A stretch of DNA of 64,000 nt from Candidatus Saccharimonadota bacterium. Its GTDB lineage: Bacteria > Patescibacteriota > Saccharimonadia > Saccharimonadales > UBA4665. The DNA lies in the NCBI GenBank assembly GCA_013289705.1, contig JABCZM010000006.1, forward strand, positions 1 through 64,000, read 5' to 3'. The translations under genes were made by a program, and so were the position numbers. The notes below the pieces were generated by a model. That model ran no database searches, had not been told where the DNA came from, and saw only the letters and a program-made list of their open reading frames with translations. Positions 1 through 64,000 of this stretch are shown here, in pieces (positions within the stretch are counted from its first letter, which is position 1; every line of letters starts with the position of its first letter).

Positions 1-126
1 GACGCCCGCATTGTTGGTACCATCACTAACCTTAGCCGTTAGCACCGACTGGTCAGAGGCGAGTACCACTGGTGCGCTGTTGGCGCTGGTTGCTTGTCCG
101 TTTGGATTGGGAGGGATGTATGCCAT
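1..126 (-). CDS. Partial hypothetical protein, phage-structural/surface type N-terminus
   Basis: Only the first 42 codons are in the window; the gene runs off the left edge. The peptide starts MAYIPPNPNGQATSANSAPV and continues with VVLASDQSVLTAKVSDG. Such 'N.NGQAT..NSAPVV.ASDQ' starts are typical of phage tail or virion-associated proteins and of some secreted repeat proteins. ATG at 126 is preceded on the minus strand by a purine-rich AGAGGGTAGG, a plausible ribosome-binding site. The role is unknown. Confidence 0.6.
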   Translation of the reverse strand, partial: MAYIPPNPNGQATSANSAPVVLASDQSVLTAKVSDGTNNAGV

Positions 127-382
127 AGTATGCCTACCCTCTTACCCGATTGTTGTTAATAAAACTCAATGAACCGGAAGTTATAAGATAGGACATAGTT
201 ACTTTGGTAGTTTATCCCTTTTATGCTTGCCTACAAGTTTATAGCTAGCTAACTCTTTTAGCAAGTGTTCTGGCCGCTCGCCAATTGCCACCACAAACAA
301 TAGTGCATCAATCGAAGTCATATACATGCCAGCCAAAAGCAGCATCTATTGTCATCTAGAAAATGATACAATTGCTGAGAGA

Positions 383-1003
383 ATGGATGACACAATCGAA
401 GACTGGTTAGAGTCACTGGCGGCCAAGCAGCCGACTCCTGGTGGTGGCGCGGCAGCTGGGCTGTTGGCGGCTACGGCCGCAGCGCTGGTTGGCATGGTGA
501 GTATTTATACAACGGGACCAAAATGGCAAGCTAAAACCGATCGCATGCAGGCCATTCATGACGAAGCGGCCGTGCTGCGGCACCAGGCTTTGGAACTGAT
601 GGCAGCCGATGCGGCAGCATTTACGCGTGTCGGCGAAGCGTATCAACTACCCAAAGATACTAATGAAGCACAGATGACCCGGAAAATTGCCATCCAAGCG
701 TCGTTAGTTGGTGCCGCCGAACCACCACGTCTGACGGCCGAACTCGCTGCCAGAGTCATCATACTGGCCGATGAACTGATAGCCACCGGTAACCCCAATG
801 TTATTTCTGACGTGGCCGTAGCTTCTAGCACCGCTCGTGCTGCCCTGGAATCGGCAATTGTTAATATCGAAATCAATGCTGAACTCATTACTGATGAAGC
901 AATAAAAAATAAACTGCAGGTTGCCATACGCGATGCGGTTGAATCTATCAACAAAGCCGACGAAGTCACTGCAGCCGTTCGCCAAAGGATCAAACACGCA
1001 TGA
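383..1003 (+). CDS. Formiminotransferase-cyclodeaminase family protein (methenyl-THF cyclohydrolase-like)
   Basis: This is a 206-residue cyclodeaminase-domain protein (FTCD C-terminal / FchA family). In this family the domain converts 5-formimino-THF to 5,10-methenyl-THF, or acts as a methenyl-THF cyclohydrolase. The family opening is visible as TIEDWLESLAAKQPTPGGG, with the glycine-rich PTPGGG turn, followed by long alanine-rich helices. An upstream ATG at 326 would add 19 unconserved residues; ATG 383 fits the family start better. It overlaps folD by 4 nt (ATGA), so the two are probably co-translated and jointly supply one-carbon folates to the purine genes that follow. No formiminotransferase domain is attached. 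Confidence 0.85.
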   Translation: MDDTIEDWLESLAAKQPTPGGGAAAGLLAATAAALVGMVSIYTTGPKWQAKTDRMQAIHDEAAVLRHQALELMAADAAAFTRVGEAYQLPKDTNEAQMTRKIAIQASLVGAAEPPRLTAELAARVIILADELIATGNPNVISDVAVASSTARAALESAIVNIEINAELITDEAIKNKLQVAIRDAVESINKADEVTAAVRQRIKHA

Positions 1004-1860
1004 GACTGCTCGATGGCAAACCAATCGCTCGTGATATTCGCGCCAAAGTAAAAGAGCAAGCCCTAGCTTACCGTGCGAATGGTGTTATTCCTACGCTGCT
1101 GATTATTATTGCCACAGAGGACGAGCAAGCTGCTTGGTACGTTCGTTCGATTCGCAAAGCAGCTGAGGCCTGTGATATAAAAGTTCACCTTACAGAGTTG
1201 AGTGCCGATGCCCCAACCGAAATGATTGCCGATGCTTTGCGCGCGGCTGCCATAGATCCAATGGTACATGGTATTTTATTGCAGACACCGCTGCCTGCTG
1301 GCGTAAAAATTGATGAGTTGCTGTCGATTATTCCTCCGCAAAAAGATGTTGACGGTGCTAGCCCAATCAGCGCTGGCCGATTGTTGTACGGCCAAGCAGC
1401 TTTTGCACCAGCGACGGCCGAAGCGGTATTGACGTTGCTCGATTATTACAATGTGTTGTTGCCCGGCAAGCAAGCGGTGGTTGTTGGCAGGAGTCGAATT
1501 GTCGGCAGGCCAGCGGCCCACCTACTATTAGAGCGCGACGCCACAGTGACTATTTGTCATTCAAGATCGAGCGATTTGCCTGTGAGCACGCGCACTGCCG
1601 ATGTTTTAGTGGTTGCTGCCGGTAAGCCAGGCCTTATTACGTCGGCAGATGTAAAGCCAGGAGCGGTGGTGATTGATGTTGGCACAAATGTCACAGATGA
1701 TAATCGACTTGTCGGTGACGTGGCTGCCGACGTGGCGGGTATTGCCGATCTTACTCCGGTGCCTGGCGGTGTTGGTCCGGTGACAACTTCGTTAATTCTA
1801 CAACATACTTTGACCTCTGTAAGTAACCTGCTGGCTACCGCGCAGGCCTTGCAACATTAA
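1000..1860 (+). CDS. folD: Bifunctional methylenetetrahydrofolate dehydrogenase/cyclohydrolase FolD
   Basis: FolD interconverts 5,10-methylene-THF, 5,10-methenyl-THF and 10-formyl-THF, the formyl donor for PurN and PurH. The 286-residue length is normal. Visible motifs are the QTPLP substrate loop near residue 97, KDVDGASPISAG near 116, the NADP-binding VVVGRSRIVGRPAAHLLL near 160, and the C-terminal signature TPVPGGVGPVTTS near 252. The usual active-site YVRSIRKAAE context is present (Y..S..K, near residues 48-54). It overlaps the upstream cyclodeaminase by 4 nt and precedes purF, consistent with a one-carbon/purine transcription unit. Confidence 0.96.
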   Translation: MRLLDGKPIARDIRAKVKEQALAYRANGVIPTLLIIIATEDEQAAWYVRSIRKAAEACDIKVHLTELSADAPTEMIADALRAAAIDPMVHGILLQTPLPAGVKIDELLSIIPPQKDVDGASPISAGRLLYGQAAFAPATAEAVLTLLDYYNVLLPGKQAVVVGRSRIVGRPAAHLLLERDATVTICHSRSSDLPVSTRTADVLVVAAGKPGLITSADVKPGAVVIDVGTNVTDDNRLVGDVAADVAGIADLTPVPGGVGPVTTSLILQHTLTSVSNLLATAQALQH

Positions 1861-2003
1861 CGTAAAATGCTTACTCTTTATAAGTATAGACAGTCAATAG
1901 CTGCCTGAAGAGGCTCTCTTGGTTGTCTTTTAAGTTAAAATCGAATTCAATCGTTCAAAAAGAAATTCTCGATAAACAATCTAATACTCCAGGAAAGAAG
2001 TCT

Positions 2004-3473
2004 ATGCCCATAGCGGACACCTCTGACCAACTTACCGAAAAATGTGCAGTCTTTGGAGTCTGCGGGACGGGCCTGGAAGCGGCTCGTCTTGCTTTTTACG
2101 GGCTTTGGGCGTTACAGCATCGTGGTCAGGAAAGTTCGGGCATTGCCAGTACCGATGGCACAGAATTGCACCGCCACGGCGCCGTTGGACTGGTTGCTAA
2201 TGTTTACCGTGAAGAAGACTTTGAACAATTACCTGGGCACATCGCGATTGGCCACAACCGTTATTCTACCTCTGGTGGCGAAGAAGCATCTCATGTCCAG
2301 CCAATTGCCGATTATGAGTTAGGTTTCGCCTTTGCCCACAATGGTAACCTGCCCGATTGTAGTAAGCTAATCGTGTTCCTAGAAAACCACGGTATCGACA
2401 CGAAGGCATTGAACGATTCTGGTATGATGGCCGCCGCGATTGGTTATTATCTTCGTAAAGGTGATGATGTCGGCACGGCGATTCGCAAGTCCTATCCGCT
2501 CTTTACCGGTGTGTTTTCGGCAGTTGTCATTCATGGCGACAAGTTGGTTGCGTTCCGTGATGCCTGTGGTATTCGGCCGCTATCGATTGCCACGCTTGAT
2601 GGTGGCTACGTAGTAGCATCAGAAACCTGTGCCTTTGATACAATTGGTGCAAAATTCTTGCGCGATGTTGAGCCTGGCGAAATGGTGGTTATTGACAAGC
2701 ATGGCATGACTGCCGAACAACTGGCAACGCCAGACCCCAAGCTCGACATCTTCGAATTTGTATATTTTGCTCGCCCCGACAGCCTGCTTATTGGTAAGCG
2801 TGTCAACGAAGTCCGCAAAAACTTTGGACGCGAAATGGCCCACGAGTATCATATCGAGGCCGATGTGGTGGTGCCTGTACCAGATTCTGGTGTGCCAGCC
2901 GCTCAGGGCTATGCGGAAGCTAGTGGCATTCCGTTTGAGATGGGTCTGATTAAAAATCGTTATATTCATCGTACATTTATTCGTCCCACGGCAGAACTGC
3001 GCGCCCAAGATCTCAAAATGAAGCTCAATCCAGTCATCGAGGTTATTAAAGACAAGCGCGTGATTATTGTCGACGATTCTATCGTGCGCGGCACAACCCA
3101 ACGTAAGGTTGTCGCGATGTTATTCAATGCCGGTGCCCGCGAAGTCCACGTGATGATTAGTTGTCCACCGGTGCGCTACCCTGACTTCTACGGCATTAAC
3201 ACACCCGACCCTTCCGAACTCATTTCTGCCCGCATGAGCGTCGAACAAACCCGTGAATATATTGGCGCAACTTCACTCAACTTCTTGTCCTTCGATGGCA
3301 TGATAAACGCGACTGGCTTCCCTGCCAGTCGTTTTTCGTCTTCATGCTTTGACGGTATCTACCCAATTGCTATTGGTTCTCGTGCCAAGCAGGTGTTGGC
3401 TTTGCCAGACATGCCGCCCGTTGAGTCAAAAAAAGTAACAACCTCCCAGAAGCCACACGTTCGCGTCTCATGA
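2004..3473 (+). CDS. purF: Amidophosphoribosyltransferase PurF
   Basis: PurF makes 5-phosphoribosylamine from PRPP and glutamine, the committed step of purine synthesis. The N-terminal Ntn glutaminase domain shows KCAVFGVCG; the predicted nucleophile is Cys14 after a 13-residue propeptide. GLWALQHRGQESSG and HNRYSTSG follow. The C-terminal phosphoribosyltransferase domain has the PRPP loop VIIVDDSIVRGTT. I chose ATG 2004 because AGGAAAGAAG lies just upstream. A TTG at 1923 would extend the frame by 27 residues but has no ribosome-binding site, and the longer propeptide would be unusual. The stop overlaps purN (ATGA). Confidence 0.96.
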   Translation: MPIADTSDQLTEKCAVFGVCGTGLEAARLAFYGLWALQHRGQESSGIASTDGTELHRHGAVGLVANVYREEDFEQLPGHIAIGHNRYSTSGGEEASHVQPIADYELGFAFAHNGNLPDCSKLIVFLENHGIDTKALNDSGMMAAAIGYYLRKGDDVGTAIRKSYPLFTGVFSAVVIHGDKLVAFRDACGIRPLSIATLDGGYVVASETCAFDTIGAKFLRDVEPGEMVVIDKHGMTAEQLATPDPKLDIFEFVYFARPDSLLIGKRVNEVRKNFGREMAHEYHIEADVVVPVPDSGVPAAQGYAEASGIPFEMGLIKNRYIHRTFIRPTAELRAQDLKMKLNPVIEVIKDKRVIIVDDSIVRGTTQRKVVAMLFNAGAREVHVMISCPPVRYPDFYGINTPDPSELISARMSVEQTREYIGATSLNFLSFDGMINATGFPASRFSSSCFDGIYPIAIGSRAKQVLALPDMPPVESKKVTTSQKPHVRVS

Positions 3474-4156
3474 AGCCGCGGATTGCCATTCTAGCTTCAG
3501 GGGAAGGTACGACGGCTGAAGCTTTTATTCGAGCGTGCAGCCGTGACGAGGTTGACGCTGAAGTCGGTCTAGTTATCTGCAACCGCGAAGCTGCCGGTAT
3601 ATTCCAACGCATTGAGAATCTCAATCTAGAGCTAGGGCTCACCGTGCAGACCATGTTGCTTAATAGTCAAACTCATCCAGCCGCCGACGGCGAAGTTGTT
3701 GAGCGAGGCTACCAGACGACTGCCGAAGAAGCAGCTATCTTGGATGTGCTGACCAAAAGAAATTTCGATCTGATCCTCCTAATGGGCTATTTGCGTCGGG
3801 TTGGTTCAAGTATTGTGCAAGCATTCGGTTGGCGTCCGGAGTACAGTAGCCCGTATCGGGCGATTATGCTCAATAGCCACCCAGGTTTGTTGCCCGAAAC
3901 AACCGGCACCTACGGCATCCATACGCAAGAAGCCACGCTCGACCAAAAACTAGCCTATAGTGGCCAAACCTTGCACGTTGTGTCCGAAAATTATGATGAG
4001 GGTCCGGTGCTGGCGGTTCATAAAGTTGCTGTTCTGCCGAACGACACGGCGGAGAGTTTGTTTGGTCGCGTCCAGACTGTCGAAAAGCAAAACTTGCCGA
4101 TTGACGTTGCGGCCTTCATGAAAGCTCGCCGGCAGTATATACTCGAATCTAAATAG
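3470..4156 (+). CDS. purN: Phosphoribosylglycinamide formyltransferase PurN (GART)
   Basis: PurN transfers the formyl group of 10-formyl-THF to GAR. The start RIAILASGEGTTAEAF matches the family's phosphate-binding G-S-G.G(T/S) loop. The catalytic region is LNSHPGLLPETTGTYG (N and H of the N-x-H pair), and YDEGPVL supplies the active-site Asp near residue 180. At 228 residues it is somewhat longer than usual, with an insertion around residues 65-85 (TAEEAAI region). It overlaps purF by 4 nt and lies 12 nt before purD, so translation is probably coupled. A related formyltransferase with another substrate cannot be fully excluded, but the context argues for PurN. Confidence 0.9.
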   Translation: MKPRIAILASGEGTTAEAFIRACSRDEVDAEVGLVICNREAAGIFQRIENLNLELGLTVQTMLLNSQTHPAADGEVVERGYQTTAEEAAILDVLTKRNFDLILLMGYLRRVGSSIVQAFGWRPEYSSPYRAIMLNSHPGLLPETTGTYGIHTQEATLDQKLAYSGQTLHVVSENYDEGPVLAVHKVAVLPNDTAESLFGRVQTVEKQNLPIDVAAFMKARRQYILESK

Positions 4157-4168
4157 GAAGGTGCTACT

Positions 4169-5473
4169 ATGGCAATGGAATCAGCAAGAGCAACAGTACT
4201 CGTTATTGGTAGTGGCGGTCGTGAACAGGCTCTGGCCTGGAAGCTAGCACAATCTGCGCATGTTAAAAAAGTCTATATAGCGCCTGGCAACGGTGGCAGT
4301 ACGGGCAATATCGAAAATGTGGCGATTGGCTTTACTGATGTGCCTGAACTGCTGAAATTCGCCCAGGAGAAGCACATTGACCTGACGGTGATTGGTCAAG
4401 AAGCCGCCTCCGATGCGGGTGCTGTTGATGCCTTCAAGGCCGCTGGGCTTACCATTTTTGGCCCAACCAAAGCCGCCACAAGGCTTGAAGCTTCTAAAGT
4501 TTTTTCCAAAGACTTGATGGCTTCCGAACATATTCCAACTGCGGCATACCAAACGTTTACCGACCCAGGCGATGCAATCGAATACGCCACCAGCCGACCG
4601 CTACCGGTCGTGATTAAGGCGGATGGTTTAGCCACGGGTAAGGGTGTCTATATTTGCGCAACTGTGCAAGAAATCGGCATTGCAATCACCGATATTATGG
4701 TCAAAAAGGTCTTTGGTGAATCTGGTGACAGCGTGGTGGTGGAAGATTTTCTGAAAGGCCAGGAAGTTTCGGTGCACGCCTTATGCGATGGCAATCAGGC
4801 CGTTATGTTCCCTGCTTCGCAAGATCACAAGCAAGTGTTTGATGGTGACAAGGGTCCGAATACTGGTGGTATGGGCGTGATTGCGCCGGTACCATGGGTA
4901 ACGCCTGCTCATATTGAGGCTACAAAGGCACAAATTGTCTTGCCAGCATTGGCTGGCTTACAAAAGCGCAACACGCCGTTTACGGGCTGTTTGTACCCCG
5001 GCCTGATGATTGACGGTGACGACATTAAGCTGCTCGAATTTAACGCTCGTTTTGGTGACCCAGAAGCCGAAGTGTACATGCGACTACTCGACGGTGATCT
5101 TTACGAGGTACTGACGGCCTGCGCCAAGGGTGAGCTTGATCCTTCTAGCATCGCCTGGAAGCCTGGTTTTGCCGTCACGGTGGTGCTGTGTTCGCCAGGT
5201 TATCCGGCCGACTATCCAAAAGGCCTGCCAATAACCGGCATTGCCGAAGCCGAAAAACTCAACGACATCGTAGTCTTCCACGCTGCGACTATTAGAAATA
5301 CGATCGCCGGAAACGATGATGAAATCCTCACTGCTGGCGGCCGGGTACTGAACGTTACTGCTACTGGCCCAACGCTTGAAGAAACAATCGACAAAGCCTA
5401 TGCCGCTGTCAAACTCATTAACTTCGAAGGCATGCACTACCGCACCGACATCGGCAGAAGACTCAATGGCTAG
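4169..5473 (+). CDS. purD: Phosphoribosylamine-glycine ligase PurD
   Basis: PurD is an ATP-grasp ligase forming GAR from phosphoribosylamine, glycine and ATP. The N-terminal domain has VLVIGSGGREQALAWKL and APGNGGS. The ATP-grasp domain has VIKADGLATGKGV (near 148), DHKQVFDGDKGPNTGGMG (near 224) and LLEFNARFGDPEAE (near 290), carrying the metal-binding Glu/Asn. The length of 434 residues is normal. AGGAAGGTG at 4155-4163 is a good ribosome-binding site for ATG 4169. Its 3' end overlaps the next HAD gene by 8 nt. Confidence 0.96.
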   Translation: MAMESARATVLVIGSGGREQALAWKLAQSAHVKKVYIAPGNGGSTGNIENVAIGFTDVPELLKFAQEKHIDLTVIGQEAASDAGAVDAFKAAGLTIFGPTKAATRLEASKVFSKDLMASEHIPTAAYQTFTDPGDAIEYATSRPLPVVIKADGLATGKGVYICATVQEIGIAITDIMVKKVFGESGDSVVVEDFLKGQEVSVHALCDGNQAVMFPASQDHKQVFDGDKGPNTGGMGVIAPVPWVTPAHIEATKAQIVLPALAGLQKRNTPFTGCLYPGLMIDGDDIKLLEFNARFGDPEAEVYMRLLDGDLYEVLTACAKGELDPSSIAWKPGFAVTVVLCSPGYPADYPKGLPITGIAEAEKLNDIVVFHAATIRNTIAGNDDEILTAGGRVLNVTATGPTLEETIDKAYAAVKLINFEGMHYRTDIGRRLNG

Positions 5474-6128
5474 CATCAAGCTGCCAAAGGCGATATTATT
5501 TGACGCTGATGGTACGCTCTATGACAGCGAAGCACTGAACTACGAGGCAAACCGGCGGACGGCCAAATTATTGCACGATTTTGATATGACCTGGGATGAT
5601 TTCGACATCCACGTGCGTCGTGGCACGAAGTCAGGCTTTATGATACTTGAAGAAACTGGGATAGTGGTCGACCGCGAAGCGTATCTGTCCAACAAGGCCG
5701 AGCAATTTCGCATCTTGGTAGTCGAACGTCTTCAGCCGCAGCCTGGCTTAGTACCTTTCTTAGAGTGGTGCACGATGCAGCATATTCGTTGTAGTGTGGT
5801 GAGTGCATCGCGTCGGGTTCAGTTGCTGACTGCTCTTGGAACGCTCAAAATTGATCATTTTTTTGAGGACGTTGTCAGTATGGAAAATATTGATGAGCGT
5901 CCCAAACCAAACCCCTATCCGTATGAGCTTGGGCTCAAACGTCTTGGCATTGAGCCGCACGAAGGGCTGGTTATCGAGGATACTCCCAAGGGTATTGCGT
6001 CCGCCAAAGCTGCTGGCCTGCGCTGTGTCGCGATTCGCAACACAACTAATAGTCTTTCCGAACTAGCGGCCGCGGACTTTGTTATTACGCATTACACTGA
6101 GCTTCAGGGTCTTTTATTAGTTGACTAG
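5466..6128 (+). CDS. HAD-superfamily hydrolase (phosphatase/phosphomutase-like)
   Basis: A 220-residue HAD subfamily IA hydrolase. Motif I is ILFDADGTLYDSE (nucleophile and acid/base Asp pair), motif II the Ser of CSVVSASRR, motif III a Lys in ERPKPNPYPYELG, and motif IV VIEDTPKGIASAKAAG. Such enzymes dephosphorylate sugar phosphates or nucleotides, or act as beta-phosphoglucomutases; the substrate cannot be read from sequence. ATG 5466 lies inside the last codons of purD (8-nt overlap), so it probably belongs to the purF-N-D unit. It converges on the next gene with only 3 nt between stops. Confidence 0.88.
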   Translation: MASIKLPKAILFDADGTLYDSEALNYEANRRTAKLLHDFDMTWDDFDIHVRRGTKSGFMILEETGIVVDREAYLSNKAEQFRILVVERLQPQPGLVPFLEWCTMQHIRCSVVSASRRVQLLTALGTLKIDHFFEDVVSMENIDERPKPNPYPYELGLKRLGIEPHEGLVIEDTPKGIASAKAAGLRCVAIRNTTNSLSELAAADFVITHYTELQGLLLVD

Positions 6129-6131
6129 CAA

Positions 6132-6905
6132 CTAGGCCGGTGTTGCGTATGATCGAATAATTTGCGCAGCATGTTCATAGTTTTGTGCTACTGCGTGCGG
6201 GCGATCTGTCATTGTTTCGAAGGCTTGTGGAGGCAAGACGCTTGCTAGTGCGAGTACATGGGCGCCGGCGTAACGGCCAGCAGTTATGCCAGTTGCCGAG
6301 TCTTCGACAACAAGCACTGCTGCCCGATCATGAACTTGCAAGCGCCCCATTAATTCAAGATAAGGCGAAGGAGAAGGTTTGTCACCGTCACGCGCTTCAC
6401 CTTGGGCAATAGTGGTCTGAAAATAGCCGTGTCCCATACCAACAACTGGCAACGCTGCATTAAGTATTCCGCGATTGCTGTTTGTTCCGATTGCTTGCGG
6501 TACGCTGTAGTGACGTAACAAATCTAGCACGCCGATGGCTCCGTGTATCGGCTGTAATAAGCTGCCTGTTTCGGGTAGTTCTTCGATTGATCCCTCTTGG
6601 AGGGCCTGCATTAGCCTTGCTTGCTCGGTGATAATACTGACGGTTCTATCGGCAGTATCTTGGCGATAGTTGTCTGCTGCGGGAGAGTCGGCGTCAATTT
6701 TAAAAACATCGGCTGCAATTTTCTTGCGGGCCCAGCCGTTATATCTCGACCAGTCTTCGGGGAGTATAAATGGTTTTTCCTCGGTAGCTAGGCCAAGTTC
6801 CTGTGCGGTAATGAGCGCCTGGGTACGTTCCACCGACTCAGATAACTTGCCTGTCAAAGACAGTGTGTTGTCAAAATCCCAGAGTACTGCCTCGAGACGG
6901 TTCAT
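6132..6905 (-). CDS. HAD-superfamily hydrolase
   Basis: A 257-residue HAD protein. Motif I is VLWDFDNTLSLTG, with Asn at the position often Gly; the Thr of IGTNSNRG serves as motif II; Lys in GDKPSPSPYLELM is motif III; VVEDSATGITAGRYAG is motif IV. A helical cap of about 120 residues (roughly 20-140) is larger than in its neighbours. Substrate unknown. It is the distal gene of a minus-strand run (purK, HAD, purE, HAD, P-loop protein, HAD), 42 nt after the P-loop gene. Confidence 0.82.
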   Translation of the reverse strand: MNRLEAVLWDFDNTLSLTGKLSESVERTQALITAQELGLATEEKPFILPEDWSRYNGWARKKIAADVFKIDADSPAADNYRQDTADRTVSIITEQARLMQALQEGSIEELPETGSLLQPIHGAIGVLDLLRHYSVPQAIGTNSNRGILNAALPVVGMGHGYFQTTIAQGEARDGDKPSPSPYLELMGRLQVHDRAAVLVVEDSATGITAGRYAGAHVLALASVLPPQAFETMTDRPHAVAQNYEHAAQIIRSYATPA

Positions 6906-6947
6906 GGTTAATATTAAAGCATGAATACGGCTTAATTACAAGTACCT

Positions 6948-7475
6948 TTACAATGATTTTATGATTTCTTCTAGGCGATTTTCAACAGTGTCACGCTTAA
7001 TAAAAATAACTTCATAGCCGGCGTCACGGTATACTTTGCCGAACAGCTGTTGCATGGCATGAGCGGTTTCGGCGCTTTCAATTCGCGCATAGTCTTGTTT
7101 GTAATCGAGAATTTCTAGCAAAAAGACTTTTTTATAAGTGCTATGTTTGCAAAGTTCGGTAACACGATCCGGGATTGGCCAATTGTAATACGCAAAATAT
7201 GCGAGCGTGTCGATGATACCGCGATCAAAGAAAGTTGCCGTGGCAGTATTGGTCGTAGCCTCTCCTCTATGCTGAAGTTCAATCCAGGCAAGTTCGAATT
7301 CTGGTGAGTCGACGTTGATTTGGGCAAGCGTCTTGCCGCTTGCCAGGCCCTGATCAATGAGCTTACGACCATATTCTTCAACGGTCACATAACCACGTTT
7401 TGCCAATTCAGTAATTATAGTACTTTTGCCAGCACTCGGTGCGCCTGTGATCACGTACCAGTTGTTGGTGGTCAC
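6948..7475 (-). CDS. P-loop ATPase/kinase-like protein (AAA_28 type)
   Basis: A 175-residue single-domain P-loop protein. Walker A is ITGAPSAGKSTI near residues 9-20; VEEYGRKLID and FFDRGIIDTLAY follow, as in AAA_28 / NadR-kinase-like proteins that phosphorylate small molecules. FIKRDTVENRLEEI lies near the C-terminus. The reaction is not known for this family. The stop of the upstream HAD gene overlaps its start by 4 nt, implying coupled translation with a phosphatase. Confidence 0.75.
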   Translation of the reverse strand: MTTNNWYVITGAPSAGKSTIITELAKRGYVTVEEYGRKLIDQGLASGKTLAQINVDSPEFELAWIELQHRGEATTNTATATFFDRGIIDTLAYFAYYNWPIPDRVTELCKHSTYKKVFLLEILDYKQDYARIESAETAHAMQQLFGKVYRDAGYEVIFIKRDTVENRLEEIIKSL

Positions 7476-8161
7476 TGCTCCAAATCTTTCTTGAGTGAGT
7501 CTGTGAATTCGGCGAAGTCTCTGATAATAAGGTCGGCTGCCGATAGGTCGTCGTGATTGTGCTCGGCACCGGTGTAGGCAATGCAGGTCATACCGGCTGC
7601 TTTGGCGGCCGTAACGCCGTTGTAGGCGTCTTCGATAACGATGCAGTCTGCTGGGTCGGCATCGAGTTTTTTGGCAGCCAATAAAAAAACGTCGGGGGCT
7701 GGTTTTGAACGCGCGATATCGTCACCACTGATGATAACCGGAAAGTAGCGTGCTATGCCTAGTTTTTCGAGTGTGAATTTGATACGCCGCGGGCTGGCGG
7801 ACGAGCCGATGGCAAGTTTGCAGCCCAGGCTATCTAAATACTCCACGAGTTCGCGCGTTCCAGCCACGGCTGGCAGCTGATCGAGCGATTTCAGAAAATC
7901 CAAATAATGGTTGCGTGCTTGAGCAATCAGCTCGTCGATATTTTGCTGCAATTTGTACTGTTGTTTCAGTAAAATCCAAATTGTCTGCGAATTAAAGCCT
8001 TTTAGTTCAGGGTCAAAAGCTGGTTTCTTGACGCCAAGGCTCGTTAGAAATGCCTCCATGTGCTGTTCGTTTAATGGTTCGGTATCGACAAGCACGCCGT
8101 CCATGTCAAAAATGACTGGCTGGCCAGGCTGAATAGCGACGGGTTGTTTAGTTTTGGTCAT
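7472..8161 (-). CDS. HAD-superfamily hydrolase, beta-phosphoglucomutase-like
   Basis: A 229-residue HAD IA protein starting at ATG 8161 (an in-frame TTG at 8182 is less likely). Motif I is VIFDMDGVLVDTEPLNEQH, the form seen in beta-phosphoglucomutase and related phosphatases; motif II lies in AIGSSASPRRI, motif III in ARSKPAPDVFLLA, motif IV is VIEDAYNGVTAAKAAG. Substrate unknown. Its start overlaps the purE stop by 14 nt and its stop overlaps the next P-loop gene by 4 nt, so it is embedded in the purK-purE unit. Confidence 0.88.
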   Translation of the reverse strand: MTKTKQPVAIQPGQPVIFDMDGVLVDTEPLNEQHMEAFLTSLGVKKPAFDPELKGFNSQTIWILLKQQYKLQQNIDELIAQARNHYLDFLKSLDQLPAVAGTRELVEYLDSLGCKLAIGSSASPRRIKFTLEKLGIARYFPVIISGDDIARSKPAPDVFLLAAKKLDADPADCIVIEDAYNGVTAAKAAGMTCIAYTGAEHNHDDLSAADLIIRDFAEFTDSLKKDLEQ

Positions 8162-8645
8162 TGCCTTGCAGATTACGATCAATTTCTAGTACGGTGTCAT
8201 GCTGTTTTTGACGGAAGGCTTGATACTTGTTTGTCAGCTCAGGGTTGTTAATTGCCAAAATCTCGATGGCCATCAAGCCAGCATTTTTAGCACCGTTTTC
8301 GGGCAGTGTTGCAAGCGGAACGCCTGGAGGCATCTTGATGTTTGACCACAGTGCTTCATGATCGTTTTCGTGACGCTTAATTGGTACGGCAATAACTGGC
8401 AACAGTGTATGTGATGCGGTCATGCCGGGTAAGTGAGCCGAACCACCTGCTCCAGCGATGATTACCTGCAGCCCGCGGCTGCTTGCTTCGGCCGCATAAG
8501 TTGTCATAACGTCAGGCGTGCGATGTGCCGAGATAATCCGTATCTCGTGTGCCACGCCAAACTCTTTCAATACGTTGGCGGCTTCATTCATCACGTCCAG
8601 ATCGGAGTCCGAACCCATAATAATACCTACGATAGGATCGTTCAT
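8148..8645 (-). CDS. purE: 5-(carboxyamino)imidazole ribonucleotide mutase PurE (class I)
   Basis: PurE moves the carboxylate of N5-CAIR, made by PurK, to give CAIR. The 165 residues carry GIIMGSDSDLDVM (near 8-20), ISAHRTPD with the catalytic His near 42, and AGAGGSAHLPGM (near 65-76). The segment IKRHENDHEALWSNIKMPPG departs somewhat from the usual L.G.DSL..I.QMP.G loop but keeps MP.GVP.ATL. Co-occurrence with purK marks this as a class I mutase. It sits between two HAD genes, 1 nt after the upstream one. Confidence 0.95.
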   Translation of the reverse strand: MNDPIVGIIMGSDSDLDVMNEAANVLKEFGVAHEIRIISAHRTPDVMTTYAAEASSRGLQVIIAGAGGSAHLPGMTASHTLLPVIAVPIKRHENDHEALWSNIKMPPGVPLATLPENGAKNAGLMAIEILAINNPELTNKYQAFRQKQHDTVLEIDRNLQGNDQN

Positions 8646-8646
8646 C

Positions 8647-9306
8647 TTATAAATCCTCCAATGAGTCCATTAAATCATGTAATGAGCTAATAAGCACGTC
8701 GGGTTTGGCGGCTTTTAGTCGCTTCGTTGAGTACATACCACCAGTAATAGCCACTGTTTTCAAGCCAAGTTGTTTGCCGATGGTGATTTCTTCGCCAGTG
8801 TCACCGATAATGAACGCTTCGTGTGGTTGAACATGACTACTCGCCAAGTACGTTTCTAAGCGAGCTGTTTTACCCATGTGAACAGCACCATGAATGTCAT
8901 CATTGGCCAAAATTGTCTCGAAATGATGGTCAAGCTTGAGCCGCCGTAGCTGTTGGGTGATACCGGGTACATGATGATTACTTAAGATGATTTTTGTCAT
9001 GCCTCGCTCATGCAGGGTGTCAAGCAATTGGCGGGCGCCTGGTCGTGTACGCGTTTGGTTCACGCCCTGTTCGTAGATATCGTGAAATGCAGCATGCATG
9101 TCTGTTGCATGGGCTTTGAGTAGATCGGGAGTTAAGCCAAGATTTTTATAATAGTTAGTGAGGGGGATTTCAAAGTACTGCCGTAAGAAACTCAGCGTAA
9201 ACGGTGGCAATCCGGCAACTGCAAGCTCACGCTGACCAGCAAGTAAGGTAAGTTTGCTATCAGCCAGCAAGGTGCCATTCCAGTCAAAAACAGCTAGTTT
9301 TATCAT
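8647..9306 (-). CDS. HAD-superfamily hydrolase, phosphoglycolate-phosphatase-like
   Basis: A 219-residue HAD protein. Motif I is LAVFDWNGTLLADS, with Trp-Asn in place of the more usual Met/Leu-Asp, so the second Asp of DxD is replaced by Asn. Motif II lies in IILSNHHVPG, motif III near KTARLETYL, motif IV is IIGDTGEEITIGKQLG. The D-x-N variant may lower or alter phosphatase activity. It overlaps the purK stop by 4 nt, so it is translationally coupled to purK. Substrate unknown. Confidence 0.8.
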   Translation of the reverse strand: MIKLAVFDWNGTLLADSKLTLLAGQRELAVAGLPPFTLSFLRQYFEIPLTNYYKNLGLTPDLLKAHATDMHAAFHDIYEQGVNQTRTRPGARQLLDTLHERGMTKIILSNHHVPGITQQLRRLKLDHHFETILANDDIHGAVHMGKTARLETYLASSHVQPHEAFIIGDTGEEITIGKQLGLKTVAITGGMYSTKRLKAAKPDVLISSLHDLMDSLEDL

Positions 9307-10445
9307 ATTTTAAGGTGTTTACGGGCGGTTTGGGCTCGTTTGCGGGCTTCGGCGATGGTTTTGCCGGTGGCGTTGATGTGGCCCATTTTGCGGTCGATTT
9401 TGGTGGGCGATTTGCCATACAAATGCACCGAAACTTCGGGAATCGCCAAAGCTTCGTCTAGGCCAACTACCTCTGTCGGTCCGTCATGCTCACCCAGAAT
9501 GTTAATCATGACGGCGGCTGGAGCTGTCAGGTCGGTTGCTCCCAATGGCAAGCCGGAAATAGCTCGAATGTGTTGTTCGAACTGGCTGGTGCGACTAGCA
9601 TCCATGGTGTAGTGGCCGGAGTTGTGGACGCGCGGTGCGATTTCGTTTACCAGCACTACGCCGTCTTTGTTGAGGAACATTTCGATACCAAACATGCCCG
9701 CACCATCCAGTAGGGCCGCAACCTTGGCCGCTAGTTTTTCCGCCGTTTTGCGGACGCTTTTACCCACCGGCGCTGGTGCCAATACCTCGATGCAAATATT
9801 GCGTTCGTGGATGGTTTCGACTACCGGGTAAACGGCGACATCACCAGCAATACTACGAGCAACCATCACGGCTAATTCTTTGTGGAACGGCACGAATTTT
9901 TCGGCGTATAAAGCCTTACCGGCGAATAATTTGAAAGCTTCGTCGACCTGAGCGTTGGTTTCAACCACCATATTGCCACGGCCGTCGTAGGCACCGTGAC
10001 GGGTTTTGAGTAGCATTTTGCCGTCAAACTCTTTGAGTACTGACTTGGCTTCAAGTGCGTTATCGACCTTGGCAAACGGTGCGACGGGAATCCTTGCTTG
10101 CTGCAGAAATTCTTTTTGGGCGAATTTGTCTTGGATCAGTCGAATAGTCTTGGGTGCGGGATTAACCGGCTTGCCCAATTTTGCCACTTTTTCCAGCTCG
10201 TCGGCATCCAAATGTTCAATTTCAATGGTGATAAAATCAGATACAGCTGCTAGTTTCTGTAATGCGGCTGGATCGTACAAATCACCAACGATCTCTTGGG
10301 CGCCAACTTGTGCAGCCGGGCCACCAGCTTCTGGATTAATCACCGCCACCTTAAAACCGAGTGGTTGCGCGGCCAGCGTGAGCATTCTGCCGAGTTGTCC
10401 ACCACCAACGATGCCAATTGTTTTTTGGCCTTGCATATCTGTCAT
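9303..10445 (-). CDS. purK: N5-carboxyaminoimidazole ribonucleotide synthase PurK
   Basis: PurK is the ATP-grasp enzyme carboxylating AIR with bicarbonate to N5-CAIR, used by PurE. Visible are IGIVGGGQLGRMLTLAA at the N-terminus, TRHGAYDGRGN in the ATP-grasp domain and VNEIAPRVHNSGHYT near residue 275 of 380. ATG 10445 is chosen because a -10-like TACAAT (plus positions 10452-10457) lies 6 nt upstream, giving a leaderless start; a longer frame to 10484 adds unconserved residues. It is divergent from purC and first in a minus-strand operon with three HAD genes and purE. Confidence 0.94.
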   Translation of the reverse strand: MTDMQGQKTIGIVGGGQLGRMLTLAAQPLGFKVAVINPEAGGPAAQVGAQEIVGDLYDPAALQKLAAVSDFITIEIEHLDADELEKVAKLGKPVNPAPKTIRLIQDKFAQKEFLQQARIPVAPFAKVDNALEAKSVLKEFDGKMLLKTRHGAYDGRGNMVVETNAQVDEAFKLFAGKALYAEKFVPFHKELAVMVARSIAGDVAVYPVVETIHERNICIEVLAPAPVGKSVRKTAEKLAAKVAALLDGAGMFGIEMFLNKDGVVLVNEIAPRVHNSGHYTMDASRTSQFEQHIRAISGLPLGATDLTAPAAVMINILGEHDGPTEVVGLDEALAIPEVSVHLYGKSPTKIDRKMGHINATGKTIAEARKRAQTARKHLKI

Positions 10446-10539
10446 AGAGCAATTGTACAGAGGATTTGCCGATTTTGCCACCACTGGCTACTACCGTAGT
10501 AGTTTGAGATTTGCCGTCGCTCGCATACAATAGAAGCTA
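10446..10539. promoter_or_regulatory. Divergent purK/purC promoter region with palindrome
   Basis: This 94-bp gap separates two pur operons. For purC I see TTGAGA (10504-10509), a 16-bp spacer and TACAAT (10526-10531), 8 nt before ATG 10540. For purK a minus-strand TACAAT (10452-10457) lies 6 nt before ATG 10445. A perfect inverted repeat CTACTAC/GTAGTAG (10488-10502, 1-nt centre) sits just upstream of the purC -35 and could be an operator. Regulation by purine supply is only inferred. Confidence 0.6.
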
Positions 10540-11499
10540 ATGAGTGAACGGGTTATCGATAGCACTGATTTTCACTTCCCTAAACAGGAGGCGGTTTATC
10601 ACGGCAAGGTGCGCGATGTGTACGATATGGGTGAAAGTTTACTGTTTGTAGCCTCCGATCGTTATTCGGCATTTGATCGCAATCTGGCTCTAGTGCCGCA
10701 CAAGGGTGAAATTCTAACGGCTACCAGCAAATGGTGGTTTGAGCAAACGGCACCTATTATCAAAAACCACATTATCGACTACCCTGATCCAAACGTCGCA
10801 CGCGGCAAAAAATACAAGGTGGTGCCAATCGAAATGGTAGTACGGGGTTTTATTACGGGTGTTACGAATACTTCCCTGTGGCATACCTATTCCGAAGGCC
10901 AACGAGATTACGGCGACTTTACGCTCCCTGATGGCCTTAACAAGAACGATCCGCTACCCCACCCTGTTTTAACGCCGACGACGAAGTTCGAAAAACACGA
11001 CCGCAACTTGACGCCAAGCGAAGCGGTTGCCGAAGGTTTGGTTGACGCAGCTATCTGGGAAAAACTGCAAAAAGTTGCGGTTGAACTGTTTACCTTCGGC
11101 CAAAAGGTTGCCGCCGAAAAGGGCTTGATTTTGGTTGATACGAAGTACGAATTTGGCACTGACGATGCTGGCAACATTGTGCTTATTGATGAAATTCACA
11201 CCCAAGACTCATCCCGCTACTGGCTTTCGGAAAGTTATCAGGCTAGCTTAGCCGCCGGTAAAGAACCAGATAATTATGACAAGGAATTTTTGCGGATTTG
11301 GTACAAAGAACGCTTTGACCCGTATGTTGATGCCGATCAGGCTCCAGAAGTTCCAGCCAATGTTATCGAGGAGTTAAAAAATCGTTATGTATATGTATAC
11401 GAGCAGCTGACTGGCCAAAAGTTTGTACCCACGGACGACGCTATCAATCCACTCGAACGTATTGAAACCAATGTGCTTAAAGCGCTAGAAAGGTCTTGA
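10540..11499 (+). CDS. purC: Phosphoribosylaminoimidazole-succinocarboxamide synthase PurC
   Basis: PurC (SAICAR synthetase) joins CAIR and aspartate with ATP. Motifs are YHGKVRDVYDMG near residue 20, VPIEMVVRGFITG near 90, and LIDEIHTQDSSRYWLSESY near 214, which matches the family's D-E-x-x-T-x-D-S-S-R-(F/Y)-W signature. The length of 319 residues is of the long bacterial type. No Shine-Dalgarno sequence is seen; the mRNA is probably leaderless. purB follows after 3 nt. Confidence 0.95.
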   Translation: MSERVIDSTDFHFPKQEAVYHGKVRDVYDMGESLLFVASDRYSAFDRNLALVPHKGEILTATSKWWFEQTAPIIKNHIIDYPDPNVARGKKYKVVPIEMVVRGFITGVTNTSLWHTYSEGQRDYGDFTLPDGLNKNDPLPHPVLTPTTKFEKHDRNLTPSEAVAEGLVDAAIWEKLQKVAVELFTFGQKVAAEKGLILVDTKYEFGTDDAGNIVLIDEIHTQDSSRYWLSESYQASLAAGKEPDNYDKEFLRIWYKERFDPYVDADQAPEVPANVIEELKNRYVYVYEQLTGQKFVPTDDAINPLERIETNVLKALERS

Positions 11500-11502
11500 A
11501 CT

Positions 11503-12903
11503 ATGAAGCCAATTGTCTTGCCCGCCGTGAGTGATGAACGCGATTATAGCGCACTCGATCCGTTGGATGGTCGTTATTATGACGCCAGTGCCGCACGCTA
11601 TCTGTCGGAGCGCAGTCGGATCGCCTACCAAGCTTATGTTGAAGCTGCGTTGGCGCACACATTAGCAGAATTTGGTATTTGTTCACAAGAGGTCGCCGAT
11701 CAGATCGAAACCGCGGCCGGAAAGATCAAGGCCGAAGACGTCTATGCGGAAGAGCAAACTACCAGACACGACATTAAGGCGATTGTGAACTGCATTAAGC
11801 GTGAACTGAGCGAAGAAGCGCAGCCATTCGTACACTTTGGCGCCACGTCGTATGACATTATCTCGACAGCTGCTGCCTTGCAGTTGCGTGCTGCTACTAC
11901 CGAACTGGTCGTGCCAAGACTCAAAGAATTGCTCAAGACACTGTTTACTTTGGCCGATGAACAAGCCGAAACCGTACAGATTGGCCGCACACACGGTCAA
12001 CATGCCGTACCGGTGACTTTTGGCTTCGCTATTGCCGCGTATGTGAGTCGTTTGGGCGAAAATCTGCAAGCAATCGAAGATCTGAGCAACCAGCTGCGCG
12101 GGAAATTTTCTGGTGCTGTGGGTGCCTATAATGCGCTGAGTCTGTTTGTAGACGATCCAATAAAGTTTGAAAAGTCACTGCTTGCAAAAGTTGGCTTAGA
12201 ACCAGCGCCCTATTCCAGCCAGATTGTTCCAGCCGAGGGCACTGTTCGTCTGATTGATGAATTGGCCATTAGTGCAAATATTATGGCTAATTTGGGCCAC
12301 GATATGCGACACCTACAACGGACCGAAATCGCCGAAGTTCGCGAGCGCTTTGAACCCGGCCAAACGGGATCCAGCACCATGGCACACAAGCGAAACCCCT
12401 GGAATTTCGAGAACGTCATTAGCATGAGTAAGCAAGTTACGGCCCAGGTTGTGAATGCTAACCTCAATATTGCGAGTGAACACCAGCGCGATCTGACCGA
12501 TTCGGCATCGTCACGCTTTTATGCCATTACCTTTGCAAGTGTTGCATCGATGGCCGAGCGCTTAAACAAGGTCATGAGTAAGCTCGAAGTTGACCCCGAC
12601 GCCATGCGTCGCAATCTGCTGTTGACCGAGGGTGCAATTGCTGCCGAACCCTTCTATTTGTTGCTCGAAAAATATGGTCACACCGAAGCCCACGAAAAAT
12701 CCAAAGCCTTGGCACACCAAGCATTAGAGGAACATGTGCCATTGGTAACAGTGATCGAAAAAGATCCCGAAGGATTCGAATATTGGCAAAAATTTAGTCC
12801 CAATGAGCAGGCGATCGTAGCCGCTCCGGAAGTACATTACAGTGGCCTGGCTGCCAAGAAAACTCGTGCTATTGTTGCCCACTGGCGCCAGATCTTAGCC
12901 TAG
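11503..12903 (+). CDS. purB: Adenylosuccinate lyase PurB
   Basis: PurB cleaves SAICAR to AICAR and adenylosuccinate to AMP, so it acts twice in the pathway. The fumarase/aspartase-superfamily signature GSSTMAHKRNPWN lies near residue 288 and GRTHGQHAVPVTFG near 163; ALDPLDGRYYD opens the protein. The length of 466 residues is normal. It follows purC by 3 nt and converges on the sortase gene with 20 nt between stops. Confidence 0.96.
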   Translation: MKPIVLPAVSDERDYSALDPLDGRYYDASAARYLSERSRIAYQAYVEAALAHTLAEFGICSQEVADQIETAAGKIKAEDVYAEEQTTRHDIKAIVNCIKRELSEEAQPFVHFGATSYDIISTAAALQLRAATTELVVPRLKELLKTLFTLADEQAETVQIGRTHGQHAVPVTFGFAIAAYVSRLGENLQAIEDLSNQLRGKFSGAVGAYNALSLFVDDPIKFEKSLLAKVGLEPAPYSSQIVPAEGTVRLIDELAISANIMANLGHDMRHLQRTEIAEVRERFEPGQTGSSTMAHKRNPWNFENVISMSKQVTAQVVNANLNIASEHQRDLTDSASSRFYAITFASVASMAERLNKVMSKLEVDPDAMRRNLLLTEGAIAAEPFYLLLEKYGHTEAHEKSKALAHQALEEHVPLVTVIEKDPEGFEYWQKFSPNEQAIVAAPEVHYSGLAAKKTRAIVAHWRQILA

Positions 12904-12923
12904 AGTTATAGTTCTAGCTGGAA

Positions 12924-13769
12924 TTACTGCAAGGTGGCGTAGACGACGGTATTTTGGTCGTAGCTACTCGTTTGGGTATTAAACGTGCCACCACAGGTGA
13001 TGAGCCGGAGTTCGGCATCGGCAGTGTTGCCATAGACGGCTGCAGTTGGGAAGTTACTTTGGTCGAACTGTTCCAGGGCGGTAATCTTGAACTGAACCGT
13101 ACTGCCATCGGTCCGATCGATGGTAACGATATCACCTGGCTGCACATACCGTAAACGCCAAAAAACAGAGATGTTTTGGTAATTGTCGACGTGACCAACG
13201 ATGACGGCCGGTCCAATTTGTCCGGGCGTGGGGCTATATTTGTACCAGCCGGTGATCCAATCGAGTATTGGCGGCATTTCAATAGAGCCATCGCTGGCCT
13301 GCCCCACTGGTGTGATGTCGGCATCAATGCCTACGGATGGAATGGCTATGTGCGTTGGAACAGAATAGGCCAGGGATTCAGGGGGCTTGGTTGTTGCAGG
13401 TGTGGCTTTTGGTGTGGTCGCCATCTTTGTGGGCGCAGAAAATGTTCGAACTGGCTCGAGCGCCTGGCCACTCACTAGGCGGGAGCCAAAAAAGCCGCTA
13501 CCCGCCAGGCCAATAACTACCAAAACCAACGGAAATGACGCCTGGAAGTGCCAAAATTGAGCAGTTTTTGGCGAGCGCTTGCTACGTCGTTTTTGTGTTT
13601 GCAGGCGTATGGCTATTTCTTTTATGCCGCCAAAATCGAGAGGAAATACAACTTGCCTATATGATTGAGATCGGTTAGCTTTGGAGGTTTTGAATCGCCT
13701 GACACTGACGGCCAGTTTTCTGGTGTCCGTAAGCTTGAGTATGTAGTGCTTGGCGCGCCAAGTTTTCAT
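12924..13769 (-). CDS. Class E/F-type sortase
   Basis: Sortases cleave a sorting signal in a secreted protein and anchor it to the envelope. A basic cytoplasmic stretch (about 1-75) is followed by one membrane segment (79-96), a Pro/Thr-rich linker and the sortase domain. His193 lies in IVGHVDN and the nucleophile Cys259 in LRLITCGG. The third catalytic Arg usually found after the Cys is not evident: the tail TFNTQTSSYDQNTVVYATLQ has none, so another residue may serve or activity may differ. GGAGGC precedes ATG 13769. The neighbouring surface protein (13825-14418) is the obvious substrate candidate. The 68-residue basic N-terminus is unusually long. Confidence 0.85.
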   Translation of the reverse strand: MKTWRAKHYILKLTDTRKLAVSVRRFKTSKANRSQSYRQVVFPLDFGGIKEIAIRLQTQKRRSKRSPKTAQFWHFQASFPLVLVVIGLAGSGFFGSRLVSGQALEPVRTFSAPTKMATTPKATPATTKPPESLAYSVPTHIAIPSVGIDADITPVGQASDGSIEMPPILDWITGWYKYSPTPGQIGPAVIVGHVDNYQNISVFWRLRYVQPGDIVTIDRTDGSTVQFKITALEQFDQSNFPTAAVYGNTADAELRLITCGGTFNTQTSSYDQNTVVYATLQ

Positions 13770-13824
13770 GGTCTTGCCTCCGTTTTTGCCCGTTTTGCCA
13801 GTTTTGCCTCTACAGCAGTTGGAA

Positions 13825-14418
13825 TTACTGGCCGAGTACGCGCTTGCGAATCAGCAATGTCGCACCAATACCAACAACGCTTGCCGATCCAAGTAGCCCA
13901 GCAACTTGTGCTGAACTGGCCTTAACACCCGCGCCACCACCTGCGTGAACGGCACCAGCTGGTGCAATAACTTGAGGCGCCACCACGGCGGGCGCTACCG
14001 GTGTTGTCGTGGGCGTTGTTGTGGTTGCTGGGAGTGTGGCTGTAGTAGTCGTCGGTGTTGTTGTCGTGGGCGTTGTTGTAGGCGTCGTGGCGGCCGTGCT
14101 AGCGCACCCTAGCAGCGCCGAAATAGTAGTAAGGTTGCTATTGCTAACGTTCCCACTTGCTGCACTGCCACCGGAACCATTGCCACTTACGGTGCTTGTG
14201 CCACTCTGGCCAGCTTGTACATTGGTGTCGTCGAATGTGGCATTATTAGTACAGAAAAAAGTTGTCGTGTCGTTAGCGGTATTAACGCAAGTGTTAACCG
14301 ATGCATTGCCTGTAGTGCTAATCGTACAGCTAAAACTGGTTGCGGCCGCTGCGGCAACACCAACCACCATACTCGTACTAATTACAGATGTTGCTAAAAA
14401 TCCTAGAATCTTTTTCAT
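13825..14418 (-). CDS. Secreted Thr/Pro-rich surface protein with C-terminal anchor
   Basis: A 197-residue protein with a signal peptide (1-26, ending in AAAAA), a Cys-containing Ser/Thr/Asn-rich region, a TTPTTT-rich stalk (about 109-140), a Pro/Ala linker, and a C-terminal hydrophobic helix (about 172-190) followed by RKR. This is the architecture of a sortase substrate, but no LPxTG or LAxTG is present; GAVHAGGGAG just before the helix is the likeliest recognition site. AGGGGG lies 8 nt before ATG 14418. The sortase gene lies downstream (56 nt), and tandem 15-mers lie upstream. Confidence 0.78.
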   Translation of the reverse strand: MKKILGFLATSVISTSMVVGVAAAAATSFSCTISTTGNASVNTCVNTANDTTTFFCTNNATFDDTNVQAGQSGTSTVSGNGSGGSAASGNVSNSNLTTISALLGCASTAATTPTTTPTTTTPTTTTATLPATTTTPTTTPVAPAVVAPQVIAPAGAVHAGGGAGVKASSAQVAGLLGSASVVGIGATLLIRKRVLGQ

Positions 14419-14471
14419 GTCGATGACCCCCTGTCTTTACGTACTGTCTTTTAGTTCTATACCTTTTTCAC

Positions 14472-14501
14472 ATAAATGACAATCAGATAAATGACAATCA
14501 G
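14472..14501 (+). repeat. Perfect tandem 15-mer in the surface-protein promoter region
   Basis: ATAAATGACAATCAG occurs twice head to tail (14472-14486, 14487-14501). Read on the minus strand each copy contains TTGTCA, so the pair may be direct-repeat binding sites of a response regulator or alternative -35 elements for the surface-protein gene starting at 14418. Confidence 0.7.
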
Positions 14502-14540
14502 CAAATTTTATTTTATACATAAACATGATGCCTACGTTTT

Positions 14541-15155
14541 TCAGGATATGGCGGGCTGGAGCTGGAAGTTTGTGTCGACAATAGTTGCCAAGGCGAGATC
14601 CGTGAGGCGCACAAGTGTTTGTTCGTCTCGAAAATGATCCGCGGTGTCTTCGTACAGTAAGGCTATGCTGCAATGAAGATTTGGTACGTCGGTGGGATTG
14701 TTGTGGTCTTTTTTAAGAGTTGCGTTCGCGTTCTGGAATGCCCTTTCGAAGTCAGTAATTTCGGTTGCAAGCTCCGCGCTCTCTAAAGAAAAGCCAAGTT
14801 TATGCTTCTTGCCTGAGCCGTACACGCTGAGCGTACCGAGTTTGGCTCTAGCCGGCAAACTGGCGGTGGCCACTTGCGCCGCTATGTCGGCTGTTCGTGG
14901 ACCATGCAGTCGATGCTGTCGACTAAACTTAGAAAAACCGACCACTGTTATGCCAAGCGATTCTGGGGTAAAGAGTCTTGCGGCATTTTCAAATTCTGGA
15001 CTGAGCTGCTCGGCAATTGTTGCAAATAAGCTGTAGCTTGTAGGGTCGATGGGCCGGCGCACAGCGACGATGCCACCTTCTTGGGCCACCTGTAAGCGGT
15101 GTGGCTTTGGTAGTTGAGGGCTTTTTTTGCCAGTAATGCGTATATGTTTAGCCAT
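14541..15155 (-). CDS. Hypothetical protein (204 aa)
   Basis: No family recognised with confidence. The protein is soluble, mixed alpha/beta, with a basic N-terminus (MAKHIRITGKKSP). LHCSIALLYED near residue 160 recalls one HxS/T motif of 2H phosphoesterases, but a second such motif is not clear (GFSKFSRQHRL occupies the middle), so I do not assign that function. The start is supported by a minus-strand -10-like TACTAT (plus 15064 replaced by complement at 15164-15169) 8 nt before ATG 15155, suggesting leaderless translation. Confidence 0.6.
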   Translation of the reverse strand: MAKHIRITGKKSPQLPKPHRLQVAQEGGIVAVRRPIDPTSYSLFATIAEQLSPEFENAARLFTPESLGITVVGFSKFSRQHRLHGPRTADIAAQVATASLPARAKLGTLSVYGSGKKHKLGFSLESAELATEITDFERAFQNANATLKKDHNNPTDVPNLHCSIALLYEDTADHFRDEQTLVRLTDLALATIVDTNFQLQPAIS

Positions 15156-15264
15156 TTAAGCTTATAGTAACATTAAATTACTATTTTGCAAATATTACGT
15201 AGAGCACTACCTGATTCTGCCCATGAGTTTGTCCGGGCTCTGAGTGTGGCATGACGACCGGTTG

Positions 15265-15657
15265 TTACTGAATACGATTGGTGCCAATAGCGTAGAGAGT
15301 AAGGAGTGCGTGGGTTCGTGACGACGCGCGGCGGCGTGTGTGTGCGACCCATTGCTCAAAGATGAGTGATCCATACGGTGGAACACTGGCCAGCCCAGCA
15401 ATAATGGTTCGCTTTTTAGACCAACCCAAACTCGGTGCAAACACCAATGCGGCAACGATGTATAGCAGAAACAAGGTGCCGTGCACTTTGCCGGCAATTT
15501 GAATCGGCAACTGATTGCCTGGCGTCATGAAGTGCACGATACCAATGCCGGTAATCAGCAATGTCCAACCGACTGCCTCAGTGATTGCCGCCAGCCGAAA
15601 CAATCCCCACGCTTCCGCATCAGTAAACGGCTTAAAGTTCTCGTATTTTTTAAGCAT
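15265..15657 (-). CDS. DUF3817-family integral membrane protein
   Basis: A 130-residue protein with three hydrophobic segments. AITEAVGWTLLITGIGI and KVHGTLFLLYIVAALV match the DUF3817 pattern (small membrane proteins, common in Actinobacteria, with invariant E..GW and HG..F). Function unknown. A TATACT 8 nt before ATG 15657 (minus strand) suggests a leaderless mRNA. The Arg-rich tail (HTRRRASSRTH) is cytoplasmic by the positive-inside rule. Confidence 0.78.
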   Translation of the reverse strand: MLKKYENFKPFTDAEAWGLFRLAAITEAVGWTLLITGIGIVHFMTPGNQLPIQIAGKVHGTLFLLYIVAALVFAPSLGWSKKRTIIAGLASVPPYGSLIFEQWVAHTRRRASSRTHALLTLYAIGTNRIQ

Positions 15658-15740
15658 CTATTTCTAGTATAGGGCTTCAGGCGGTTTTATGACGAGTATG
15701 TTTGGTGCTTACCGCGTGAGTAATGCCAGATCAAAGTGCT

Positions 15741-16160
15741 TCAGACTGGCTGGGGCTTGAATATTTTTTCTGCGTAAAAACCGTATTCATCATCAGCGTG
15801 AACCGTCCAGTCGAATATGGTTGGGCCGTTAGCTATTGCCCAGGCACGCATCTCCGGGTTTTTTGTGCTGAAGCCGTATAAGACAGGTCGACGGGTTTCT
15901 GTTGCATATCGTTCCAAAATTTCACGAGCTTTGTTGTAAAGCGCCGTCGTAGCACCCGGAACTTGATTGCCATTATTGCTGCTAATATAGGTTGCCGCAT
16001 CCGGACCGTTCGGAAGGCCAGAATCGGGCAGCATGACTGCCAACACTTTGTCGCCGCACTCTAAATAGTGCGTCGAGACATCCGAATCGAATATTTCGGT
16101 AACTTCTGGGTTACCAGAAAATTGAGGTCGGGCTGTTTCTTCGGGAGACATAAACAACAT
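15741..16160 (-). CDS. Hypothetical protein (139 aa)
   Basis: Not recognised. A small soluble protein: a central helix rich in charged residues (LYNKAREILERYATETRRP) is followed by VLYGFSTKNPEMRAWAIANG, reminiscent of the C-terminal half of GNAT-like folds but without an acetyl-CoA-binding R/Q-x-x-G-x-G/A loop. It lies 53 nt downstream of ino1 on the same strand and may share its transcript, although its own ATG at 16160 is not preceded by a clear ribosome-binding site. Confidence 0.5.
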   Translation of the reverse strand: MLFMSPEETARPQFSGNPEVTEIFDSDVSTHYLECGDKVLAVMLPDSGLPNGPDAATYISSNNGNQVPGATTALYNKAREILERYATETRRPVLYGFSTKNPEMRAWAIANGPTIFDWTVHADDEYGFYAEKIFKPQPV

Positions 16161-16213
16161 GCTAAAACAACAAGCTTAGTTTGTCAGTTAAATATTCTCA
16201 GTGGTTGTATTGT

Positions 16214-17311
16214 CTACTTTCCGTAGGTTTTGATGTAGTTTTCGACAAGTTCGCGGGCGGTGCGGTCTTCGATTTGTTTTGGTGGGTGCTTCTGGAAGTA
16301 AGCCGCTGGCTCTATGATGGCACCGGACAGATGGTTGTCCAGTGCTAGTTTTAGGCAGCGAATAGAATCAATAGCTACGCCGGCAGAGTTTGGCGAATCT
16401 TCGACGGAAAGGCGTAATTCTAGGTTCATGGGCACGCCACCAAAGTGTTCGCTTTCAATCCGCAGGAAGCAAATCTTGTTGTCTTTTTGCCATGGCACAT
16501 AGTCTGACGGACCAACGTGGATGTCGTCGTCGGCAATGGTTTGTCCGCGGGCTTCGATTTGTGAGCGGACGGCTTCGGTCTTTGATATTTTTTTGCTTGT
16601 CAGCCGTTCACGCTCAAGCATGTTCAAGAAATCAGTGTTGCCACCCGTGTTCAGTTGGTAGGTGCGGTCAATTTTCATGCCGCGGTCCAAGAATAAATTA
16701 ACTAAGGTGCGGTGCACGATGGTGGCACCTACCTGGGCTTTGATGTCGTCACCAATAACTGGCAATCCAGCGTCTTCGAATTTTTTTGCCCATACGGGGT
16801 TCGAGGCAATAAAAACAGGAATACAATTCACAAAACCGCAACCAGCATCAATGGCGGCTTGAGCGTAAAACTCGGTTGCTTGTTGTGAGCCAACCGGCAG
16901 ATAGTTAATGACTAGGTCGGCACCAGTTGTTTTTAGGATTTTAACAACATCAACCGACTGTTGCTTTTTGTCTACGGGTACTAGCGGCGCAGTATATTTA
17001 TTAACGCCATCTAGTTCCGGACCGCGTTGCACCGTAACGCCTAGTTTTGGGACTTTCGCGAAGACGGCAGTGTTGTTTGGCTCGGCGTAGATCGCTTCTG
17101 CGACGTCGGTGCCAACTTTGTTGCTGTTGACGTCAAAAGCTGCCACGACTTCGATGTCACGGATATGATAGCCGCCAAAATTGACATGCATCAGTCCAGG
17201 TACGTGCGAATTATCCTTTGCGTTTCGGTAATAGTAAATACCTTGTACCAGTGACGACGCGCAGTTGCCTACACCCACAATTGCGATTTTAATCTTTTTG
17301 TTCTGTGCCAT
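16214..17311 (-). CDS. ino1: Inositol-3-phosphate synthase (myo-inositol-1-phosphate synthase)
   Basis: This enzyme converts glucose 6-phosphate to inositol 3-phosphate with catalytic NAD. The 365-residue actinobacterial/archaeal-type form is seen: NAD-binding IAIVGVGNCASSLVQGI at the N-terminus, NYLPVGSQQATEFYA near 136, GDDIKAQVGATIVHR near 187, LNTGGNTDFLNML near 219 and SDYVPWQ near 266. GGAGGGG lies 8-14 nt before ATG 17311. It is divergent from a LysR regulator 90 bp away. The product could feed phosphatidylinositol-type lipids or glycoconjugates; the lipid-kinase-like gene at 18261 fits such a role, but this is inference. Confidence 0.94.
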   Translation of the reverse strand: MAQNKKIKIAIVGVGNCASSLVQGIYYYRNAKDNSHVPGLMHVNFGGYHIRDIEVVAAFDVNSNKVGTDVAEAIYAEPNNTAVFAKVPKLGVTVQRGPELDGVNKYTAPLVPVDKKQQSVDVVKILKTTGADLVINYLPVGSQQATEFYAQAAIDAGCGFVNCIPVFIASNPVWAKKFEDAGLPVIGDDIKAQVGATIVHRTLVNLFLDRGMKIDRTYQLNTGGNTDFLNMLERERLTSKKISKTEAVRSQIEARGQTIADDDIHVGPSDYVPWQKDNKICFLRIESEHFGGVPMNLELRLSVEDSPNSAGVAIDSIRCLKLALDNHLSGAIIEPAAYFQKHPPKQIEDRTARELVENYIKTYGK

Positions 17312-17401
17312 GTTTGTAACCCCTCCAGTTATGTTTCTATGCTAAAAGAAGCTACAGTATAAGACAAATATATTAATTGTATGCTTATATAGATAATAGT
17401 T
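17312..17401. promoter_or_regulatory. Divergent ino1/LysR regulator promoter region
   Basis: This 90-bp AT-rich gap holds the ino1 Shine-Dalgarno sequence and a plus-strand -10-like TATAGA (17388-17393), 8 nt before the LysR gene ATG 17402. LysR-type regulators usually bind such shared gaps and control the divergent gene, so ino1 is the predicted target. Imperfect TTGTAT/ATATAG and TATAAG..ATATA stretches could form the T-N11-A site, but I cannot single one out. Confidence 0.5.
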
Positions 17402-18307
17402 ATGGAAGATCGTTTACGAAAATTTGCGCGATTAGTAGATAGTGGCAGTTTTACCAAGGCTGCCGCCGATATGTACATCTCGCAACCGGCATTATCGGCC
17501 GCCATTAGTAAGCTTGAGCGTGAACTAAAGACGTTACTTTTAGTACGGTCAGCACGGCCACTCAAACTAACTGAAGCTGGCAAGCTTGCCTACGACACGG
17601 CCAAAGAGTTGGGCGTTAGTACGACTAATCTAACCCATAAGCTAGCCGTGCTTGCCAGTCAGCCGATCACGCTTTCCATGGGCATGGTCGATAGTTTGGC
17701 GGATGCTTTTTTGCGCTGTGGCCCTGGTTTTACCGATATAGAGCAGCAAGCCAGCGTCTCTTTGACTGTCGATAATTCGCGCTATTTGGTCCGAGCCGTA
17801 CAGCAGGATGAGGTTGACGTCGCATTTATCGTAAGCCAAGCGACAAATCCTCCTGAACGGTTAACGTCGACAATTCTGGGGAGCGAACCACTTTGTTTGG
17901 TCTGTCATAAGACTGCTTATGCAACGGCCATGCGGAGTATGGAGTCAGGTATTTTGGCTAATTTTATTAGTTATGATCAGGCGTCGACAACGTATCACTA
18001 TGTGCAGCATAAGCTTTTGCAGTGTGGTTTGATCACAAAGAGTAGTTTCTATTCGACCAGCCCAGAGGTCATGCTGCAGTTGGTGCTGGCCGGCAAAGGC
18101 ATGGCTGTATTGCCCTATCTGACCGTCCGAGAACATGTACGTGAAGGTACATTGGTGGTTCTAGAAATTGGTAACCAGTTCTGTATGGAGCGACCAATTG
18201 TTGCTCTAAAGCGGTTTGATAAACAGCTGCCCGATCCAGTGATTTCTGTTGAGAGTCAGCTCAAGACAATTCTCGCTGCACTGATGAGCGAGGCAATGTC
18301 GCAGTAG
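17402..18307 (+). CDS. LysR-family transcriptional regulator
   Basis: A 301-residue LTTR. The N-terminal winged HTH is clear: RKFARLVDSGSFTKAAADMY, then ISQPALSAAISKLERELKTL with the recognition helix, then a linker and a substrate-binding domain (about 88-295) including GMAVLPYLTVREHV. The inducer is unknown. ATG 17402 follows a -10-like element by 8 nt, so the mRNA is probably leaderless. Its last 47 nt overlap the convergent lipid-kinase gene, an antisense overlap that could link their expression. The likely target is ino1. Confidence 0.92.
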   Translation: MEDRLRKFARLVDSGSFTKAAADMYISQPALSAAISKLERELKTLLLVRSARPLKLTEAGKLAYDTAKELGVSTTNLTHKLAVLASQPITLSMGMVDSLADAFLRCGPGFTDIEQQASVSLTVDNSRYLVRAVQQDEVDVAFIVSQATNPPERLTSTILGSEPLCLVCHKTAYATAMRSMESGILANFISYDQASTTYHYVQHKLLQCGLITKSSFYSTSPEVMLQLVLAGKGMAVLPYLTVREHVREGTLVVLEIGNQFCMERPIVALKRFDKQLPDPVISVESQLKTILAALMSEAMSQ

Positions 18308-19304
18308 TAGTCTGCAATAATGTGCTGAGGGCGTAAAAAGGCTGCCGAGACAGGCGTATGCGGACTGTTGTACCTGCGCTCAGACGAACAACCTCGCCGT
18401 CAAATTGTGCCCAAACAGGCTCGTGGACAACAAATGAAATGTCGCCGTCGTCGGCAACTTTGCTGGTTGAGCCTTTACGGATTAGCTCAATGATGTGATA
18501 CATGATTGCCGATGCACGCTTGCGTTCCACAGTGGAACGGTAGAATGTTTTATCGGTGAGGCTGAGCGGCAGGCCTTTTATCTTTGCAAAACGAGAGCCA
18601 TTAATAAAAAATTGCTCGTAGATTGGTTTGACGCTCGTCCCGTCGTCAACCGTAAAGCGTGGAGCTTTGGTCATGGCATATAGAACCATGATGAATTCAT
18701 GGGTAAACTTTGCACCGGGCAAGCGATGTATCAAACGTTTTCGATGATTAGCGCCATCGAGCCAGCTGGCAGTAAATGCCGAAGCGCCAAAAGTGGCGTA
18801 GCAGGCGGCGTTGTAGCTTTCTGTTTGTCCGGCGGGGTCACTAATTTCACAGTGAAGTGGATGAATGGAAACTATTCGTCCGTCGCTCAGTACTCGTTTG
18901 ATTGAGATGCGGCGTCGTGGTCCGTTGAGCATGTTGGCCAAATCGTTACCATTACCACCCCACAGAGGTAGCACGACGGTTTGCCGCATCTCCTTTGTCA
19001 GCCGCCGATCATGGACCAGGGCGTCTATCAGGATGTTAATGGTGCCGTCTCCGGCTATGATGGCCAACAAGGTACGGCTGCCCAGTTTTGTAGCGTGCGC
19101 ATAAGGTATTTCTTTGTTTGCGTGTCGACCTTTTGGTGAAGTCTGCACAACGGTGACTGTGCCAGCTGGGAAGAGCGCCTGTAATTCTGGGATACGTCGT
19201 TTGGCAAGTTCGGCACGCGTACTGGCCGGATTGCAAACAATGATGCAGTGGTCAAACCGATCGGTTATCCATGGGCCTTTCTGGTGTTTGGTTTTTGCGG
19301 GCAT
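18261..19304 (-). CDS. Diacylglycerol/lipid kinase-family protein
   Basis: A 347-residue DAGK-catalytic-domain protein. IIVCNPASTRAELAKR opens the domain; LAIIAGDGTINILIDAL is the nucleotide-binding GGDGT motif in the variant form AGDGT, and LPLWGGNGNDLANML is the second conserved G-G-N-D-x-A block. Bacterial members phosphorylate diacylglycerol, other lipids or sphingoid bases. It shares a stop/start junction with the upstream gene at 19304 and overlaps the convergent LysR gene. The link to ino1 suggests envelope lipid metabolism, but the substrate is unknown. Confidence 0.83.
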   Translation of the reverse strand: MPAKTKHQKGPWITDRFDHCIIVCNPASTRAELAKRRIPELQALFPAGTVTVVQTSPKGRHANKEIPYAHATKLGSRTLLAIIAGDGTINILIDALVHDRRLTKEMRQTVVLPLWGGNGNDLANMLNGPRRRISIKRVLSDGRIVSIHPLHCEISDPAGQTESYNAACYATFGASAFTASWLDGANHRKRLIHRLPGAKFTHEFIMVLYAMTKAPRFTVDDGTSVKPIYEQFFINGSRFAKIKGLPLSLTDKTFYRSTVERKRASAIMYHIIELIRKGSTSKVADDGDISFVVHEPVWAQFDGEVVRLSAGTTVRIRLSRQPFYALSTLLQTTTATLPRSSVQRELS

Positions 19305-20773
19305 TATGCTGTTCCTTTACGGATATTTGCTCGCATGGCTTTGACTTGCTCAAAACCAATCACCCAGCCCGTTTGTCGGATGCTGCGATATAAACGGGTT
19401 TCCAAAAGCTTGCCTCGGCTATCGTATACTTCTGGGAACCCGCCATCACGCAACATGGCATGCTCGTAGGCTGCGAGGTGAAAATCGGCCATTGCCAGAT
19501 ATCCCGCGTCATCGGTATATTTGTACAGTAACAGTAATGTTTTAATATACTCCATGCCCCAGAAGCTCCAAATTGCGTCACCACCGTACGAAGCAACGGC
19601 GATGCGAACGGCCCAAAATTGTCGATGTGCCCGAGTTTCGTGCTGATATTTTATGGCAAATGGTTTGTCGATGCCGTGTGCACGAATATAGTCTATGCTC
19701 TGTTCGAAATAGTGACGCTCCGACTTATTTTTGGGATGTAGAAAGCCGGTCGATAACACAATCAGCCAATCTGACGAATAATAGGCTTCGTGCTTGCCTT
19801 CTTCTGATAAATCTTCTAGGAAGTATCCCTTATCGCGTAACCAGAAAGTCTGCAAGATTTGTTTTTTTAGTTGCTGCAAAAAAGCTGGATCATGCGGGAT
19901 GATGCCTAGCTCCATGGCAAGCTGGCTTGTCTTCCAGAAGACGACATTATCGTAGAATGCCGAGTATCTACGCGTAATGTCTTTGGCGCTGGATATGTGG
20001 ATGTTAGTATCGATAAGCCCGGTTTTTACGTCAAAAACTGTGGTTCGGTAGTGACTATATAATTGGCCAATGGTAGTTCGATATTCTTCCAGAAGTATTT
20101 GTGTGGCTGGCTTGGTATCGAGCGTGTGGTGTGGTGTGCCGTACGATTCGCCCGGTAGTGGATCTTGCTTTCCAAGCAGTGCCGCCAATGCATACAATAT
20201 CCCGTACAGTGTGTCCGAAGGATAAGCGTAAAAATTCACGCACGTTGCCGAGTACGCGCCCATTGCCACAATTGTGGTTGTCGGTACTGGATATTTTTGA
20301 AAGACGCCAAGTGCGTAAGCAACGGTTTGCAAGTAGACTACCTGTCGATTCTGCCAATCGTGTTTGCTGCTTGCTATGCGTGTGTCGAGCATGGGGTAAT
20401 AAAAAACACCAAGATTGCGGACAAATAAGGCACTAAAATGATCCCCCGATGTGAGCAGCAATTTTTTGGGTTTGAAACGAAGCTTGTGAATGTCGCTCAC
20501 AATACCTTTGACCGAACTGGCTTCGGAGCGTGGGCTACTGACGTAGCGCGTGTTCATGATGTACAATCCGCACTTGAGAATGGCAAACAGCCGCCACCAC
20601 CAGCGCTGCCGAATCACAATTTTGTGATTATCATTTAGGGCATTAAGCGAATCCATAGCAACTTCTACCACAAACGGTTGTCGAATAATGCTAAAGCGAC
20701 TAAAGGGGTTTGTGATGTAGGCCGCACCAGCAATGCTGGCGGACAACGATACCAGTACGATGGTTAAAATCAT
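19304..20773 (-). CDS. Predicted (alpha/alpha)6-barrel glycosidase-like protein
   Basis: A 489-residue protein with an N-terminal hydrophobic segment (1-20: signal anchor) followed by an all-helical body. Repeated helix-loop blocks such as YYSSDWLIVLSTGFLHPK, AIWSFWGMEYIKTLLLLYKY, and DGGFPEVYDSRGKLLETRLY resemble six-hairpin glycosidases, but catalytic acids cannot be assigned, so activity is uncertain. Its start has TACTAT 7 nt upstream (leaderless). It is co-directional with and abuts the lipid-kinase gene, suggesting a role in a lipid-linked or surface glycan. Confidence 0.6.
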   Translation of the reverse strand: MILTIVLVSLSASIAGAAYITNPFSRFSIIRQPFVVEVAMDSLNALNDNHKIVIRQRWWWRLFAILKCGLYIMNTRYVSSPRSEASSVKGIVSDIHKLRFKPKKLLLTSGDHFSALFVRNLGVFYYPMLDTRIASSKHDWQNRQVVYLQTVAYALGVFQKYPVPTTTIVAMGAYSATCVNFYAYPSDTLYGILYALAALLGKQDPLPGESYGTPHHTLDTKPATQILLEEYRTTIGQLYSHYRTTVFDVKTGLIDTNIHISSAKDITRRYSAFYDNVVFWKTSQLAMELGIIPHDPAFLQQLKKQILQTFWLRDKGYFLEDLSEEGKHEAYYSSDWLIVLSTGFLHPKNKSERHYFEQSIDYIRAHGIDKPFAIKYQHETRAHRQFWAVRIAVASYGGDAIWSFWGMEYIKTLLLLYKYTDDAGYLAMADFHLAAYEHAMLRDGGFPEVYDSRGKLLETRLYRSIRQTGWVIGFEQVKAMRANIRKGTA

Positions 20774-20850
20774 TTATTTAATAGTACAGGAATTGGGGCG
20801 TTCGCGCCGAATAATCGTTCTACTCAACATACGGTCTATATTGCGAACGC

Positions 20851-22389
20851 CTACACATAGCCGGGGAAGTAATCTACTTTGATATGGTTTTTTGGGACAC
20901 CTAGCTTACCCAGCGCCTCCCGCACGGCAGCAACCATTTGATGACTACCGGAGATATAGAATGTACGGTCTTGGTAATCTGGTACTGTCGCACGTATAGC
21001 ATTGCCGTCCACGTATCCGGCACGTTGGTGTGCTTCGAGGGGTTGTGTAGTGTCGGGTCTCGCCAGCAGATATGTCGTGGCAATGCCAAGCTCTTGACGT
21101 GCCCGTTCAAACACCCCCTTATATGCGATATCCTGTGCGTTGCTGGCTGCGTATAACACGATAACGTCACGCTGCTCGCGAGTATCTATGAGGTACTTCA
21201 CCATGCTGCGGAATGGGGTAACACCAATGCCGCCGGCTATAAATACTAGCTTGCGTTTTTGGTTCTTTGGCAAGATAAAATCCCCTGCAACTTGAGCAGC
21301 TACAATTGAGGTCTCATCAGTCATGTCTAGCATCGCTTTTTTATAACTACTGCTTTGCTCGTAGAACTTTACACCAAGCCGGAGGTTTGGTTCGGTTGGT
21401 GAAGAAGCCAGTGTAAAGTACCGCCGGTTGCCGCGGTCATCAATGTGGTCATGGGGCAATGTCCACTCCATGTACTGTCCCGGCTGGTATGCTAGCCGCT
21501 TGTTGGGGTTAAACACGAAATCAACGCTATTGGCTGCAATGCGGATTTTTTGTGTTAGTACTGGGAACAGCCGTACACGTGGGTTGATGATATATGCAAA
21601 GACGTTACCAATGACGAGCGATAGTTCGGGTGACGTGTAGAAGCTGGCGAGATGTACTTGTGGAGGAACTAGCAAGCCAACTAGTATACCGAATAATGTC
21701 TGTTTGCCCTTTGTGCCCGGCGAAGTGAGTGGCTCGGTCAACATGACGAACCCTAAGAAGAAGACAGGCGAAGTAAGCGCCGTCTGCTTTATAGCTGTTA
21801 GTATGCTGCCGTGGCCAAACCACGTAAACAGTGCCGTCGCGACAAACGTAGTAATGAAGAAACCAATCACCATTTGTTCGCGCCTGATTTTTCGTACAAT
21901 CAATACACCACCAGCAAGCACGAATGGCAACATAATGGCTGTACCAATCCACCAACTTGCATTTTGTCGTGGTCCAAATGCTGTTATGACAACCGCCAAT
22001 GCCGCCGGATTAAAAATATGGACATCATGAATAGTTAGGACGTATTTGGAAGCCATAGCTAGACCTGATGCTGCTAGCAAAAACGTAAAGTCGTACAAAC
22101 CAAGCTTAGGGGTAATCAGCAGCGCCAATATAAGCGCGGTAATAATAGAAGACTCGTGGTTTACGGGCGTATTGAAGATAAAGGCAAAGACACGGTTAAT
22201 GCTCCAACAAGCAAGGAGCAGGATTACCGTAGAGACAAGCAACGCAGTGGGCCTAAAGCCCAGATTTCCGAACAAACCAACTACAAATGCAATTGCTAGC
22301 AATCCACCCAGATAATAGATGAGCAGCCGGTACATGGTAGTTTTGTTTAAGAAGTCGTCGACGGTTTTAAGCATACACATACTCCCCAA
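20851..22389 (-). CDS. RnfD/NqrB-like membrane domain fused to FAD/NAD(P)H ferredoxin-reductase domain
   Basis: A 512-residue fusion. Residues about 20-285 form 9-10 membrane segments of the NQR2/RnfD/RnfE type, with VHIFNPAALAVVI and MLTEPLTSPGTKGKQ as family hallmarks. Residues about 290-512 are a ferredoxin-NADP reductase-like module: RRYFTLASSP (FAD site), IAGGIGVTPFRSM (pyridine-nucleotide site), and a terminal ISGSHQMVAAVREAL. It would take electrons from cytosolic NAD(P)H through the membrane to the flavoprotein encoded at 23118. I see no S/T-GAT flavinylation motif in the membrane half. It overlaps the apbE frame by 23 nt; ATG 22374 (MCMLKTVDD) is an alternative start. Confidence 0.87.
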   Translation of the reverse strand: MGSMCMLKTVDDFLNKTTMYRLLIYYLGGLLAIAFVVGLFGNLGFRPTALLVSTVILLLACWSINRVFAFIFNTPVNHESSIITALILALLITPKLGLYDFTFLLAASGLAMASKYVLTIHDVHIFNPAALAVVITAFGPRQNASWWIGTAIMLPFVLAGGVLIVRKIRREQMVIGFFITTFVATALFTWFGHGSILTAIKQTALTSPVFFLGFVMLTEPLTSPGTKGKQTLFGILVGLLVPPQVHLASFYTSPELSLVIGNVFAYIINPRVRLFPVLTQKIRIAANSVDFVFNPNKRLAYQPGQYMEWTLPHDHIDDRGNRRYFTLASSPTEPNLRLGVKFYEQSSSYKKAMLDMTDETSIVAAQVAGDFILPKNQKRKLVFIAGGIGVTPFRSMVKYLIDTREQRDVIVLYAASNAQDIAYKGVFERARQELGIATTYLLARPDTTQPLEAHQRAGYVDGNAIRATVPDYQDRTFYISGSHQMVAAVREALGKLGVPKNHIKVDYFPGYV

Positions 22390-23104
22390 AACCAGTTGTG
22401 AGCGTCGCTGTGCCTTTGTTGTCTACCATGTAGCCCTCTAAGCCCTCGGTACGCTCAACAAAGTGTATGCCGTCCTTACCCATAGCAAATGCCGCTGTTG
22501 CAAAACGGTCAGCCTCGTAGATATTTTGGCCAACAACTGTCAAACTTTGTACGTCTGTAAGTGAAGTGTTGGGTTGATGTGGGCTGTAAATATGCTGGCC
22601 GCGTATGTACGTGCCTGATGTCGCAACCCCTTTGTTTTTTATGTGCAGTACCTTGATAATCTCATCACGGTTAAAGGGGTTGCGTATGCCGACTGTCCAT
22701 GGCTGCCGCTCGGCGTTGTTGCCGTATGTTTGTATATCGCCACCCGCTTCAATGTAAAAGTTTCTGCTGTCGCGTTTGCGTAACCGCTTGGCAGCTTCCC
22801 AGATTGCCCAGCCTTTTACTAAACCTGACGGGTCAATTTTCCCCTCATGCTCGATGTCAAAGTAGCCGTCCGTCTGCTGTTTCGTTGCGTCACATAAACG
22901 TAATACCTGGCGCATTTCCGCACTCCATTTGGATTTAGGTAGGCCATTGTTAATGTGTGTAATTTCACTGTTCGTTTTGTAGGTGCTGTAGCGGTTGTCT
23001 ACTTCCTGAAAGAACTTGAACGTATCAGCCAAGAGTCTCGTATCATTATTGTCCACTATCTCGACAGTAATTGGCATGCCCATAATAAGTTTTGTTTGCT
23101 TCAT
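22367..23104 (-). CDS. apbE: FAD:protein FMN transferase ApbE
   Basis: ApbE moves FMN from FAD to a Thr of a target protein. The 245-residue protein has KLIMGMPITVEI at the start, PSGLVKGWAIWEAAKRL near residue 110 (family G-x-x-V-K-G-W-A), FYIEAGGDIQTYG near 136, and ATSGTYIRG. The terminal block ADRFATAAFAMGKDGI matches the family's D-x-x-(A/S)-T-A-x-x-x-x-G. No signal peptide or lipobox precedes the domain, unlike most periplasmic or lipoprotein ApbE forms, so it may act before export or be exported another way. ATG 23104 avoids overlap with the upstream gene; 23137 is the alternative. Confidence 0.9.
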   Translation of the reverse strand: MKQTKLIMGMPITVEIVDNNDTRLLADTFKFFQEVDNRYSTYKTNSEITHINNGLPKSKWSAEMRQVLRLCDATKQQTDGYFDIEHEGKIDPSGLVKGWAIWEAAKRLRKRDSRNFYIEAGGDIQTYGNNAERQPWTVGIRNPFNRDEIIKVLHIKNKGVATSGTYIRGQHIYSPHQPNTSLTDVQSLTVVGQNIYEADRFATAAFAMGKDGIHFVERTEGLEGYMVDNKGTATLTTGFGEYVYA

Positions 23105-23117
23105 ATTTTTTAATTTC

Positions 23118-23606
23118 TTAAGCTTGCGAAAGCGCACTGCTCAGCGACTGAATAAATGCCTGACTGGTGTAGGTAGCACCACTAATGATGTTAACATTTG
23201 CACTTTGTGCTTTAATCGCTTCCTGTTGCAAGTACGGCATGGCCTGTTGGTTAATGTACACGGAAGTTGAGTGAGTATTGGGGTATTGCAAGAACGTCAC
23301 GTCGGTAATTTTGCCGCCGCTAATCGTTGCTCTTACCTGTACGTTGCCATAATAGGCGTCTCCAACGCTGCCCGTGTAACTGCCATCTTTATAGCTACCG
23401 CCACTGTTTTGGCTTGTACTACTAGTAGCCCCTGTTGAACTACTGTTCGTTGGTGGAGGTGTGCCGGAGCTGCTGGTCGTAGAGCTTGGGGTGTTATTAG
23501 CAGCTAATGAGGTGGGCGGAGTAATTTTTGGTTGCTGGTGCCGGATACCTAGACTATATACAACCAGTACGCCGAGCAGCATGATACCAATAATGTATTT
23601 CTTCAT
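23118..23606 (-). CDS. Membrane-anchored FMN-binding protein with flavinylation motif
   Basis: A 162-residue protein with an N-terminal membrane anchor (MKKYIIGIMLLGVLVVYSLG), a Ser/Thr/Pro-rich linker and an FMN_bind domain like those of NqrC/RnfG: YKDGSYTGSVGDAYYGNVQV, then IISGATYTSQAF near the C-terminus. The SGAT motif carries the Thr to which ApbE attaches FMN. It would face the cell exterior. ATG 23606 is chosen over TTG 23627 because a -10-like TATAGT lies 7 nt upstream and overlaps the longer reading. It heads the module FMN-binding protein, apbE, RnfD-reductase. Confidence 0.9.
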   Translation of the reverse strand: MKKYIIGIMLLGVLVVYSLGIRHQQPKITPPTSLAANNTPSSTTSSSGTPPPTNSSSTGATSSTSQNSGGSYKDGSYTGSVGDAYYGNVQVRATISGGKITDVTFLQYPNTHSTSVYINQQAMPYLQQEAIKAQSANVNIISGATYTSQAFIQSLSSALSQA

Positions 23607-23641
23607 GCTAGCAACTATACGGCGCAAGTCTGTATATTTGC

Positions 23642-24640
23642 TTACTGGGCGTGAGCAAGTGGCAACGTAATACGAACCGTTGTGCCACTATGTTCGCGGC
23701 TACTAATATGAATCATTCCACTATGGGCACTGGCAATCTCTTGCGCCAACGGCAAACCGAGGCCGTAGCCACTCGCGGCCTTTTTGTCTGATTTGGTATT
23801 TGCCGAACGGTAAAAACGTTCAAACACATGGGATAAATCATTGGACGGTATGCCGATGCCGTCATCTTTTATGGTAAGCAGCGCGGTTGCCTCATCTGTC
23901 CGTAATGACACTGTAACGGTTCCCTGCTTGTCGCTGTACTTAAGAGCGTTGTCGAGGACGATAGTAACGAGTTGCTGTAAGCCGTGTTGGTCGCCTATAA
24001 CCTGTGTTGGTCGGACATTTTGTTTGATACGGATATGCTTTTCTTGTGCGGCGTGATCAAGTTGTCTGGTCACATTTTGCACGATTTCATCGAGGTCGAG
24101 CAGTACTCGCTCGGCGGCTGTTTTATTTTGGTAGCGGGCAATGTCAAGCAAGTTGCCCGTGAGTTTCTCTAATCGTGCAATGTCGCGCAAATTACCCTGC
24201 AAGGTTCGCCGTGTTTTGACTGGCAGCCCCTTCTCCATCAGTGCAACCTCGGTATCCGCTCGCATTGCAGCCAGTGGTGTGCGTAACTCGTGACTGGCTT
24301 CGGCAGTAAAACGGGTTTGTGCTTGATGGGCATATTCAATTGGTTTTAGGGTGCGACGGGCAAAAAAGTAGCCGACAGCACTTGAGCCAGCAATAACGGC
24401 AAGGTTAAGCCACAGCAGTTCACCAAGCAAATGCCGCCCGTGCCGCTGTATATCTGAGTGAGGTGGCGGAATGTTATCCTTGTCATGGTCGTTATCAACG
24501 AAGCTGTTGTATTGGTGATTCAGTGCTTCGCCAAGTTCTTCAGTTGAAAGGTGATATACAACGGCACTAAAGAGTATGCATAAGCAGCTTGCCAACAGTA
24601 CGTACCATAACGTAAGTTTAGCTGTCGCTGACCGAAACAT
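23642..24640 (-). CDS. Sensor histidine kinase of the flavin-module two-component system
   Basis: A 332-residue kinase: membrane segments at about 9-29 and 73-94 flank a short acidic extracellular loop (FVDNDHDKDNIPPPHSD). The H-box is ASHELRTPLAAMR (His near 117). The ATPase domain has the N box LDNALKYSD, G1 IKDDGIGIP, F box FERFYR and G2 GYGLGLPLA. The small sensor loop suggests sensing of a simple signal such as an ion or the envelope state. It lies 4 nt downstream of its response regulator and 15 nt upstream of the FMN-binding protein frame, so it may control that module. Confidence 0.92.
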   Translation of the reverse strand: MFRSATAKLTLWYVLLASCLCILFSAVVYHLSTEELGEALNHQYNSFVDNDHDKDNIPPPHSDIQRHGRHLLGELLWLNLAVIAGSSAVGYFFARRTLKPIEYAHQAQTRFTAEASHELRTPLAAMRADTEVALMEKGLPVKTRRTLQGNLRDIARLEKLTGNLLDIARYQNKTAAERVLLDLDEIVQNVTRQLDHAAQEKHIRIKQNVRPTQVIGDQHGLQQLVTIVLDNALKYSDKQGTVTVSLRTDEATALLTIKDDGIGIPSNDLSHVFERFYRSANTKSDKKAASGYGLGLPLAQEIASAHSGMIHISSREHSGTTVRITLPLAHAQ

Positions 24641-24643
24641 TAC

Positions 24644-25324
24644 TTACTTCACTCCCAGTCGGTAGCCAAAACCACGTACCGTGTGAATAAGCGGTGGCTT
24701 GTCGGGAAAGCTTGTATCTAGCTTGCGGCGTAGGTAGCCCATATACACCTCGACGGTGTTCGGAACGATAATAGTGTCATCGTCCCAAACGTGGTTGATA
24801 ATTTTGTCTTTGCTCAGCACTTGCCCTTGATTGTATAGCAAGTACGATAGCAGTTTTATCTCTTTTGCTGATAGTGCCACTGGCTTACCGCCGCGTGTTA
24901 CCGAGAATGTTACAGGGTCGTATGCAAGGTCATCTGCCGTAAGTATCGTGCCGAGTGTCTGTCGTGGGCGACGTAGTAGCGTCTGAACACGGGCAATTAA
25001 TTCTCTCATGGCAAATGGTTTTTGTAAGTAGTCATCGGCGCCGGCTTGCAAGCCGTTTACGCGATCATCTACTTCTCCAAGAGCTGTGAGCATAATGATT
25101 GGCGTACTAACACCTTGTTGCCGCACTTGTTGGCAAACTGCAATACCGTCGATACTGCCAGGTAGCATGCGGTCAAGTATTACTAGGTCATAGTCGGGGT
25201 CAATTGCTGCCGTCAAGCCACTGTCCGCGTCATCAACAATATCTACTGCATGATGTTGCAGCTCCAGTGCTCGCTTAATTGCTTGTGCAATACGGGCTTC
25301 ATCTTCAATAACTAACAAACGCAT
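24644..25324 (-). CDS. OmpR/PhoB-family response regulator
   Basis: A 226-residue regulator. The receiver domain has the acidic pair EDE near residue 7, phospho-acceptor Asp51 in LVILDRMLPG and the conserved Lys in LQKPFAMREL. The C-terminal winged-helix domain has LSAKEIKLLSYLLYNQGQVL and the final VHTVRGFGYRLG. ATG 25324 lies 7 nt after TACAAT (25332-25337 complement), so this first gene of the operon is probably leaderless. Kinase and flavin genes follow on the same strand. Confidence 0.94.
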   Translation of the reverse strand: MRLLVIEDEARIAQAIKRALELQHHAVDIVDDADSGLTAAIDPDYDLVILDRMLPGSIDGIAVCQQVRQQGVSTPIIMLTALGEVDDRVNGLQAGADDYLQKPFAMRELIARVQTLLRRPRQTLGTILTADDLAYDPVTFSVTRGGKPVALSAKEIKLLSYLLYNQGQVLSKDKIINHVWDDDTIIVPNTVEVYMGYLRRKLDTSFPDKPPLIHTVRGFGYRLGVK

Positions 25325-25376
25325 AGTATCTATTGTATGCTAACTTTCGCCCGGCACTTATACTGGCTTTCTCTAT

Positions 25377-26216
25377 TTACCCAATTTCCACTGCGGGGCA
25401 GACACGGATGCTTCGGAGGACGTGCTCTGCATGATGCAGCTGGTGACTCACGTCATTGCCTTCAACACGCCGAACTGGCACGCAACCGTCTGCTGTCAGA
25501 CCTTCACCAGTGAGCATTGTTGATGTCCAGTCGTCGTCGGTTTCTTGAGATAATTGTTTACTGTCTGGTAAGTTGACGCGTCGCATGCGGGCATCTTCGA
25601 TCTTTGCCGTGTACACTGCGTCGGTCATGCCCTGACGGGCGTCGTAGGTGGTTCCGTTAACGGTAACTCGAAATAAGTCGTCGTTCTTCCTGGACATGAC
25701 TGCGTCATAGCCTCTTGCTCTGTCGTAGTTTTTTTGGGGGTCGCCAATGTCGACACCGTTGCCGGTGTGCAGAAGAGTGAATGTTCGCTTGCCATCTTTT
25801 TTGGTCATGACAACGCGCAAGCTGTCCTCGGTGACGCCGTACTCTTTGAGCTCACTAGCTGCAAGGGTGGTGCGAAGTTCGCTAGCTTTGGTTCGCTGCT
25901 CGCGGCTCATAGCCTCCCAAATGCTTTCGTGAGCGAAAGGTTTAGCTGGTTCAGCGGTCATCTCAAAAGCTGCTTGGCTAGGCATTAGTACGGAGGCTGC
26001 CAGTTGATAGCCCTTGAAGCGTTGCTGTGCGCTTTGTAACTTTGCCATTTCTTCGGCTTCGTCCCCTTCTGTTCTCGAACTGCTCAGTAGTTCGGCCAAT
26101 CCACGGGCTGCGTCTTGGCGCATATCGAAGGCGTTGTTTGCTTCGTAGGCTAAATCCACGGCACGATCATAATCTGTTTGTGGTACTTGCTGCAGATAGC
26201 TCGATTGTTCTAACAT
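25377..26216 (-). CDS. Hypothetical protein (279 aa)
   Basis: Not recognised. The N-terminal half is helical and charged (coiled-coil-like RTEGDEAEEMAKLQSAQQRF), the middle has a beta-rich stretch (RTFTLLHTGNGVDIG; DLFRVTVNGTTYDARQGM), and the tail contains VRRVEGNDVSHQLHHAEHVL. There is no signal peptide or membrane segment, so it is predicted cytosolic. Starts at 26216 or 26237 are both possible and neither has a clear Shine-Dalgarno sequence. It is monocistronic, between the two-component system and a divergent DedA gene. Confidence 0.6.
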   Translation of the reverse strand: MLEQSSYLQQVPQTDYDRAVDLAYEANNAFDMRQDAARGLAELLSSSRTEGDEAEEMAKLQSAQQRFKGYQLAASVLMPSQAAFEMTAEPAKPFAHESIWEAMSREQRTKASELRTTLAASELKEYGVTEDSLRVVMTKKDGKRTFTLLHTGNGVDIGDPQKNYDRARGYDAVMSRKNDDLFRVTVNGTTYDARQGMTDAVYTAKIEDARMRRVNLPDSKQLSQETDDDWTSTMLTGEGLTADGCVPVRRVEGNDVSHQLHHAEHVLRSIRVCPAVEIG

Positions 26217-26359
26217 AGTTACTATTAGATCATACATTGTCTAAAATATCAAGATATAACAGCCAAACTTCCTTGGAATCGTGGATGATGGCGTCTCGGA
26301 AGACGCTAGTTGTATGCCATTGTCAGCTAAACCTTACGGTTTAAGGTAAACTTAAATAA

Positions 26360-27013
26360 ATGCACGAATTTCTTTCCTGGTTAGATCGCTACACCGAAAG
26401 TTTGCAGGTCTTTCTGCAGGCCCATATAGTTTTAGCGCCACTCTTGCTCCTACTGATAGAAGAAATGGGGGTGCCGATATTGATTCCGGGCGATGCCATC
26501 ATTGCTTATGTGGGCTACGGCCTCAGCCAACATCATTCAGCAGCGCTGTGGCAAGCATTTGTTCTCGCCTTAGTCTCGGTGCTAGGGGGTGCTACCTTTT
26601 TATTTTATGCGGCGCGCCGTTACGGTAAGTGGCTTATCAATACAGTTGGCCGTTTTATATTTTTGCGCCAGAGCCACATCGACAAAGCTGAAAAGCTGTT
26701 TGCACGCTACGGTGTTTGGACAATTATTTTCGGCCGGCATATACCTGGTTTGCGTATTCCAATTACCATTTTTGCCGCCACTTCCGGTGTGCGGTACCGT
26801 ACTTTCATTGCCAGTACCTTCGTTTCGACCGTACTTTGGATATTATTTTACCTTAAGATTGGTAAGACATTCGGCCCAGGCTTCCAGAACCTGTTCCGCC
26901 GTGATGCTACCCTGTCGATCGTGGTGGTTGTGGGTTTATTGTTGTTGGTTGTCGGTCTGCACTTTTATGGTAATTGGCGCCGAGCGTTGGCAATAAAAAG
27001 GAATAAGCCATAG
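26360..27013 (+). CDS. DedA-family membrane protein
   Basis: A 217-residue DedA/SNARE-associated (VTT-domain) protein, a family implicated in undecaprenyl-phosphate or phospholipid flipping and proton-dependent homeostasis. The LLIEEMGVPILIPGDAIIAY re-entrant segment and FGRHIPGLRIPITIFAATSG, with the conserved G-R-x-x-P-x-x-R, are present, with about five hydrophobic segments. TAAACT lies 7 nt upstream of ATG 26360, consistent with leaderless initiation. Confidence 0.9.
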   Translation: MHEFLSWLDRYTESLQVFLQAHIVLAPLLLLLIEEMGVPILIPGDAIIAYVGYGLSQHHSAALWQAFVLALVSVLGGATFLFYAARRYGKWLINTVGRFIFLRQSHIDKAEKLFARYGVWTIIFGRHIPGLRIPITIFAATSGVRYRTFIASTFVSTVLWILFYLKIGKTFGPGFQNLFRRDATLSIVVVVGLLLLVVGLHFYGNWRRALAIKRNKP

Positions 27014-27150
27014 TGCTACATGCAGCTTCGCATTGTTGCAACTGCTCAGCTCTTATCCCTCATTGGCGTAGTATGCTCTATTGATGATGTGCACCAGGGC
27101 GACGACATTACTATCAAGACCAACGTCAACGTATATATGTGAATAGTCTT

Positions 27151-27411
27151 CTAATGACTTTCGACTAGCTCACCAGCTTTGTCAAAAACAAAGAACGTAC
27201 CACCAAGAGCTGCTGCTTGTTTCTTTGTCGCGGTAAGTACATTAGCTTTGTCGGCAAAGGTACCGATAACTTTTTGATTACTGATCTGTATGACGCGCCA
27301 GCCAAGGGGCTTGGTCTTACAAACACGCTTTTAAAACCCTTTTCAACGGCTTCAGTATACTCTCGGACTTGTTGGTTGGATTTGCCGGTGGGGTAGATTT
27401 TTATAGGTCAT
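27151..27411 (-). pseudogene. Frameshifted DUF2188-like small protein
   Basis: On the minus strand one frame encodes IYPTGKSNQQVREYTEAVEK and GFKSVFVRPSP, and another then continues LGWRVIQISNQKVIGTFADK, then LTATKKQAAALGGTFFVFDK to a stop at 27151. The join lies at a short C run near 27310. Together these read as one DUF2188-type domain. The likely start MTYKN (ATG 27411) is in yet another frame, so at least two frameshifts have occurred. Intact relatives are small proteins of unknown function. Sequencing error is possible but two shifts make decay more likely. Confidence 0.55.
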
Positions 27412-27431
27412 ATTTTTAAATACCAGTTCTT

Positions 27432-27529
27432 TTATGCTGCCTCATCAAGAGTGACTGGTTTCCCAAACTCCGACTCCAAGCTTACCCGTGCTTTTCATAT
27501 GCATCGTCGCTAGTGTTAGGTACGCTCAT
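27432..27529 (-). pseudogene. Decayed small gene downstream of the RloB-like gene
   Basis: ATG 27529 follows GAGG by 4 nt and opens MSVPNTSDDAYEKHG before a stop; the adjacent frame continues SLESEFGKPVTLDEAA to its own stop at 27432. A single-base shift near 27484 would join them into a protein of about 31 residues. The family is not recognised. It begins 13 nt after the RloB-like gene and may have been the last gene of that operon. Confidence 0.4.
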
Positions 27530-27542
27530 TTAACCTCGTTGA

Positions 27543-28079
27543 TTAAGCTTCAAAAAATTTTATGAGCTGGTCTAGATCGGGAATTTTCTGGCGCGCTTCT
27601 TCTAAAACTTCAAGTGTGAAATGTCGATCGTAGGAGGCTGGAGTTCGCCGCTTGTCGGCCTGTATGTAATCTCGTTGAAACTCATGTTTGCAAGTTCTGG
27701 ATTGATACCCTGAGTAGTTTTTACCTGGATTTAGTATTGACAGTAGCATTGTGTCAAGACATGGAGTATTCCAGCAAATTTCAATGTTATCCTTTGTCTG
27801 TGCAATTGCTACCGCATTATCATGCTCGGCGCGTGATCGATCGTTATCTACTTTAACAAGGTATCTATCAAAATCATCAGGTATTCGGAGAGTCTCCCGT
27901 ACTATTGAGTCGGGAGATCCTCCGCCGCCTTGCTGGGCTTTAAATCGTGTATTTGTTGCACTTCGACTAGCGTATAGCTTCTTAATGTGCCTGACAAAGG
28001 CGAGATCATGCGCACCCTCACAGTATATGAGTGCCGTAGGTCTAACTTGCCTACTGATTCTTGGGTGACGATTCAGCAT
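27543..28079 (-). CDS. RloB-like protein (AbiL-type defence partner)
   Basis: A 178-residue RloB-domain protein. ALIYCEGAHDLAFVRHIKKL, with the conserved Glu, and the acidic YLVKVDNDRS resemble a Toprim-like nuclease core; ICWNTPCLDTMLLS and YDRHFTLEVLEEAR match the family's later helices. With the AAA ATPase 4 nt upstream it forms an RloA/RloB (AbiL-like) pair, a known type of abortive-infection or restriction-linked defence module. No restriction-modification genes are next to it. Confidence 0.78.
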   Translation of the reverse strand: MLNRHPRISRQVRPTALIYCEGAHDLAFVRHIKKLYASRSATNTRFKAQQGGGGSPDSIVRETLRIPDDFDRYLVKVDNDRSRAEHDNAVAIAQTKDNIEICWNTPCLDTMLLSILNPGKNYSGYQSRTCKHEFQRDYIQADKRRTPASYDRHFTLEVLEEARQKIPDLDQLIKFFEA

Positions 28080-28083
28080 GATT

Positions 28084-29280
28084 TTATCCTATATCCGGTA
28101 CTCCACCGTATGCGCCAGCAAGGTATTTTGTGTAGTAATTCTCGCCTGCTCTAACGCCACTTACCTCATCGAGACGCCAGATGGCCGTTTGTCCATCATC
28201 TTCTTTCTCGGTAATCACAATCTGGTATTTATCAAGTTGCGCTAGGATGCGATGGTTATGCGTACTAAAAAGTAGTTGTGCATTCTTGGAGTTTAAATCT
28301 GAGTCACCAAACATGCTGACCAATTCTTGAATCATGTCTGGGTGTAGACTCGCATCAAACTCGTCTATGATAGCCATAGAGCCCTTAGCAAGTGCAAGGA
28401 GGATGATTTTCAGCAGCCCGTATAGTTTCCTTGTGCCGGAAGATTCGTAGTCTAATTGTAGCGGGAGTTGTTTATTGCCAAATTTGTGAACAACGCTGAC
28501 CTGGAGTTGATGGTTTTCTGACTCTTCGATATTGAAGTTGCTAAGTCCAAGATCAAACTTTTGTAGAATTTCATCAGCTTTTTCTTTTAGATCCTTGTTG
28601 AGATGGAAATAACTCACTGCACCGTAAAGTGCTTCATGACTACCGAAAACTTGATCACCAATGTAGCCAGACTCTTTAACATTGAAATCAATAGTTTGCC
28701 AATAGGCTGCAATCTCCCGGCTTAGCTTATGGTTCAGTCGTAAGGCCGTACTAATGGCTGTTGCATTATCACGTATTAGAGTCTCAAATCCTGGGGGAGC
28801 ATCAAAGTTTGCTAGCGATATCTTGTAGCTAACGTCGTCTTTGGTGCCAGAACGTTCAAACAGAGTTTTTGCGGTTCGACGCTTAGAGGTTATGCTTCTC
28901 TCCACTAGTCTTTCGTAGTGGATTTTTTTGGCGGTGAGATGGACATCATATTCAAAAATAACTTCACCGAGAGAGAACACTACACCTAACTTCGTGAGAT
29001 CATTCTCCGATGTGGTCATGAACGGCTTGATTGGGATCTCGCTGGTGGGGTTCTCATTCCAGGAGTCAGTTAGTAGCCATTTGATAACAGGCAGCACTTT
29101 AAGGAGATTTGTTTTTCCAGATGCGTTAGGCCCAATCACAGACTCTAATAGAGAAATCCTGGTATCAGTCGCATCTTTTATGTAAGTAGTCTTGTCGGGG
29201 GCATTATCGTCCGCGACAAAGCTAAGGTCCATTCTGTCTTTAAAGGAGTAGAAATTTTCGCAGCTGAATGAGTGTATCAT
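28084..29280 (-). CDS. RloA-like AAA/OLD-type ATPase of a defence pair
   Basis: A 398-residue ABC-like ATPase of the AAA_15/AAA_21 group. It starts SFSCENFYSFKDRMDLSF, has Walker A IGPNASGKTNLL near residue 49, the signature-like SSGTRKLYGLL near 284, Walker B AIIDEFDASLHPDM near 308, and the His switch FSTHNHRI. RloA proteins act with RloB as toxin/sensor ATPases in phage defence. TATAGT (complement of 29292-29297) gives a leader of only a few nt. A palindrome overlaps the promoter. Confidence 0.82.
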   Translation of the reverse strand: MIHSFSCENFYSFKDRMDLSFVADDNAPDKTTYIKDATDTRISLLESVIGPNASGKTNLLKVLPVIKWLLTDSWNENPTSEIPIKPFMTTSENDLTKLGVVFSLGEVIFEYDVHLTAKKIHYERLVERSITSKRRTAKTLFERSGTKDDVSYKISLANFDAPPGFETLIRDNATAISTALRLNHKLSREIAAYWQTIDFNVKESGYIGDQVFGSHEALYGAVSYFHLNKDLKEKADEILQKFDLGLSNFNIEESENHQLQVSVVHKFGNKQLPLQLDYESSGTRKLYGLLKIILLALAKGSMAIIDEFDASLHPDMIQELVSMFGDSDLNSKNAQLLFSTHNHRILAQLDKYQIVITEKEDDGQTAIWRLDEVSGVRAGENYYTKYLAGAYGGVPDIG

Positions 29281-29290
29281 ATTTAAAGAG

Positions 29291-29317
29291 TACTATATTG
29301 ACTAGCATAAGTCAATA
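29291..29317 (-). promoter_or_regulatory. RloAB promoter with inverted-repeat operator
   Basis: On the minus strand a -10-like TATAGT (29292-29297) lies 11 nt before ATG 29280. It overlaps a perfect 8-bp inverted repeat TATTGACT-N6-AGTCAATA (29296-29317), well placed to be a repressor site for this defence operon. The binding protein is not evident nearby. Confidence 0.5.
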
Positions 29318-29471
29318 ATATACGTATTTTCGCATATTACTTAGTTATAGATTAAATATAGTTTTCTGTAACGGATAGAAAAGTTTGATCGCCGTCTATC
29401 CCTTAGCGAACGACTTTGTAGCTTAAATATGAATATTAAAGCTATGTGTAGGCAGGTCTTTTTTACGGGCT

Positions 29472-30911
29472 TTATTCGTAACGTAGCGCTTCGACAGGGT
29501 TTAATTTGGCTGCGCGAGCTGCGGGATAGAGCCCAGCTAACATGCCAATCAGTGTAGCTATGCCTACGACGGCCAAAATCAGCCAGGGTGGTAGGCTGAT
29601 TATGTCGTGCGCCTTTACGCCCTGGCTCACCAGTTGTTTGTTAACGAAGATGTTTGCAATACGTGTTAAGCCAAAACCGACCGCTATACCAACTACTCCG
29701 CCCCAGAACCCTAGTAGCGCAGCTTCGATAGTAAACAGCGTTCGCACCGTGGAGCGCTTGGCGCCCACGGCTCTCATGACACCGATTTCACGGGTCCGTT
29801 CCAAGATTGCCATCACCATGGTGTTAACGACTCCCACTGCTGCTACGGCTAGCGCAATACCACCAATGCCACCCAACACTAACCCAATGACATTAAAGAT
29901 AGTGAGCTGTTGTTTGATTGAAGCCTCTGCATCAGCTGCTCCGAGGCCTAGTTTTTTGACGGCCGTGGCAACGCTGGCGGCATTTTTACTGTTGTCGACC
30001 TTGGCAATCAGGCTGCTGTAGCCGTTCTGGGCAAGCATATCGGTGGTGGTTAGTGTCATGTGCTGCGTGATATTGCAGGGGCCAGCTATTCTTTGACACT
30101 TGGCTTGCTGCGCGGCATTGGCAGCTTGGTCGGCGGGAGTTACTTGGTACATTTGATTTTCCTGCATTTCGCGCATCCACTCTATTGGTATGCGAACAGA
30201 TTGCGAATTGTTGCTGGTATCAATAACGCCAACAATCGTACCGGTTAAGGTAGTCGGCTTATTATTTGGCTGGTTATTGCCGTTGCAGGGTCCATTACAT
30301 TGTTGGGGTGGTTGGATATTAGCGCCTACTCCGCTGTAGAAGTCTTGGGTGAGCAACTTAACACTCTTGCCTATGATTCCGCCGTAATTACCCTTGAAGC
30401 CGAACTTGTCTGCATAATCTGAAGTAATTGTTAATACACCGGTAGTATCACTTGTCTGGATATCGCGGCCAGCTAGTACATTATTAACGATAATGCCGTT
30501 AGCATCATATGCCGTAGTTTGGTTTAGGCTTAAATTCTGGTTTCCGTAAGCGATGGCCGCAAGCATACCTTGACCAGCCACTCGTGCAACGCCAGTGACG
30601 TGCGGAATGGCTTTGACTTTATCAACAACCAAATCAGTTAACTTTGTGCAATTAGTACTGCAGTTGCCGCCGCTATTATGCTGAGCGTCATTGAAGTTAG
30701 TAATGTCCTGCTGGGGTGAAATTGCTACCTGTTGAAGGGTCCCGTTGGCTTGGACTTGGTCCAAAAAGAAGCTTTTGGCACCGGTTACTAGGGCTAGCAT
30801 AATTGTGACGCTTGTTGCACCAATGACGACGGCAAAAATAGTCAATGCCGACCGCAATTTTGCCCGCCAAATGTTACGAAAAGCCAAGATTACGTAGTCG
30901 CTAAAATGCAT
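29472..30911 (-). CDS. MacB/FtsX-type ABC transporter permease
   Basis: A 479-residue permease: one N-terminal membrane segment (about 21-43), a large extracellular MacB-PCD-type domain (about 50-345) with low-complexity QQCNGPCNGNNQPNNKP, then three C-terminal membrane segments and the FtsX motif MAILERTREIGVMRAVGAKR and GLYPAARAAKLNPVEALRYE. It pairs with the ATPase 1 nt upstream. Such exporters move peptides, antibiotics or lipoproteins, or transmit envelope signals; no membrane-fusion partner is adjacent. Confidence 0.92.
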   Translation of the reverse strand: MHFSDYVILAFRNIWRAKLRSALTIFAVVIGATSVTIMLALVTGAKSFFLDQVQANGTLQQVAISPQQDITNFNDAQHNSGGNCSTNCTKLTDLVVDKVKAIPHVTGVARVAGQGMLAAIAYGNQNLSLNQTTAYDANGIIVNNVLAGRDIQTSDTTGVLTITSDYADKFGFKGNYGGIIGKSVKLLTQDFYSGVGANIQPPQQCNGPCNGNNQPNNKPTTLTGTIVGVIDTSNNSQSVRIPIEWMREMQENQMYQVTPADQAANAAQQAKCQRIAGPCNITQHMTLTTTDMLAQNGYSSLIAKVDNSKNAASVATAVKKLGLGAADAEASIKQQLTIFNVIGLVLGGIGGIALAVAAVGVVNTMVMAILERTREIGVMRAVGAKRSTVRTLFTIEAALLGFWGGVVGIAVGFGLTRIANIFVNKQLVSQGVKAHDIISLPPWLILAVVGIATLIGMLAGLYPAARAAKLNPVEALRYE

Positions 30912-30912
30912 A

Positions 30913-31602
30913 TTAAGCTCCGTGCTCCGATAATTTACCGTCGCGAATTTCGATCATATGTTTTGCTTTTCGAGCGACTTCTTGGTCGTGCGTAATAATG
31001 AGGATAGTTATGCCTTGCGTGTTAAGGTCGTTGATGAGTGCCATTATTTCTTTGCCTTTCGCGCTATCAAGGTTGCCGGTTGGCTCATCGGCAATAATTA
31101 TGCTGGGTCGAACCGCTAGTGCCCTGGCAATGGCAACCCGCTGCCGCTGGCCGCCTGATAATTGATTCGCAGTGTGTTTCAAATGGTCACCCAGACCTAC
31201 GGCCTGAAGGCACTCTATGGCGCGAGCCTTTCGAGCTTTGCGTCCTACTTTTGAAAAGACTAGCGGCAGCATAACATTTTCGACAATTGTATTATTGCCC
31301 TGCAAATTAAACGACTGAAAGACAAAACCTATATGGTGATTACGGTATTCCGAAAGCTGCGCGTCACGAAGTTGTGATAAATCGTTGCCGTCAACTATGA
31401 CAGTACCGCTGGTTGGCTGGTCGAGCCCACCAATGATATTTGCCAGGGTTGATTTACCCGAGCCTGAAGGGCCAGTCAATGTTACATAATCGCCTGGCTG
31501 GATAACTAAACTTACATTATCCAATGCATTGAGGGTTTCCCCGCCTAATTTATAAGTTTTGGTGACGCCTCTTAATTCAATGACAGGTGTAGGTATTGGC
31601 AT
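30913..31602 (-). CDS. ABC transporter ATP-binding protein (LolD/MacB type)
   Basis: A 229-residue ATPase. Walker A is LTGPSGSGKSTLANIIGG, the signature LSGGQRQRVAIARAL, Walker B IIIADEPTGNLDSA and the switch His in ILIITHDQEVA. The short spacing and GNLD place it in the LolD/MacB/SalX group. It is followed directly by its permease. The upstream 235 bp to the next gene is AT-rich without clear genes. Confidence 0.94.
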   Translation of the reverse strand: MPIPTPVIELRGVTKTYKLGGETLNALDNVSLVIQPGDYVTLTGPSGSGKSTLANIIGGLDQPTSGTVIVDGNDLSQLRDAQLSEYRNHHIGFVFQSFNLQGNNTIVENVMLPLVFSKVGRKARKARAIECLQAVGLGDHLKHTANQLSGGQRQRVAIARALAVRPSIIIADEPTGNLDSAKGKEIMALINDLNTQGITILIITHDQEVARKAKHMIEIRDGKLSEHGA

Positions 31603-31837
31603 GTATGGTTTTTACTTTTATTTATAGAAATTAATATTTTAAGCATAGGCTTTATTTCTTAAAATGCAAATACGATGTTAAGGTTTTCGCTCGAAAATCG
31701 ATGTATATGTTAAAGAAAGCAAAAAAAGACCGCTGCCCTTTACATCTCAAGATGAAAGAATGAATATGCTGCTTAGCTCCCACCACCGGACAAGCTTTAT
31801 GCTTTAACATCGACGAAAAGATGGTCAACCACGGAAG

Positions 31838-32041
31838 TTATTTCTTTCGTGTTGCAAGCCAAAGCGATAGGCTCAGCATAGTTATGACCAGAGCTGGCAA
31901 TAACCACCACGCCTGTACTCGAAGGCCATGGGCTAAGAGTCCCGTTAAGGCCAGCCCCATGATGACGCCTGCTGCAATTCGCCAATCGTCACCAATTATG
32001 AAGTGATACCAGAATGACCCAAATCGTTTTAAGATGTTCAT
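31838..32041 (-). CDS. Small two-helix membrane protein (67 aa)
   Basis: The frame from ATG 32041 gives 67 residues with two hydrophobic helices (DWRIAAGVIMGLALTGLLA and WWLLPALVITMLSLSLWLA) and a basic end TRKK. It overlaps the upstream COG4280 gene by 4 nt (ATGA), so it is coupled to it and may be its partner or subunit. Family unknown. The longer frame to 32161 runs into the upstream coding sequence and is rejected. Confidence 0.65.
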   Translation of the reverse strand: MNILKRFGSFWYHFIIGDDWRIAAGVIMGLALTGLLAHGLRVQAWWLLPALVITMLSLSLWLATRKK

Positions 32042-32796
32042 GCTAATCTTCCGTTGCCGGTAAATTGAACATGTCGACGTTTCAGCCATGTCACCTGCAC
32101 CAAAGCGGTTGCAGTGATGAGTGCTATCACGCAGAATAACGCAGCATCGCTCCCTGGCCACTTTATGCCCGCACCTTCCGAGCCCCAGAATATTCCAAAG
32201 CTGGTCAGCATAATGCCTACCGCAAACTTCAAACTGTTTTCGGGAACCTTCGACAATGGCTTGTGGATCTTAACGCCAGCAGCCACAATCACGATTACGG
32301 CAGATGCCGCAGCTATAACCGCTAGTGGTATTGATCCTTGATTGGCACCAAATGTTACGACAATAAACGCCACCTCCAGTCCCTCAAGTAGAACACCTTT
32401 AAAGGCAATCGTAAAAGCATACCAGTCGTCGATCATGGCTTTTTGCTGAGCATGCTTCACACGCTTTGCTGCGGCTGCTGCTTTGTCAAAAATAGCAGCT
32501 TCATCGTGTAGCGGTTTGAAGCCGCTGGCTCGCAGGATAGCTTTTTTAAGCCACTGTAGCCCGAATGTTAACAAAAGACTACCAACAATGAGCCGCAAAG
32601 CATTGATAGGAATGAGTGTCAGTGCCGGACCCAATACAGCCACAAAGATACCCAACACAATTGTAGCCGCCCCGACCCCATACCACGTCGAGCGCCAGCC
32701 ACGAGTTGTGCCCATGGCTAGCACGATTGTTAACGCTTCAACTCCTTCGACGATGGAGGCTAAGAAGACGCTAAGAACCAATAAGAAATTATGCAC
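32038..32796 (-). CDS. COG4280-family integral membrane protein
   Basis: A 252-residue membrane protein with about seven helices in two similar halves. FLASIVEGVEALTIVLAMG and GVLLEGLEVAFIVVTFGANQ each carry an E-G-(V/L)-E motif, the hallmark of this family and reminiscent of cation exchangers (UPF0016/GDT1) and FTR1 permeases. Metal transport is a plausible but unproven role. The cytosolic linker (DEAAIFDKAAAAAKRVKHAQ) is helical. It overlaps the small membrane gene downstream by 4 nt. Confidence 0.78.
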   Translation of the reverse strand: MHNFLLVLSVFLASIVEGVEALTIVLAMGTTRGWRSTWYGVGAATIVLGIFVAVLGPALTLIPINALRLIVGSLLLTFGLQWLKKAILRASGFKPLHDEAAIFDKAAAAAKRVKHAQQKAMIDDWYAFTIAFKGVLLEGLEVAFIVVTFGANQGSIPLAVIAAASAVIVIVAAGVKIHKPLSKVPENSLKFAVGIMLTSFGIFWGSEGAGIKWPGSDAALFCVIALITATALVQVTWLKRRHVQFTGNGRLA

Positions 32797-32941
32797 TGAC
32801 TATTCCTATGCCCATAGGAAAGAGTTTATACCAAAAGCCTATAAAAATCGCATTGACAGCTTTTACGATCGGCCGCCTGTCTCTTGGCTTCATCGAGTGC
32901 TGTTGGCCGTCACGAAAACACTACTTGATCTCGGCACAATA

Positions 32942-33493
32942 CTAACAGACATAAGTTAGGAGGACATTACCCGAGTTAAAGGCCCTAGAGGCCTTTAGGG
33001 TGAACTGTAGCAGCTTGTCCGTGCCGTCAAACAGGGGTGTTCCCTTGCCTAGAATAATTGGGTTGACCATAACCCTGATTTCTTCGAGCAGACCTTCTTC
33101 GATAAGCGTAAGACATAAGTTCGAGCTGGCAAGTACGGCAATGTCTTTGCTGGGTGTATTTTTAAGTTGGTGCATTTTTTCGACTACATTGTTACTTGAT
33201 TCTACGTTCTGCCAATCTGTGCTTATCGGGTTGTGCGAAAATACGACTTTCTTGAGGCTATTCATTCTGGTGGCGGTTCCGGGTTCTGCTTTGATTGCTT
33301 CTTCGGAAGGCCAAAACTCGGCCATCAATTCATACGTTCTTCGGCCAAATATAAGCGTATCCGTCTCATCGAGTTGGTCTTCTGCAAATTTGGCAAACTC
33401 TTCGTTATCGGCATTATGCCAACTTATGTCGTGATTCGGGCCTTCGAAGTAGCCGTCAAGCGTGGTCATCATAAAAAGAAATACTTTTCTCAT
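32942..33493 (-). CDS. Dihydrofolate reductase/RibD C-terminal-like reductase
   Basis: A 183-residue RibD_C/YyaP-type protein. MTTLDGYFEGPNHDISW opens the fold; DTLIFGRRTYELMAEFWP is the conserved G-R-x-T-Y block; VNPIILGKGTPLFDG closes it. These NAD(P)H-binding reductases are related to DHFR and to the pyrimidine reductase domain of RibD, but most standalone members have no defined substrate. TATCAT lies 6 nt before ATG 33493 on the minus strand, suggesting leaderless expression. Confidence 0.85.
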   Translation of the reverse strand: MRKVFLFMMTTLDGYFEGPNHDISWHNADNEEFAKFAEDQLDETDTLIFGRRTYELMAEFWPSEEAIKAEPGTATRMNSLKKVVFSHNPISTDWQNVESSNNVVEKMHQLKNTPSKDIAVLASSNLCLTLIEEGLLEEIRVMVNPIILGKGTPLFDGTDKLLQFTLKASRAFNSGNVLLTYVC

Positions 33494-33615
33494 AAACCTA
33501 TGATAGCAGAAAGACTTCCGAAGAAGTTTTTAAGCATAAGCGTCTTGGCTCTCGCTATTGGTTGCTCTTCGTAACTTAAAATATAGTGAAGACGGGCGAG
33601 AGTACCTCGTGGTGG

Positions 33616-34272
33616 CTAAAGGCTTCCTCGCTCAATAACCTCCTCATAAAAAGTGTCGGCCTGGGATTCGATTTTCTCGAGAATGCGTGTGGCGACTTTT
33701 GCAGGGTCTAGGAAATCAGTATAGCTATCCGGTCGGTTCATGTCCCAAAATGGGGTCTGCATACCGCCAGGCATAAACAATGAAACTTTAACGCTGCTTT
33801 GTAGGCGTTCGCTTTCGAGACCTAGGCTCCTAGTGAAGCCAACCTGTGCGTGTTTAGTTCCAGCATATACTGCTTCGTCTTTTCGTGCCTTATAGCCAGT
33901 AGTCGAGCTAACAACTACAAAGTAACTATCAGCGTCGGAGGCTAACATTATACGAAATGCAGCCTGTGCAGCTGGTAATACGTTTCCGAAATTGACTGCA
34001 GCCATCTTCTCTGGGGATTCTTGTGAGGAGAAGTCGCCGTTATAGCCATATCCTGATATCCAGAAGAAGTTAAGTGGCGTATTATCGAATTGTCGGATTC
34101 GCTCACCCAGTAATGCCGCGTCGGATTCTGATGATAAGTCAATTTTAAAACCCTTGCCGTGTTTTACTTCGTCAAAACTTCTGCCAACTACAAAAGTTTC
34201 TTCGTCTTGTTCTTGAAGTTGTCTTGTAATACTTGCACCGAGACCGTGGGTGCCACCAATAATTATATTCAT
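33616..34272 (-). CDS. Short-chain dehydrogenase/reductase
   Basis: A 218-residue SDR with N-terminal nucleotide-binding MNIIIGGTHGLGASITRQL (TGxxxGxG in the variant GGTHGLG), VVVSSTTGYKARKDEAVY carrying the catalytic Ser, and AVYAGTKHAQVGFTRSL with the Y-x-x-x-K pair. The specificity is unknown. TATAGT lies 6 nt upstream of ATG 34272. A minus-strand terminator sits just upstream (34294-34322), so its promoter is separate from the small transcript there. Confidence 0.88.
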   Translation of the reverse strand: MNIIIGGTHGLGASITRQLQEQDEETFVVGRSFDEVKHGKGFKIDLSSESDAALLGERIRQFDNTPLNFFWISGYGYNGDFSSQESPEKMAAVNFGNVLPAAQAAFRIMLASDADSYFVVVSSTTGYKARKDEAVYAGTKHAQVGFTRSLGLESERLQSSVKVSLFMPGGMQTPFWDMNRPDSYTDFLDPAKVATRILEKIESQADTFYEEVIERGSL

Positions 34273-34293
34273 CAGATAACTATAGCAAAATCA

Positions 34294-34322
34294 ACTAAAA
34301 AGACCTCCTTATAATAGAGGTC
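34294..34322 (-). terminator. Intrinsic terminator, minus strand
   Basis: GACCTC (34302-34307) pairs with GAGGTC (34317-34322) and the minus strand then reads a T run (plus A run at 34297-34301). It lies upstream of the SDR gene and would end a short transcript from the promoter near 34393-34420. Confidence 0.65.
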
Positions 34323-34386
34323 ATAATGCTCATGGTTCCCCTGACTGGATTCGAACCGAACTCAATTGCCGCCTGATTTTTAGGCT
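34294..34386 (-). ncRNA. Candidate small RNA with tRNA T-arm-like 3' end
   Basis: On the minus strand TTGACA (34415-34420), a 16-nt spacer and TAAAGT (34393-34398) predict a start near 34386; the terminator at 34294-34322 would give an RNA of about 90 nt. It contains GGTTCGAATCC, the tRNA T-loop sequence, and a downstream CCA (34334-34336 complement), but the acceptor, D and anticodon arms of a real tRNA cannot be formed. It could be a decayed tRNA, a recombination remnant, or a genuine small RNA. Confidence 0.35.
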
Positions 34387-34464
34387 CGCTTTACTTTAGC
34401 GTACCTCTGTTATTTGTCAAGTTTTTGCATATATTTTATAGGCGATGAGTGGTACAATAAAGGC

Positions 34465-34629
34465 ATGAGTAGCAAAGTCATTAATGTAGATGAAAATAGC
34501 CCAGAGTTCCTACTTGAGTTGGAGCGACGCATTAAACTTGCTAAAAATCCTAAAAATCGTATACCGCTCAGCGTCGCCAAGAAAGATATTCTAAAAAAAT
34601 ACCAGGAACTTGCTGGTGCAAAAGTATAG
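34465..34629 (+). CDS. Antitoxin of a RelE/ParE-type pair
   Basis: A 54-residue protein with a helical, basic C-terminus (LLELERRIKLAKNPKNRIPL, then KKDILKKYQELAG) and the NVDENSPEFL start typical of small antitoxins preceding ParE/RelE toxins. TACAAT (34453-34458) is 6 nt upstream of ATG 34465, so a leaderless start is favoured over an ATG at 34414. The toxin gene overlaps its 3' end. It should neutralise the toxin and probably autorepress the promoter. Confidence 0.75.
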   Translation: MSSKVINVDENSPEFLLELERRIKLAKNPKNRIPLSVAKKDILKKYQELAGAKV

Positions 34630-34957
34630 TGTCAGTTTGACGGAAGATGCTGAGAACGATATTGCCGAGCTAATGGCATTTTATGAAGAGCTAGTGGATG
34701 CTAAATCGGCAGTGAAGTTTTTCGATGAAGCTATGGAAACTGTTACAAACCTGCAAAACTTGCCACGAGCTAACGCTGTGTTTAAGGATGACCCAGATGT
34801 GCGTAAGATCCAGATGAAAAATCACAAAGTTGCAGTTGTGTACATTGTAGATGATGATCGCTTTGAGGTTATCGCCGTTCGTGCATATCACCAAATGCAA
34901 AACCCTGCGCAGTATCAAGAATCAATAAGAGAGCGTATACGAAAGATTAACGGGTAA
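34616..34957 (+). CDS. RelE/ParE-family toxin
   Basis: A 113-residue toxin of the RelE/ParE fold: YSVSLTEDAENDIAELMAFY at the N-terminus, NLPRANAVFKDDPDVRKIQM in the core, then NHKVAVVYIVDDDRFEVIAV and RAYHQMQNPAQYQESIRERI. GTG 34616 is chosen because AGGA lies 8 nt upstream; TTG 34610 is an alternative. Members cleave mRNA on ribosomes (RelE) or poison gyrase (ParE); which applies is not decidable here. Confidence 0.83.
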   Translation: MQKYSVSLTEDAENDIAELMAFYEELVDAKSAVKFFDEAMETVTNLQNLPRANAVFKDDPDVRKIQMKNHKVAVVYIVDDDRFEVIAVRAYHQMQNPAQYQESIRERIRKING

Positions 34958-34991
34958 GCCCTGCTAGTTAGCCATAGGATATGCTATAGAC

Positions 34992-35633
34992 ATGGGACGA
35001 ACACTGGCAGTTGGCGATATTCACACAAAAATCTGGATTATTGAGAAAGTTGCTAAAGTTATGGACGATTACGATAAGGTCATTTTCTGCGGTGATTATG
35101 CAGATGACTTTAACGCTAGCCCACAGGATACTTTAAATACCTGGAATACTCTAAAGGATATGCAAAGCCAAAACCGAAGCAAAATTGAGTTAGTTATAGG
35201 TAATCATGACTACATATATGTCAACGATACGCCGTCATTGCAATCTGGCTACAACCCTATGACGCACGTTTTAATTGATGCCCCAGAAAATAAAAATCTG
35301 AAAGAGTGGCTTACTGGTTTGCCTGTTATTATAGAGATTGACGGTGTTGCATATTCTCATGCAGGAATAGCCAATGAGTGGTCTGGTCTAAAAGATGTAG
35401 GCGGCCTATGGAACGATACGAGCCCTATCTGGGCGCGACCCGGTAGTAGCACTACGTACAAGGACACACCTCAAGTATTTGGACATACTCCTAGTGAGAC
35501 TTGTTATGAAATTAAACACGGAGTGTGGTGTATCGATACATTCTCTACGATGCCGGATGGCACCCCTTTTGGTGACGGATCGGTGCTGCAAGTTATTGAT
35601 GGAGAGAAGTTCTCTAAGCTGTATCTGGAATAA
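34992..35633 (+). CDS. Calcineurin-like metallophosphoesterase
   Basis: A 213-residue metallophosphatase with the full di-metal signature: LAVGDIHTK, VIFCGDYADDF, LVIGNHDY, the His of AYSHAGIA and FGHTPSE. This resembles the PrpE/ApaH/serine-threonine phosphatase group. TATGCT lies 6 nt before ATG 34992 (leaderless). In this island it could be a nucleotide or protein phosphatase; it forms a pair with the ST7-like gene 23 nt downstream. Confidence 0.87.
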   Translation: MGRTLAVGDIHTKIWIIEKVAKVMDDYDKVIFCGDYADDFNASPQDTLNTWNTLKDMQSQNRSKIELVIGNHDYIYVNDTPSLQSGYNPMTHVLIDAPENKNLKEWLTGLPVIIEIDGVAYSHAGIANEWSGLKDVGGLWNDTSPIWARPGSSTTYKDTPQVFGHTPSETCYEIKHGVWCIDTFSTMPDGTPFGDGSVLQVIDGEKFSKLYLE

Positions 35634-35656
35634 TTAAGCGCATAGAGAGGTTAAAA

Positions 35657-36355
35657 GTGTATGAACCAAGAGTATCAAAAGCCCGAGCAGAAAAAGCAAC
35701 CAAACCGTTAAAACGTGGAGATATCGCGCTCTTAAAAGGTAATCCCAAGAGGGTTCGGCAACTTGCAGAGTTTACGGATAAAAATCGGACCGTCATGGAT
35801 GAATACTATGAAGTTACCGAACTATTTCAAGCTGGGCAAGTTTCTTTGACGGAAACTAAACAGTCCCTGAGGCAACTTATCAAAATTGACAAGCAGTTCC
35901 TTGATTCATATTTGTACCTTGCTCAGATCGAATATGATGCAGAAAATTACGAAGACTATTCACGTTTAGTGTGGGAGACATATCTCAAGGCGGTGCAAAT
36001 GGTCGCAAATATAGACGGGGATTATCCAAAAAGTTTACTGTGGGGCTGGCTTGAAAACAGACATATCATCCGGGCACTATGTAATTTTGCCTTACTGCAA
36101 TGGGAGCAGGATCATATTAGGTTATCGCTAGAGATTTACCGGAAGCTACTTGCTTCCAACCTGAACGATAATATAGGCGCGCGGTATAGTATTTTAGCAA
36201 TTCGGCTCGGCTATGGTTCTGAGTACGAAGCGTTATTTTTGCCCGACTCAGGACCAATATTTGGGCTGGATGCTAAGAAAATGGACGCCTGGTTTGATGC
36301 AAATGCTGCAAAGTTCTCCAATGAGTTTGTTGATTTTTTCGAAAACGCAAAATAA
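35657..36355 (+). CDS. ST7-like tetratricopeptide-type protein
   Basis: A 232-residue helical-repeat protein. QFLDSYLYLAQIEYDAENYE, WGWLENRHIIRALCNFALL and IYRKLLASNLNDNIGARYSI match the ST7/TPR-like family found in some bacteria, whose function is unknown. The start is GTG 35657, with AGAGAGG 8 nt upstream; a nearby ATG (35661) is out of frame. A basic N-terminus (KARAEKATKPLKRGD) precedes the repeats. It probably acts as a protein-binding scaffold. Confidence 0.7.
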   Translation: MYEPRVSKARAEKATKPLKRGDIALLKGNPKRVRQLAEFTDKNRTVMDEYYEVTELFQAGQVSLTETKQSLRQLIKIDKQFLDSYLYLAQIEYDAENYEDYSRLVWETYLKAVQMVANIDGDYPKSLLWGWLENRHIIRALCNFALLQWEQDHIRLSLEIYRKLLASNLNDNIGARYSILAIRLGYGSEYEALFLPDSGPIFGLDAKKMDAWFDANAAKFSNEFVDFFENAK

Positions 36356-36771
36356 TACAAATAACGAAGCACCTCTGACAAATATAATCTAAGTCAAGGA
36401 CAGGTCACGGAACTAGGTCGGCTGTCGCGCTGCTTGGTCGCCGTAGACCGACTGGTCTCTTCTGAAACCAAGTAACAGAGTTAATTTTCATAAGTCTAGA
36501 TATTTGAACAGCTCCAACCCATTCTGACATTAACAGGAATTGGATTCGAACCGCTGACAGGGGTGAAATTTTAAGAAGAAACCCTTAAAAATAAAGAAAG
36601 ACCGGTCTAGGAACCCGGTCTACCTCTGTCGGTGCTTGGTCTGGCCCAGCGTCAAGTTCTGGAATATAACCCTAGACGGAAGCATGACCAAAGACCCCGA
36701 TGTTATAAAGAAGTTTTTAAATTAACAAAAAAATTATTGACTAATAATAATCTGATTATTATAATTACAGC
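36356..36771. other. Gene-free boundary segment with repeat-family copy B
   Basis: No plausible gene. Contents: a tRNA T-loop-like GGATTCGAACC (36542-36552), the AGGGGT core (36560-36565), a 7-bp hairpin AGACCGG/CCGGTCT (36599-36621), a TACCTCTG box (36621-36628) followed by CTTGG, and at the right end the promoter of the CopG/PIN pair. These pieces recur at other gene-group boundaries of the island. Confidence 0.5.
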
Positions 36772-36772
36772 A
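36737..36772 (+). promoter_or_regulatory. Promoter of the RHH/PIN toxin-antitoxin operon
   Basis: TTGACT (36737-36742), an exact 17-bp spacer and TATAAT (36760-36765) end 6 nt before ATG 36772, so the mRNA should be leaderless. The spacer holds a near-palindrome ATAATAATC/GATTATTAT, a likely operator for the ribbon-helix-helix antitoxin. Confidence 0.75.
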
Positions 36773-36987
36773 TGACAACAATAAGCATTTCACTCGATGA
36801 AGTTTTAAAAAAAGAAATTGAGAAGTTTTCCAAGGAGGACGGCGTTTCTAAAAGCGTTGTGATTCGCAGGCTTTTAAAACAAGCAGCATGGGAAAGAACG
36901 TGGAAAGATATGTCCGCACAAATTCGTACCAAATTTGACGAACTAAATCTTACTAATATAGATGAAGTCGAAGATTATTTGGGATGA
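36772..36987 (+). CDS. Ribbon-helix-helix (CopG/Arc-like) antitoxin
   Basis: A 71-residue protein. TTISISLDEVLKKEIEKFSK and SVVIRRLLKQA form the beta-strand/helix/helix of RHH repressors; the acidic tail TNIDEVEDYLG would contact the toxin. It overlaps the PIN toxin by 4 nt (ATGA). It should repress its own promoter, whose palindrome lies directly upstream. Confidence 0.85.
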   Translation: MTTISISLDEVLKKEIEKFSKEDGVSKSVVIRRLLKQAAWERTWKDMSAQIRTKFDELNLTNIDEVEDYLG

Positions 36988-37409
36988 AGCCACTCGCGGT
37001 AGTACTTGATACGAATATCTACGTTGCGGCTGCCCTGAACCCACAAAGTGCTTTATATCGTATAGTTGAAGATTCTGCGGCACAGAATTTGGCGAACTAT
37101 TTCAGTTCGCCCGAAATCTTACTTGAACTCCAAGGTAAACTAGAGAATAAGTTCTTCTTTCCCAAAGAAGCGGTCGTGCAATGGATCAATAGAATAGAAG
37201 AGGCCATTACGGTTATAAGACCAACCCAAAAAGTGGACGCCATAAAGAATGATCCAGATGACAATAAAATTCTCGAGTGTGCTCTAGAATGTAAAGCTGA
37301 TTTAATAATCAGCGCTGACAAAGACTTACGTTCTCTCAAAGAGTGGAACAATATAAAAATAATTCATCCTAGCTCGGTAAAATATCTATTCCCGCAATTA
37401 CAGAACTAG
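36984..37409 (+). CDS. PIN-domain toxin (COG1569 type)
   Basis: A 141-residue PIN RNase. VVLDTNIYVAAALNPQSALY carries the first catalytic Asp, SPEILLELQGKL the Glu, KNDPDDNKILECAL and ADLIISADKDLRSL the later acidic residues coordinating Mg2+. Such toxins cleave RNA. It is translationally coupled to the RHH antitoxin. Confidence 0.87.
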   Translation: MKPLAVVLDTNIYVAAALNPQSALYRIVEDSAAQNLANYFSSPEILLELQGKLENKFFFPKEAVVQWINRIEEAITVIRPTQKVDAIKNDPDDNKILECALECKADLIISADKDLRSLKEWNNIKIIHPSSVKYLFPQLQN

Positions 37410-37428
37410 TTGGAACACGAAATCTGTG

Positions 37429-37534
37429 GCTCCGGCTAGTGGAAACACTTCGCAACTTTGAGGATGACGGACAGATAAGGTTTAGCCGTTTTAGTGCTTT
37501 AGCATTTAAACAGCTAACAGGGGTAAAAGTCTGA
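37429..37534 (+). repeat. Boundary repeat copy C
   Basis: TGGCTCCGGCTAGTGG and CACTTCGCAACT (37429-37459) match copy D at 43005 with few differences, and GTAAAAGTCTGA (37523-37534) is identical to copy E at 43670-43681. The two blocks are about 65 nt apart and in the reverse order to that in D and E. The rest of 37410-37774 has no credible gene. Confidence 0.5.
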
Positions 37535-37774
37535 AACACTTGCTCCATCTCTATGCAAGAGTTGCCTACCCCCCTCTAGTTTCGTGGTGTCCGCAGGACA
37601 AGGCGTCGTACATTGTTGAATATTGTGCCATGACTATACGCAACTAGCATGATGTCGACAAGAACTTGTGCGACTTCACCCGCGTGATTAACCGGCAATA
37701 AACTTACTCCCACCTTCTCTTTTGCTTTTGTCTTCTTTGTACTTAGTGCGCGCACAAAATTTTTTGATTTCAAG

Positions 37775-37804
37775 TTGACAAAAGTTATACGTTTCGTATA
37801 TATT
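37775..37804 (+). promoter_or_regulatory. Retron-operon promoter with palindromic operator
   Basis: TTGACA (37775-37780), an 18-bp spacer and TATATT (37799-37804) form a strong promoter on the plus strand. Between them lies a perfect inverted repeat TATACG-TTT-CGTATA (37786-37800), ideally placed for repression by the XRE-type HTH protein encoded downstream. Transcription would start near 37811, about 365 nt before the first coding start. Confidence 0.65.
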
Positions 37805-37810
37805 TAAGGT

Positions 37811-38165
37811 ACTGGCACTTTAAAAAATCAATTCAGCACAACTGCTATCTTATCGACATATTTAGATGTGCCGCAAGGCTATATCTGACCCACCGCTTTA
37901 ATGCTTAGGGAATTGTCACCTGGGTCATGCTCCCGTCGGCCGTCTGGCTGTCGGGTGGCTCTGTTCCTCTGGTTGACGTCGCTTGACTCGCACTCTGGCT
38001 CGCTAGAGAGCTTGCACTTGCACTGGGACTATCCAAATCGTGGCTATCATCACTTTAACCCGATTTTGTGATATTACCGGATACCTTTCCCGATCGATAC
38101 ACGATGATAGCCACGAGAGTAAGATGTCCTGCTTTACTAACTAATTGCCAGATTTAGCTAAAAAG
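37811..38165 (+). ncRNA. Candidate retron msr-msd non-coding RNA region
   Basis: This stretch lies between a strong promoter and the HTH/RT operon and has no plus-strand gene, the usual place for a retron ncRNA. It contains a perfect 14-bp stem (38038-38051 with 38103-38116) around a 51-nt loop, suited to an msd hairpin. I could not find convincing flanking a1/a2 repeats or the branching guanosine context, so boundaries are only approximate. The minus strand also reads a 40-residue Ser/Ala-rich frame (stop at 37906) that is probably fortuitous. Confidence 0.35.
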
Positions 38166-38177
38166 GAGGCCACCATT

Positions 38178-38357
38178 ATGGCGGAAGATCGTTTACGCTC
38201 TCTACCAACTGAATTGTGGTATCCGTATAGCGAGCCGGAGATGACCCATGATGGTCAGGTGCGTGAGGGTATTACGGACTATTCTGCAGATTGTGAAAAT
38301 AATCGCGCAAATAGTACGGATACTCCGCGACTTGATCGGGTAGTATCCGGCTCGTAG
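38178..38357 (+). CDS. Small hypothetical protein of the retron-like operon (59 aa)
   Basis: ATG 38178 is preceded by AAGGAGG, the strongest Shine-Dalgarno sequence of the island. The 59 residues (MAEDRLRSLPTELWYPYSEP onward) are acidic, without membrane segments or known motifs; the stretch ELWYPYSEPEMTHDG looks structured, the tail Asn/Ser-rich. It is 15 nt upstream of the HTH gene and shares its transcript. It may be an accessory protein or regulator; I recognise no family. Confidence 0.6.
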   Translation: MAEDRLRSLPTELWYPYSEPEMTHDGQVREGITDYSADCENNRANSTDTPRLDRVVSGS

Positions 38358-38372
38358 TCGTTGATAAAGCTT

Positions 38373-38696
38373 ATGTATTCATTCCCTACACTCATTAAAA
38401 AGATTCGAACCGAGGCCGGTCTCACACAGGCTGAATTTGCTGTGGAATTGAAAGTTTCTCCAATACTTATTGCAATGGTTGAAAGTGGTCAAAAGCCCGT
38501 TTCAAAAAATCTATTAGAGAAGCTAGCCAATAGGCTCAATGTGCATCCTGCATCCATCACTCCATTTTTATACGGTGACAATGTTCGGGATAAGGACATG
38601 TCGAGGGTTGAAAAACAATTCTTAGCTCTAGGCACTAAATTGCAAGAACATTTGATTAAGGACAGGTCTAAACTGCTAAAAAAACATGCCAGCTAA
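38373..38696 (+). CDS. XRE-family HTH regulator of the retron-like operon
   Basis: A 107-residue protein. Residues about 4-60 are a Cro/CI-type HTH: LIKKIRTEAGLTQAEFAVEL, then SPILIAMVESGQKPVSKNLL. A short charged helix (RVEKQFLALGTKLQEHLIKD) follows. ATG 38373 is preferred to TTG 38361. It overlaps the reverse-transcriptase gene by 11 nt. HTH plus RT is the organisation of type VI-like retrons, where the HTH protein belongs to the defence unit; it may also repress the promoter at 37775. Confidence 0.85.
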   Translation: MYSFPTLIKKIRTEAGLTQAEFAVELKVSPILIAMVESGQKPVSKNLLEKLANRLNVHPASITPFLYGDNVRDKDMSRVEKQFLALGTKLQEHLIKDRSKLLKKHAS

Positions 38697-39681
38697 TCGC
38701 TACCCTCAATTAAACATTCGCGGTAAAAACGAATTAGCTAAGCACATAAGCAATAAACGTTTGCCTTACGAAAAAGCACTTGCGCTAATAAACGATGTTC
38801 AGAAAAATCACGATTCATACTGGCGCGACCATCCAAAGTATTCACAACCCGATAAAGGTAAATGGGTGCGCGACGCTTCACAATCGGATCTCGGGAAATT
38901 ATTGAAGCTGATTGATGGAGAGGTGCTGAAGCCAAACGACAAATTACTGCCGCCATTTCTCTTTGGCGGGCTGAGTGGCAAAAACCACAAAGGAGCCGTC
39001 CAACATCTCCTCGGCAACAAGCGCAAGCGAGTTATGCTAAAGCTTGATATTACAAAGTTCTTCGAACAGAACAGTTACGATCGGGTTTATCACTTTTTCT
39101 TAGACAAAGCAGGATGTAGTAAGGCCGCAGCAAAGTTACTTGCTGACATTTGTTGCGTTTATTATGGGGCTAAAGATACCCCCGAAAAATATCAAACAAT
39201 TGCCCGTGGTTTCCCAACTTCCCCGCGACTCGCGGTGTGGTGCAATCTTGACGCATTTATCAAACTTGAACGGCGAGTCCGTAAGGAACTAAGAGGCAAA
39301 GACCCACGAGTGGCTATCTACGTTGATGACATCGGTATTACGGCAAGTCGCGCAACTAAAGAAGCGATGATGAGGCTGTACCCTAAAGTAAAAGCAATTC
39401 TGGAATCAGACAAAAATCAAAAGTTGCCATTGAATGAAAAGAAAACCAAAATTGTCTTCCACTCCGGAGAAACTTTCAATACTGATGGTAAGCACATTGG
39501 TAAACAAGGGTTTGAACTGCTTGGCCTACAAATGGGCAGGAACAAACTTACATTAGGCACTAAAACTCGTTGGAAGCTTATGAATATTACGCAGCAACAT
39601 CGCGACGCGAAACGAAAAAATAAAAGTATTAGGCGTTCCCGCAAATCGATTTTGCGTTACAAAGACTATATCGAAAAGTAA
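38686..39681 (+). CDS. Retron-like reverse transcriptase
   Basis: A 331-residue RT. Palm motifs: VMLKLDITKFFE (Asp121), ARGFPTSPRLAVWCN (174-187, RT motif 4 in the retron form P-T-S-P), the catalytic IYVDDIG (Asp214/Asp215), and FELLGLQMGRNKL near 276. GAVQH before the first palm motif resembles the retron N-A-x-x-H element. It lacks maturase, endonuclease or integrase domains and has retron-type length; the DGR S-Q motif is absent. It makes cDNA presumably from the RNA encoded upstream. It converges on the Ntn-hydrolase gene with 11 nt between stops. A non-retron DRT-type defence RT is the alternative. Confidence 0.8.
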   Translation: MPANRYPQLNIRGKNELAKHISNKRLPYEKALALINDVQKNHDSYWRDHPKYSQPDKGKWVRDASQSDLGKLLKLIDGEVLKPNDKLLPPFLFGGLSGKNHKGAVQHLLGNKRKRVMLKLDITKFFEQNSYDRVYHFFLDKAGCSKAAAKLLADICCVYYGAKDTPEKYQTIARGFPTSPRLAVWCNLDAFIKLERRVRKELRGKDPRVAIYVDDIGITASRATKEAMMRLYPKVKAILESDKNQKLPLNEKKTKIVFHSGETFNTDGKHIGKQGFELLGLQMGRNKLTLGTKTRWKLMNITQQHRDAKRKNKSIRRSRKSILRYKDYIEK

Positions 39682-39692
39682 CCTCGGTTAAA

Positions 39693-40505
39693 CTATCCGA
39701 AATATACTGCTTTCGCATCGCCACCCGATAACATTTGATCTAGTTCCTCATATGTCGTGGCAAGTTTATCCATCGGGCTTGAATTGCCGCTGTCAGTTCT
39801 AAAAGTTGCTGCAATACCAGTGTCTCCTACTGTTGATATACCGATTACTAACTGTTTACTTACTCCAGGCTGAACTTTACCCTGCTCAAGTGCTGCCGAG
39901 ATCTTTGGCGCGAGAAAATCAACCATATCAGTTGGGCTATTGTCTATTGCCAAAACCCTAAATCTAAAATCATTCGATAGCTGATCGGCAATTTGCTTGC
40001 AAACAGTCATGCTCTTACCAGAACCAATGTCCATCCAATGAAAAGGGTGTACGGACATTGGGCGATAGTCGGGTGCTTCAATTTTATATACAGCACAGGG
40101 TATGTACTTGTTCCCGGTAGAATTGTTTTCGGTATGGTTACCCGCTATCAACATGTGAACGCCATGTTCGTTGTCATTGGGGTATAGATGCTTCTTGTTC
40201 TGAGTTGTATATTTTCGCCACTCGATAATAAAATCTAAAACGTCAAATTTGCGGTTGGCACTTTTAAGGGACATGCTAGCCGCGAGTATGCGCATGTCAT
40301 CGATGATATTAAAAGCATGTTCAACTCGCCCAGCAAATCCGACAATTAATCCGTTTTCTGTAGATATGTCATGAACTTTTAGTAGGCAGTCTTTACATAT
40401 CTTTTTGCCAGTAGTTGAGTCGGTATAGGTAACGCAGACATCTGAAATAAGCAAAGAATAAACGTACGCGTCTTGGTGGAACGGTTTTCCTAGAACCCAT
40501 GTCAT
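39693..40505 (-). CDS. Proteasome/HslV-like Ntn-hydrolase
   Basis: A 270-residue protein resembling beta-type proteasome subunits. After Met1 it opens TWVLGKPF, so Met removal would expose Thr at the N-terminus. SDVCVTYTDS, then KICKDCLLKVHDI and GLIVGFAGRVEHAFNIIDDM parallel the S-D, K33 and G-x-A-G-x-x-x-D-A blocks of HslV. MLIAGNH, YIPCAVYKIEAPD and WMDIGSGKS parallel the later strands and conserved G-S-G. This is by-eye similarity, not a search. TATTAT lies 6 nt before ATG 40505, fixing the start at the Met-Thr; a longer frame to 40544 is rejected. It converges on the retron-like RT. Confidence 0.6.
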   Translation of the reverse strand: MTWVLGKPFHQDAYVYSLLISDVCVTYTDSTTGKKICKDCLLKVHDISTENGLIVGFAGRVEHAFNIIDDMRILAASMSLKSANRKFDVLDFIIEWRKYTTQNKKHLYPNDNEHGVHMLIAGNHTENNSTGNKYIPCAVYKIEAPDYRPMSVHPFHWMDIGSGKSMTVCKQIADQLSNDFRFRVLAIDNSPTDMVDFLAPKISAALEQGKVQPGVSKQLVIGISTVGDTGIAATFRTDSGNSSPMDKLATTYEELDQMLSGGDAKAVYFG

Positions 40506-40936
40506 AACATCATAATAACAGATGAGTTTGCACTTATTGGGCAATATATTATTAATGCAAGAATTATTTATTTATAAATAAATTGACACGAGCATTTCTG
40601 CGCTAAGCCAAATTGTGAAATATATGCTTGCATTAAAGTACTTTAAGGTTTTAGGCTTATAAGTAGGTTCAATTACTTTAAGCTTACTCATATGGGTTAC
40701 ATGACAGAAGTACCACCGATAGATCACGCAGTAGCGTTGAAATGCTGTAGTTAGGACTCGGTGTTTTCAAAGTGCTATAGAGGAACGTCCTCCGAGCCAA
40801 CCTATACATACTATAAATATAGACCTCTTTTGTCCGTACTATACAACATTCATTATGCCGGCTTAAGTAATAGTTCAAAATATTTGGCGGTACCGAATAT
40901 TTTGAACTATTACTAAAAAGAGTTTAATCCGGAGCC
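40506..40936. other. Gene-free boundary segment with repeat copy and long hairpin
   Basis: No gene is supported. It holds the promoter of the Ntn-hydrolase gene (left end), an AT-rich palindrome near 40561-40580, a repeat-family copy (CTGTAGTTAGG at 40744-40754 and, inverted, GAGGACGTTCCTCTAT at 40777-40792) and the 19-bp hairpin at 40866-40914. Confidence 0.5.
40866..40914. repeat. Perfect 19-bp inverted repeat (hairpin)
   Basis: The arms 40866-40884 and 40896-40914 (AGTAATAGTTCAAAATATT and its complement) are perfectly complementary around an 11-nt loop. It lies 22 nt beyond the stop of the minus-strand gene ending at 40937. It could be a bidirectional terminator, an mRNA-stabilising hairpin or a mobile-element end; there is no strong T run directly after either arm. 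Confidence 0.85.
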
Positions 40937-41497
40937 TTACCTATGAATGGCTTTCATCCCCATCCATTTGAAAAAATTGATGATAGATACTAATAGATTG
41001 AATGCTCCGACAATAAACAGACCACTGGTAACTAGATAAGTCGAACCAGGCTTAGCAAGCGAATACGTAATACCGGTTAATATACCACCAACAGCGAAAA
41101 AGCCTAGTGAAGCAAGGAATGTACGAACGGCCGTATTTTTAACATTTTTGACTGCTTGAGTACGCGTATCTTTCTTAACATATGCACGAATGTAGCCGGT
41201 TATTTTTTCATCGGCACGAGCATAGGGTTTTTGCATTTGGTGATCGCCCAGTAGAGTTTCAGCGGCTTGAAGGTTACTTAGCGCATCTGATAATAGTTGC
41301 TGCTGATAGTAGACGTAAGCTTGAGCAACGTGGACTTTATATGCCTTATAACCAAGCAAGGCTGGATGTTGCTCCAGTTTTTCAAACAAAAAATCAAGCT
41401 TTGCTTGGTAGTGCTCGGTTCGGCCGACATCGTTGGCTAAAATTTCGGTAAATAAATTATCAACTGCGTCCTCTGCTTTTGATGATTGTTCTTCCAT
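40937..41497 (-). CDS. Hypothetical protein with C-terminal two-helix membrane anchor
   Basis: A 186-residue protein. The N-terminal 120 residues form TPR-like helices (KLDFLFEKLEQHPALLGYKA; VYYQQQLLSDALSNLQAAE), followed by two membrane segments (FLASLGFFAVGGILTGITY and YLVTSGLFIVGAFNLLVSI) and a short basic end. It is the distal gene of a three-gene membrane-protein set with 41506 and 42185 (8-nt spacing). Function unknown. Confidence 0.65.
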   Translation of the reverse strand: MEEQSSKAEDAVDNLFTEILANDVGRTEHYQAKLDFLFEKLEQHPALLGYKAYKVHVAQAYVYYQQQLLSDALSNLQAAETLLGDHQMQKPYARADEKITGYIRAYVKKDTRTQAVKNVKNTAVRTFLASLGFFAVGGILTGITYSLAKPGSTYLVTSGLFIVGAFNLLVSIINFFKWMGMKAIHR

Positions 41498-41505
41498 GGG
41501 TGACC

Positions 41506-42180
41506 CTAATTGAAACTAAAAGAATTAGTAAACTTTGTATAATTATCTTTGCTCTCTCCAATAGTCATGAGTGTGTAGAGACTATTGCCTTTGATGAAAT
41601 TCATAGTATACATGGTGTATGTACTTCCATCTTGGGAAACACTGAGCGTACCTTCTTTAGCATCATAGCCTTGAAACTTCTCATTATCTGACTTGGACAC
41701 AAGCGACGCCCCTTTTTCACTTGTCATTCCGTTTATTGCACCATCTAATTCATCGGATGAACTGGCCTGGGAGAGGTCAAAATCGGACGACGGGTAATCT
41801 ACGACCTGCACCATATAGGCCACTGTATTGTTATTGATATCGGATCCATATTCAACAAGTGGTACCGATGTTCCGCTGACCTGCTCGGTACTTTTACTTA
41901 CATCAACAGTACCTGGAAAAGATGCCGAAAACAGGTTATCGGGAGATGTGTAGGTTGTGAATGTTCGAGACGTGCTATTGGAATTTGATAATAATCCGAT
42001 AACTACTGAAATACCGATAAATACCGCCGCGAAAATTAAGAGTTTTACAGCTGTCCGTTTTTTTGATTTCAGTTTTTGGCTTTTTTTCTGATTAGGATTG
42101 ACCGCTGTTGTAGGGCTCGACCGCATAGCATCTAGATTGGCTAAATCCTGACTGAGCTGGGCTTTGCTATCGTTTGCCAT
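41506..42180 (-). CDS. Membrane-anchored PsbP-like hypothetical protein
   Basis: A 224-residue protein: cytosolic Lys-rich N-terminus (KKSQKLKSKKR), one membrane helix (LLIFAAVFIGISVVIGLL, about 44-63) and an extracellular domain whose start YTSPDNLFSASFPGTVDVSK and end YTMYTMNFIKGNSLYTLMTI resemble PsbP-like lipoprotein folds. ATG 42180 is preferred over 42195, which overlaps the upstream gene. Function unknown; it probably works with its two neighbours in the membrane. Confidence 0.65.
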   Translation of the reverse strand: MANDSKAQLSQDLANLDAMRSSPTTAVNPNQKKSQKLKSKKRTAVKLLIFAAVFIGISVVIGLLSNSNSTSRTFTTYTSPDNLFSASFPGTVDVSKSTEQVSGTSVPLVEYGSDINNNTVAYMVQVVDYPSSDFDLSQASSSDELDGAINGMTSEKGASLVSKSDNEKFQGYDAKEGTLSVSQDGSTYTMYTMNFIKGNSLYTLMTIGESKDNYTKFTNSFSFN

Positions 42181-42184
42181 CGGA

Positions 42185-42670
42185 TTATGCCTCACGACCT
42201 GACTGATAATCTTTATGGTCGATTATCTCTAAATCTGGCAACTTGGTATATGACCCCATGTTCGTATATATGGTATTGGCTTCGCTGATGTGAAATCCTA
42301 ATCTTGTCCAACCCGCTGGCGTCAACCAGAATATCTGACCATCTTTTTGCTCAACTTCAATGAATCCAGCCCATTTGATTGTCCATTTATTAAACAAGTG
42401 AAAGATCAGGTGAGGGAAAAATATAGCCGAGATTATGCCACGTAAAAATATTATTACTAGTATAAAATGCACAATTCCAAGGGTGTGACTGTTCCGCACT
42501 ATGGTGACTCGCTTAATTTCCTCCCACTTGGCAAGTGCTTCATCCCCAGTTTTTTTGTTTCGGCATATAATGCCGGTTTCTCCATATGAAGAGCCCATGT
42601 GTTTGTATTCAACCGATGCTGTTTGATAATTTACAGGTGACAGTGAACGCTCGGATTTGTACTTCGACAT
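42185..42670 (-). CDS. Hypothetical membrane protein with PH-like halves
   Basis: A 161-residue protein in which two beta-rich segments (ETGIICRNKKTGDEALAKWE; FIEVEQKDGQIFWLTPAGWT) flank a hydrophobic hairpin (GIVHFILVIIFLRGIISAIF). This resembles membrane proteins of the bacterial PH-domain type, but no family is certain. AAGGGA precedes ATG 42670. First gene of the three-gene set. Confidence 0.6.
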   Translation of the reverse strand: MSKYKSERSLSPVNYQTASVEYKHMGSSYGETGIICRNKKTGDEALAKWEEIKRVTIVRNSHTLGIVHFILVIIFLRGIISAIFFPHLIFHLFNKWTIKWAGFIEVEQKDGQIFWLTPAGWTRLGFHISEANTIYTNMGSYTKLPDLEIIDHKDYQSGREA

Positions 42671-42707
42671 GATTTCCCTTATGTTTAATATTATTTATAC
42701 CACAATT

Positions 42708-42736
42708 ATAAAAAAGGCACCCGTACTAGGTGTCTT
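42708..42736 (-). terminator. Probable intrinsic terminator of the HD-hydrolase transcript
   Basis: On the minus strand GACACC (42729-42734) and GGTGCC (42716-42721) can pair with one mismatch around a short loop, followed by a run of six T (plus 42710-42715). It would stop transcription coming from the gene at 43035-43604. Confidence 0.5.
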
Positions 42737-42835
42737 ACGCCACAGCAGGTTTAGCCTACTGGTTTCGTACGGATGCCATTTCATGGCTAAACCGTACGTC
42801 GAAGTACAGATTAAAATCTGATGCAGCGTAAGACA
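42731..42835. repeat. Nested inverted-repeat element (possible structured RNA)
   Basis: Outer arms TGTCTTACGC (42731-42740) and GCGTAAGACA (42826-42835) are perfectly complementary. Inside, GGTTTAGCC (42748-42756) pairs with GGCTAAACC (42785-42793), and CGTACGG (42766-42772) with CCGTACG (42792-42798). The two inner helices interlock and share bases, so they would be alternative folds or a pseudoknot. This is more structure than a terminator needs. Confidence 0.6.
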
Positions 42836-42949
42836 ATTTTGATTATAAACCAATTAGACAAAAACCGGTCGCATTTAACTATTATTCCGTCGGTCGCAAA
42901 TGGCAGACCGAATAAAGCTATTGCGTGTGATTGGTAATATGAGCGGAAA

Positions 42950-43036
42950 GAGGACGCTCCTCTATAAGTGTAGAAGCCTGATAGTTTACCTCTGCTGCTG
43001 AATCTTGGCTCGCGCTAGTGGACGCACTTTGCAGCT
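42950..43036 (+). repeat. Boundary repeat copy D
   Basis: Contains hairpin AGAGGA-CGC-TCCTCT (42950-42964), CTGATAGTTTACCTCTGCTG (42978-42997) and the box TTGGCTCGCGCTAGTGG (43005-43021) followed by GCACTTTGCAGCT. The first half is almost identical to copy E at 43649. Confidence 0.8.
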
Positions 43037-43604
43037 ATTCTGGGAGTTGTTCTCTTGCCGAGTTGTAATAATCAAGAAAACCAGGAAGTTTTTTTGCGAA
43101 TTCTTCTTTTGTAATGTCGTAGGTATATGCATCAGGATATTTACCATGTGCCGCAACTGTCTTTCGTAAGTCATCAGCATATTCTTTGATCCAACCCGCT
43201 TCCGCACAATTCTGCCATCGTTTCACTTCAAAGATATCCAGCTTATCAGCATCTCGGATGATTTTTCCTTCAATGGTTGTAGGAACGGATGAACTTTTAT
43301 GAAACCGAATTGCTGTATAGGCTCGTTCGGCGGATTCTTTATCAAAGCCATGATCAAGTAAATCTTTCTTAGCCAAAAGCGCTCCCGCTTCTTCATGACC
43401 TTCGACGACGCCTCGAGTTCGTGCTGCATCATGCCAAAGAGCGCATAGTGTTAAGAAGTCTTTATCCTCATAGCCAATATTATCGGCAATCATACTTGCA
43501 TTAGCTGCTACTCGTACTGAATGGTCCCAGTTATGGATGACGTCGTAAAATTCTTCATAAAGTTTTTTAGCTCTTCCAACTGATTCTGTGTATGCGGTAC
43601 TCAT
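43035..43604 (-). CDS. HD-domain phosphohydrolase
   Basis: A 189-residue HD-superfamily protein. Metal ligands are visible in YDVIHNWDHSVRVA, LCALWHDAARTRG (the H-D pair) and IIRDADKLDIF (distal Asp). HEEAGALLAKKDL fits the third His region. HD proteins hydrolyse nucleotides such as (p)ppGpp or dNTPs; the substrate is unknown. TACAAT lies 6 nt before ATG 43604 on the minus strand. It sits alone between two copies of the boundary repeat. Confidence 0.86.
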   Translation of the reverse strand: MSTAYTESVGRAKKLYEEFYDVIHNWDHSVRVAANASMIADNIGYEDKDFLTLCALWHDAARTRGVVEGHEEAGALLAKKDLLDHGFDKESAERAYTAIRFHKSSSVPTTIEGKIIRDADKLDIFEVKRWQNCAEAGWIKEYADDLRKTVAAHGKYPDAYTYDITKEEFAKKLPGFLDYYNSAREQLPE

Positions 43605-43643
43605 CAGCTAATTGTAACAAAACAAAAAGACTTCCGGATAATG

Positions 43644-43750
43644 CCGATAGAGGACGTTCCTCTATCGGTGTAAAAGTCTGATAGTTTACCTCTGCTGCTG
43701 AATTGTAATTAGGCTTGGCTCGCAGTAGCCGACACGTTGCGAGAGGCTAG
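43644..43750 (+). repeat. Boundary repeat copy E with perfect 11-bp hairpin
   Basis: The hairpin 43644-43668 has arms CCGATAGAGGA and TCCTCTATCGG around a 3-nt loop. GTGTAAAAGTCTGA follows, then ATAGTTTACCTCTGCTGCTG and TTAGGCTTGGCTCGCAG (43709-43725). It lies between the HD gene and the divergent DUF3800 gene. Confidence 0.8.
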
Positions 43751-43826
43751 TGCTGGCTTTGATGACTATAAACTAAACGCCATCAAGGAACTGCTGATTG
43801 CAGTATAATACAGGGACGGACTTATT

Positions 43827-44432
43827 ATGAAGACAAAACAGCTTGTATTTATAGACGATAGTGGCGACCCAGGTGTCAAAAGCCATTCCAGCAGTCATTT
43901 TGTGATGGCGGCAGTCGTATTCAACGATGACTTGGTTGCCGAAGAAGCTGCCCTTGCCATGCGTAAGTTTCGCCGTCAACTTGGTTGGACTGACGACCAC
44001 GAGTATAAGTTCAGTAAAACTAAAAAAGACTACATCAAGCAAGTGCTACGCCTCGTAGCTCAGTATGACTTCGACATTTACACCATTGTCGTGAACAAAG
44101 CCAAGTTCAGCTCAATGCCCAAAAACCTTTATAACGACAGTATCAGCGAACTGCTCAAAGCTATTCCGCTCAAAAAAGCCTCTATCAAGATTGACGGCTA
44201 CAAGGGTACGAACTATACCAAGCGTGCTATCTCACAAGTACGAAAGAAAGCTAATGTCCCTGCTGGTCAAATTGCCGACATTAAGTTTACTGATAGCCAA
44301 GAAAACGTGCTTGTCCAGCTTGCTGATTTAGTGGCAAGCTCCATCTTTCGCTCAACGCAGACCAATAAAGCCGACCATAATGACTACGTAGACATCTTGA
44401 AAAAGCACCTTGCAGAAGTGCGACAATCCTAA
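43827..44432 (+). CDS. DUF3800-family protein
   Basis: A 201-residue protein of the DUF3800 family: LVFIDDSGDPGVKSHSSSHF opens with the conserved D-D-(S/T)-G, EYKFSKTKKDYIKQVL contains the second conserved block, and LVQLADLVASSIFRS the terminal Q-x-A-D motif. The fold is thought to be RNase H-like, and the family occurs with phages, toxins and some (type VII) retrons. Here the retron RT is 4 kb away, with other units between, so association is doubtful. A TATAAT (43806-43811) lies 15 nt before ATG. Confidence 0.85.
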   Translation: MKTKQLVFIDDSGDPGVKSHSSSHFVMAAVVFNDDLVAEEAALAMRKFRRQLGWTDDHEYKFSKTKKDYIKQVLRLVAQYDFDIYTIVVNKAKFSSMPKNLYNDSISELLKAIPLKKASIKIDGYKGTNYTKRAISQVRKKANVPAGQIADIKFTDSQENVLVQLADLVASSIFRSTQTNKADHNDYVDILKKHLAEVRQS

Positions 44433-44566
44433 AGTAGGCTAGAAAGCGAAAACAGCCCCTATTCCTTTCGGAAAAGCGTACCATACGGTACCAGTTCGGG
44501 ACTGCTTCTTTGTACCTAAAGAGTATCATACTAGAACGTATCATGTCAATGGTTTGTGGAGGTTCA

Positions 44567-44680
44567 CTACATCGAGGACACTTCTGCCTCTAGTTTGGCC
44601 TTGTATTCGTTTGGGGTCAAGTAGCCGAGTGTTTGGTTTGTAGCTTGAACTGTAGTTAGGCTTGGCTCCGGCTGCTGGGT
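44567..44680 (-). pseudogene. Transposase C-terminal remnant (IS3/IS481-like)
   Basis: The minus strand ends TNQTLGYLTPNEYKAKLEAE to a stop at 44567. 'LGYLTP.EY' is the familiar end of IS3/IS481-type transposases (RPHxALGYLTPxEY). In the neighbouring frame just upstream NYSSSYKPN could supply the preceding residues, implying a frameshift. No catalytic DDE core or terminal repeats remain. The fragment overlaps the TAGTTAGGCTTGGCTC box shared with other boundary repeats. Confidence 0.4.
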
Positions 44681-44830
44681 CGCTTCGCTCTGCCACAAAA
44701 CCATGCTCGGAATGAATTCCTGTGCGTGGTTTTGCTCTACCGAACCAGTTTTGCTTGGCAGCAAAAAGCTGGTTCTCGCGCCTGAAGTAAGAGCCAAACA
44801 AAAACCACCTCTTGCGAGATGGCCTTTGTT

Positions 44831-44905
44831 TGGCTCCGGGGAAAGGATTCGAACCTTCGACCTAGTGGTTAACAGCCACCCGCTCTACCGCTGAGCTACC
44901 CCGGA
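44831..44905 (-). tRNA. tRNA-Asn (GTT)
   Basis: A full cloverleaf on the minus strand: acceptor TCCGGGG (5' end 44905) pairs with CCCCGGA; D arm GCTC..GAGC; anticodon loop CTGTTAA with anticodon GTT; T arm AAGGTTCGAATCCTT; discriminator G and encoded CCA (44831-44833). It marks the right end of the accessory island. Confidence 0.95.
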
Positions 44906-44997
44906 TTATATGTTTAGAACTTCGTGAATTATAGCGAACCTTCTCTGATGAAGCAACAGATTATACAGAAAGATGAGCGTTTTATTGTCAAAAAAGC

Positions 44998-45765
44998 TTA
45001 ATCTAGCGCAAACACAACTTGCACACTGCTTGAGACTTCGTCATTGCCAGGGGTGACGGGTAGACTGGCTTGGGTGTTGCCACTGGTTAGTGAGTTTTGG
45101 GTGGCGTTGAGTGGGCATATGGTGCCGGTGCCGCAGCCTCCGCCGCTGTACGTTGGCTGGTCGTTAACTTCTAGAACCTTACCGAGTTTGGCATCAACGT
45201 TGCTGGCGGTTTCTGTAGCTTTTTTGCGAGCATCGGTGACGGCTTGTTGGCGAGCGGTATTTTGCAAATCTTTTTCCTTTGCGGTTGAGAATTGTGGCTG
45301 TGCGGTCAGCCGGCCTTTGGCATCTGTGCTTGCTAGGTAATCTTGTACTTTTTGCGCTAGATCTTTGGACGGTACAGTTATGGTGACTTGCAGGCTAAGT
45401 ATTTGGCTGCTGCCGTCGGTAATGTCGGTGGTGTAGTTGTCGTACGAACTGCTGTCGAGGGTGACATCACTACTGGCAATGCCGAGCTTCTTCATGTCGG
45501 CCACTAGCTTGGTGCCAAAGGTATTGAGATCGTTTTTCATGGACGTAACGTCCGTACCGGTACGCTCGAATGACGGGTAGAACACAAATTCGTCCGGAAC
45601 GCCTTTGACCGTTGCATCACCGGTAATGGTAATTTTGCGCGTTGTATCCGCGGCGCTAGTGTCTTGCCATGGCCGCCAGATGCCAAGCATGCTAGCAATA
45701 ATGAGCACCAAAATGGCGCAGACAATGCGCAGGTCGATTTTGAGTGTGGGGCTAGAGCTGCTCAT
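44998..45765 (-). CDS. SIMPL-domain (DUF541) protein
   Basis: A 255-residue protein with one N-terminal membrane anchor (IVCAILVLIIASMLGIW) and an extracellular SIMPL domain: KITITGDATVKGVPDEFVF, then LVADMKKLGIASSDVTLD and ARQQAVTDARKKATETASNV. These oligomerising envelope proteins have unclear roles. Its start overlaps the response-regulator stop by 1 nt, so it is the last gene of an HK-RR-SIMPL operon and perhaps an output or accessory part of that system. Confidence 0.86.
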   Translation of the reverse strand: MSSSSPTLKIDLRIVCAILVLIIASMLGIWRPWQDTSAADTTRKITITGDATVKGVPDEFVFYPSFERTGTDVTSMKNDLNTFGTKLVADMKKLGIASSDVTLDSSSYDNYTTDITDGSSQILSLQVTITVPSKDLAQKVQDYLASTDAKGRLTAQPQFSTAKEKDLQNTARQQAVTDARKKATETASNVDAKLGKVLEVNDQPTYSGGGCGTGTICPLNATQNSLTSGNTQASLPVTPGNDEVSSSVQVVFALD

Positions 45766-46172
45766 TATTTTTCTTTGGGATCTAAGATGGCACGAATTTT
45801 GTTCGCGACTTCTACGGCTGGCGTTTGACCTTTAAAGGTAAAGTCGACGGCGCCAAGTTTCATGGCGCGTTCGATGTTCGGCTTGTCATCGAGAATCGAA
45901 TAGACAATAACTGGAATATCCTTGAGTTCATCGCTGGCCTTGATTTGCTGCAGCACATCGAAGCCGTTCAATTTGGGCAAAATTAAATCAAGCAGCACTA
46001 GGTCTGGCTTGTAAACCTTGACCATGCGTAAGCCTTCTTCGCCGTCCTCTGCCTCGATGACGTTGTAGCCGTACATGTGCATGGCGTCGCGATAAATCTG
46101 GGTAAATGGCAACTCGTCCTCGACGATCAGAATCTTTTTGGCGTTGGTACTGTGTAGTCCAGCATCGTTCAT
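45765..46172 (-). CDS. Single-domain response regulator
   Basis: A 135-residue receiver-only protein. KKILIVEDELPFTQIY contains the acidic pair; Asp62 in LVLLDLILPKLNGF is the phospho-acceptor; the Ser/Thr and Lys positions fall in VIVYSILDD and FTFKGQTPAVE. It has no output domain and must act by protein contact, as CheY/SpoIIAB-style adaptors do. The kinase lies 5 nt upstream. Confidence 0.9.
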   Translation of the reverse strand: MNDAGLHSTNAKKILIVEDELPFTQIYRDAMHMYGYNVIEAEDGEEGLRMVKVYKPDLVLLDLILPKLNGFDVLQQIKASDELKDIPVIVYSILDDKPNIERAMKLGAVDFTFKGQTPAVEVANKIRAILDPKEK

Positions 46173-46177
46173 ACTTC

Positions 46178-47869
46178 TTATCCTTTCATGAGTGGAACTT
46201 TAATGCAAATAGTTGTGCCTTTAACAGAGGTAGAGATGACGCTAATCTTGCCGTTTTGCAAGCCTACTAAATGTTTGGCCAGGTACAATCCTAGGCCTGT
46301 ACCGCCCTCGGCAGTTGGTGCTGCCGACAGCAATTCGTCTTTGTCGAACAGTGCGCTAACAGTAGCCTTATCCATACCCTTGCCTTTATCTTTGATGCTG
46401 ATGAGCGCAAAGTCCTTTGTGGCCTCGGTCTGAATCGTGACATCACCATGCTTGCTATAGGCAATGGCGTTGGCGAGTACGTTGCCCAGGGCTTCGAGGA
46501 GCTTATCGCTGTCTGCTACAACCGTGAGTTCGTGAGCCGGCTTTACAATGTGTAGTGACAGGCCCTTTTTAGCCAGCCGATCATGATAAATGTGTGCCAG
46601 CTGTTGGATGATTGGTGACAATCGGACCGGCTTTAAATCGAGTGTTGAGTTGCCACGTTCCAATATGGTGATATCGAGCAGATCGGTAACAAGTTTGGTA
46701 CAGTGCTCGCTTATGTCACGCACTAGGCCCAAGTATTCGGTTTGTTTTTTGGTTAATTTGCCGCCTACGCCGTAGAGCAAGTTGTCGACGTAGCCTTTTA
46801 TCTCGCCAATTGGTGTCTTTAATTGGTGTGATGCCAGCGCAACAAAATTTGTTTTAAGCTGATCTAGTTTTTGCGACGCCGTGACATCATCGAACACATT
46901 TGTCAGGCCAATGATTTGTCGCTTAAAGACAATTGGTGCAATGTGGGAGGTAAACGGAAATGTCGTGCCATCTTTACGGACGTAGCTGTAGTGTGTCACC
47001 GAACGCACGCGGCCATTGGTGCTTTCCAGATCGGAAATATGAAGACTCGGACGGTCGGCTGGTGGCACACGTTTGCCGTTTTCGTCGAGCATCGGCAGTA
47101 TATCGTCCAATTGATGGCCAACTGCTTCATGGCGCTGCCAGCCAGTCAGGTACTCGAAATTGTCATTTACCAGTGTAATAACACCAGCTGGATCGGTTGC
47201 CACTAGGCCGTTGCCCATGGTTTTAATAATTGCTTCGATCTTGGCTTTTTCGATATTGACGCTTTCGAGCTCCAGTGCCAGCAGGCTCCGCTGTCGTACC
47301 AAGTGGCCGACAAAATCGGCAATGACCGTGATAGTTAACATGACTGCGGCAGTGGTGATCATGCTTGGGAAAAGGTTGTTTGGATTGTCGTGGAGCTGTG
47401 GGGCAACGATGTTATCTGGCTTCAGGACATTGGCAAAATCAAGTGTCGTCAGGATAACAAAAATGGTGGTTGCCGACACGCCGGTTGTGTACACTGCCTG
47501 GGGCCCAAGGAGTGCGCCAGCCATCAAAATCGGAATACAGTAGAGCATGGCAATCGGCGATTCGAGCCCACCATTAAAGAAGAACACACCAGTCATGAGC
47601 ACGATGTCAAAGACAATTTGACCCATGGCCAGTACTTCAAAGAATTTCTCGCGGCGTATTCGCAAATGACTAGCAATAACCATTACGCCATTTAGGAGCA
47701 ATGCCCCACTGGCGATTTTTATATCGAGCAGGACTTGATGGTCAATGCCGTGCTGGATGATTAACGCAATAAGTGCGGGCACTGCAATTGCGACCAGATA
47801 GCACCAACGTACTTTAATGTACCAACGGATACGCTGCTTGAGTTCGGCTGATGAAAACGGTACGGTCAT
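46178..47869 (-). CDS. Membrane sensor histidine kinase with PAS domain
   Basis: A 563-residue kinase: six membrane segments (about 18-205), a linking helix, a PAS domain (about 210-330; GNGLVATDPAGVITLVNDNF and YLTGWQRHEAVG), HisKA with VALASHQLKTPIGEIKG (His near 352), and an HATPase domain with LANAIAYSKHG, ISIKDKGKGMDK and GGTGLGLYLAKHL. The multi-helix N-terminus resembles intramembrane or MASE-type sensors. It heads an operon with a receiver-only regulator and a SIMPL protein. Confidence 0.92.
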   Translation of the reverse strand: MTVPFSSAELKQRIRWYIKVRWCYLVAIAVPALIALIIQHGIDHQVLLDIKIASGALLLNGVMVIASHLRIRREKFFEVLAMGQIVFDIVLMTGVFFFNGGLESPIAMLYCIPILMAGALLGPQAVYTTGVSATTIFVILTTLDFANVLKPDNIVAPQLHDNPNNLFPSMITTAAVMLTITVIADFVGHLVRQRSLLALELESVNIEKAKIEAIIKTMGNGLVATDPAGVITLVNDNFEYLTGWQRHEAVGHQLDDILPMLDENGKRVPPADRPSLHISDLESTNGRVRSVTHYSYVRKDGTTFPFTSHIAPIVFKRQIIGLTNVFDDVTASQKLDQLKTNFVALASHQLKTPIGEIKGYVDNLLYGVGGKLTKKQTEYLGLVRDISEHCTKLVTDLLDITILERGNSTLDLKPVRLSPIIQQLAHIYHDRLAKKGLSLHIVKPAHELTVVADSDKLLEALGNVLANAIAYSKHGDVTIQTEATKDFALISIKDKGKGMDKATVSALFDKDELLSAAPTAEGGTGLGLYLAKHLVGLQNGKISVISTSVKGTTICIKVPLMKG

Positions 47870-47941
47870 AATCGTTTAGGAATAATCTGCTTACTCTGCA
47901 TAGTATACCGCTTATGCTCGAGTAGTTCACGGGTAGTATTA

Positions 47942-48409
47942 TTAATTTCGAAATGTTTTCAATGCCTGACTGATGCTACGGGTTTCGTCACGCTTTTTGA
48001 GTGTTTGGCGTTTGTCGTAGAGTTTTTTGCCTCGGCCGATGGCAATGCGCAATTTTATGTAACGACCGCCAGTGAGCATTTCGAGTGGTACGATGGTTTT
48101 CCCCTGTTGTTTGCCTTCGATCAGGGCGTTGATTTCGCGGCGTTTGGCCAGGAGTTTGCGGGCTCGGCTTTGCTCGTCTTCGGGAATTGGAATGCCATTC
48201 GTGCCGTTGATGGCAGCATTAATTAGAAATAATTCCTCGCCTTTTACGGTGACGTACGATCCTCGTAATTGGCCATGACCCATGCGTAGGGCTTTGGTTT
48301 CGCGACCAGTCAGTTCTAAGCCCACAACCAAACTATCGCCGAGCTCATAATCATGTCGTGCTCGCCGATTGCTAATCACCTTTTGCTGGTTGGGCTTTTT
48401 CTTTGCCAT
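47942..48409 (-). CDS. smpB: SsrA-binding protein SmpB
   Basis: SmpB binds tmRNA and brings it to stalled ribosomes in trans-translation. The 155 residues show SNRRARHDYELGDSLVVGLE at the start, TGRETKALRMGHGQLRGSYV, the loop GRYIKLRIAIGRGKKLYDKR and a basic C-terminal tail (QTLKKRDETRSISQALK). I do not see ssrA in this window. Its ATG at 48409 lies 7 nt after a -10-like CATACT, consistent with leaderless initiation. Confidence 0.95.
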   Translation of the reverse strand: MAKKKPNQQKVISNRRARHDYELGDSLVVGLELTGRETKALRMGHGQLRGSYVTVKGEELFLINAAINGTNGIPIPEDEQSRARKLLAKRREINALIEGKQQGKTIVPLEMLTGGRYIKLRIAIGRGKKLYDKRQTLKKRDETRSISQALKTFRN

Positions 48410-48464
48410 GGTACCCAGTATGCCTGATTTTAAGAAGTTACGCTAGTTAGTGATAACTTTTGTG

Positions 48465-49571
48465 TCAGTTTTTTGAGAACTCTTGTTTGGCCACATTCCA
48501 GAGAGATGGGTCATGGAGAACTTCTTTCCGGTAATACCAATATTCGGCTCCCCAGAAGTAGATGGTTTTCATGCCGGTGCCTTTGCCGTAGTTGAAGCGA
48601 TCTTGCAGGCGCTTGGCGTCGAGTGACTTATTTTGCTCGGCTAGGCTAATATCTGGGATGTTTTTGCCATTTGGTGCCCAGGCTTCAGCTTGGAGCTCGT
48701 GGACGATCATATCCTTACCTGTGATGATCTTTTGGACGCCTGCCAGGAATGCGTAATACCAGGCTGGGAACGGATATTCTAGGTAGCGATGGGTGTGTAG
48801 CGTGCTGTCCCAGGTGCGTTTGTAGATACTTACGCCGTATTCATCGGGTGTTGGTTGGCCTAGTGGTACACCCAGGTCGTTGTTGCTGCGGCTGATGATA
48901 ACGGGATGGTTTGGATCGGTCTTTTTGACGAGATTAAATTCGTCGACTAAGCGCTGCCGGTCAAAATTGGTGCACGTACCAAAGCCGTGCAACAGGTATT
49001 CATTTTCGAGCTGATAGCTTTGCAGGCTTGGTGAGTTTTTGTAGCGGTTCATGACAGCGGTGATGACGCTTTCGAGCTGCGGTTCCCACTGGCTCACTGG
49101 CTCTTTGCTTGCCCAATCTGGCATGTGACATTCTGGATAACGCGGCTGGCGCAGGCCGAGTGACAGGGTAATTTTGGCGTGAGCGGCTTCGGCTTTTTGG
49201 AACTCCCAGTCGAGCTGTGTAAAGTCGTAGTGCCCGGGTGTTGGCTCGATATCGGTCCAGTAGCTGGTTAGGCGAAACTGTTTGACGTGCACATCATTAA
49301 TAAGTCCGTCCATGGTTTGCTGTGGGTTAACGCCCAAATAGCTGGCGTAATCCGGTATAAAACTAACTCCCATGGTCAGCGGCACGTTTCGTTCACTCCA
49401 AATGTACCAGCGTGCAATGCCGTACATTGTGCCCAAGGAGAGCAGCCCAATACTAAACATAATCACCAGAAACTTATGCCAACGCCCGCCTTTCCAGTAG
49501 CGGCTTAGCTTGTCCAACGGCCATGTTAAGGCTCGCTTCAGGTGTGGGATGTACGATGTTTTAGTTTTCAT
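48465..49571 (-). CDS. Membrane-anchored clan A glycoside hydrolase-like protein
   Basis: A 368-residue protein with one N-terminal membrane segment (FLVIMFSIGLLSLGTMYGIA, about 35-54) and a TIM-barrel-type glycosidase domain. YWTDIEPTPGHYDFTQLDWE is a typical GH5/GH42 opening; SYQLENEYLLHGFG gives the acid/base Glu after Asn, and IVHELQAEAW a candidate nucleophile Glu. YFWGAEYWYY closes the barrel. Substrate unknown; anchored outside, it could trim host or own surface glycans. It is divergent from a glycosyltransferase only 16 bp away. Confidence 0.8.
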   Translation of the reverse strand: MKTKTSYIPHLKRALTWPLDKLSRYWKGGRWHKFLVIMFSIGLLSLGTMYGIARWYIWSERNVPLTMGVSFIPDYASYLGVNPQQTMDGLINDVHVKQFRLTSYWTDIEPTPGHYDFTQLDWEFQKAEAAHAKITLSLGLRQPRYPECHMPDWASKEPVSQWEPQLESVITAVMNRYKNSPSLQSYQLENEYLLHGFGTCTNFDRQRLVDEFNLVKKTDPNHPVIISRSNNDLGVPLGQPTPDEYGVSIYKRTWDSTLHTHRYLEYPFPAWYYAFLAGVQKIITGKDMIVHELQAEAWAPNGKNIPDISLAEQNKSLDAKRLQDRFNYGKGTGMKTIYFWGAEYWYYRKEVLHDPSLWNVAKQEFSKN

Positions 49572-49587
49572 AGGATAGAATATAATA
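49572..49587. promoter_or_regulatory. 16-bp divergent promoter with overlapping -10 boxes
   Basis: The start codons at 49571 (minus) and 49588 (plus) are separated by 16 bp holding a plus -10 TAGAAT (49576-49581), 6 nt before ATG, and a minus -10 TATATT (complement of 49579-49584), 7 nt before ATG. The two boxes overlap, both mRNAs should be leaderless, and each -35 must lie inside the opposite gene. Confidence 0.6.
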
Positions 49588-50439
49588 ATGCCAAGCTTAC
49601 GGATTAGTCTAGTTATACCAGCTTACAACGAAGAAGGCCACTTGGCAGCCTGCTTGCGGGCGGCACTTGCGCAGATTGAGCCGTTTCATGAGATCATTGT
49701 GGTTGATAATAATTCGTTTGATAACACTGCGGCAATTGTAGCGCAGTTTCCTGAGGTGATCCTGCTGCAAGAATCACACCAGGGCGTGGTGTTTGCTCGT
49801 GAACGTGGTTTTGTGGCCTCAACCGGTTCGATCATCGCTCGTATTGATGCGGATACGCGCCTGCCAAAAGATTGGTCCAGAAAAGTGCGCACTATTTTTA
49901 CCGACACATCCATATCGGCCGTGACGGGCAGCATGGAATATTACGAAATCGCTTTGCCCAAACTTTTTAACTTCTCCGATCTGTTATTACGCCGTTATTA
50001 CGCCGCCGTTTTGGGTAAACATATGCCGCTGCAGGCTGCCAACATGGCAATCCGTCGCGAGGCTTGGCAGGCCGCTCGTCATGCGCTTTGCCAAAAATCA
50101 GGCGTGCACGAAGATTTTGACTTATCGATTCATGCTCACCAGCTTGGGAGTCGTGTTGTATTCGATGAGCGTTTAACGGCTGCAATTAGTTATCGCCAGG
50201 CAGGTAGTTCGTTCGCGTCATTTGCTGCCTATTTTTGGCTGTGCCCAAAAACCTACTCTGCCCATGGCATCAAACGTGGTCGCCATATGTATCCTGTCAT
50301 TTTGCCGCTGATTGCTGCCTACCCGTTATTCCGCGTGCTGTATCGTGGCTACGATCCTGAACTGGAGCGCTTTTCAATCAAGAAATTACTACAAAACGAC
50401 ACACCAGTACGGGTAAATCCCGCCCTATTTGTTGACTAG
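49588..50439 (+). CDS. Family 2 glycosyltransferase
   Basis: A 283-residue GT2 enzyme. ISLVIPAYNEEGHLAACL and HEIIVVDNNSFDNTAAIVA bind the nucleotide, ARIDADTRLPKDW carries the D-x-D motif for metal/sugar-nucleotide, GSMEYYE and SGVHEDFDLSIHAHQLG (E-D) contain the catalytic region. Short hydrophobic stretches near the C-terminus (FAAYFWLCP; VILPLIAAYPLF) suggest membrane association. Donor and acceptor unknown. Co-regulation with the divergent glycosidase is likely. Confidence 0.92.
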   Translation: MPSLRISLVIPAYNEEGHLAACLRAALAQIEPFHEIIVVDNNSFDNTAAIVAQFPEVILLQESHQGVVFARERGFVASTGSIIARIDADTRLPKDWSRKVRTIFTDTSISAVTGSMEYYEIALPKLFNFSDLLLRRYYAAVLGKHMPLQAANMAIRREAWQAARHALCQKSGVHEDFDLSIHAHQLGSRVVFDERLTAAISYRQAGSSFASFAAYFWLCPKTYSAHGIKRGRHMYPVILPLIAAYPLFRVLYRGYDPELERFSIKKLLQNDTPVRVNPALFVD

Positions 50440-51053
50440 GTTCCTCGGTTGTTAGAAGTGTAGCCGCCGCCATCGGTGGGTGTTGGTTTGCAGTGCGCCC
50501 ACAGGCCCTTGTTGGCGGCTTTGGCAGTCTGCTCGTCATGGTCGAATTGGGCTGATTTGGTGAATGGGAAATATGGATAATAAAAGCCGTAGCCGTTTTG
50601 GATAAGGTTTTCGTTGACGAGCGTGCCATCTGGCAAGTAGACGTAGCGTAGCAGTCGGTCGTAACGATCACGATTGGTGCTGTCTGGGTCCGATGCCAGC
50701 CGGACGCGGCTATTGCCAATCAGTTTTTTGGTGTAGGCCGACGCTTCTGGCCCGTAGCATTGGACTGCCTTGCGCGGATCGTGTGTTTCGGGGGTATCTA
50801 CGCCTACGAAGCGCAGGGTTTCGGTCTTGCCGTTCATGTCGACCTGAATAGTGTCGCCGTCGTCAAATTTCGTTACAGTGTACAGGCCAGGCTGATTTAC
50901 TTCGGCAGCCTGCTGAATACCGTCAAACCAACCACGTTGTTGGCCGATATAGATAACCAAAGTGAGCACAAACACAATGAGCAAAAGCAGTTTACGCTGT
51001 TTACGGGGTACACGCATCCCGTAAAGTGTACGTGTCAATAATGTAGAAAACAT
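50436..51053 (-). CDS. Thermonuclease-family (SNase) protein, membrane-anchored
   Basis: A 205-residue protein with an N-terminal hydrophobic helix (KLLLLIVFVLTLVIYIGQQ) and a staphylococcal-nuclease-like domain: TVTKFDDGDTIQVDMNGK, LRFVGVDTPETHDP, the catalytic-type RDRYDRLLRYVYLPDG, and NENLIQNGYGFYYPYFPF. It should degrade nucleic acids outside the cell, possibly for nucleotide salvage. It overlaps the GT2 stop by 4 nt convergently. Confidence 0.9.
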   Translation of the reverse strand: MFSTLLTRTLYGMRVPRKQRKLLLLIVFVLTLVIYIGQQRGWFDGIQQAAEVNQPGLYTVTKFDDGDTIQVDMNGKTETLRFVGVDTPETHDPRKAVQCYGPEASAYTKKLIGNSRVRLASDPDSTNRDRYDRLLRYVYLPDGTLVNENLIQNGYGFYYPYFPFTKSAQFDHDEQTAKAANKGLWAHCKPTPTDGGGYTSNNRGT

Positions 51054-51057
51054 TAAA

Positions 51058-51573
51058 TTAAAGGGTTAGTTTGCTGCTCACGATCTGTTCATTCAGGTGT
51101 GAGCCGTCAAGAATAATTGGCCGCTCGCTGTCAATGGGTGCCTGCAGGTTGTCGCTGATGCGCGCAAAATCATCAAGCGGCATGTTACCCCAAACGCGCG
51201 TGTCGCGGCCATCGGCCTGCTGTGTTGCCCGTTCGCGTGCGATATCAATCGGTGTTTGCAGCCAAACCAATACTATTTCGGCACCGTGTTTCGCGGCCAG
51301 TTGACGCAAATATTCACGATCCTTGTAAAAATTAAAGTTTGTATCAAAAATGACATTTTTGCCTTCGCCCAATAGTGTATCTGTCATATCATTCAAATGG
51401 TCGTACAGCTGTGTGGTTTCGTTATCGGACAGCTTTGCTTTGCCAAACATCGTTTGTCGTTCGTGATCTGCCCACAAGTGCACGGCACCAGTTTTGGCCT
51501 GGATAATCCGTGATACCGTTGTCTTGCCCGCTCCCGGATAGCCCACAAATAAATATAACCGCTGCTTGCTCAT
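51058..51573 (-). CDS. P-loop kinase-like protein (AAA_33 type)
   Basis: A 171-residue protein. Walker A LFVGYPGAGKTTVSRI lies at residues 7-22; NVIFDTNFNFYKDREYLRQL and IVLVWLQTPIDIARERA match the AAA_33/zeta-toxin-like small kinases. The lid-region Arg cluster (REATQQADGRDTR-like) is present. Substrate unknown. ATG 51573 has TACAAT 7 nt upstream (minus), making it leaderless; the frame to 51600 is rejected. Confidence 0.82.
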   Translation of the reverse strand: MSKQRLYLFVGYPGAGKTTVSRIIQAKTGAVHLWADHERQTMFGKAKLSDNETTQLYDHLNDMTDTLLGEGKNVIFDTNFNFYKDREYLRQLAAKHGAEIVLVWLQTPIDIARERATQQADGRDTRVWGNMPLDDFARISDNLQAPIDSERPIILDGSHLNEQIVSSKLTL

Positions 51574-51662
51574 GATGTGTATTGTAGCAAATCGTCCCAA
51601 TAGCCACGCTAATGATTTCCGAGATATTTGTATTAAGAAGAATTTATGCTATTATATATTAC

Positions 51663-52340
51663 ATGGCATTACCAGATGCAGTGGGTGAAGGATATAGTAG
51701 ACGAGCATATCAACGCTTTGGTTTATTTTTGGAGCTATTGCCCGAGCTAATCCGCGAAGCGCGCATTGCAGCCGAAGACCAAGCGCACTCCTACCGTGGT
51801 TTTAACGTTGGTGCATCTGTTCTGGCGGTAATCCCTGGTACCGACGAACACGGCACCGCGGCGGCCGGTAATCTAAAACGACGAGAAAAACAGAAAGTTT
51901 GTGCCGAAAAAACTGCACTGGGCCGAGTTCGGCAAGCAGGTTATACACGAGCACTCGGCTTGGTGGTGAGCGCAACCACAAATATTGAACAGATACATGC
52001 GGTAACCGGTCGGTCGAGTGCTACGCTGCATCCCTGCGGTGACTGTCTGAGTATGTTCGGACATCATCCGTTGGTTCGTAAAACTACACCGATTGTGACC
52101 ATTGGCCAGGACAAGGATATCTATCAACTGCATACCGTCCAACAGCTCACAGAATTGTATGCACCAGATGGTTCGGGAGTTAATGAAGCACCGGTAATTA
52201 ACGGTTTTGAGCACCTTGATCAAGCGCTACAGACTTATCGTAGTCTTGCTCGTTCCGAAGATTTGATTCCGCGTGAGCAACAACGCTATCCCGTCGAGCT
52301 GATGCAGCGTGTATTGGACGATCTCGCCCCTAAAAATTAA
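51663..52340 (+). CDS. Cytidine deaminase-like protein
   Basis: A 225-residue CDA-fold protein. YRGFNVGASVLAV is the family's substrate-binding block, KVCAEKTALGRVR carries the zinc Cys and catalytic Glu, and HPCGDCLSMFG the P-C-x-x-C zinc pair. It is larger than typical 130-residue cytidine deaminases, with extra helices at both ends, so the substrate may differ. TATTAT (51650-51655) with TTGTAT (51628-51633) at a 16-bp spacing lies 7 nt before ATG 51663. It overlaps the convergent cobO gene by 4 nt. Confidence 0.85.
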   Translation: MALPDAVGEGYSRRAYQRFGLFLELLPELIREARIAAEDQAHSYRGFNVGASVLAVIPGTDEHGTAAAGNLKRREKQKVCAEKTALGRVRQAGYTRALGLVVSATTNIEQIHAVTGRSSATLHPCGDCLSMFGHHPLVRKTTPIVTIGQDKDIYQLHTVQQLTELYAPDGSGVNEAPVINGFEHLDQALQTYRSLARSEDLIPREQQRYPVELMQRVLDDLAPKN

Positions 52341-52906
52341 AAATCGATGCCTTTGTTGGCTAGGAATTTATCGTCGAAGTGGTGTTTTATTTTGTGCATG
52401 TCGGTTGCTATGTCAACACGTGCGAGTAGTTTTTCGGGAAAATCTCGGCCAGTCAGGCAAAGGCTGGTCTTGGGTGAGCGATTGATAATCAGGTCTTGTA
52501 GTTGTTTTTCGGTGAGCAAGCCATTATGCACGGCGTTGCTGATTTCGTCACAGATAACTAGATTATAGTCACCGCTGGTGGCGGCTTTATAGGCTTCGTC
52601 GTAGGTTTCTTGGGCGGCTTGTTTGTGCTGGGCGGGTGTGACCTGTTGTGGGCTTAGTTCGCCTGCACCATAAAAGCCCTTGCCGCCTTTGTAGAAATAC
52701 AGCTGATCTTTAAATAACGGCGTGATATCGCGAATAAAGACGTGCTCGCCAACCCCCCAGTACTTAATAAACTGTACAAACGCTACGTTCCAGCGATTGC
52801 CGAGCGCACGCACCATCAAGCCCAGGCTGGCGCTTGTTTTGCCCTTGCCCTCACCGGTGTAGACAATTATCACCGATTCTTTGGTTTGAAAATCTTCAAA
52901 AGCCAT
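52337..52906 (-). CDS. cobO: Cob(I)alamin adenosyltransferase, CobO/BtuR type
   Basis: A 189-residue CobA-type ATP:corrinoid adenosyltransferase. IIVYTGEGKGKTSASLGLMV is the P-loop variant of the family, followed by NVAFVQFIKYWGVGEHVFI, NLVICDEISNAVHNGLL and LCLTGRDFPEKLLARVD. It adenosylates cobalamin. No other cobalamin gene is in the window, so salvage or a non-canonical role is likely. It lies 3 nt downstream of a hypothetical gene on the same strand. Confidence 0.9.
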   Translation of the reverse strand: MAFEDFQTKESVIIVYTGEGKGKTSASLGLMVRALGNRWNVAFVQFIKYWGVGEHVFIRDITPLFKDQLYFYKGGKGFYGAGELSPQQVTPAQHKQAAQETYDEAYKAATSGDYNLVICDEISNAVHNGLLTEKQLQDLIINRSPKTSLCLTGRDFPEKLLARVDIATDMHKIKHHFDDKFLANKGIDF

Positions 52907-52909
52907 AGA

Positions 52910-53467
52910 CTAGCCCGCTCTTTGTTGTGCTCTGGCTGCTTCGAGTACTGTTCGCAGCGCAAAGCTAGCATACGTTATAAAATCACCGCAAAGACGTCCA
53001 ACTTGTCCGTCGTTGTGTCCGGTTGCGCTTTCGGCCCTTTGTTCTAGCTGCTCGGCGAGTGCCAGTTCTGGGTAGTGGTCGGCAAATCGGTCCGTATCAT
53101 CATGTGCGGCTCGTTGCCATTCTTCTACGATGCTATTGTTATGATCGTGGACATGGCTAAGATATTCGTCTCGGGCCGTTATGACATCCGCACGGGGGAT
53201 AAGACTCAGTCTATAACTGGGTTCCATGCGTGTAGCACTGACGATGAATGGATACACGTTACGGCGTAGCACGGCATGTAAAAAGGCGTCGGGCGATGTT
53301 GGTTGCGTAGCTTCTCTTGAGATGATTATTGTCGTCAGATTACCCCTGAACTCTCCATAGATCTGCTTAGCGGTGCTTGCAGCGAATCCTTGAACTAGAG
53401 CACCCTGAGCAATCTCGATGTTTCCTGCTCGTCCCAACGTGTGACGGTGTCTGCTGGTTATGGCCAT
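52910..53467 (-). CDS. Hypothetical protein (185 aa)
   Basis: Not recognised. A soluble, helical, charged protein: AITSRHRHTLGRAGNIEIAQ at the N-terminus; a central AVLRRNVYPFIVSATRMEPS; then long helices (YLSHVHDHNNSIVEEWQRAA; LALAEQLEQRAESATGHNDG). It is followed after 3 nt by cobO and may be co-transcribed with it. Confidence 0.6.
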   Translation of the reverse strand: MAITSRHRHTLGRAGNIEIAQGALVQGFAASTAKQIYGEFRGNLTTIIISREATQPTSPDAFLHAVLRRNVYPFIVSATRMEPSYRLSLIPRADVITARDEYLSHVHDHNNSIVEEWQRAAHDDTDRFADHYPELALAEQLEQRAESATGHNDGQVGRLCGDFITYASFALRTVLEAARAQQRAG

Positions 53468-53545
53468 ACTGTAGTCTTCCGTTTCGCTTACAATAGATAC
53501 TATAAACAGCGGTCTGCTATCTGTAAACCAGTTCTAGGGTAGACT

Positions 53546-53809
53546 TTAGGCTTCGATGAGTTTGTGAGCCTTGAGGCTGCTATCAATTTTGGGTCGATCG
53601 AACCCGACGATGATGTCGCCATCTAGGTCGATAACGGGGATGCCGGTCTGGCCGGATTTATCGACGGACTCTTTGAGCCAGTCTTGGCTGCTGTCGACGT
53701 CGCGGTATTCGTACTTTACGCCCTTGTCGTCAAAATATTTCATAGCAACGTGGCAAAAAGCGCACCATTCGGCGCCGTATACGATGATTGAAGAAGTTAC
53801 ATCTGTCAT
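53546..53809 (-). CDS. Glutaredoxin-like protein
   Basis: An 87-residue thioredoxin-fold protein: IIVYGAEWCAFCHVAMKYFD has the redox CxxC (Cys18, Cys21), YEYRDVDSS, TGIPVIDLDGDIIVGFDRP carries the cis-Pro and GSH-site GF-D. It reduces disulfides or acts as a mycoredoxin-like protein. ATG 53809 is chosen over 53959: TATAAT (53817-53822) with TTGTAA at 16 bp lies 7 nt upstream. Confidence 0.9.
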   Translation of the reverse strand: MTDVTSSIIVYGAEWCAFCHVAMKYFDDKGVKYEYRDVDSSQDWLKESVDKSGQTGIPVIDLDGDIIVGFDRPKIDSSLKAHKLIEA

Positions 53810-53816
53810 GCCTAAA

Positions 53817-53844
53817 ATTATAGCATGTCCGAGATGCTTTACAA
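53817..53844 (-). promoter_or_regulatory. Glutaredoxin promoter (leaderless)
   Basis: On the minus strand TTGTAA (53839-53844), a 16-bp spacer and a perfect TATAAT (53817-53822) end 7 nt before ATG 53809. Confidence 0.7.
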
Positions 53845-53942
53845 AGTATAGTGTAGGATTTTTCCTCGGGTCTGCGCTCCCGAGCCTCGTCACTCCAGGA
53901 ACTGGGCCCGTGGAGCTCGTGTCTTTGGCTGAATATTTATGC

Positions 53943-53972
53943 TTGAATAACAGATACAAAAACTGCTATACT
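53943..53972 (+). promoter_or_regulatory. ATP synthase operon promoter
   Basis: TTGAAT (53943-53948), an 18-bp spacer and TATACT (53967-53972) lie directly before AGAAGGA and the first ATG (53981/53984). This would drive the whole atp operon. Confidence 0.65.
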
Positions 53973-53980
53973 GAGAAGGA

Positions 53981-54313
53981 ATGATGGAAGTTTCAAAACT
54001 AAGCCATGCTACAACAACCGCTGCTGCAGCTAAAAATCATGCCTCTGCACCGCTAAAAGCCGCCAGTAAATATGAAGCCAACCCAAGTGGTGTGGCTATT
54101 AGCTTGACGGTTACTATGGCTTGGCAGCTGGCAATTGTTGTGCTGGCGCCTATCTTTGCTGGCCACGTGCTTGATGGCCATCTAAAGAGTATGCCGCTTT
54201 GGACGATTGTTGGCCTGGTGATTGCCATGATCGCTATGATTATGGTTGTTCGCCGCACGCTTGCGCAGTTGAACGAATACACCAGAAAACCAGATAAGGA
54301 TGCCAAATCATGA
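53981..54313 (+). CDS. ATP synthase protein I-like (AtpI/AtpZ)
   Basis: A 110-residue membrane protein with two helices (VTMAWQLAIVVLAPIFAGHV and TIVGLVIAMIAMIMVVRRTL) and a basic N-terminus. This topology and the place just before atpB mark it as AtpI/AtpZ, which helps assemble the c-ring or serves Mg2+ supply. The two in-frame ATGs at 53981 and 53984 both follow AGAAGGA; the second has better spacing. It overlaps atpB by 4 nt. Confidence 0.75.
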   Translation: MMEVSKLSHATTTAAAAKNHASAPLKAASKYEANPSGVAISLTVTMAWQLAIVVLAPIFAGHVLDGHLKSMPLWTIVGLVIAMIAMIMVVRRTLAQLNEYTRKPDKDAKS

Positions 54314-55170
54314 TTACTTCAATCGTTAGTCGTTTTGCCGATAGTGGCCCAAATATCCATGTTGCACCTGGCGGCGTGTTCCACATTGCCGGGCTTACAA
54401 TTACGAACTCGATTCTTTATGGCTGGGCCTGCACCGCATTAATCTGTATTGTGCTGATACTGGTCGCTCGCCGTGTCACGGTGAAGCCAAAGGCTGGCTT
54501 TAGCCAGTTTGTCGAAGCTGGCGCGGAATTTATTGTCAATCTGGTCGAAAGCAGTTTTGATGACAAGCGTCGCGCTCGCAAATACGTGCCGTTTTTTGTC
54601 ACGCTCTTTTTCTTTTTGCTGATGAGTAACTGGCTAGGCTTAATACCTGGTGTTGGCGAGGCCTTTCACGTTGGTGATTCGCCACTGTTAAGGCCGTTCA
54701 CGGCTGATCTGAACGGCACGTTGGCTGCTGGTATTATTACGATGTTGTTTGTCTATACGTCGTCTATTCGTGAATCGGGCGGCTTTATCAAATACTTGCG
54801 CCACTTCTTTATTGGTAGTCCGCTCAATCCACTGTATTTTGTGATTGGTATTTTGGAGATGTTCACCGATCTCACCCGTGTATTTAGCCTGTCGCTCCGG
54901 CTTTTCCTGAACGTGACCATTGGCGAGATTGTCATCGCGGTCTTTTCGTACTTGGGTCATGTTGCTGCACCGCTTACTGCCTTGCCATTTACGCTGGTTG
55001 AACTGTTTATTGGTGCCCTACAGGCCTACATCTTTACGGTTTTGAGCCTGATGTACCTGGCAATTGCGGTTAACCATGCTAGTGAGCACGCGCGCGAACA
55101 CGACGAAGACTTGACCGAAAGAGACGTACCTGAAACAATAGGCATGCAATCTGGAGAAACCAGCTCATGA
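54310..55170 (+). CDS. atpB: F-type ATP synthase subunit a
   Basis: Subunit a forms the proton half-channels beside the c-ring. The 286 residues have six membrane segments; FVTLFFFLLMSNWLGLIPGV and FSLSLRLFLNVTIGEIVIAV, with the essential Arg, are diagnostic, as is LPFTLVELFIGALQAYIFTV. The acidic C-terminal tail (REHDEDLTERDVPETIG) is extra. It overlaps atpI by 4 nt. Confidence 0.96.
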   Translation: MITSIVSRFADSGPNIHVAPGGVFHIAGLTITNSILYGWACTALICIVLILVARRVTVKPKAGFSQFVEAGAEFIVNLVESSFDDKRRARKYVPFFVTLFFFLLMSNWLGLIPGVGEAFHVGDSPLLRPFTADLNGTLAAGIITMLFVYTSSIRESGGFIKYLRHFFIGSPLNPLYFVIGILEMFTDLTRVFSLSLRLFLNVTIGEIVIAVFSYLGHVAAPLTALPFTLVELFIGALQAYIFTVLSLMYLAIAVNHASEHAREHDEDLTERDVPETIGMQSGETSS

Positions 55171-55200
55171 CGGGCAACACTTTCGTTAGAATGCACGGCT

Positions 55201-55258
55201 CGGAATTATCGTTCCGCACCGTACATCCTATCGAAAGTCCCGCCGCAGCTGGACTTTC
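55201..55258 (+). promoter_or_regulatory. Two intercistronic hairpins upstream of atpE
   Basis: CGGAA-N6-TTCCG (55201-55216) and GAAAGTCC-N10-GGACTTTC (55233-55258, perfect 8-bp stem) lie in the only long gap of the operon (134 nt). They may protect the atpE message, favouring high c-subunit synthesis, or act as an attenuator. Confidence 0.55.
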
Positions 55259-55304
55259 TGGAATGTTCGTAATTAACAAAGTTATTAAATTAGGGAGTAA
55301 ATAA

Positions 55305-55535
55305 ATGGTATTTCTTGCAGACGCAGTCAACAGTGCAATTATTGGTAAGGGCCTCATGGTCGGCTTGGGCTTTATTGGGCCAGCAATTGGTATTGGTATT
55401 ATTGGTGGCAACTACTTGCAAGCCGTCGGCCGTAATCCAGAAGCTGCCAAATTCTTTGGCCAGGCACTAGTCTTTGTGGCTATTGTTGAGCTTTTTGGTT
55501 TGCTCGCCTTCGCATCAACCTTTATCGTAAAATAG
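55305..55535 (+). CDS. atpE: F-type ATP synthase subunit c
   Basis: A 76-residue hairpin of two membrane helices joined by GGNYLQAVGRNPEAAKFFG, with the conserved R-N-P loop. The ion-binding Glu is in FVAIVELFGLLAF. The first helix lacks the Gln, and Leu follows the Glu instead of Ser/Thr, so the Na+ ligands of Na+-type c-subunits are missing and proton coupling is expected. It has its own leader with hairpins and GGGAGTAAATAA before ATG. Confidence 0.95.
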   Translation: MVFLADAVNSAIIGKGLMVGLGFIGPAIGIGIIGGNYLQAVGRNPEAAKFFGQALVFVAIVELFGLLAFASTFIVK

Positions 55536-55551
55536 GAAATTCTGGAGATAT

Positions 55552-56082
55552 ATGATGCATCCAGTAACAAACTTTGCCGACAGCACTTCTGGTATTGGCG
55601 CCCTTGGCGTTAGTGGCCAGGCGTTGCTAATTCAGCTTGTTACCTTTGGTTTGGCATATTTGGTGTTGCGCCGTTTTGCATTCCAGCCAATTCTAAAGGT
55701 ATTACGAGAACGCCGTGAAACCATCGAAAAAGGCGTGTTGCTTGGCGAAGAGATGCAAAAAGAGCGGGCTGAGCTTGATAAAAAGGTGACGGCACAGCTG
55801 CACAAAGCGCGCGCCGAGGCTGATGGCATCGTTGCCGAAGCCCAAGATACGGCACGTGCGACCGTCCGCGAAGCCGAAGACAAAGCTCGCGGCAAAGCCG
55901 ATGGTATTGTCAAAGACGCTGAAGCTCGTGCTGCTCAGGAAGTTAAGCGAGCCCGCAAGGCGCTTGAGACTGAATTGGTTGGCCTGATATCTGATGCAAC
56001 CGAAGCGATCATCGACGAAAAAGTTGATGCCAAGAAAGATGCTGCCTTGATTGATAAAGCCCTGGCAGGACAGCGAGCTTAA
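55552..56082 (+). CDS. atpF: F-type ATP synthase subunit b
   Basis: A 176-residue peripheral stalk subunit: one N-terminal membrane helix (ALLIQLVTFGLAYLVLRRFA) and a long charged coiled coil (about 45-165: LRERRETIEKGVLLGEEMQK; ADGIVKDAEARAAQEVKRAR). Two in-frame ATG codons occur at 55552 and 55555; CTGGAGA precedes them. Its stop overlaps atpH start (TAATG). Confidence 0.93.
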   Translation: MMHPVTNFADSTSGIGALGVSGQALLIQLVTFGLAYLVLRRFAFQPILKVLRERRETIEKGVLLGEEMQKERAELDKKVTAQLHKARAEADGIVAEAQDTARATVREAEDKARGKADGIVKDAEARAAQEVKRARKALETELVGLISDATEAIIDEKVDAKKDAALIDKALAGQRA

Positions 56083-56486
56083 TGAAAGCATCGCGCACGC
56101 GCATTGCGGCTATTATTGCCGAAAAGATCGACGCATCAGCCGATGTGTCCCAATTAAGCCGAGAAGTTGCGGCATATCTGTTGGCAGAAGGTCGCAGTGG
56201 CGAGCTTGATTCGCTGCTACGCGATGTCATCCAATACCGTGCTGACCGCGGGATCGTCGAAGTTATGGCAGTTAGCGCCTTTCCGCTTGACTCGTCCAGC
56301 CGCACTGATATCGAAGCCGAAGTGCGCGGCCGGTTCCCTGCCGCTAAGACCGTTATCATGAGTGAAGTCCACGACGCTGACGTGGTTGGCGGTGTGCGTT
56401 TGGAATTTGCAAATCAGCAGCTCGACCTCAGTATCAGATCAAAATTGAACCGCTTCAAGCAATTAACGACGCCCGGAAGGAAATAA
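56082..56486 (+). CDS. atpH: F-type ATP synthase subunit delta (short form)
   Basis: Subunit delta (OSCP) caps the F1 head and ties it to subunit b. This one has 134 residues against about 175-180 usually; the N-terminal helical bundle is abbreviated, while the C-terminal part is kept: VVGGVRLEFANQQLDLSIRS matches the family's I-x-G-G-x-x-(I/V) end motif. Such shortening is common in reduced genomes. Confidence 0.88.
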   Translation: MKASRTRIAAIIAEKIDASADVSQLSREVAAYLLAEGRSGELDSLLRDVIQYRADRGIVEVMAVSAFPLDSSSRTDIEAEVRGRFPAAKTVIMSEVHDADVVGGVRLEFANQQLDLSIRSKLNRFKQLTTPGRK

Positions 56487-56498
56487 AGGAATTTTATA

Positions 56499-58049
56499 AT
56501 GAGCGAACTATCTATTAAAGAACTATCAGACGACATCCGGGCAGCGATTAGCGACCTAAAAGCTCGTCCAGAAATTGAAGAAGTTGGTGTTGTTACCCGT
56601 GTTGGTGACGGCATTGCGTGGATTTATGGTTTGAGTGCCGCCGGCTACAACGAAATGCTGGAGATTGACGGTGTTGATGGCCAAAAAGTTACGGCTTTTG
56701 CCTTCAACCTTGCCGAAGACGAAATCGGTGCCGTATTACTTGGTGAAGACACTAACGTAAAAGCTGGTGCCAGCGTTCGTCTTTCTGGACAAGTCTTGGA
56801 AGTACCAGTTGGCCCAGAACTAATCGGCCGCGTGGTTGATCCATTAGGTAACGTACTGGATGGCGGCGAACCACTGAATGCCAAGCAAAAAAGCCCTGTT
56901 GAGCGTGCCGCTCCTGGCGTGCTTGACCGTAAATCGGTCCACGAGCCACTGATGACTGGTTTGGTTGCAATTGACGCCATGGTGCCAATTGGCCGTGGCC
57001 AGCGTGAACTTATCATTGGTGACCGTCAAACTGGTAAAACAGCGATTGCGGTCGACACTATGGTAAACCAAGCGAAGCAAAAAACCGGTGTGATTAACGT
57101 CTATGTTGCCATCGGTCAGAAACTATCAAAAGTTGCTGCTTTACAGGAGCGTTTGAAGCGTGAAGGCGTTATGGACCAAACAATTATTGTTGCTACTGGC
57201 CCGTCCGACCCTGCTGCTATGCTCTACCTGGCACCATACGCCGGTGCTGCCATCGGTGAATATTTCCGCGATAACAAACAGCACGCGCTGATTATTTATG
57301 ATGACCTTACCAAGCACGCTGCAGCCTATCGTCAGATGTCACTGTTGCTACGACGCCCACCAGGCCGCGAAGCCTACCCAGGCGATGTCTTCTACCTGCA
57401 CTCTCGATTACTGGAGCGTGCTGCAAAACTTTCTGATGCACTTGGTGCTGGTTCGTTGACTGCCTTGCCGATCATCGAAACTCAAGCTGGTGATATTAGT
57501 GCGTATATTCCAACTAACGTTATTTCGATTACCGATGGTCAGATTTTCTTGGAGACAAGCTTGTTCTACCAGGGTATTCGTCCAGCTATTTCGGTTGGGC
57601 TTTCGGTGTCTCGTGTTGGTGGCTCAGCTCAGACCAAGGCCGTGAAAGCCGCTGGTGGTAGCCTGAAGCTGGCACTTGCCCAGTTCCGTGAACTTGCTGC
57701 CTTTAGCCAATTCTCGACCGATCTTGATGCCGATACTCGTCATACTATCGAGCGCGGCCAGCGCTTAACTGAGCTACTCAAGCAACCACAGTTTGCGCCA
57801 TATGCCATCTGGGAAATGTACAGCGTGCTGTATTCGGCTAACGAAGGCGCGTTTGATATTGTGCCACTTGAAAAAGTCGAAGCCGCTCGCGAAGCCATAC
57901 TTCGCGAACTCAAAACCAAGCACACAAAACTGGTTGAAATCATTAACACTGGCGACAAGCCATCTGACGAAAACAACGCCGCTATCCTAAAGGTTGCGAA
58001 CACTATCGCCAGCACCTACCAGGAAACAGCCAAGAAAGCAGCAAAGTAG
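56499..58049 (+). CDS. atpA: F-type ATP synthase subunit alpha
   Basis: Non-catalytic nucleotide-binding subunit of F1. P-loop GDRQTGKTAIAVD near residue 171; VAIGQKLSKVAAL; the Arg finger region in SVGLSVSRVGGSAQ; ALIIYDDLTKHA is Walker B. The length of 516 residues is normal. AAAGGAATT precedes ATG 56499. Confidence 0.97.
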   Translation: MSELSIKELSDDIRAAISDLKARPEIEEVGVVTRVGDGIAWIYGLSAAGYNEMLEIDGVDGQKVTAFAFNLAEDEIGAVLLGEDTNVKAGASVRLSGQVLEVPVGPELIGRVVDPLGNVLDGGEPLNAKQKSPVERAAPGVLDRKSVHEPLMTGLVAIDAMVPIGRGQRELIIGDRQTGKTAIAVDTMVNQAKQKTGVINVYVAIGQKLSKVAALQERLKREGVMDQTIIVATGPSDPAAMLYLAPYAGAAIGEYFRDNKQHALIIYDDLTKHAAAYRQMSLLLRRPPGREAYPGDVFYLHSRLLERAAKLSDALGAGSLTALPIIETQAGDISAYIPTNVISITDGQIFLETSLFYQGIRPAISVGLSVSRVGGSAQTKAVKAAGGSLKLALAQFRELAAFSQFSTDLDADTRHTIERGQRLTELLKQPQFAPYAIWEMYSVLYSANEGAFDIVPLEKVEAAREAILRELKTKHTKLVEIINTGDKPSDENNAAILKVANTIASTYQETAKKAAK

Positions 58050-58062
58050 CCGAGGCTAAACT

Positions 58063-58929
58063 ATGGCAAGCACAATAGCACTTAAGCAACGGATCAAATC
58101 CATCAAAGGCACGCGCCAGATTACCAAGGCGATGCAGCTAGTGAGTGCCAGCAAATTGCGCCGTGCCCAGGAATATGCTGCAGCTAGCCGGGCCTATGCC
58201 GATCTTGCCAACGAACTATTAACTCGCCTGAGCGGCATTAGTGAAGTCGAGCAACAACCACTGTTCGAAAAGCGTGCCGTTAAAACCCGGCTGTACATTG
58301 TTATTACTAGTAACAGTGGTCTGGCTGGTGCCTACAATGCCAACGTACTGAAGCAATTAACCAAGGGTTTGCAGATCGACCAGGATGCAAAAGTGCGCAG
58401 CCAAGTTATTGCCATCGGCAACAAGGGTGCTCAATTTGCCCGCCGTTTGAGCGAAGTTGAGCTGGTTGCTGTCTACCCCGCTTTTGGCGATCAACCAACC
58501 GCTAACGACGTGCGCCCGGCACTGAACACGATTGTGAATGCCTACAAAGACCACACAATCGACGAGGTCTGTGTGTTGTTCACGAAGTTCAAATCTACCG
58601 TGGTACAGGAAGCTCAGAGCTTGCAGCTCTTGCCTGCCCAAACACTTGCGGTAGACAAAAAAGTCACGGCTATTAGCAACTTTGAGCCAGACGTCGAAAC
58701 GGTCATCGACCAAGTCGCGGTTCGCCTCATCGAAGCCCAAGTTTGGCAATCCGTCTTGGAAAGCGTTGCTAGTGAGCACGCCATGCGCATGATGGCCATG
58801 AAAAACGCCACCGATAACGCCAAAGACCTAATTGATGACTATACCCTAGAGCTAAATACGGCTCGTCAATCGGCCATTACCCAAGAGCTAGCCGAAATCA
58901 CTGGTGGCGCGGAGGCTCTTAATGGATAG
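58063..58929 (+). CDS. atpG: F-type ATP synthase subunit gamma
   Basis: The rotor shaft of F1. LKQRIKSIKGTRQITKAMQL and VSASKLRRAQ at the N-terminus and MMAMKNATDNAKDLIDDYTL, then LNTARQSAITQELAEITGGA at the C-terminus are the diagnostic coiled-coil ends. The length of 288 residues is normal. Confidence 0.97.
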   Translation: MASTIALKQRIKSIKGTRQITKAMQLVSASKLRRAQEYAAASRAYADLANELLTRLSGISEVEQQPLFEKRAVKTRLYIVITSNSGLAGAYNANVLKQLTKGLQIDQDAKVRSQVIAIGNKGAQFARRLSEVELVAVYPAFGDQPTANDVRPALNTIVNAYKDHTIDEVCVLFTKFKSTVVQEAQSLQLLPAQTLAVDKKVTAISNFEPDVETVIDQVAVRLIEAQVWQSVLESVASEHAMRMMAMKNATDNAKDLIDDYTLELNTARQSAITQELAEITGGAEALNG

Positions 58930-58980
58930 AATCACGGCTAGACGACATGATAAATACGCCCACATGACAACGACAACTGA

Positions 58981-60402
<1,422 letters not shown>

Positions 60403-60404
60403 GC

Positions 60405-60833
60405 GTGATTCGCTTTCAACTTGTCGCTTTGAGCGGCACGAAGTTTGACGCCGACGTCTACGAAGTGACCCTGCCAACACTCGCCGGTGAAATTGGCGTG
60501 CTGAAAGACCACATGCCGCTCGTAAGTGTGGCAACCACTGGTGTGATTGCTGTTCGCCGTGAAGCCAAAGATAGCGACGGCGCACGAGAGTTTTTTGCCA
60601 CCAATGGTGGTGTGATTGAAATTAGCGGTAACACACTTCGTGTACTTGTTGATGAGGCTGATCATGCCGATGACATCAACGAAGCCGAAGCCGAAGCTGC
60701 CATTGAACTTGCCAAGAAGATGAAGGCCGAAGCCAAGGACGAAGTTAGTCTCGAACGTGCTCAAGCGCTTGTTGATCGTCACTCGGTTCGCTTGCAGGTC
60801 GCTGGCCTCAAACGTCGTCACCAAAAGCATTAG
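60405..60833 (+). CDS. atpC: F-type ATP synthase subunit epsilon
   Basis: A 142-residue epsilon subunit starting at GTG 60405: FQLVALSGTKFDADVYEVTL, GEIGVLKDHMPLVSVATTGV form the beta-sandwich; the C-terminal helices (EAEAEAAIELAKKMKAEAKD) are present, so it could regulate ATP hydrolysis. Two nt separate it from atpD. Confidence 0.93.
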   Translation: MIRFQLVALSGTKFDADVYEVTLPTLAGEIGVLKDHMPLVSVATTGVIAVRREAKDSDGAREFFATNGGVIEISGNTLRVLVDEADHADDINEAEAEAAIELAKKMKAEAKDEVSLERAQALVDRHSVRLQVAGLKRRHQKH

Positions 60834-60845
60834 GCAAGATTACGT

Positions 60846-61055
60846 ATGTCCGAACTTCCACCTCGTCCCATTCCTATAGGAAGGTCAATGATACGCAGCA
60901 TTGGCGATTGGCAGACCTATCTTCTAGAGATCGTATCACCACTGCTTAATGATGTTCCCGAAACCACGACATTAGAGTATCAGGTGGTTGAAGCAGAAAT
61001 AGCGGCCGTCAACCGACCCGAAGGGCAAGTTTATCCACGGTCGTACGGTATATAA
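60846..61055 (+). CDS. Small hypothetical protein (69 aa)
   Basis: A 69-residue frame 12 nt after atpC, starting ATG 60846 (MSELPPRPIPIGRSMIRSIG). It is soluble with a central helix (DWQTYLLEIVSPLLND). No family is recognised and no clear ribosome-binding site is seen; coding potential is moderate. It may be the last gene of the atp transcript. Confidence 0.45.
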   Translation: MSELPPRPIPIGRSMIRSIGDWQTYLLEIVSPLLNDVPETTTLEYQVVEAEIAAVNRPEGQVYPRSYGI

Positions 61056-61067
61056 CTTAAGTAGGTG

Positions 61068-61490
61068 CTATTTTTTCTTTTTCTCTGGTGTTGATTTGGC
61101 GGTGCAGTATTTGCAGCGGGTAGCGGCTGCAGGGATACCGCTCAAACACTCTGGGCATTCACGTTCGCTAGGCTTTTCGACTTCTTCCGAGGGTTTCATG
61201 TGCGCCAGAACTTTATTGAGCGGTTGCACTACAAAGAAAAACACTACGGCCGCGATGATTAAGAACGATACAACTGAGTTAATAAAATCGCCATACAAAA
61301 ACGTGCTGTTGTGAACAGTAAAGTGTAGGCCGGAAAAGTTTGGTTGCCCACCAATGGCAGCAACTAACGGCGTAACAAGGTCTTTAACCAGTGACGATAC
61401 AATCGCCCCGAACGCAGCGCCAATAACAACGGCGACTGCTAAATCGATTACATTCCCCCGCAAAATGAATTTTCTGAAATCTTTCAGCAT
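61068..61490 (-). CDS. mscL: Large-conductance mechanosensitive channel MscL with zinc-ribbon tail
   Basis: MscL opens under membrane tension to release solutes. FRKFILRGNVIDLAVAVVIG is the N-terminal signature; second membrane helix VVSFLIIAAVVFFFVVQPLN. The C-terminal tail adds a four-Cys segment (ECPECLSGIPAAATRCKYC), a zinc-ribbon-like extension before a Lys-rich end. ATG 61490 (MLKDFRKF) is the family start; the frame to 61577 adds an unrelated leader. Confidence 0.93.
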   Translation of the reverse strand: MLKDFRKFILRGNVIDLAVAVVIGAAFGAIVSSLVKDLVTPLVAAIGGQPNFSGLHFTVHNSTFLYGDFINSVVSFLIIAAVVFFFVVQPLNKVLAHMKPSEEVEKPSERECPECLSGIPAAATRCKYCTAKSTPEKKKK

Positions 61491-61560
61491 ATGACTTCCC
61501 CAGTAGTTACTTAGTATACTTTTATCATACAACGAACTGTCAACAGTAGGAGCGCCACAT

Positions 61561-61585
61561 AAAAAGTCTCCCATCAAAGGGAGGC
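61561..61585 (-). terminator. Intrinsic terminator after the 61612-62574 gene
   Basis: On the minus strand GCCTCCC (61579-61585) pairs with GGGAGAC (61566-61572) around a 6-nt loop, followed by five T. Confidence 0.75.
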
Positions 61586-61611
61586 TGTCTAGTTGCGTGT
61601 GTCTTATATGA

Positions 61612-62574
61612 TTAGGCTGCAGATGCGGCTGGAGCGATGATTTCTGCCGCTAGCTCATGACCACCAGCCTGTTCCAAAACTGCCCTGGTGCCGGCAGCTA
61701 ATACGATTGCTACGCCTGTCATTAAATCTTCGTCACTGAAATCAAATGTTGGGAGTGCTTCGGGCAAAAGACTTGGCGCGAGCGACGGTGTGTGGTGGTA
61801 ACGTGGCATGCCGGCGTCATAATGCGCTCCTGCATCGCTGCGATAGCCCGTCATATCATATATGAACTGAGCAGTACCACTTGTTTTTCGTTGGTCATCG
61901 ACGATAGGGGTCGGCAGGTGATGCCCAAGTTCTGTTTGGGTGTAGTGAACGGCACCGCGGTGGATTGTTGCGCTAGCATCAAAATGATTACTCAAGGTTC
62001 GTATGCCACTGTGTGCTCGTTCAATCGCCGAGGTCTCCATGCCTGATTTGCGTGCTACCGCCGTCGCTTCCTGAAGCGCGTCTTTGGAAGCGCCAAGCAC
62101 TAAGACCTTACCAAAAAATGTTGCCAACCCACAGCCCACCGTTGCGTTACCTTCATGCGGGTGTGCGAATATAGTAGCACTGCCCTCTTTTGTGGTGTCG
62201 CTGTGCAGGTTAACTTCCTTGCCCTTTGCGTGAAGCTGGGTAGCAATCGTACCTGATAAATCGGCTACGCCTTCTCCGTTAAAGTCGCCAAGAAACTGTC
62301 TGACGATTTCTGACCCATTCTTTGATTGTGCACAGATTGTTCCTAGTGCTGTTAGTGCAAAGCCTGGGGCGCTACCGGCAAATCGTCCAGGTACAATCTT
62401 CTTGCCGTAGTGCGCAGTCCTGAGCTTATTAAAGTCGGTAGTAACTGGTCTTTTTTCTACACAGTCAACAACTTCTAGGCCGCCGCCAGCGTGCATGGGA
62501 ACAATGAGCCCCGCAGCAGTTCGCCGCTCGACAGTTTCGTTACTCAATACAGTTAGTTTTACACGTTCAGCCAT
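61612..62574 (-). CDS. Hypothetical protein (320 aa)
   Basis: Not recognised. Soluble protein with no signal peptide. Several glycine-rich loops (IVPMHAGGGLEVVDCVEKRP; VPGRFAGSAPGFALTALG) and a histidine-rich C-terminal half (TELGHHLPTPIVDD; MPRYHHTPSLAPSLLP) might bind metal. ATIFAHPHEGNATVGCGLAT is in the middle. It is monocistronic with a good terminator downstream and diverges from the gene at 62726. Confidence 0.6.
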   Translation of the reverse strand: MAERVKLTVLSNETVERRTAAGLIVPMHAGGGLEVVDCVEKRPVTTDFNKLRTAHYGKKIVPGRFAGSAPGFALTALGTICAQSKNGSEIVRQFLGDFNGEGVADLSGTIATQLHAKGKEVNLHSDTTKEGSATIFAHPHEGNATVGCGLATFFGKVLVLGASKDALQEATAVARKSGMETSAIERAHSGIRTLSNHFDASATIHRGAVHYTQTELGHHLPTPIVDDQRKTSGTAQFIYDMTGYRSDAGAHYDAGMPRYHHTPSLAPSLLPEALPTFDFSDEDLMTGVAIVLAAGTRAVLEQAGGHELAAEIIAPAASAA

Positions 62575-62639
62575 AAAAATAGATAATTTTACAAAACCCT
62601 GTGAGAAATACTACACCCATCGTGTGATATTTATCAATA

Positions 62640-62668
62640 TTGTAATATAAGCCAGCCTATGTCATAAT
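62640..62668 (+). promoter_or_regulatory. Promoter of the 62726 gene
   Basis: TTGTAA (62640-62645), a 17-bp spacer and CATAAT (62663-62668). The leader is about 50 nt and includes AGGGGGAG (62711-62718) before ATG 62726. Confidence 0.5.
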
Positions 62669-62725
62669 ACCACAGTAATTCGATTTTGTCCAGACGTGAC
62701 TAGCAAAGTAAGGGGGAGCCATTCG

Positions 62726-63466
62726 ATGACAGCATCACCGATAGAAATAATTGGCTCGCCTGGTCTTCCAGAGTTTTCGTCGCAGCAAGGTGATTTTGAT
62801 GAGTTTTGGTTGAGTGTGAATGCTATTAATAAGGTAAATGGCCTTATAAATACGAGCGGGCTACCAACTATGGCGCTTGGCGCTGATACACTGCCATCGA
62901 CTGCTGTGTCGGTCAACGATGAAATCGCTGATTTGCTTATAACTGATGTCCACGAGAATTTGCTCGACGAAACAGTAGATCAATCTCTGGCAGAACTAAA
63001 AAGACCCATACCGATTGGCTATAATTACGGAAAATTAATAGCTATCGAGTCGAATGCTAGCGACAGCGTACTTGGTTTGGTTGTGAGTCAACGAGTGAAA
63101 CGTGAGCGTTCTCGAAAACTCATGTCTCGGTTGAGAGGTGCGGTTAGCGGTGTGGACCCAACCTCTGCAAGTGGTGTGAGCGAACTCGCAACTCGTTTGC
63201 GTGAAATCGAAGTCCGGACCGCGGGTTCGGATGTGTTGGCATCTGGCATGCTTGGTGTACAGTTACATATGCGTCAGCAGTTCTTGCGTTATCACCAGGG
63301 TGAGCCATTGGCTAATGAGCACATTCGGCTCATGCAGACTCTTTTTTATGCCGGAGCGTTAGCGGGTGGTCTGCTTAATATTCAATCTAGCAGATTGAGA
63401 CGGTCAACGATCGAAACGACAGACTTTATGCTTCCGTACACAGCGCCGCAAAAGTTTGAGGCTTGA
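62726..63466 (+). CDS. Hypothetical protein (246 aa)
   Basis: Not recognised. ATG 62726 follows AGGGGGAG by 7 nt; the in-frame GTG at 62696 lacks a ribosome-binding site. The protein is acidic at the N-terminus (EFSSQQGDFDEFWLSVNAIN) and helical in the C-terminal half (SELATRLREIEVRTAGSDVL; MRQQFLRYHQGEPLANEHIR). No membrane segments except a weak LFYAGALAGGLL. It may be linked to the divergent gene at 61612. Confidence 0.55.
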   Translation: MTASPIEIIGSPGLPEFSSQQGDFDEFWLSVNAINKVNGLINTSGLPTMALGADTLPSTAVSVNDEIADLLITDVHENLLDETVDQSLAELKRPIPIGYNYGKLIAIESNASDSVLGLVVSQRVKRERSRKLMSRLRGAVSGVDPTSASGVSELATRLREIEVRTAGSDVLASGMLGVQLHMRQQFLRYHQGEPLANEHIRLMQTLFYAGALAGGLLNIQSSRLRRSTIETTDFMLPYTAPQKFEA

Positions 63467-63610
63467 CTGGCCGGCGACCGCAACACTGGAGACTGGTTTT
63501 CAACAATCAGAAGACACTGCCATCGGCGAGTAGTTCCGCTATGCGTATAGCCTTTACCGGTATATAATTCCCTTCATCTAAAAAGAGCTGTAGTAGTATA
63601 AGGAGTATTC

Positions 63611-64000
63611 ATGGCAATCAATATTTCAAAAGTAAGTGATGGATTGGGTTTTGGCGATGGCAGTATTTCGGCTGTAGCCTTGCAAGCGAAGGTCGGTGAC
63701 AAGGCGTTTGCCGATGCGGCTACAGCTATAGAATCGCCGCAAATTGTAGTGCCGATTGATACGGATGGTGATGGGGTGCAGCTTGATGATGATGGTTGTG
63801 GTGATGGCCGTGCCGTTGGCCGGGTGTTCAAGGGCCGCGAATTAAAAGGAGCTTCACTGCATCGCGCCAAGGTGTTTGGTGGTGGTGCGGCTATGACGGC
63901 AGCGACCTTGATTGGGCTTGGTAGGACTGATGGTAAGAGCCTCGAGGAGGTGTTTAAGGAATCAATTAGTCTGCTGGCTAGCAAGGGCGTTGATTTTGGC
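63611..64000 (+). CDS. Partial hypothetical protein, cut by the window end
   Basis: An open frame from ATG 63611 runs off the right edge (130 codons seen). AAGGAG (63600-63605) gives a good start. It begins MAINISKVSDGLGFGDGSIS and contains VVPIDTDGDGVQLDDDGCGD, a D-x-D-x-D-G calcium-binding-like loop with an extra Cys, then KGASLHRAKVFGGGAAMTAA. From memory this resembles Saccharibacteria proteins annotated as cadmium-carbonic-anhydrase-like, but the metal ligands would lie beyond the window, so I leave the function open. The minus-strand frame 63574-63984 is its shadow. Confidence 0.6.
   Translation, partial: MAINISKVSDGLGFGDGSISAVALQAKVGDKAFADAATAIESPQIVVPIDTDGDGVQLDDDGCGDGRAVGRVFKGRELKGASLHRAKVFGGGAAMTAATLIGLGRTDGKSLEEVFKESISLLASKGVDFG

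Follow-up and report, generated by a model that had tools for sequence, protein, structure and literature searches.

A probable two-protein NQR/RNF-like electron exporter encoded beside a two-component system in a Saccharibacterium

A conserved five-gene cluster on the minus strand

The locus lies in the window, the 64,000-nucleotide stretch of DNA that we analyzed, on contig 6 of a Candidatus Saccharimonadota bacterium genome of 1.24 Mb (13 contigs, 97% complete). Between positions 25324 and 20851, five adjacent minus-strand genes encode, in this order, 1) an OmpR/PhoB-type response regulator of 226 residues (24644..25324; Pfam Response_reg, 1.5e-26, and Trans_reg_C, 2e-25), 2) a 332-residue sensor histidine kinase (23642..24640; HisKA and HATPase_c), 3) a membrane-anchored FMN_bind protein of 162 residues (23118..23606; PF04205, 2.5e-10), 4) a short, signal-less ApbE, or FAD:protein FMN transferase, of 245 residues (22367..23104; PF02424, 2.8e-41), and 5) a 507-residue fusion of an NqrB/RnfD-like domain to an NqrF/FNR-type FAD-NAD(P)H reductase (20851..22374; PF03116 and PF00175). 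The Pfam assignments of all five proteins are above cut-off, and the genes, their order and their strand are as originally predicted. The start codons of three genes were reset by comparison with relatives, replacing the starts of mechanically called open reading frames, with better starts at ATG 23606 for the FMN_bind protein, ATG 23104 for ApbE, and ATG 22374 for the fusion. Since the genes are only 3–35 bp apart and the final two overlap by 8 bases, they likely form a single operon.

The nearest relatives of the fusion, at 77–79% identity, are Candidatus Saccharibacteria records, which agrees with the assignment of the host to the CPR made from the sequence, and these relatives keep the five-gene set in identical order. 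When the window was compared with one of them (L008), dN was 0.13–0.28 per gene while dS was at least 1.8 or saturated, which indicates that all five genes are under purifying selection. This low dN, together with the order kept in the nearest relatives, argues that the arrangement is not due to chance. Neighboring genes were considered as further members and rejected: the DedA/VTT gene at 26360 has a few relatives near other copies of the fusion, with inconsistent placement, and the downstream 489-residue gene and DAGK gene have none. PADLOC recognized no defense family among the FMN_bind protein, ApbE, and the fusion.

An NqrB/RnfD-like membrane domain fused to an NAD(P)H reductase

In the fusion, a membrane domain (residues ~1–270) is followed by a reductase domain (residues ~270–507), and NQR2_RnfD_RnfE and NAD_binding_1 both score above the Pfam cut-off in this one protein, which was scanned as the mechanical ORF of 512 residues. 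An AlphaFold model computed from an alignment of 16 relatives has a mean pLDDT of 84.7 and a pTM of 0.80. Residues ~12–270 of the model match RnfD (8ahx_D; Z 24.2, rmsd 3.1, 242 residues aligned) and NqrB (8evu_B; Z 22.8, rmsd 3.2, 249 residues aligned), while residues ~270–510 match the FAD domains of NqrF with Z of ~25. The NqrB/RnfD matches come from the VIA-align list, the Foldseek list for the fusion being filled by its reductase half. Among NCBIfam models this half is nearest to flavohemoprotein, flavin reductase, and NqrF, all below their curated cut-offs, and the motifs RRYFTLASSP and GGIGVTPFRSM are conserved among fusion relatives.

Two parts of the classical complexes are missing from this protein. 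The 2Fe-2S ferredoxin domain of NqrF is absent, and the membrane domains of the window fusion and of its close relatives are free of [ST]GA[ST] strings, with SGAS or TGAS found in only 3 of 79 fusions. A PF03116 profile search of the genome returned the window fusion as its sole match, and the second NqrB/RnfD-type protein, found by protein search, is another fusion; neither search revealed a separate NqrB/RnfD subunit such as a complete Na+-NQR or RNF would have. Because the sole other NQR2_RnfD_RnfE protein found in the genome is this second fusion, a full NQR or RNF complex is unlikely, and we rejected a full pump as a candidate, the operon too being devoid of other subunits. The fold that the fusion shares with NqrB and RnfD might also suggest that it is a minimal energy-conserving ion pump derived from NQR/RNF. 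Set against the missing subunits, the missing ferredoxin domain, and the missing covalent flavin site of NqrB/RnfD, such a pump is highly improbable.

A putative flavin carrier and a short ApbE without a signal peptide

The FMN_bind protein consists of an N-terminal hydrophobic anchor (hydropathy 2.61), a Ser/Thr/Pro-rich linker, and a C-terminal FMN_bind domain that carries the motif IISGATYT; the anchor, the SGAT-type site, and the PF04205 match are the features of an FMN_bind flavoprotein. Its best solved relative is the FMN-binding domain 8p2a (6e-15), the SGAT of which aligns with residues 142–145 of the window protein. The target threonine is T145 (23172..23174, minus strand), to which FMN is predicted to be covalently bound.

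ApbE is unusual in length. The Pfam profile aligns in two pieces, positions 1–74 and 125–265, so that ~50 positions (~75–124) are missing, and the identical gap is found throughout the clade of window-type enzymes, which have a median length of 247 residues. Nevertheless, the residues reported for Listeria FmnB, the triad S257, H273, and D301 plus R262, align with S163, H171, D199, and R168 of the window ApbE, all of which are invariant in the alignment of its relatives. The AlphaFold model (pLDDT 91.7) gives query-normalized TM scores of 0.89 to FmnB and 0.91 to Treponema Ftp, and a Foldseek E value of 5e-20 against FmnB. As judged from alignment and model, the window ApbE thus retains the ApbE fold and the catalytic Ser-His-Asp.

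This enzyme has no signal peptide or lipobox: there is no hydrophobic N terminus, a conserved MGMPIT starts at residue 8, and nearly all window-type ApbEs start alike. The Listeria FmnB/PplA system likewise pairs an ApbE-type enzyme carrying the equivalent Ser-Arg-His-Asp with a covalent outer FMN. In that system, however, a membrane NADH dehydrogenase together with quinone supplies the electrons and FmnB itself is exported, whereas the window ApbE has no export signal. Such a signal or a lipobox is typical of most, not all, bacterial ApbEs and does not define them, since cytosolic ApbEs exist. One of these, a Klebsiella ApbE without a signal peptide, flavinylates a soluble fumarate reductase (reviewed in PMC12052999); the window enzyme, expected in the cytosol as well, differs from it in the ~50 profile positions that it lacks and in its target, a predicted exported, membrane-anchored protein. 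With no signal peptide on ApbE and cytosolic ApbEs known, the plain reading is that flavinylation takes place inside the cell. ApbE is probably active in the cytosol and would modify the FMN_bind protein either before its export or while export is under way; we infer that this protein leaves with FMN already attached. It would be unusual for a protein to be exported with its flavin in place, and this counts against the explanation that we favor. The short, probably cytosolic ApbE makes it possible to test, in ordinary laboratory hosts, whether a protein can receive covalent FMN in the cytosol and be exported afterwards, and this is worth pursuing.

A probable one-way electron exporter of the NQR/RNF-like class

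Both the sequence profiles and the AlphaFold models back the parts of the operon assigned to electron transfer and suggest a path for the electrons. NAD(P)H would reduce the FAD of the C-terminal, cytosolic domain of the fusion. From there, electrons would cross the membrane via the NqrB/RnfD-like domain, where a non-covalent flavin presumably relays them, and they would pass outside to the FMN that the adjacent ApbE is predicted to attach to Thr145 of the membrane-anchored FMN_bind protein. The original prediction that two proteins form a complete path from NAD(P)H to the outside, and that ApbE is what flavinylates the carrier, is supported by these domains and models. A view of the module as novel is not supported, since NQR/RNF-like systems have been described by Meheust et al. 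(eLife 2021, PMC8238504) and again in 2024 (mSystems, PMC11334425); the available parts of these papers report them from Actinobacteria and CPR and name the CPR as a main holder.

The window module corresponds closely to what those parts describe. There, an N-terminal PF03116 and a C-terminal PF00175 domain in one protein, within a flavinylation-associated cluster, define the system (PMC8238504); here, both domains are present in that order, with the FMN_bind and ApbE genes directly upstream of the fusion. The class has been published as having no flavinylation site in the membrane domain of the fusion (PMC11334425), and the window membrane domain carries no NqrB/RnfD flavinylation threonine motif. 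Thus, the NqrB/RnfD–NqrF-type fusion, the FMN_bind partner, the ApbE, and the lack of a covalent flavin site in the fusion are common to both, and both papers propose that electrons run one way, from NAD(P)H to an acceptor outside the cytosol. In contrast, their available text does not mention the regulator–kinase pair upstream, an ApbE that is short and signal-less, or a divergent second copy within one genome. Compared to Na+-NQR (NqrA–F) and RNF, the window shares the NqrB/RnfD and NqrF folds and a covalently flavinylated NqrC/RnfG-type partner (predicted here), but it has two proteins instead of six or more and no return path, 2Fe-2S domain, or flavinylated membrane-domain threonine. We estimate a probability of roughly 0.75 that the operon encodes an NQR/RNF-like one-way electron exporter, a figure that covers the exporter and not its acceptor. 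Domains, folds, the SGAT motif, catalytic residues, gene order, conservation, and the missing signal peptide were established by computation, while electron flow, the covalent flavin, the place of flavinylation, the acceptor, and regulation are inferred. The one-way path is well supported, while the purpose originally proposed for it is not established; the available literature on NQR/RNF-like systems yielded no biochemistry for two-protein members. The module is not new in kind, and what is new here is the recurrence of the regulator–kinase linkage, the short signal-less ApbE, the fusion counts, the divergent second copy, and the cupredoxins near fusions in genomes without ApbE.

Linkage to a two-component system

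The regulator is nearest to OmpR-type families in NCBIfam, at scores below curated cut-offs, and has an 80% identical orthologue in the same place in two related loci (L007 and L008), where the kinase orthologues are 64–66% identical. In the kinase, two N-terminal hydrophobic segments flank a short Asp/His-rich loop, presumably extracytosolic, of ~45 residues. Asp and His are present in the loop of the window and L007 proteins, and by eye the L009 loop has no His. We assigned no sensor class to the kinase, because the best NCBIfam names (RppB, CztS/CopS, RppA, and CopR) score far below cut-offs and the loop His is not kept in L009.

The pair directly adjoins the module in the window and in L007/L054, L008, L009, L059, and L080; it is near, without adjoining, in several other loci and absent beside most copies. 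The genome encodes ~10 HisKA proteins, and another similar regulator–kinase pair lies near its cyo genes. These numbers, and the missing adjacent pair in most relatives of the module, are what one would expect if the pair were a chance neighbor that does not regulate the module. We nevertheless find this doubtful, given that the order regulator–kinase–FMN_bind–ApbE–fusion is kept in L007/L054, L008, and L009, that the distant L059 has regulator–kinase–FMN_bind–fusion and L080 the pair directly downstream, and that the window genes are so tightly spaced. Linkage in close relatives and recurrence in distant ones favor regulation of the module by the pair, and the adjacent kinase and regulator probably set its expression. 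The idea that the module has its own two-component system is thus plausible for the window and for the loci in which the pair is contiguous, although it does not extend to most other copies.

Distribution of the fusion and exchangeable outer carriers

The same fusion proved widespread in other Saccharibacteria and CPR. In a sample of 380 Patescibacteria genomes, a full-length fusion was found in 61 (one interrupted by a stop) and ApbE in 83, the two occurring together in 43. ApbE is therefore present in 43 of the 61 fusion genomes versus 40 of the other 319 (Fisher 9e-20). If the module works as proposed, about one in six sampled CPR genomes can pass electrons from NAD(P)H out of the cell by means of two proteins. 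In a midpoint-rooted tree, 78 fusions separate with support of 100/100 into type A, the window type, with 58 entries, and type B with 20. Type B ApbEs are longer (~290–300 residues). Pfam FMN_bind was not recognized in the outer protein of the two type B members scanned, but a profile of the type B outer protein aligns with the type A FMN_bind family (hhalign probability 97.8, E 9e-13), and SGSS, AGSS, or GAS-type motifs are found near its end, where they would be expected. Each type occurs once in the window genome, with the divergent type B copy on contig 4.

No ApbE match was found in 18 of the 61 fusion genomes. In one of these (G118) the ApbE start is cut by a contig end, so that a few of the cases are assembly gaps. 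Six of the 18 (L087, L088, L091, L103, L104, and L106) encode a cupredoxin within 1.3 kb of the fusion, compared to none of the 43 ApbE-positive genomes in the stretches searched around the fusion (Fisher 3e-4, for related genomes and uncorrected for kinship). We searched with a domain-only profile, an iterated HMM having drifted onto FMN_bind proteins, apparently via a shared N-terminal anchor. All six cupredoxins match PF13473 and five also match PF00127, three are on the strand of the fusion, and four have, by eye, the His-Cys-His-Met pattern of a type 1 copper site. On the fusion tree, these loci occupy at least three separate positions.

Read most simply, these loci suggest that a copper protein can take the place of the flavin protein in receiving electrons from the membrane reductase, an exchange for which we found no earlier report in the open-access literature. 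More speculatively, the fusion might be a general CPR electron outlet with exchangeable outer carriers, either exported flavoproteins flavinylated internally by a short cytosolic ApbE or, in lineages without ApbE, blue-copper-type cupredoxins, the window operon being the flavin version under two-component control. We regard this generalization as rather doubtful. Whether one membrane reductase serves a flavin or a copper carrier can also be tested in ordinary laboratory hosts and is likewise worth pursuing.

Candidate uses of the exported electrons

The cell had been taken to be presumably fermentative, which suggested external electron disposal or reduction of a host- or medium-derived acceptor. 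This premise is not supported, since the contig of the window encodes an NDH-2-like protein and a complete cyoABCDE. A similar NDH-2 and cyo-type chain has been described in a rhizosphere Saccharibacterium (PMC6031116), and the gene content makes an aerobic respiratory chain probable here, so the module is not needed as the sole outlet for NADH. Disposal itself is possible, and no evidence at the window locus favors it. A dissimilatory use, in which surplus NADH electrons go to an extracellular mineral, quinone, humic, or partner-derived acceptor, would be served by the one-way topology and the anchored outer flavin, and Listeria, according to the available sources, employs covalent flavins in this manner. 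Such extracellular electron transfer is unlikely in our view, since NDH-2 and cyoABCDE give NADH another outlet, the operon contains no multiheme cytochrome or other wall-crossing carrier, and nothing at the locus points to a bulk acceptor. Most likely, the exporter would reduce an extracytosolic acceptor for the cell's own needs rather than dispose of fermentation electrons in bulk.

A rival reading, in place of metal uptake or disposal, is that the reductant serves an envelope enzyme or redox homeostasis (oxidized-protein repair, copper-site reduction, or thiol exchange). The cupredoxins near six fusions fit this use, as do DsbA-like or MsrA-like genes (the latter identified by eye) near the fusion in single ApbE-less cases and CopA and CsoR genes near a few copies; however, neither the window copy nor its close relatives have any of these genes alongside, and we consider this use unlikely as well. 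If we had to name a single acceptor, ferric iron or another metal, reduced for uptake, would be the leading candidate, albeit a tentative one. The case is a best-supported guess that draws on the paralogue and relatives and not on the window locus, where, as in the closest relatives, no metal transporter is next to the module. An OFeT_1-type iron permease at 32038–32796, 6.7 kb upstream, was rejected as a member since it has no homologue near other fusion copies. On contig 4, in contrast, the type B paralogue has VIT1 2.4 kb and Nramp 3.1 kb away; among other loci, L099 and L100, themselves closely related, have an Nramp gene beginning 52 bp downstream of their fusions, and the type A locus L060 has VIT1 at a distance of 19 bp downstream, in each case on the same strand. 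In total, Nramp or VIT1 is close to the fusion in 4 of ~79 loci, two of them from close relatives. Approximately half to two thirds of fusion genomes carry VIT1 or Nramp somewhere, so some such neighbors are expected by chance. Direct adjacency on the same strand is less expected, but the independent cases are few and the metal link is only suggestive. If true, these proposals bear on metal acquisition or redox-stress handling by reduced CPR symbionts. VIT1 was reported earlier in six such clusters, according to the available text of Meheust et al. (2021, PMC8238504).

Proposed outer electron carriers and neighboring metal transporters

Cupredoxin genes lie beside the fusion in Patescibacteria (CPR) genomes without ApbE, at six loci (here and below, L numbers denote DNA stretches fetched around loci): L087:3444-3953, L088:9870-10310, L091:6033-6545, L103:7723-8130, L104:5633-6058, and L106:8321-8806. 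This suggests that the outer electron carrier may have been swapped. Some relatives carry a second FMN_bind gene, or else an outer protein with tandem domains (L061:9029-9649 and 10270-10689; L109:5000-5947), and the outer flavin chain can therefore exceed one FMN.

The source genome encodes a divergent second NQR/RNF-like system on contig 4 (about 118830-121730; L052:8832-11730), whose outer protein is not recognized by Pfam. An ArsR-type regulator lies beside it, transcribed divergently, and VIT1 and Nramp genes follow. In relatives, such genes follow the fusion closely and share its strand: Nramp comes 52 bp downstream (L099 and L100, from G345 and G009) and VIT1 19 bp downstream (L060, from G366). 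The window itself encodes an OFeT_1-type iron permease-like membrane protein (32038-32796, minus strand; 33.9 bits, cut-off 26.9).

Probable respiratory chain and other genes

On contig 6, an NDH-2-like gene and a complete cyoABCDE (68772-78221; L125) indicate that this Saccharibacterium probably has an aerobic respiratory chain.

Within the window, an AAA ATPase and its partner gene (27543-29280, minus strand) match PADLOC AbiLi (2e-73) and AbiLii (7e-9), a candidate phage-defence pair. A reverse transcriptase (38686-39681, plus strand) is nearest to PADLOC RT_VI (1.7e-23); after it, on the opposite strand, comes a 283-residue protein without a Pfam match.
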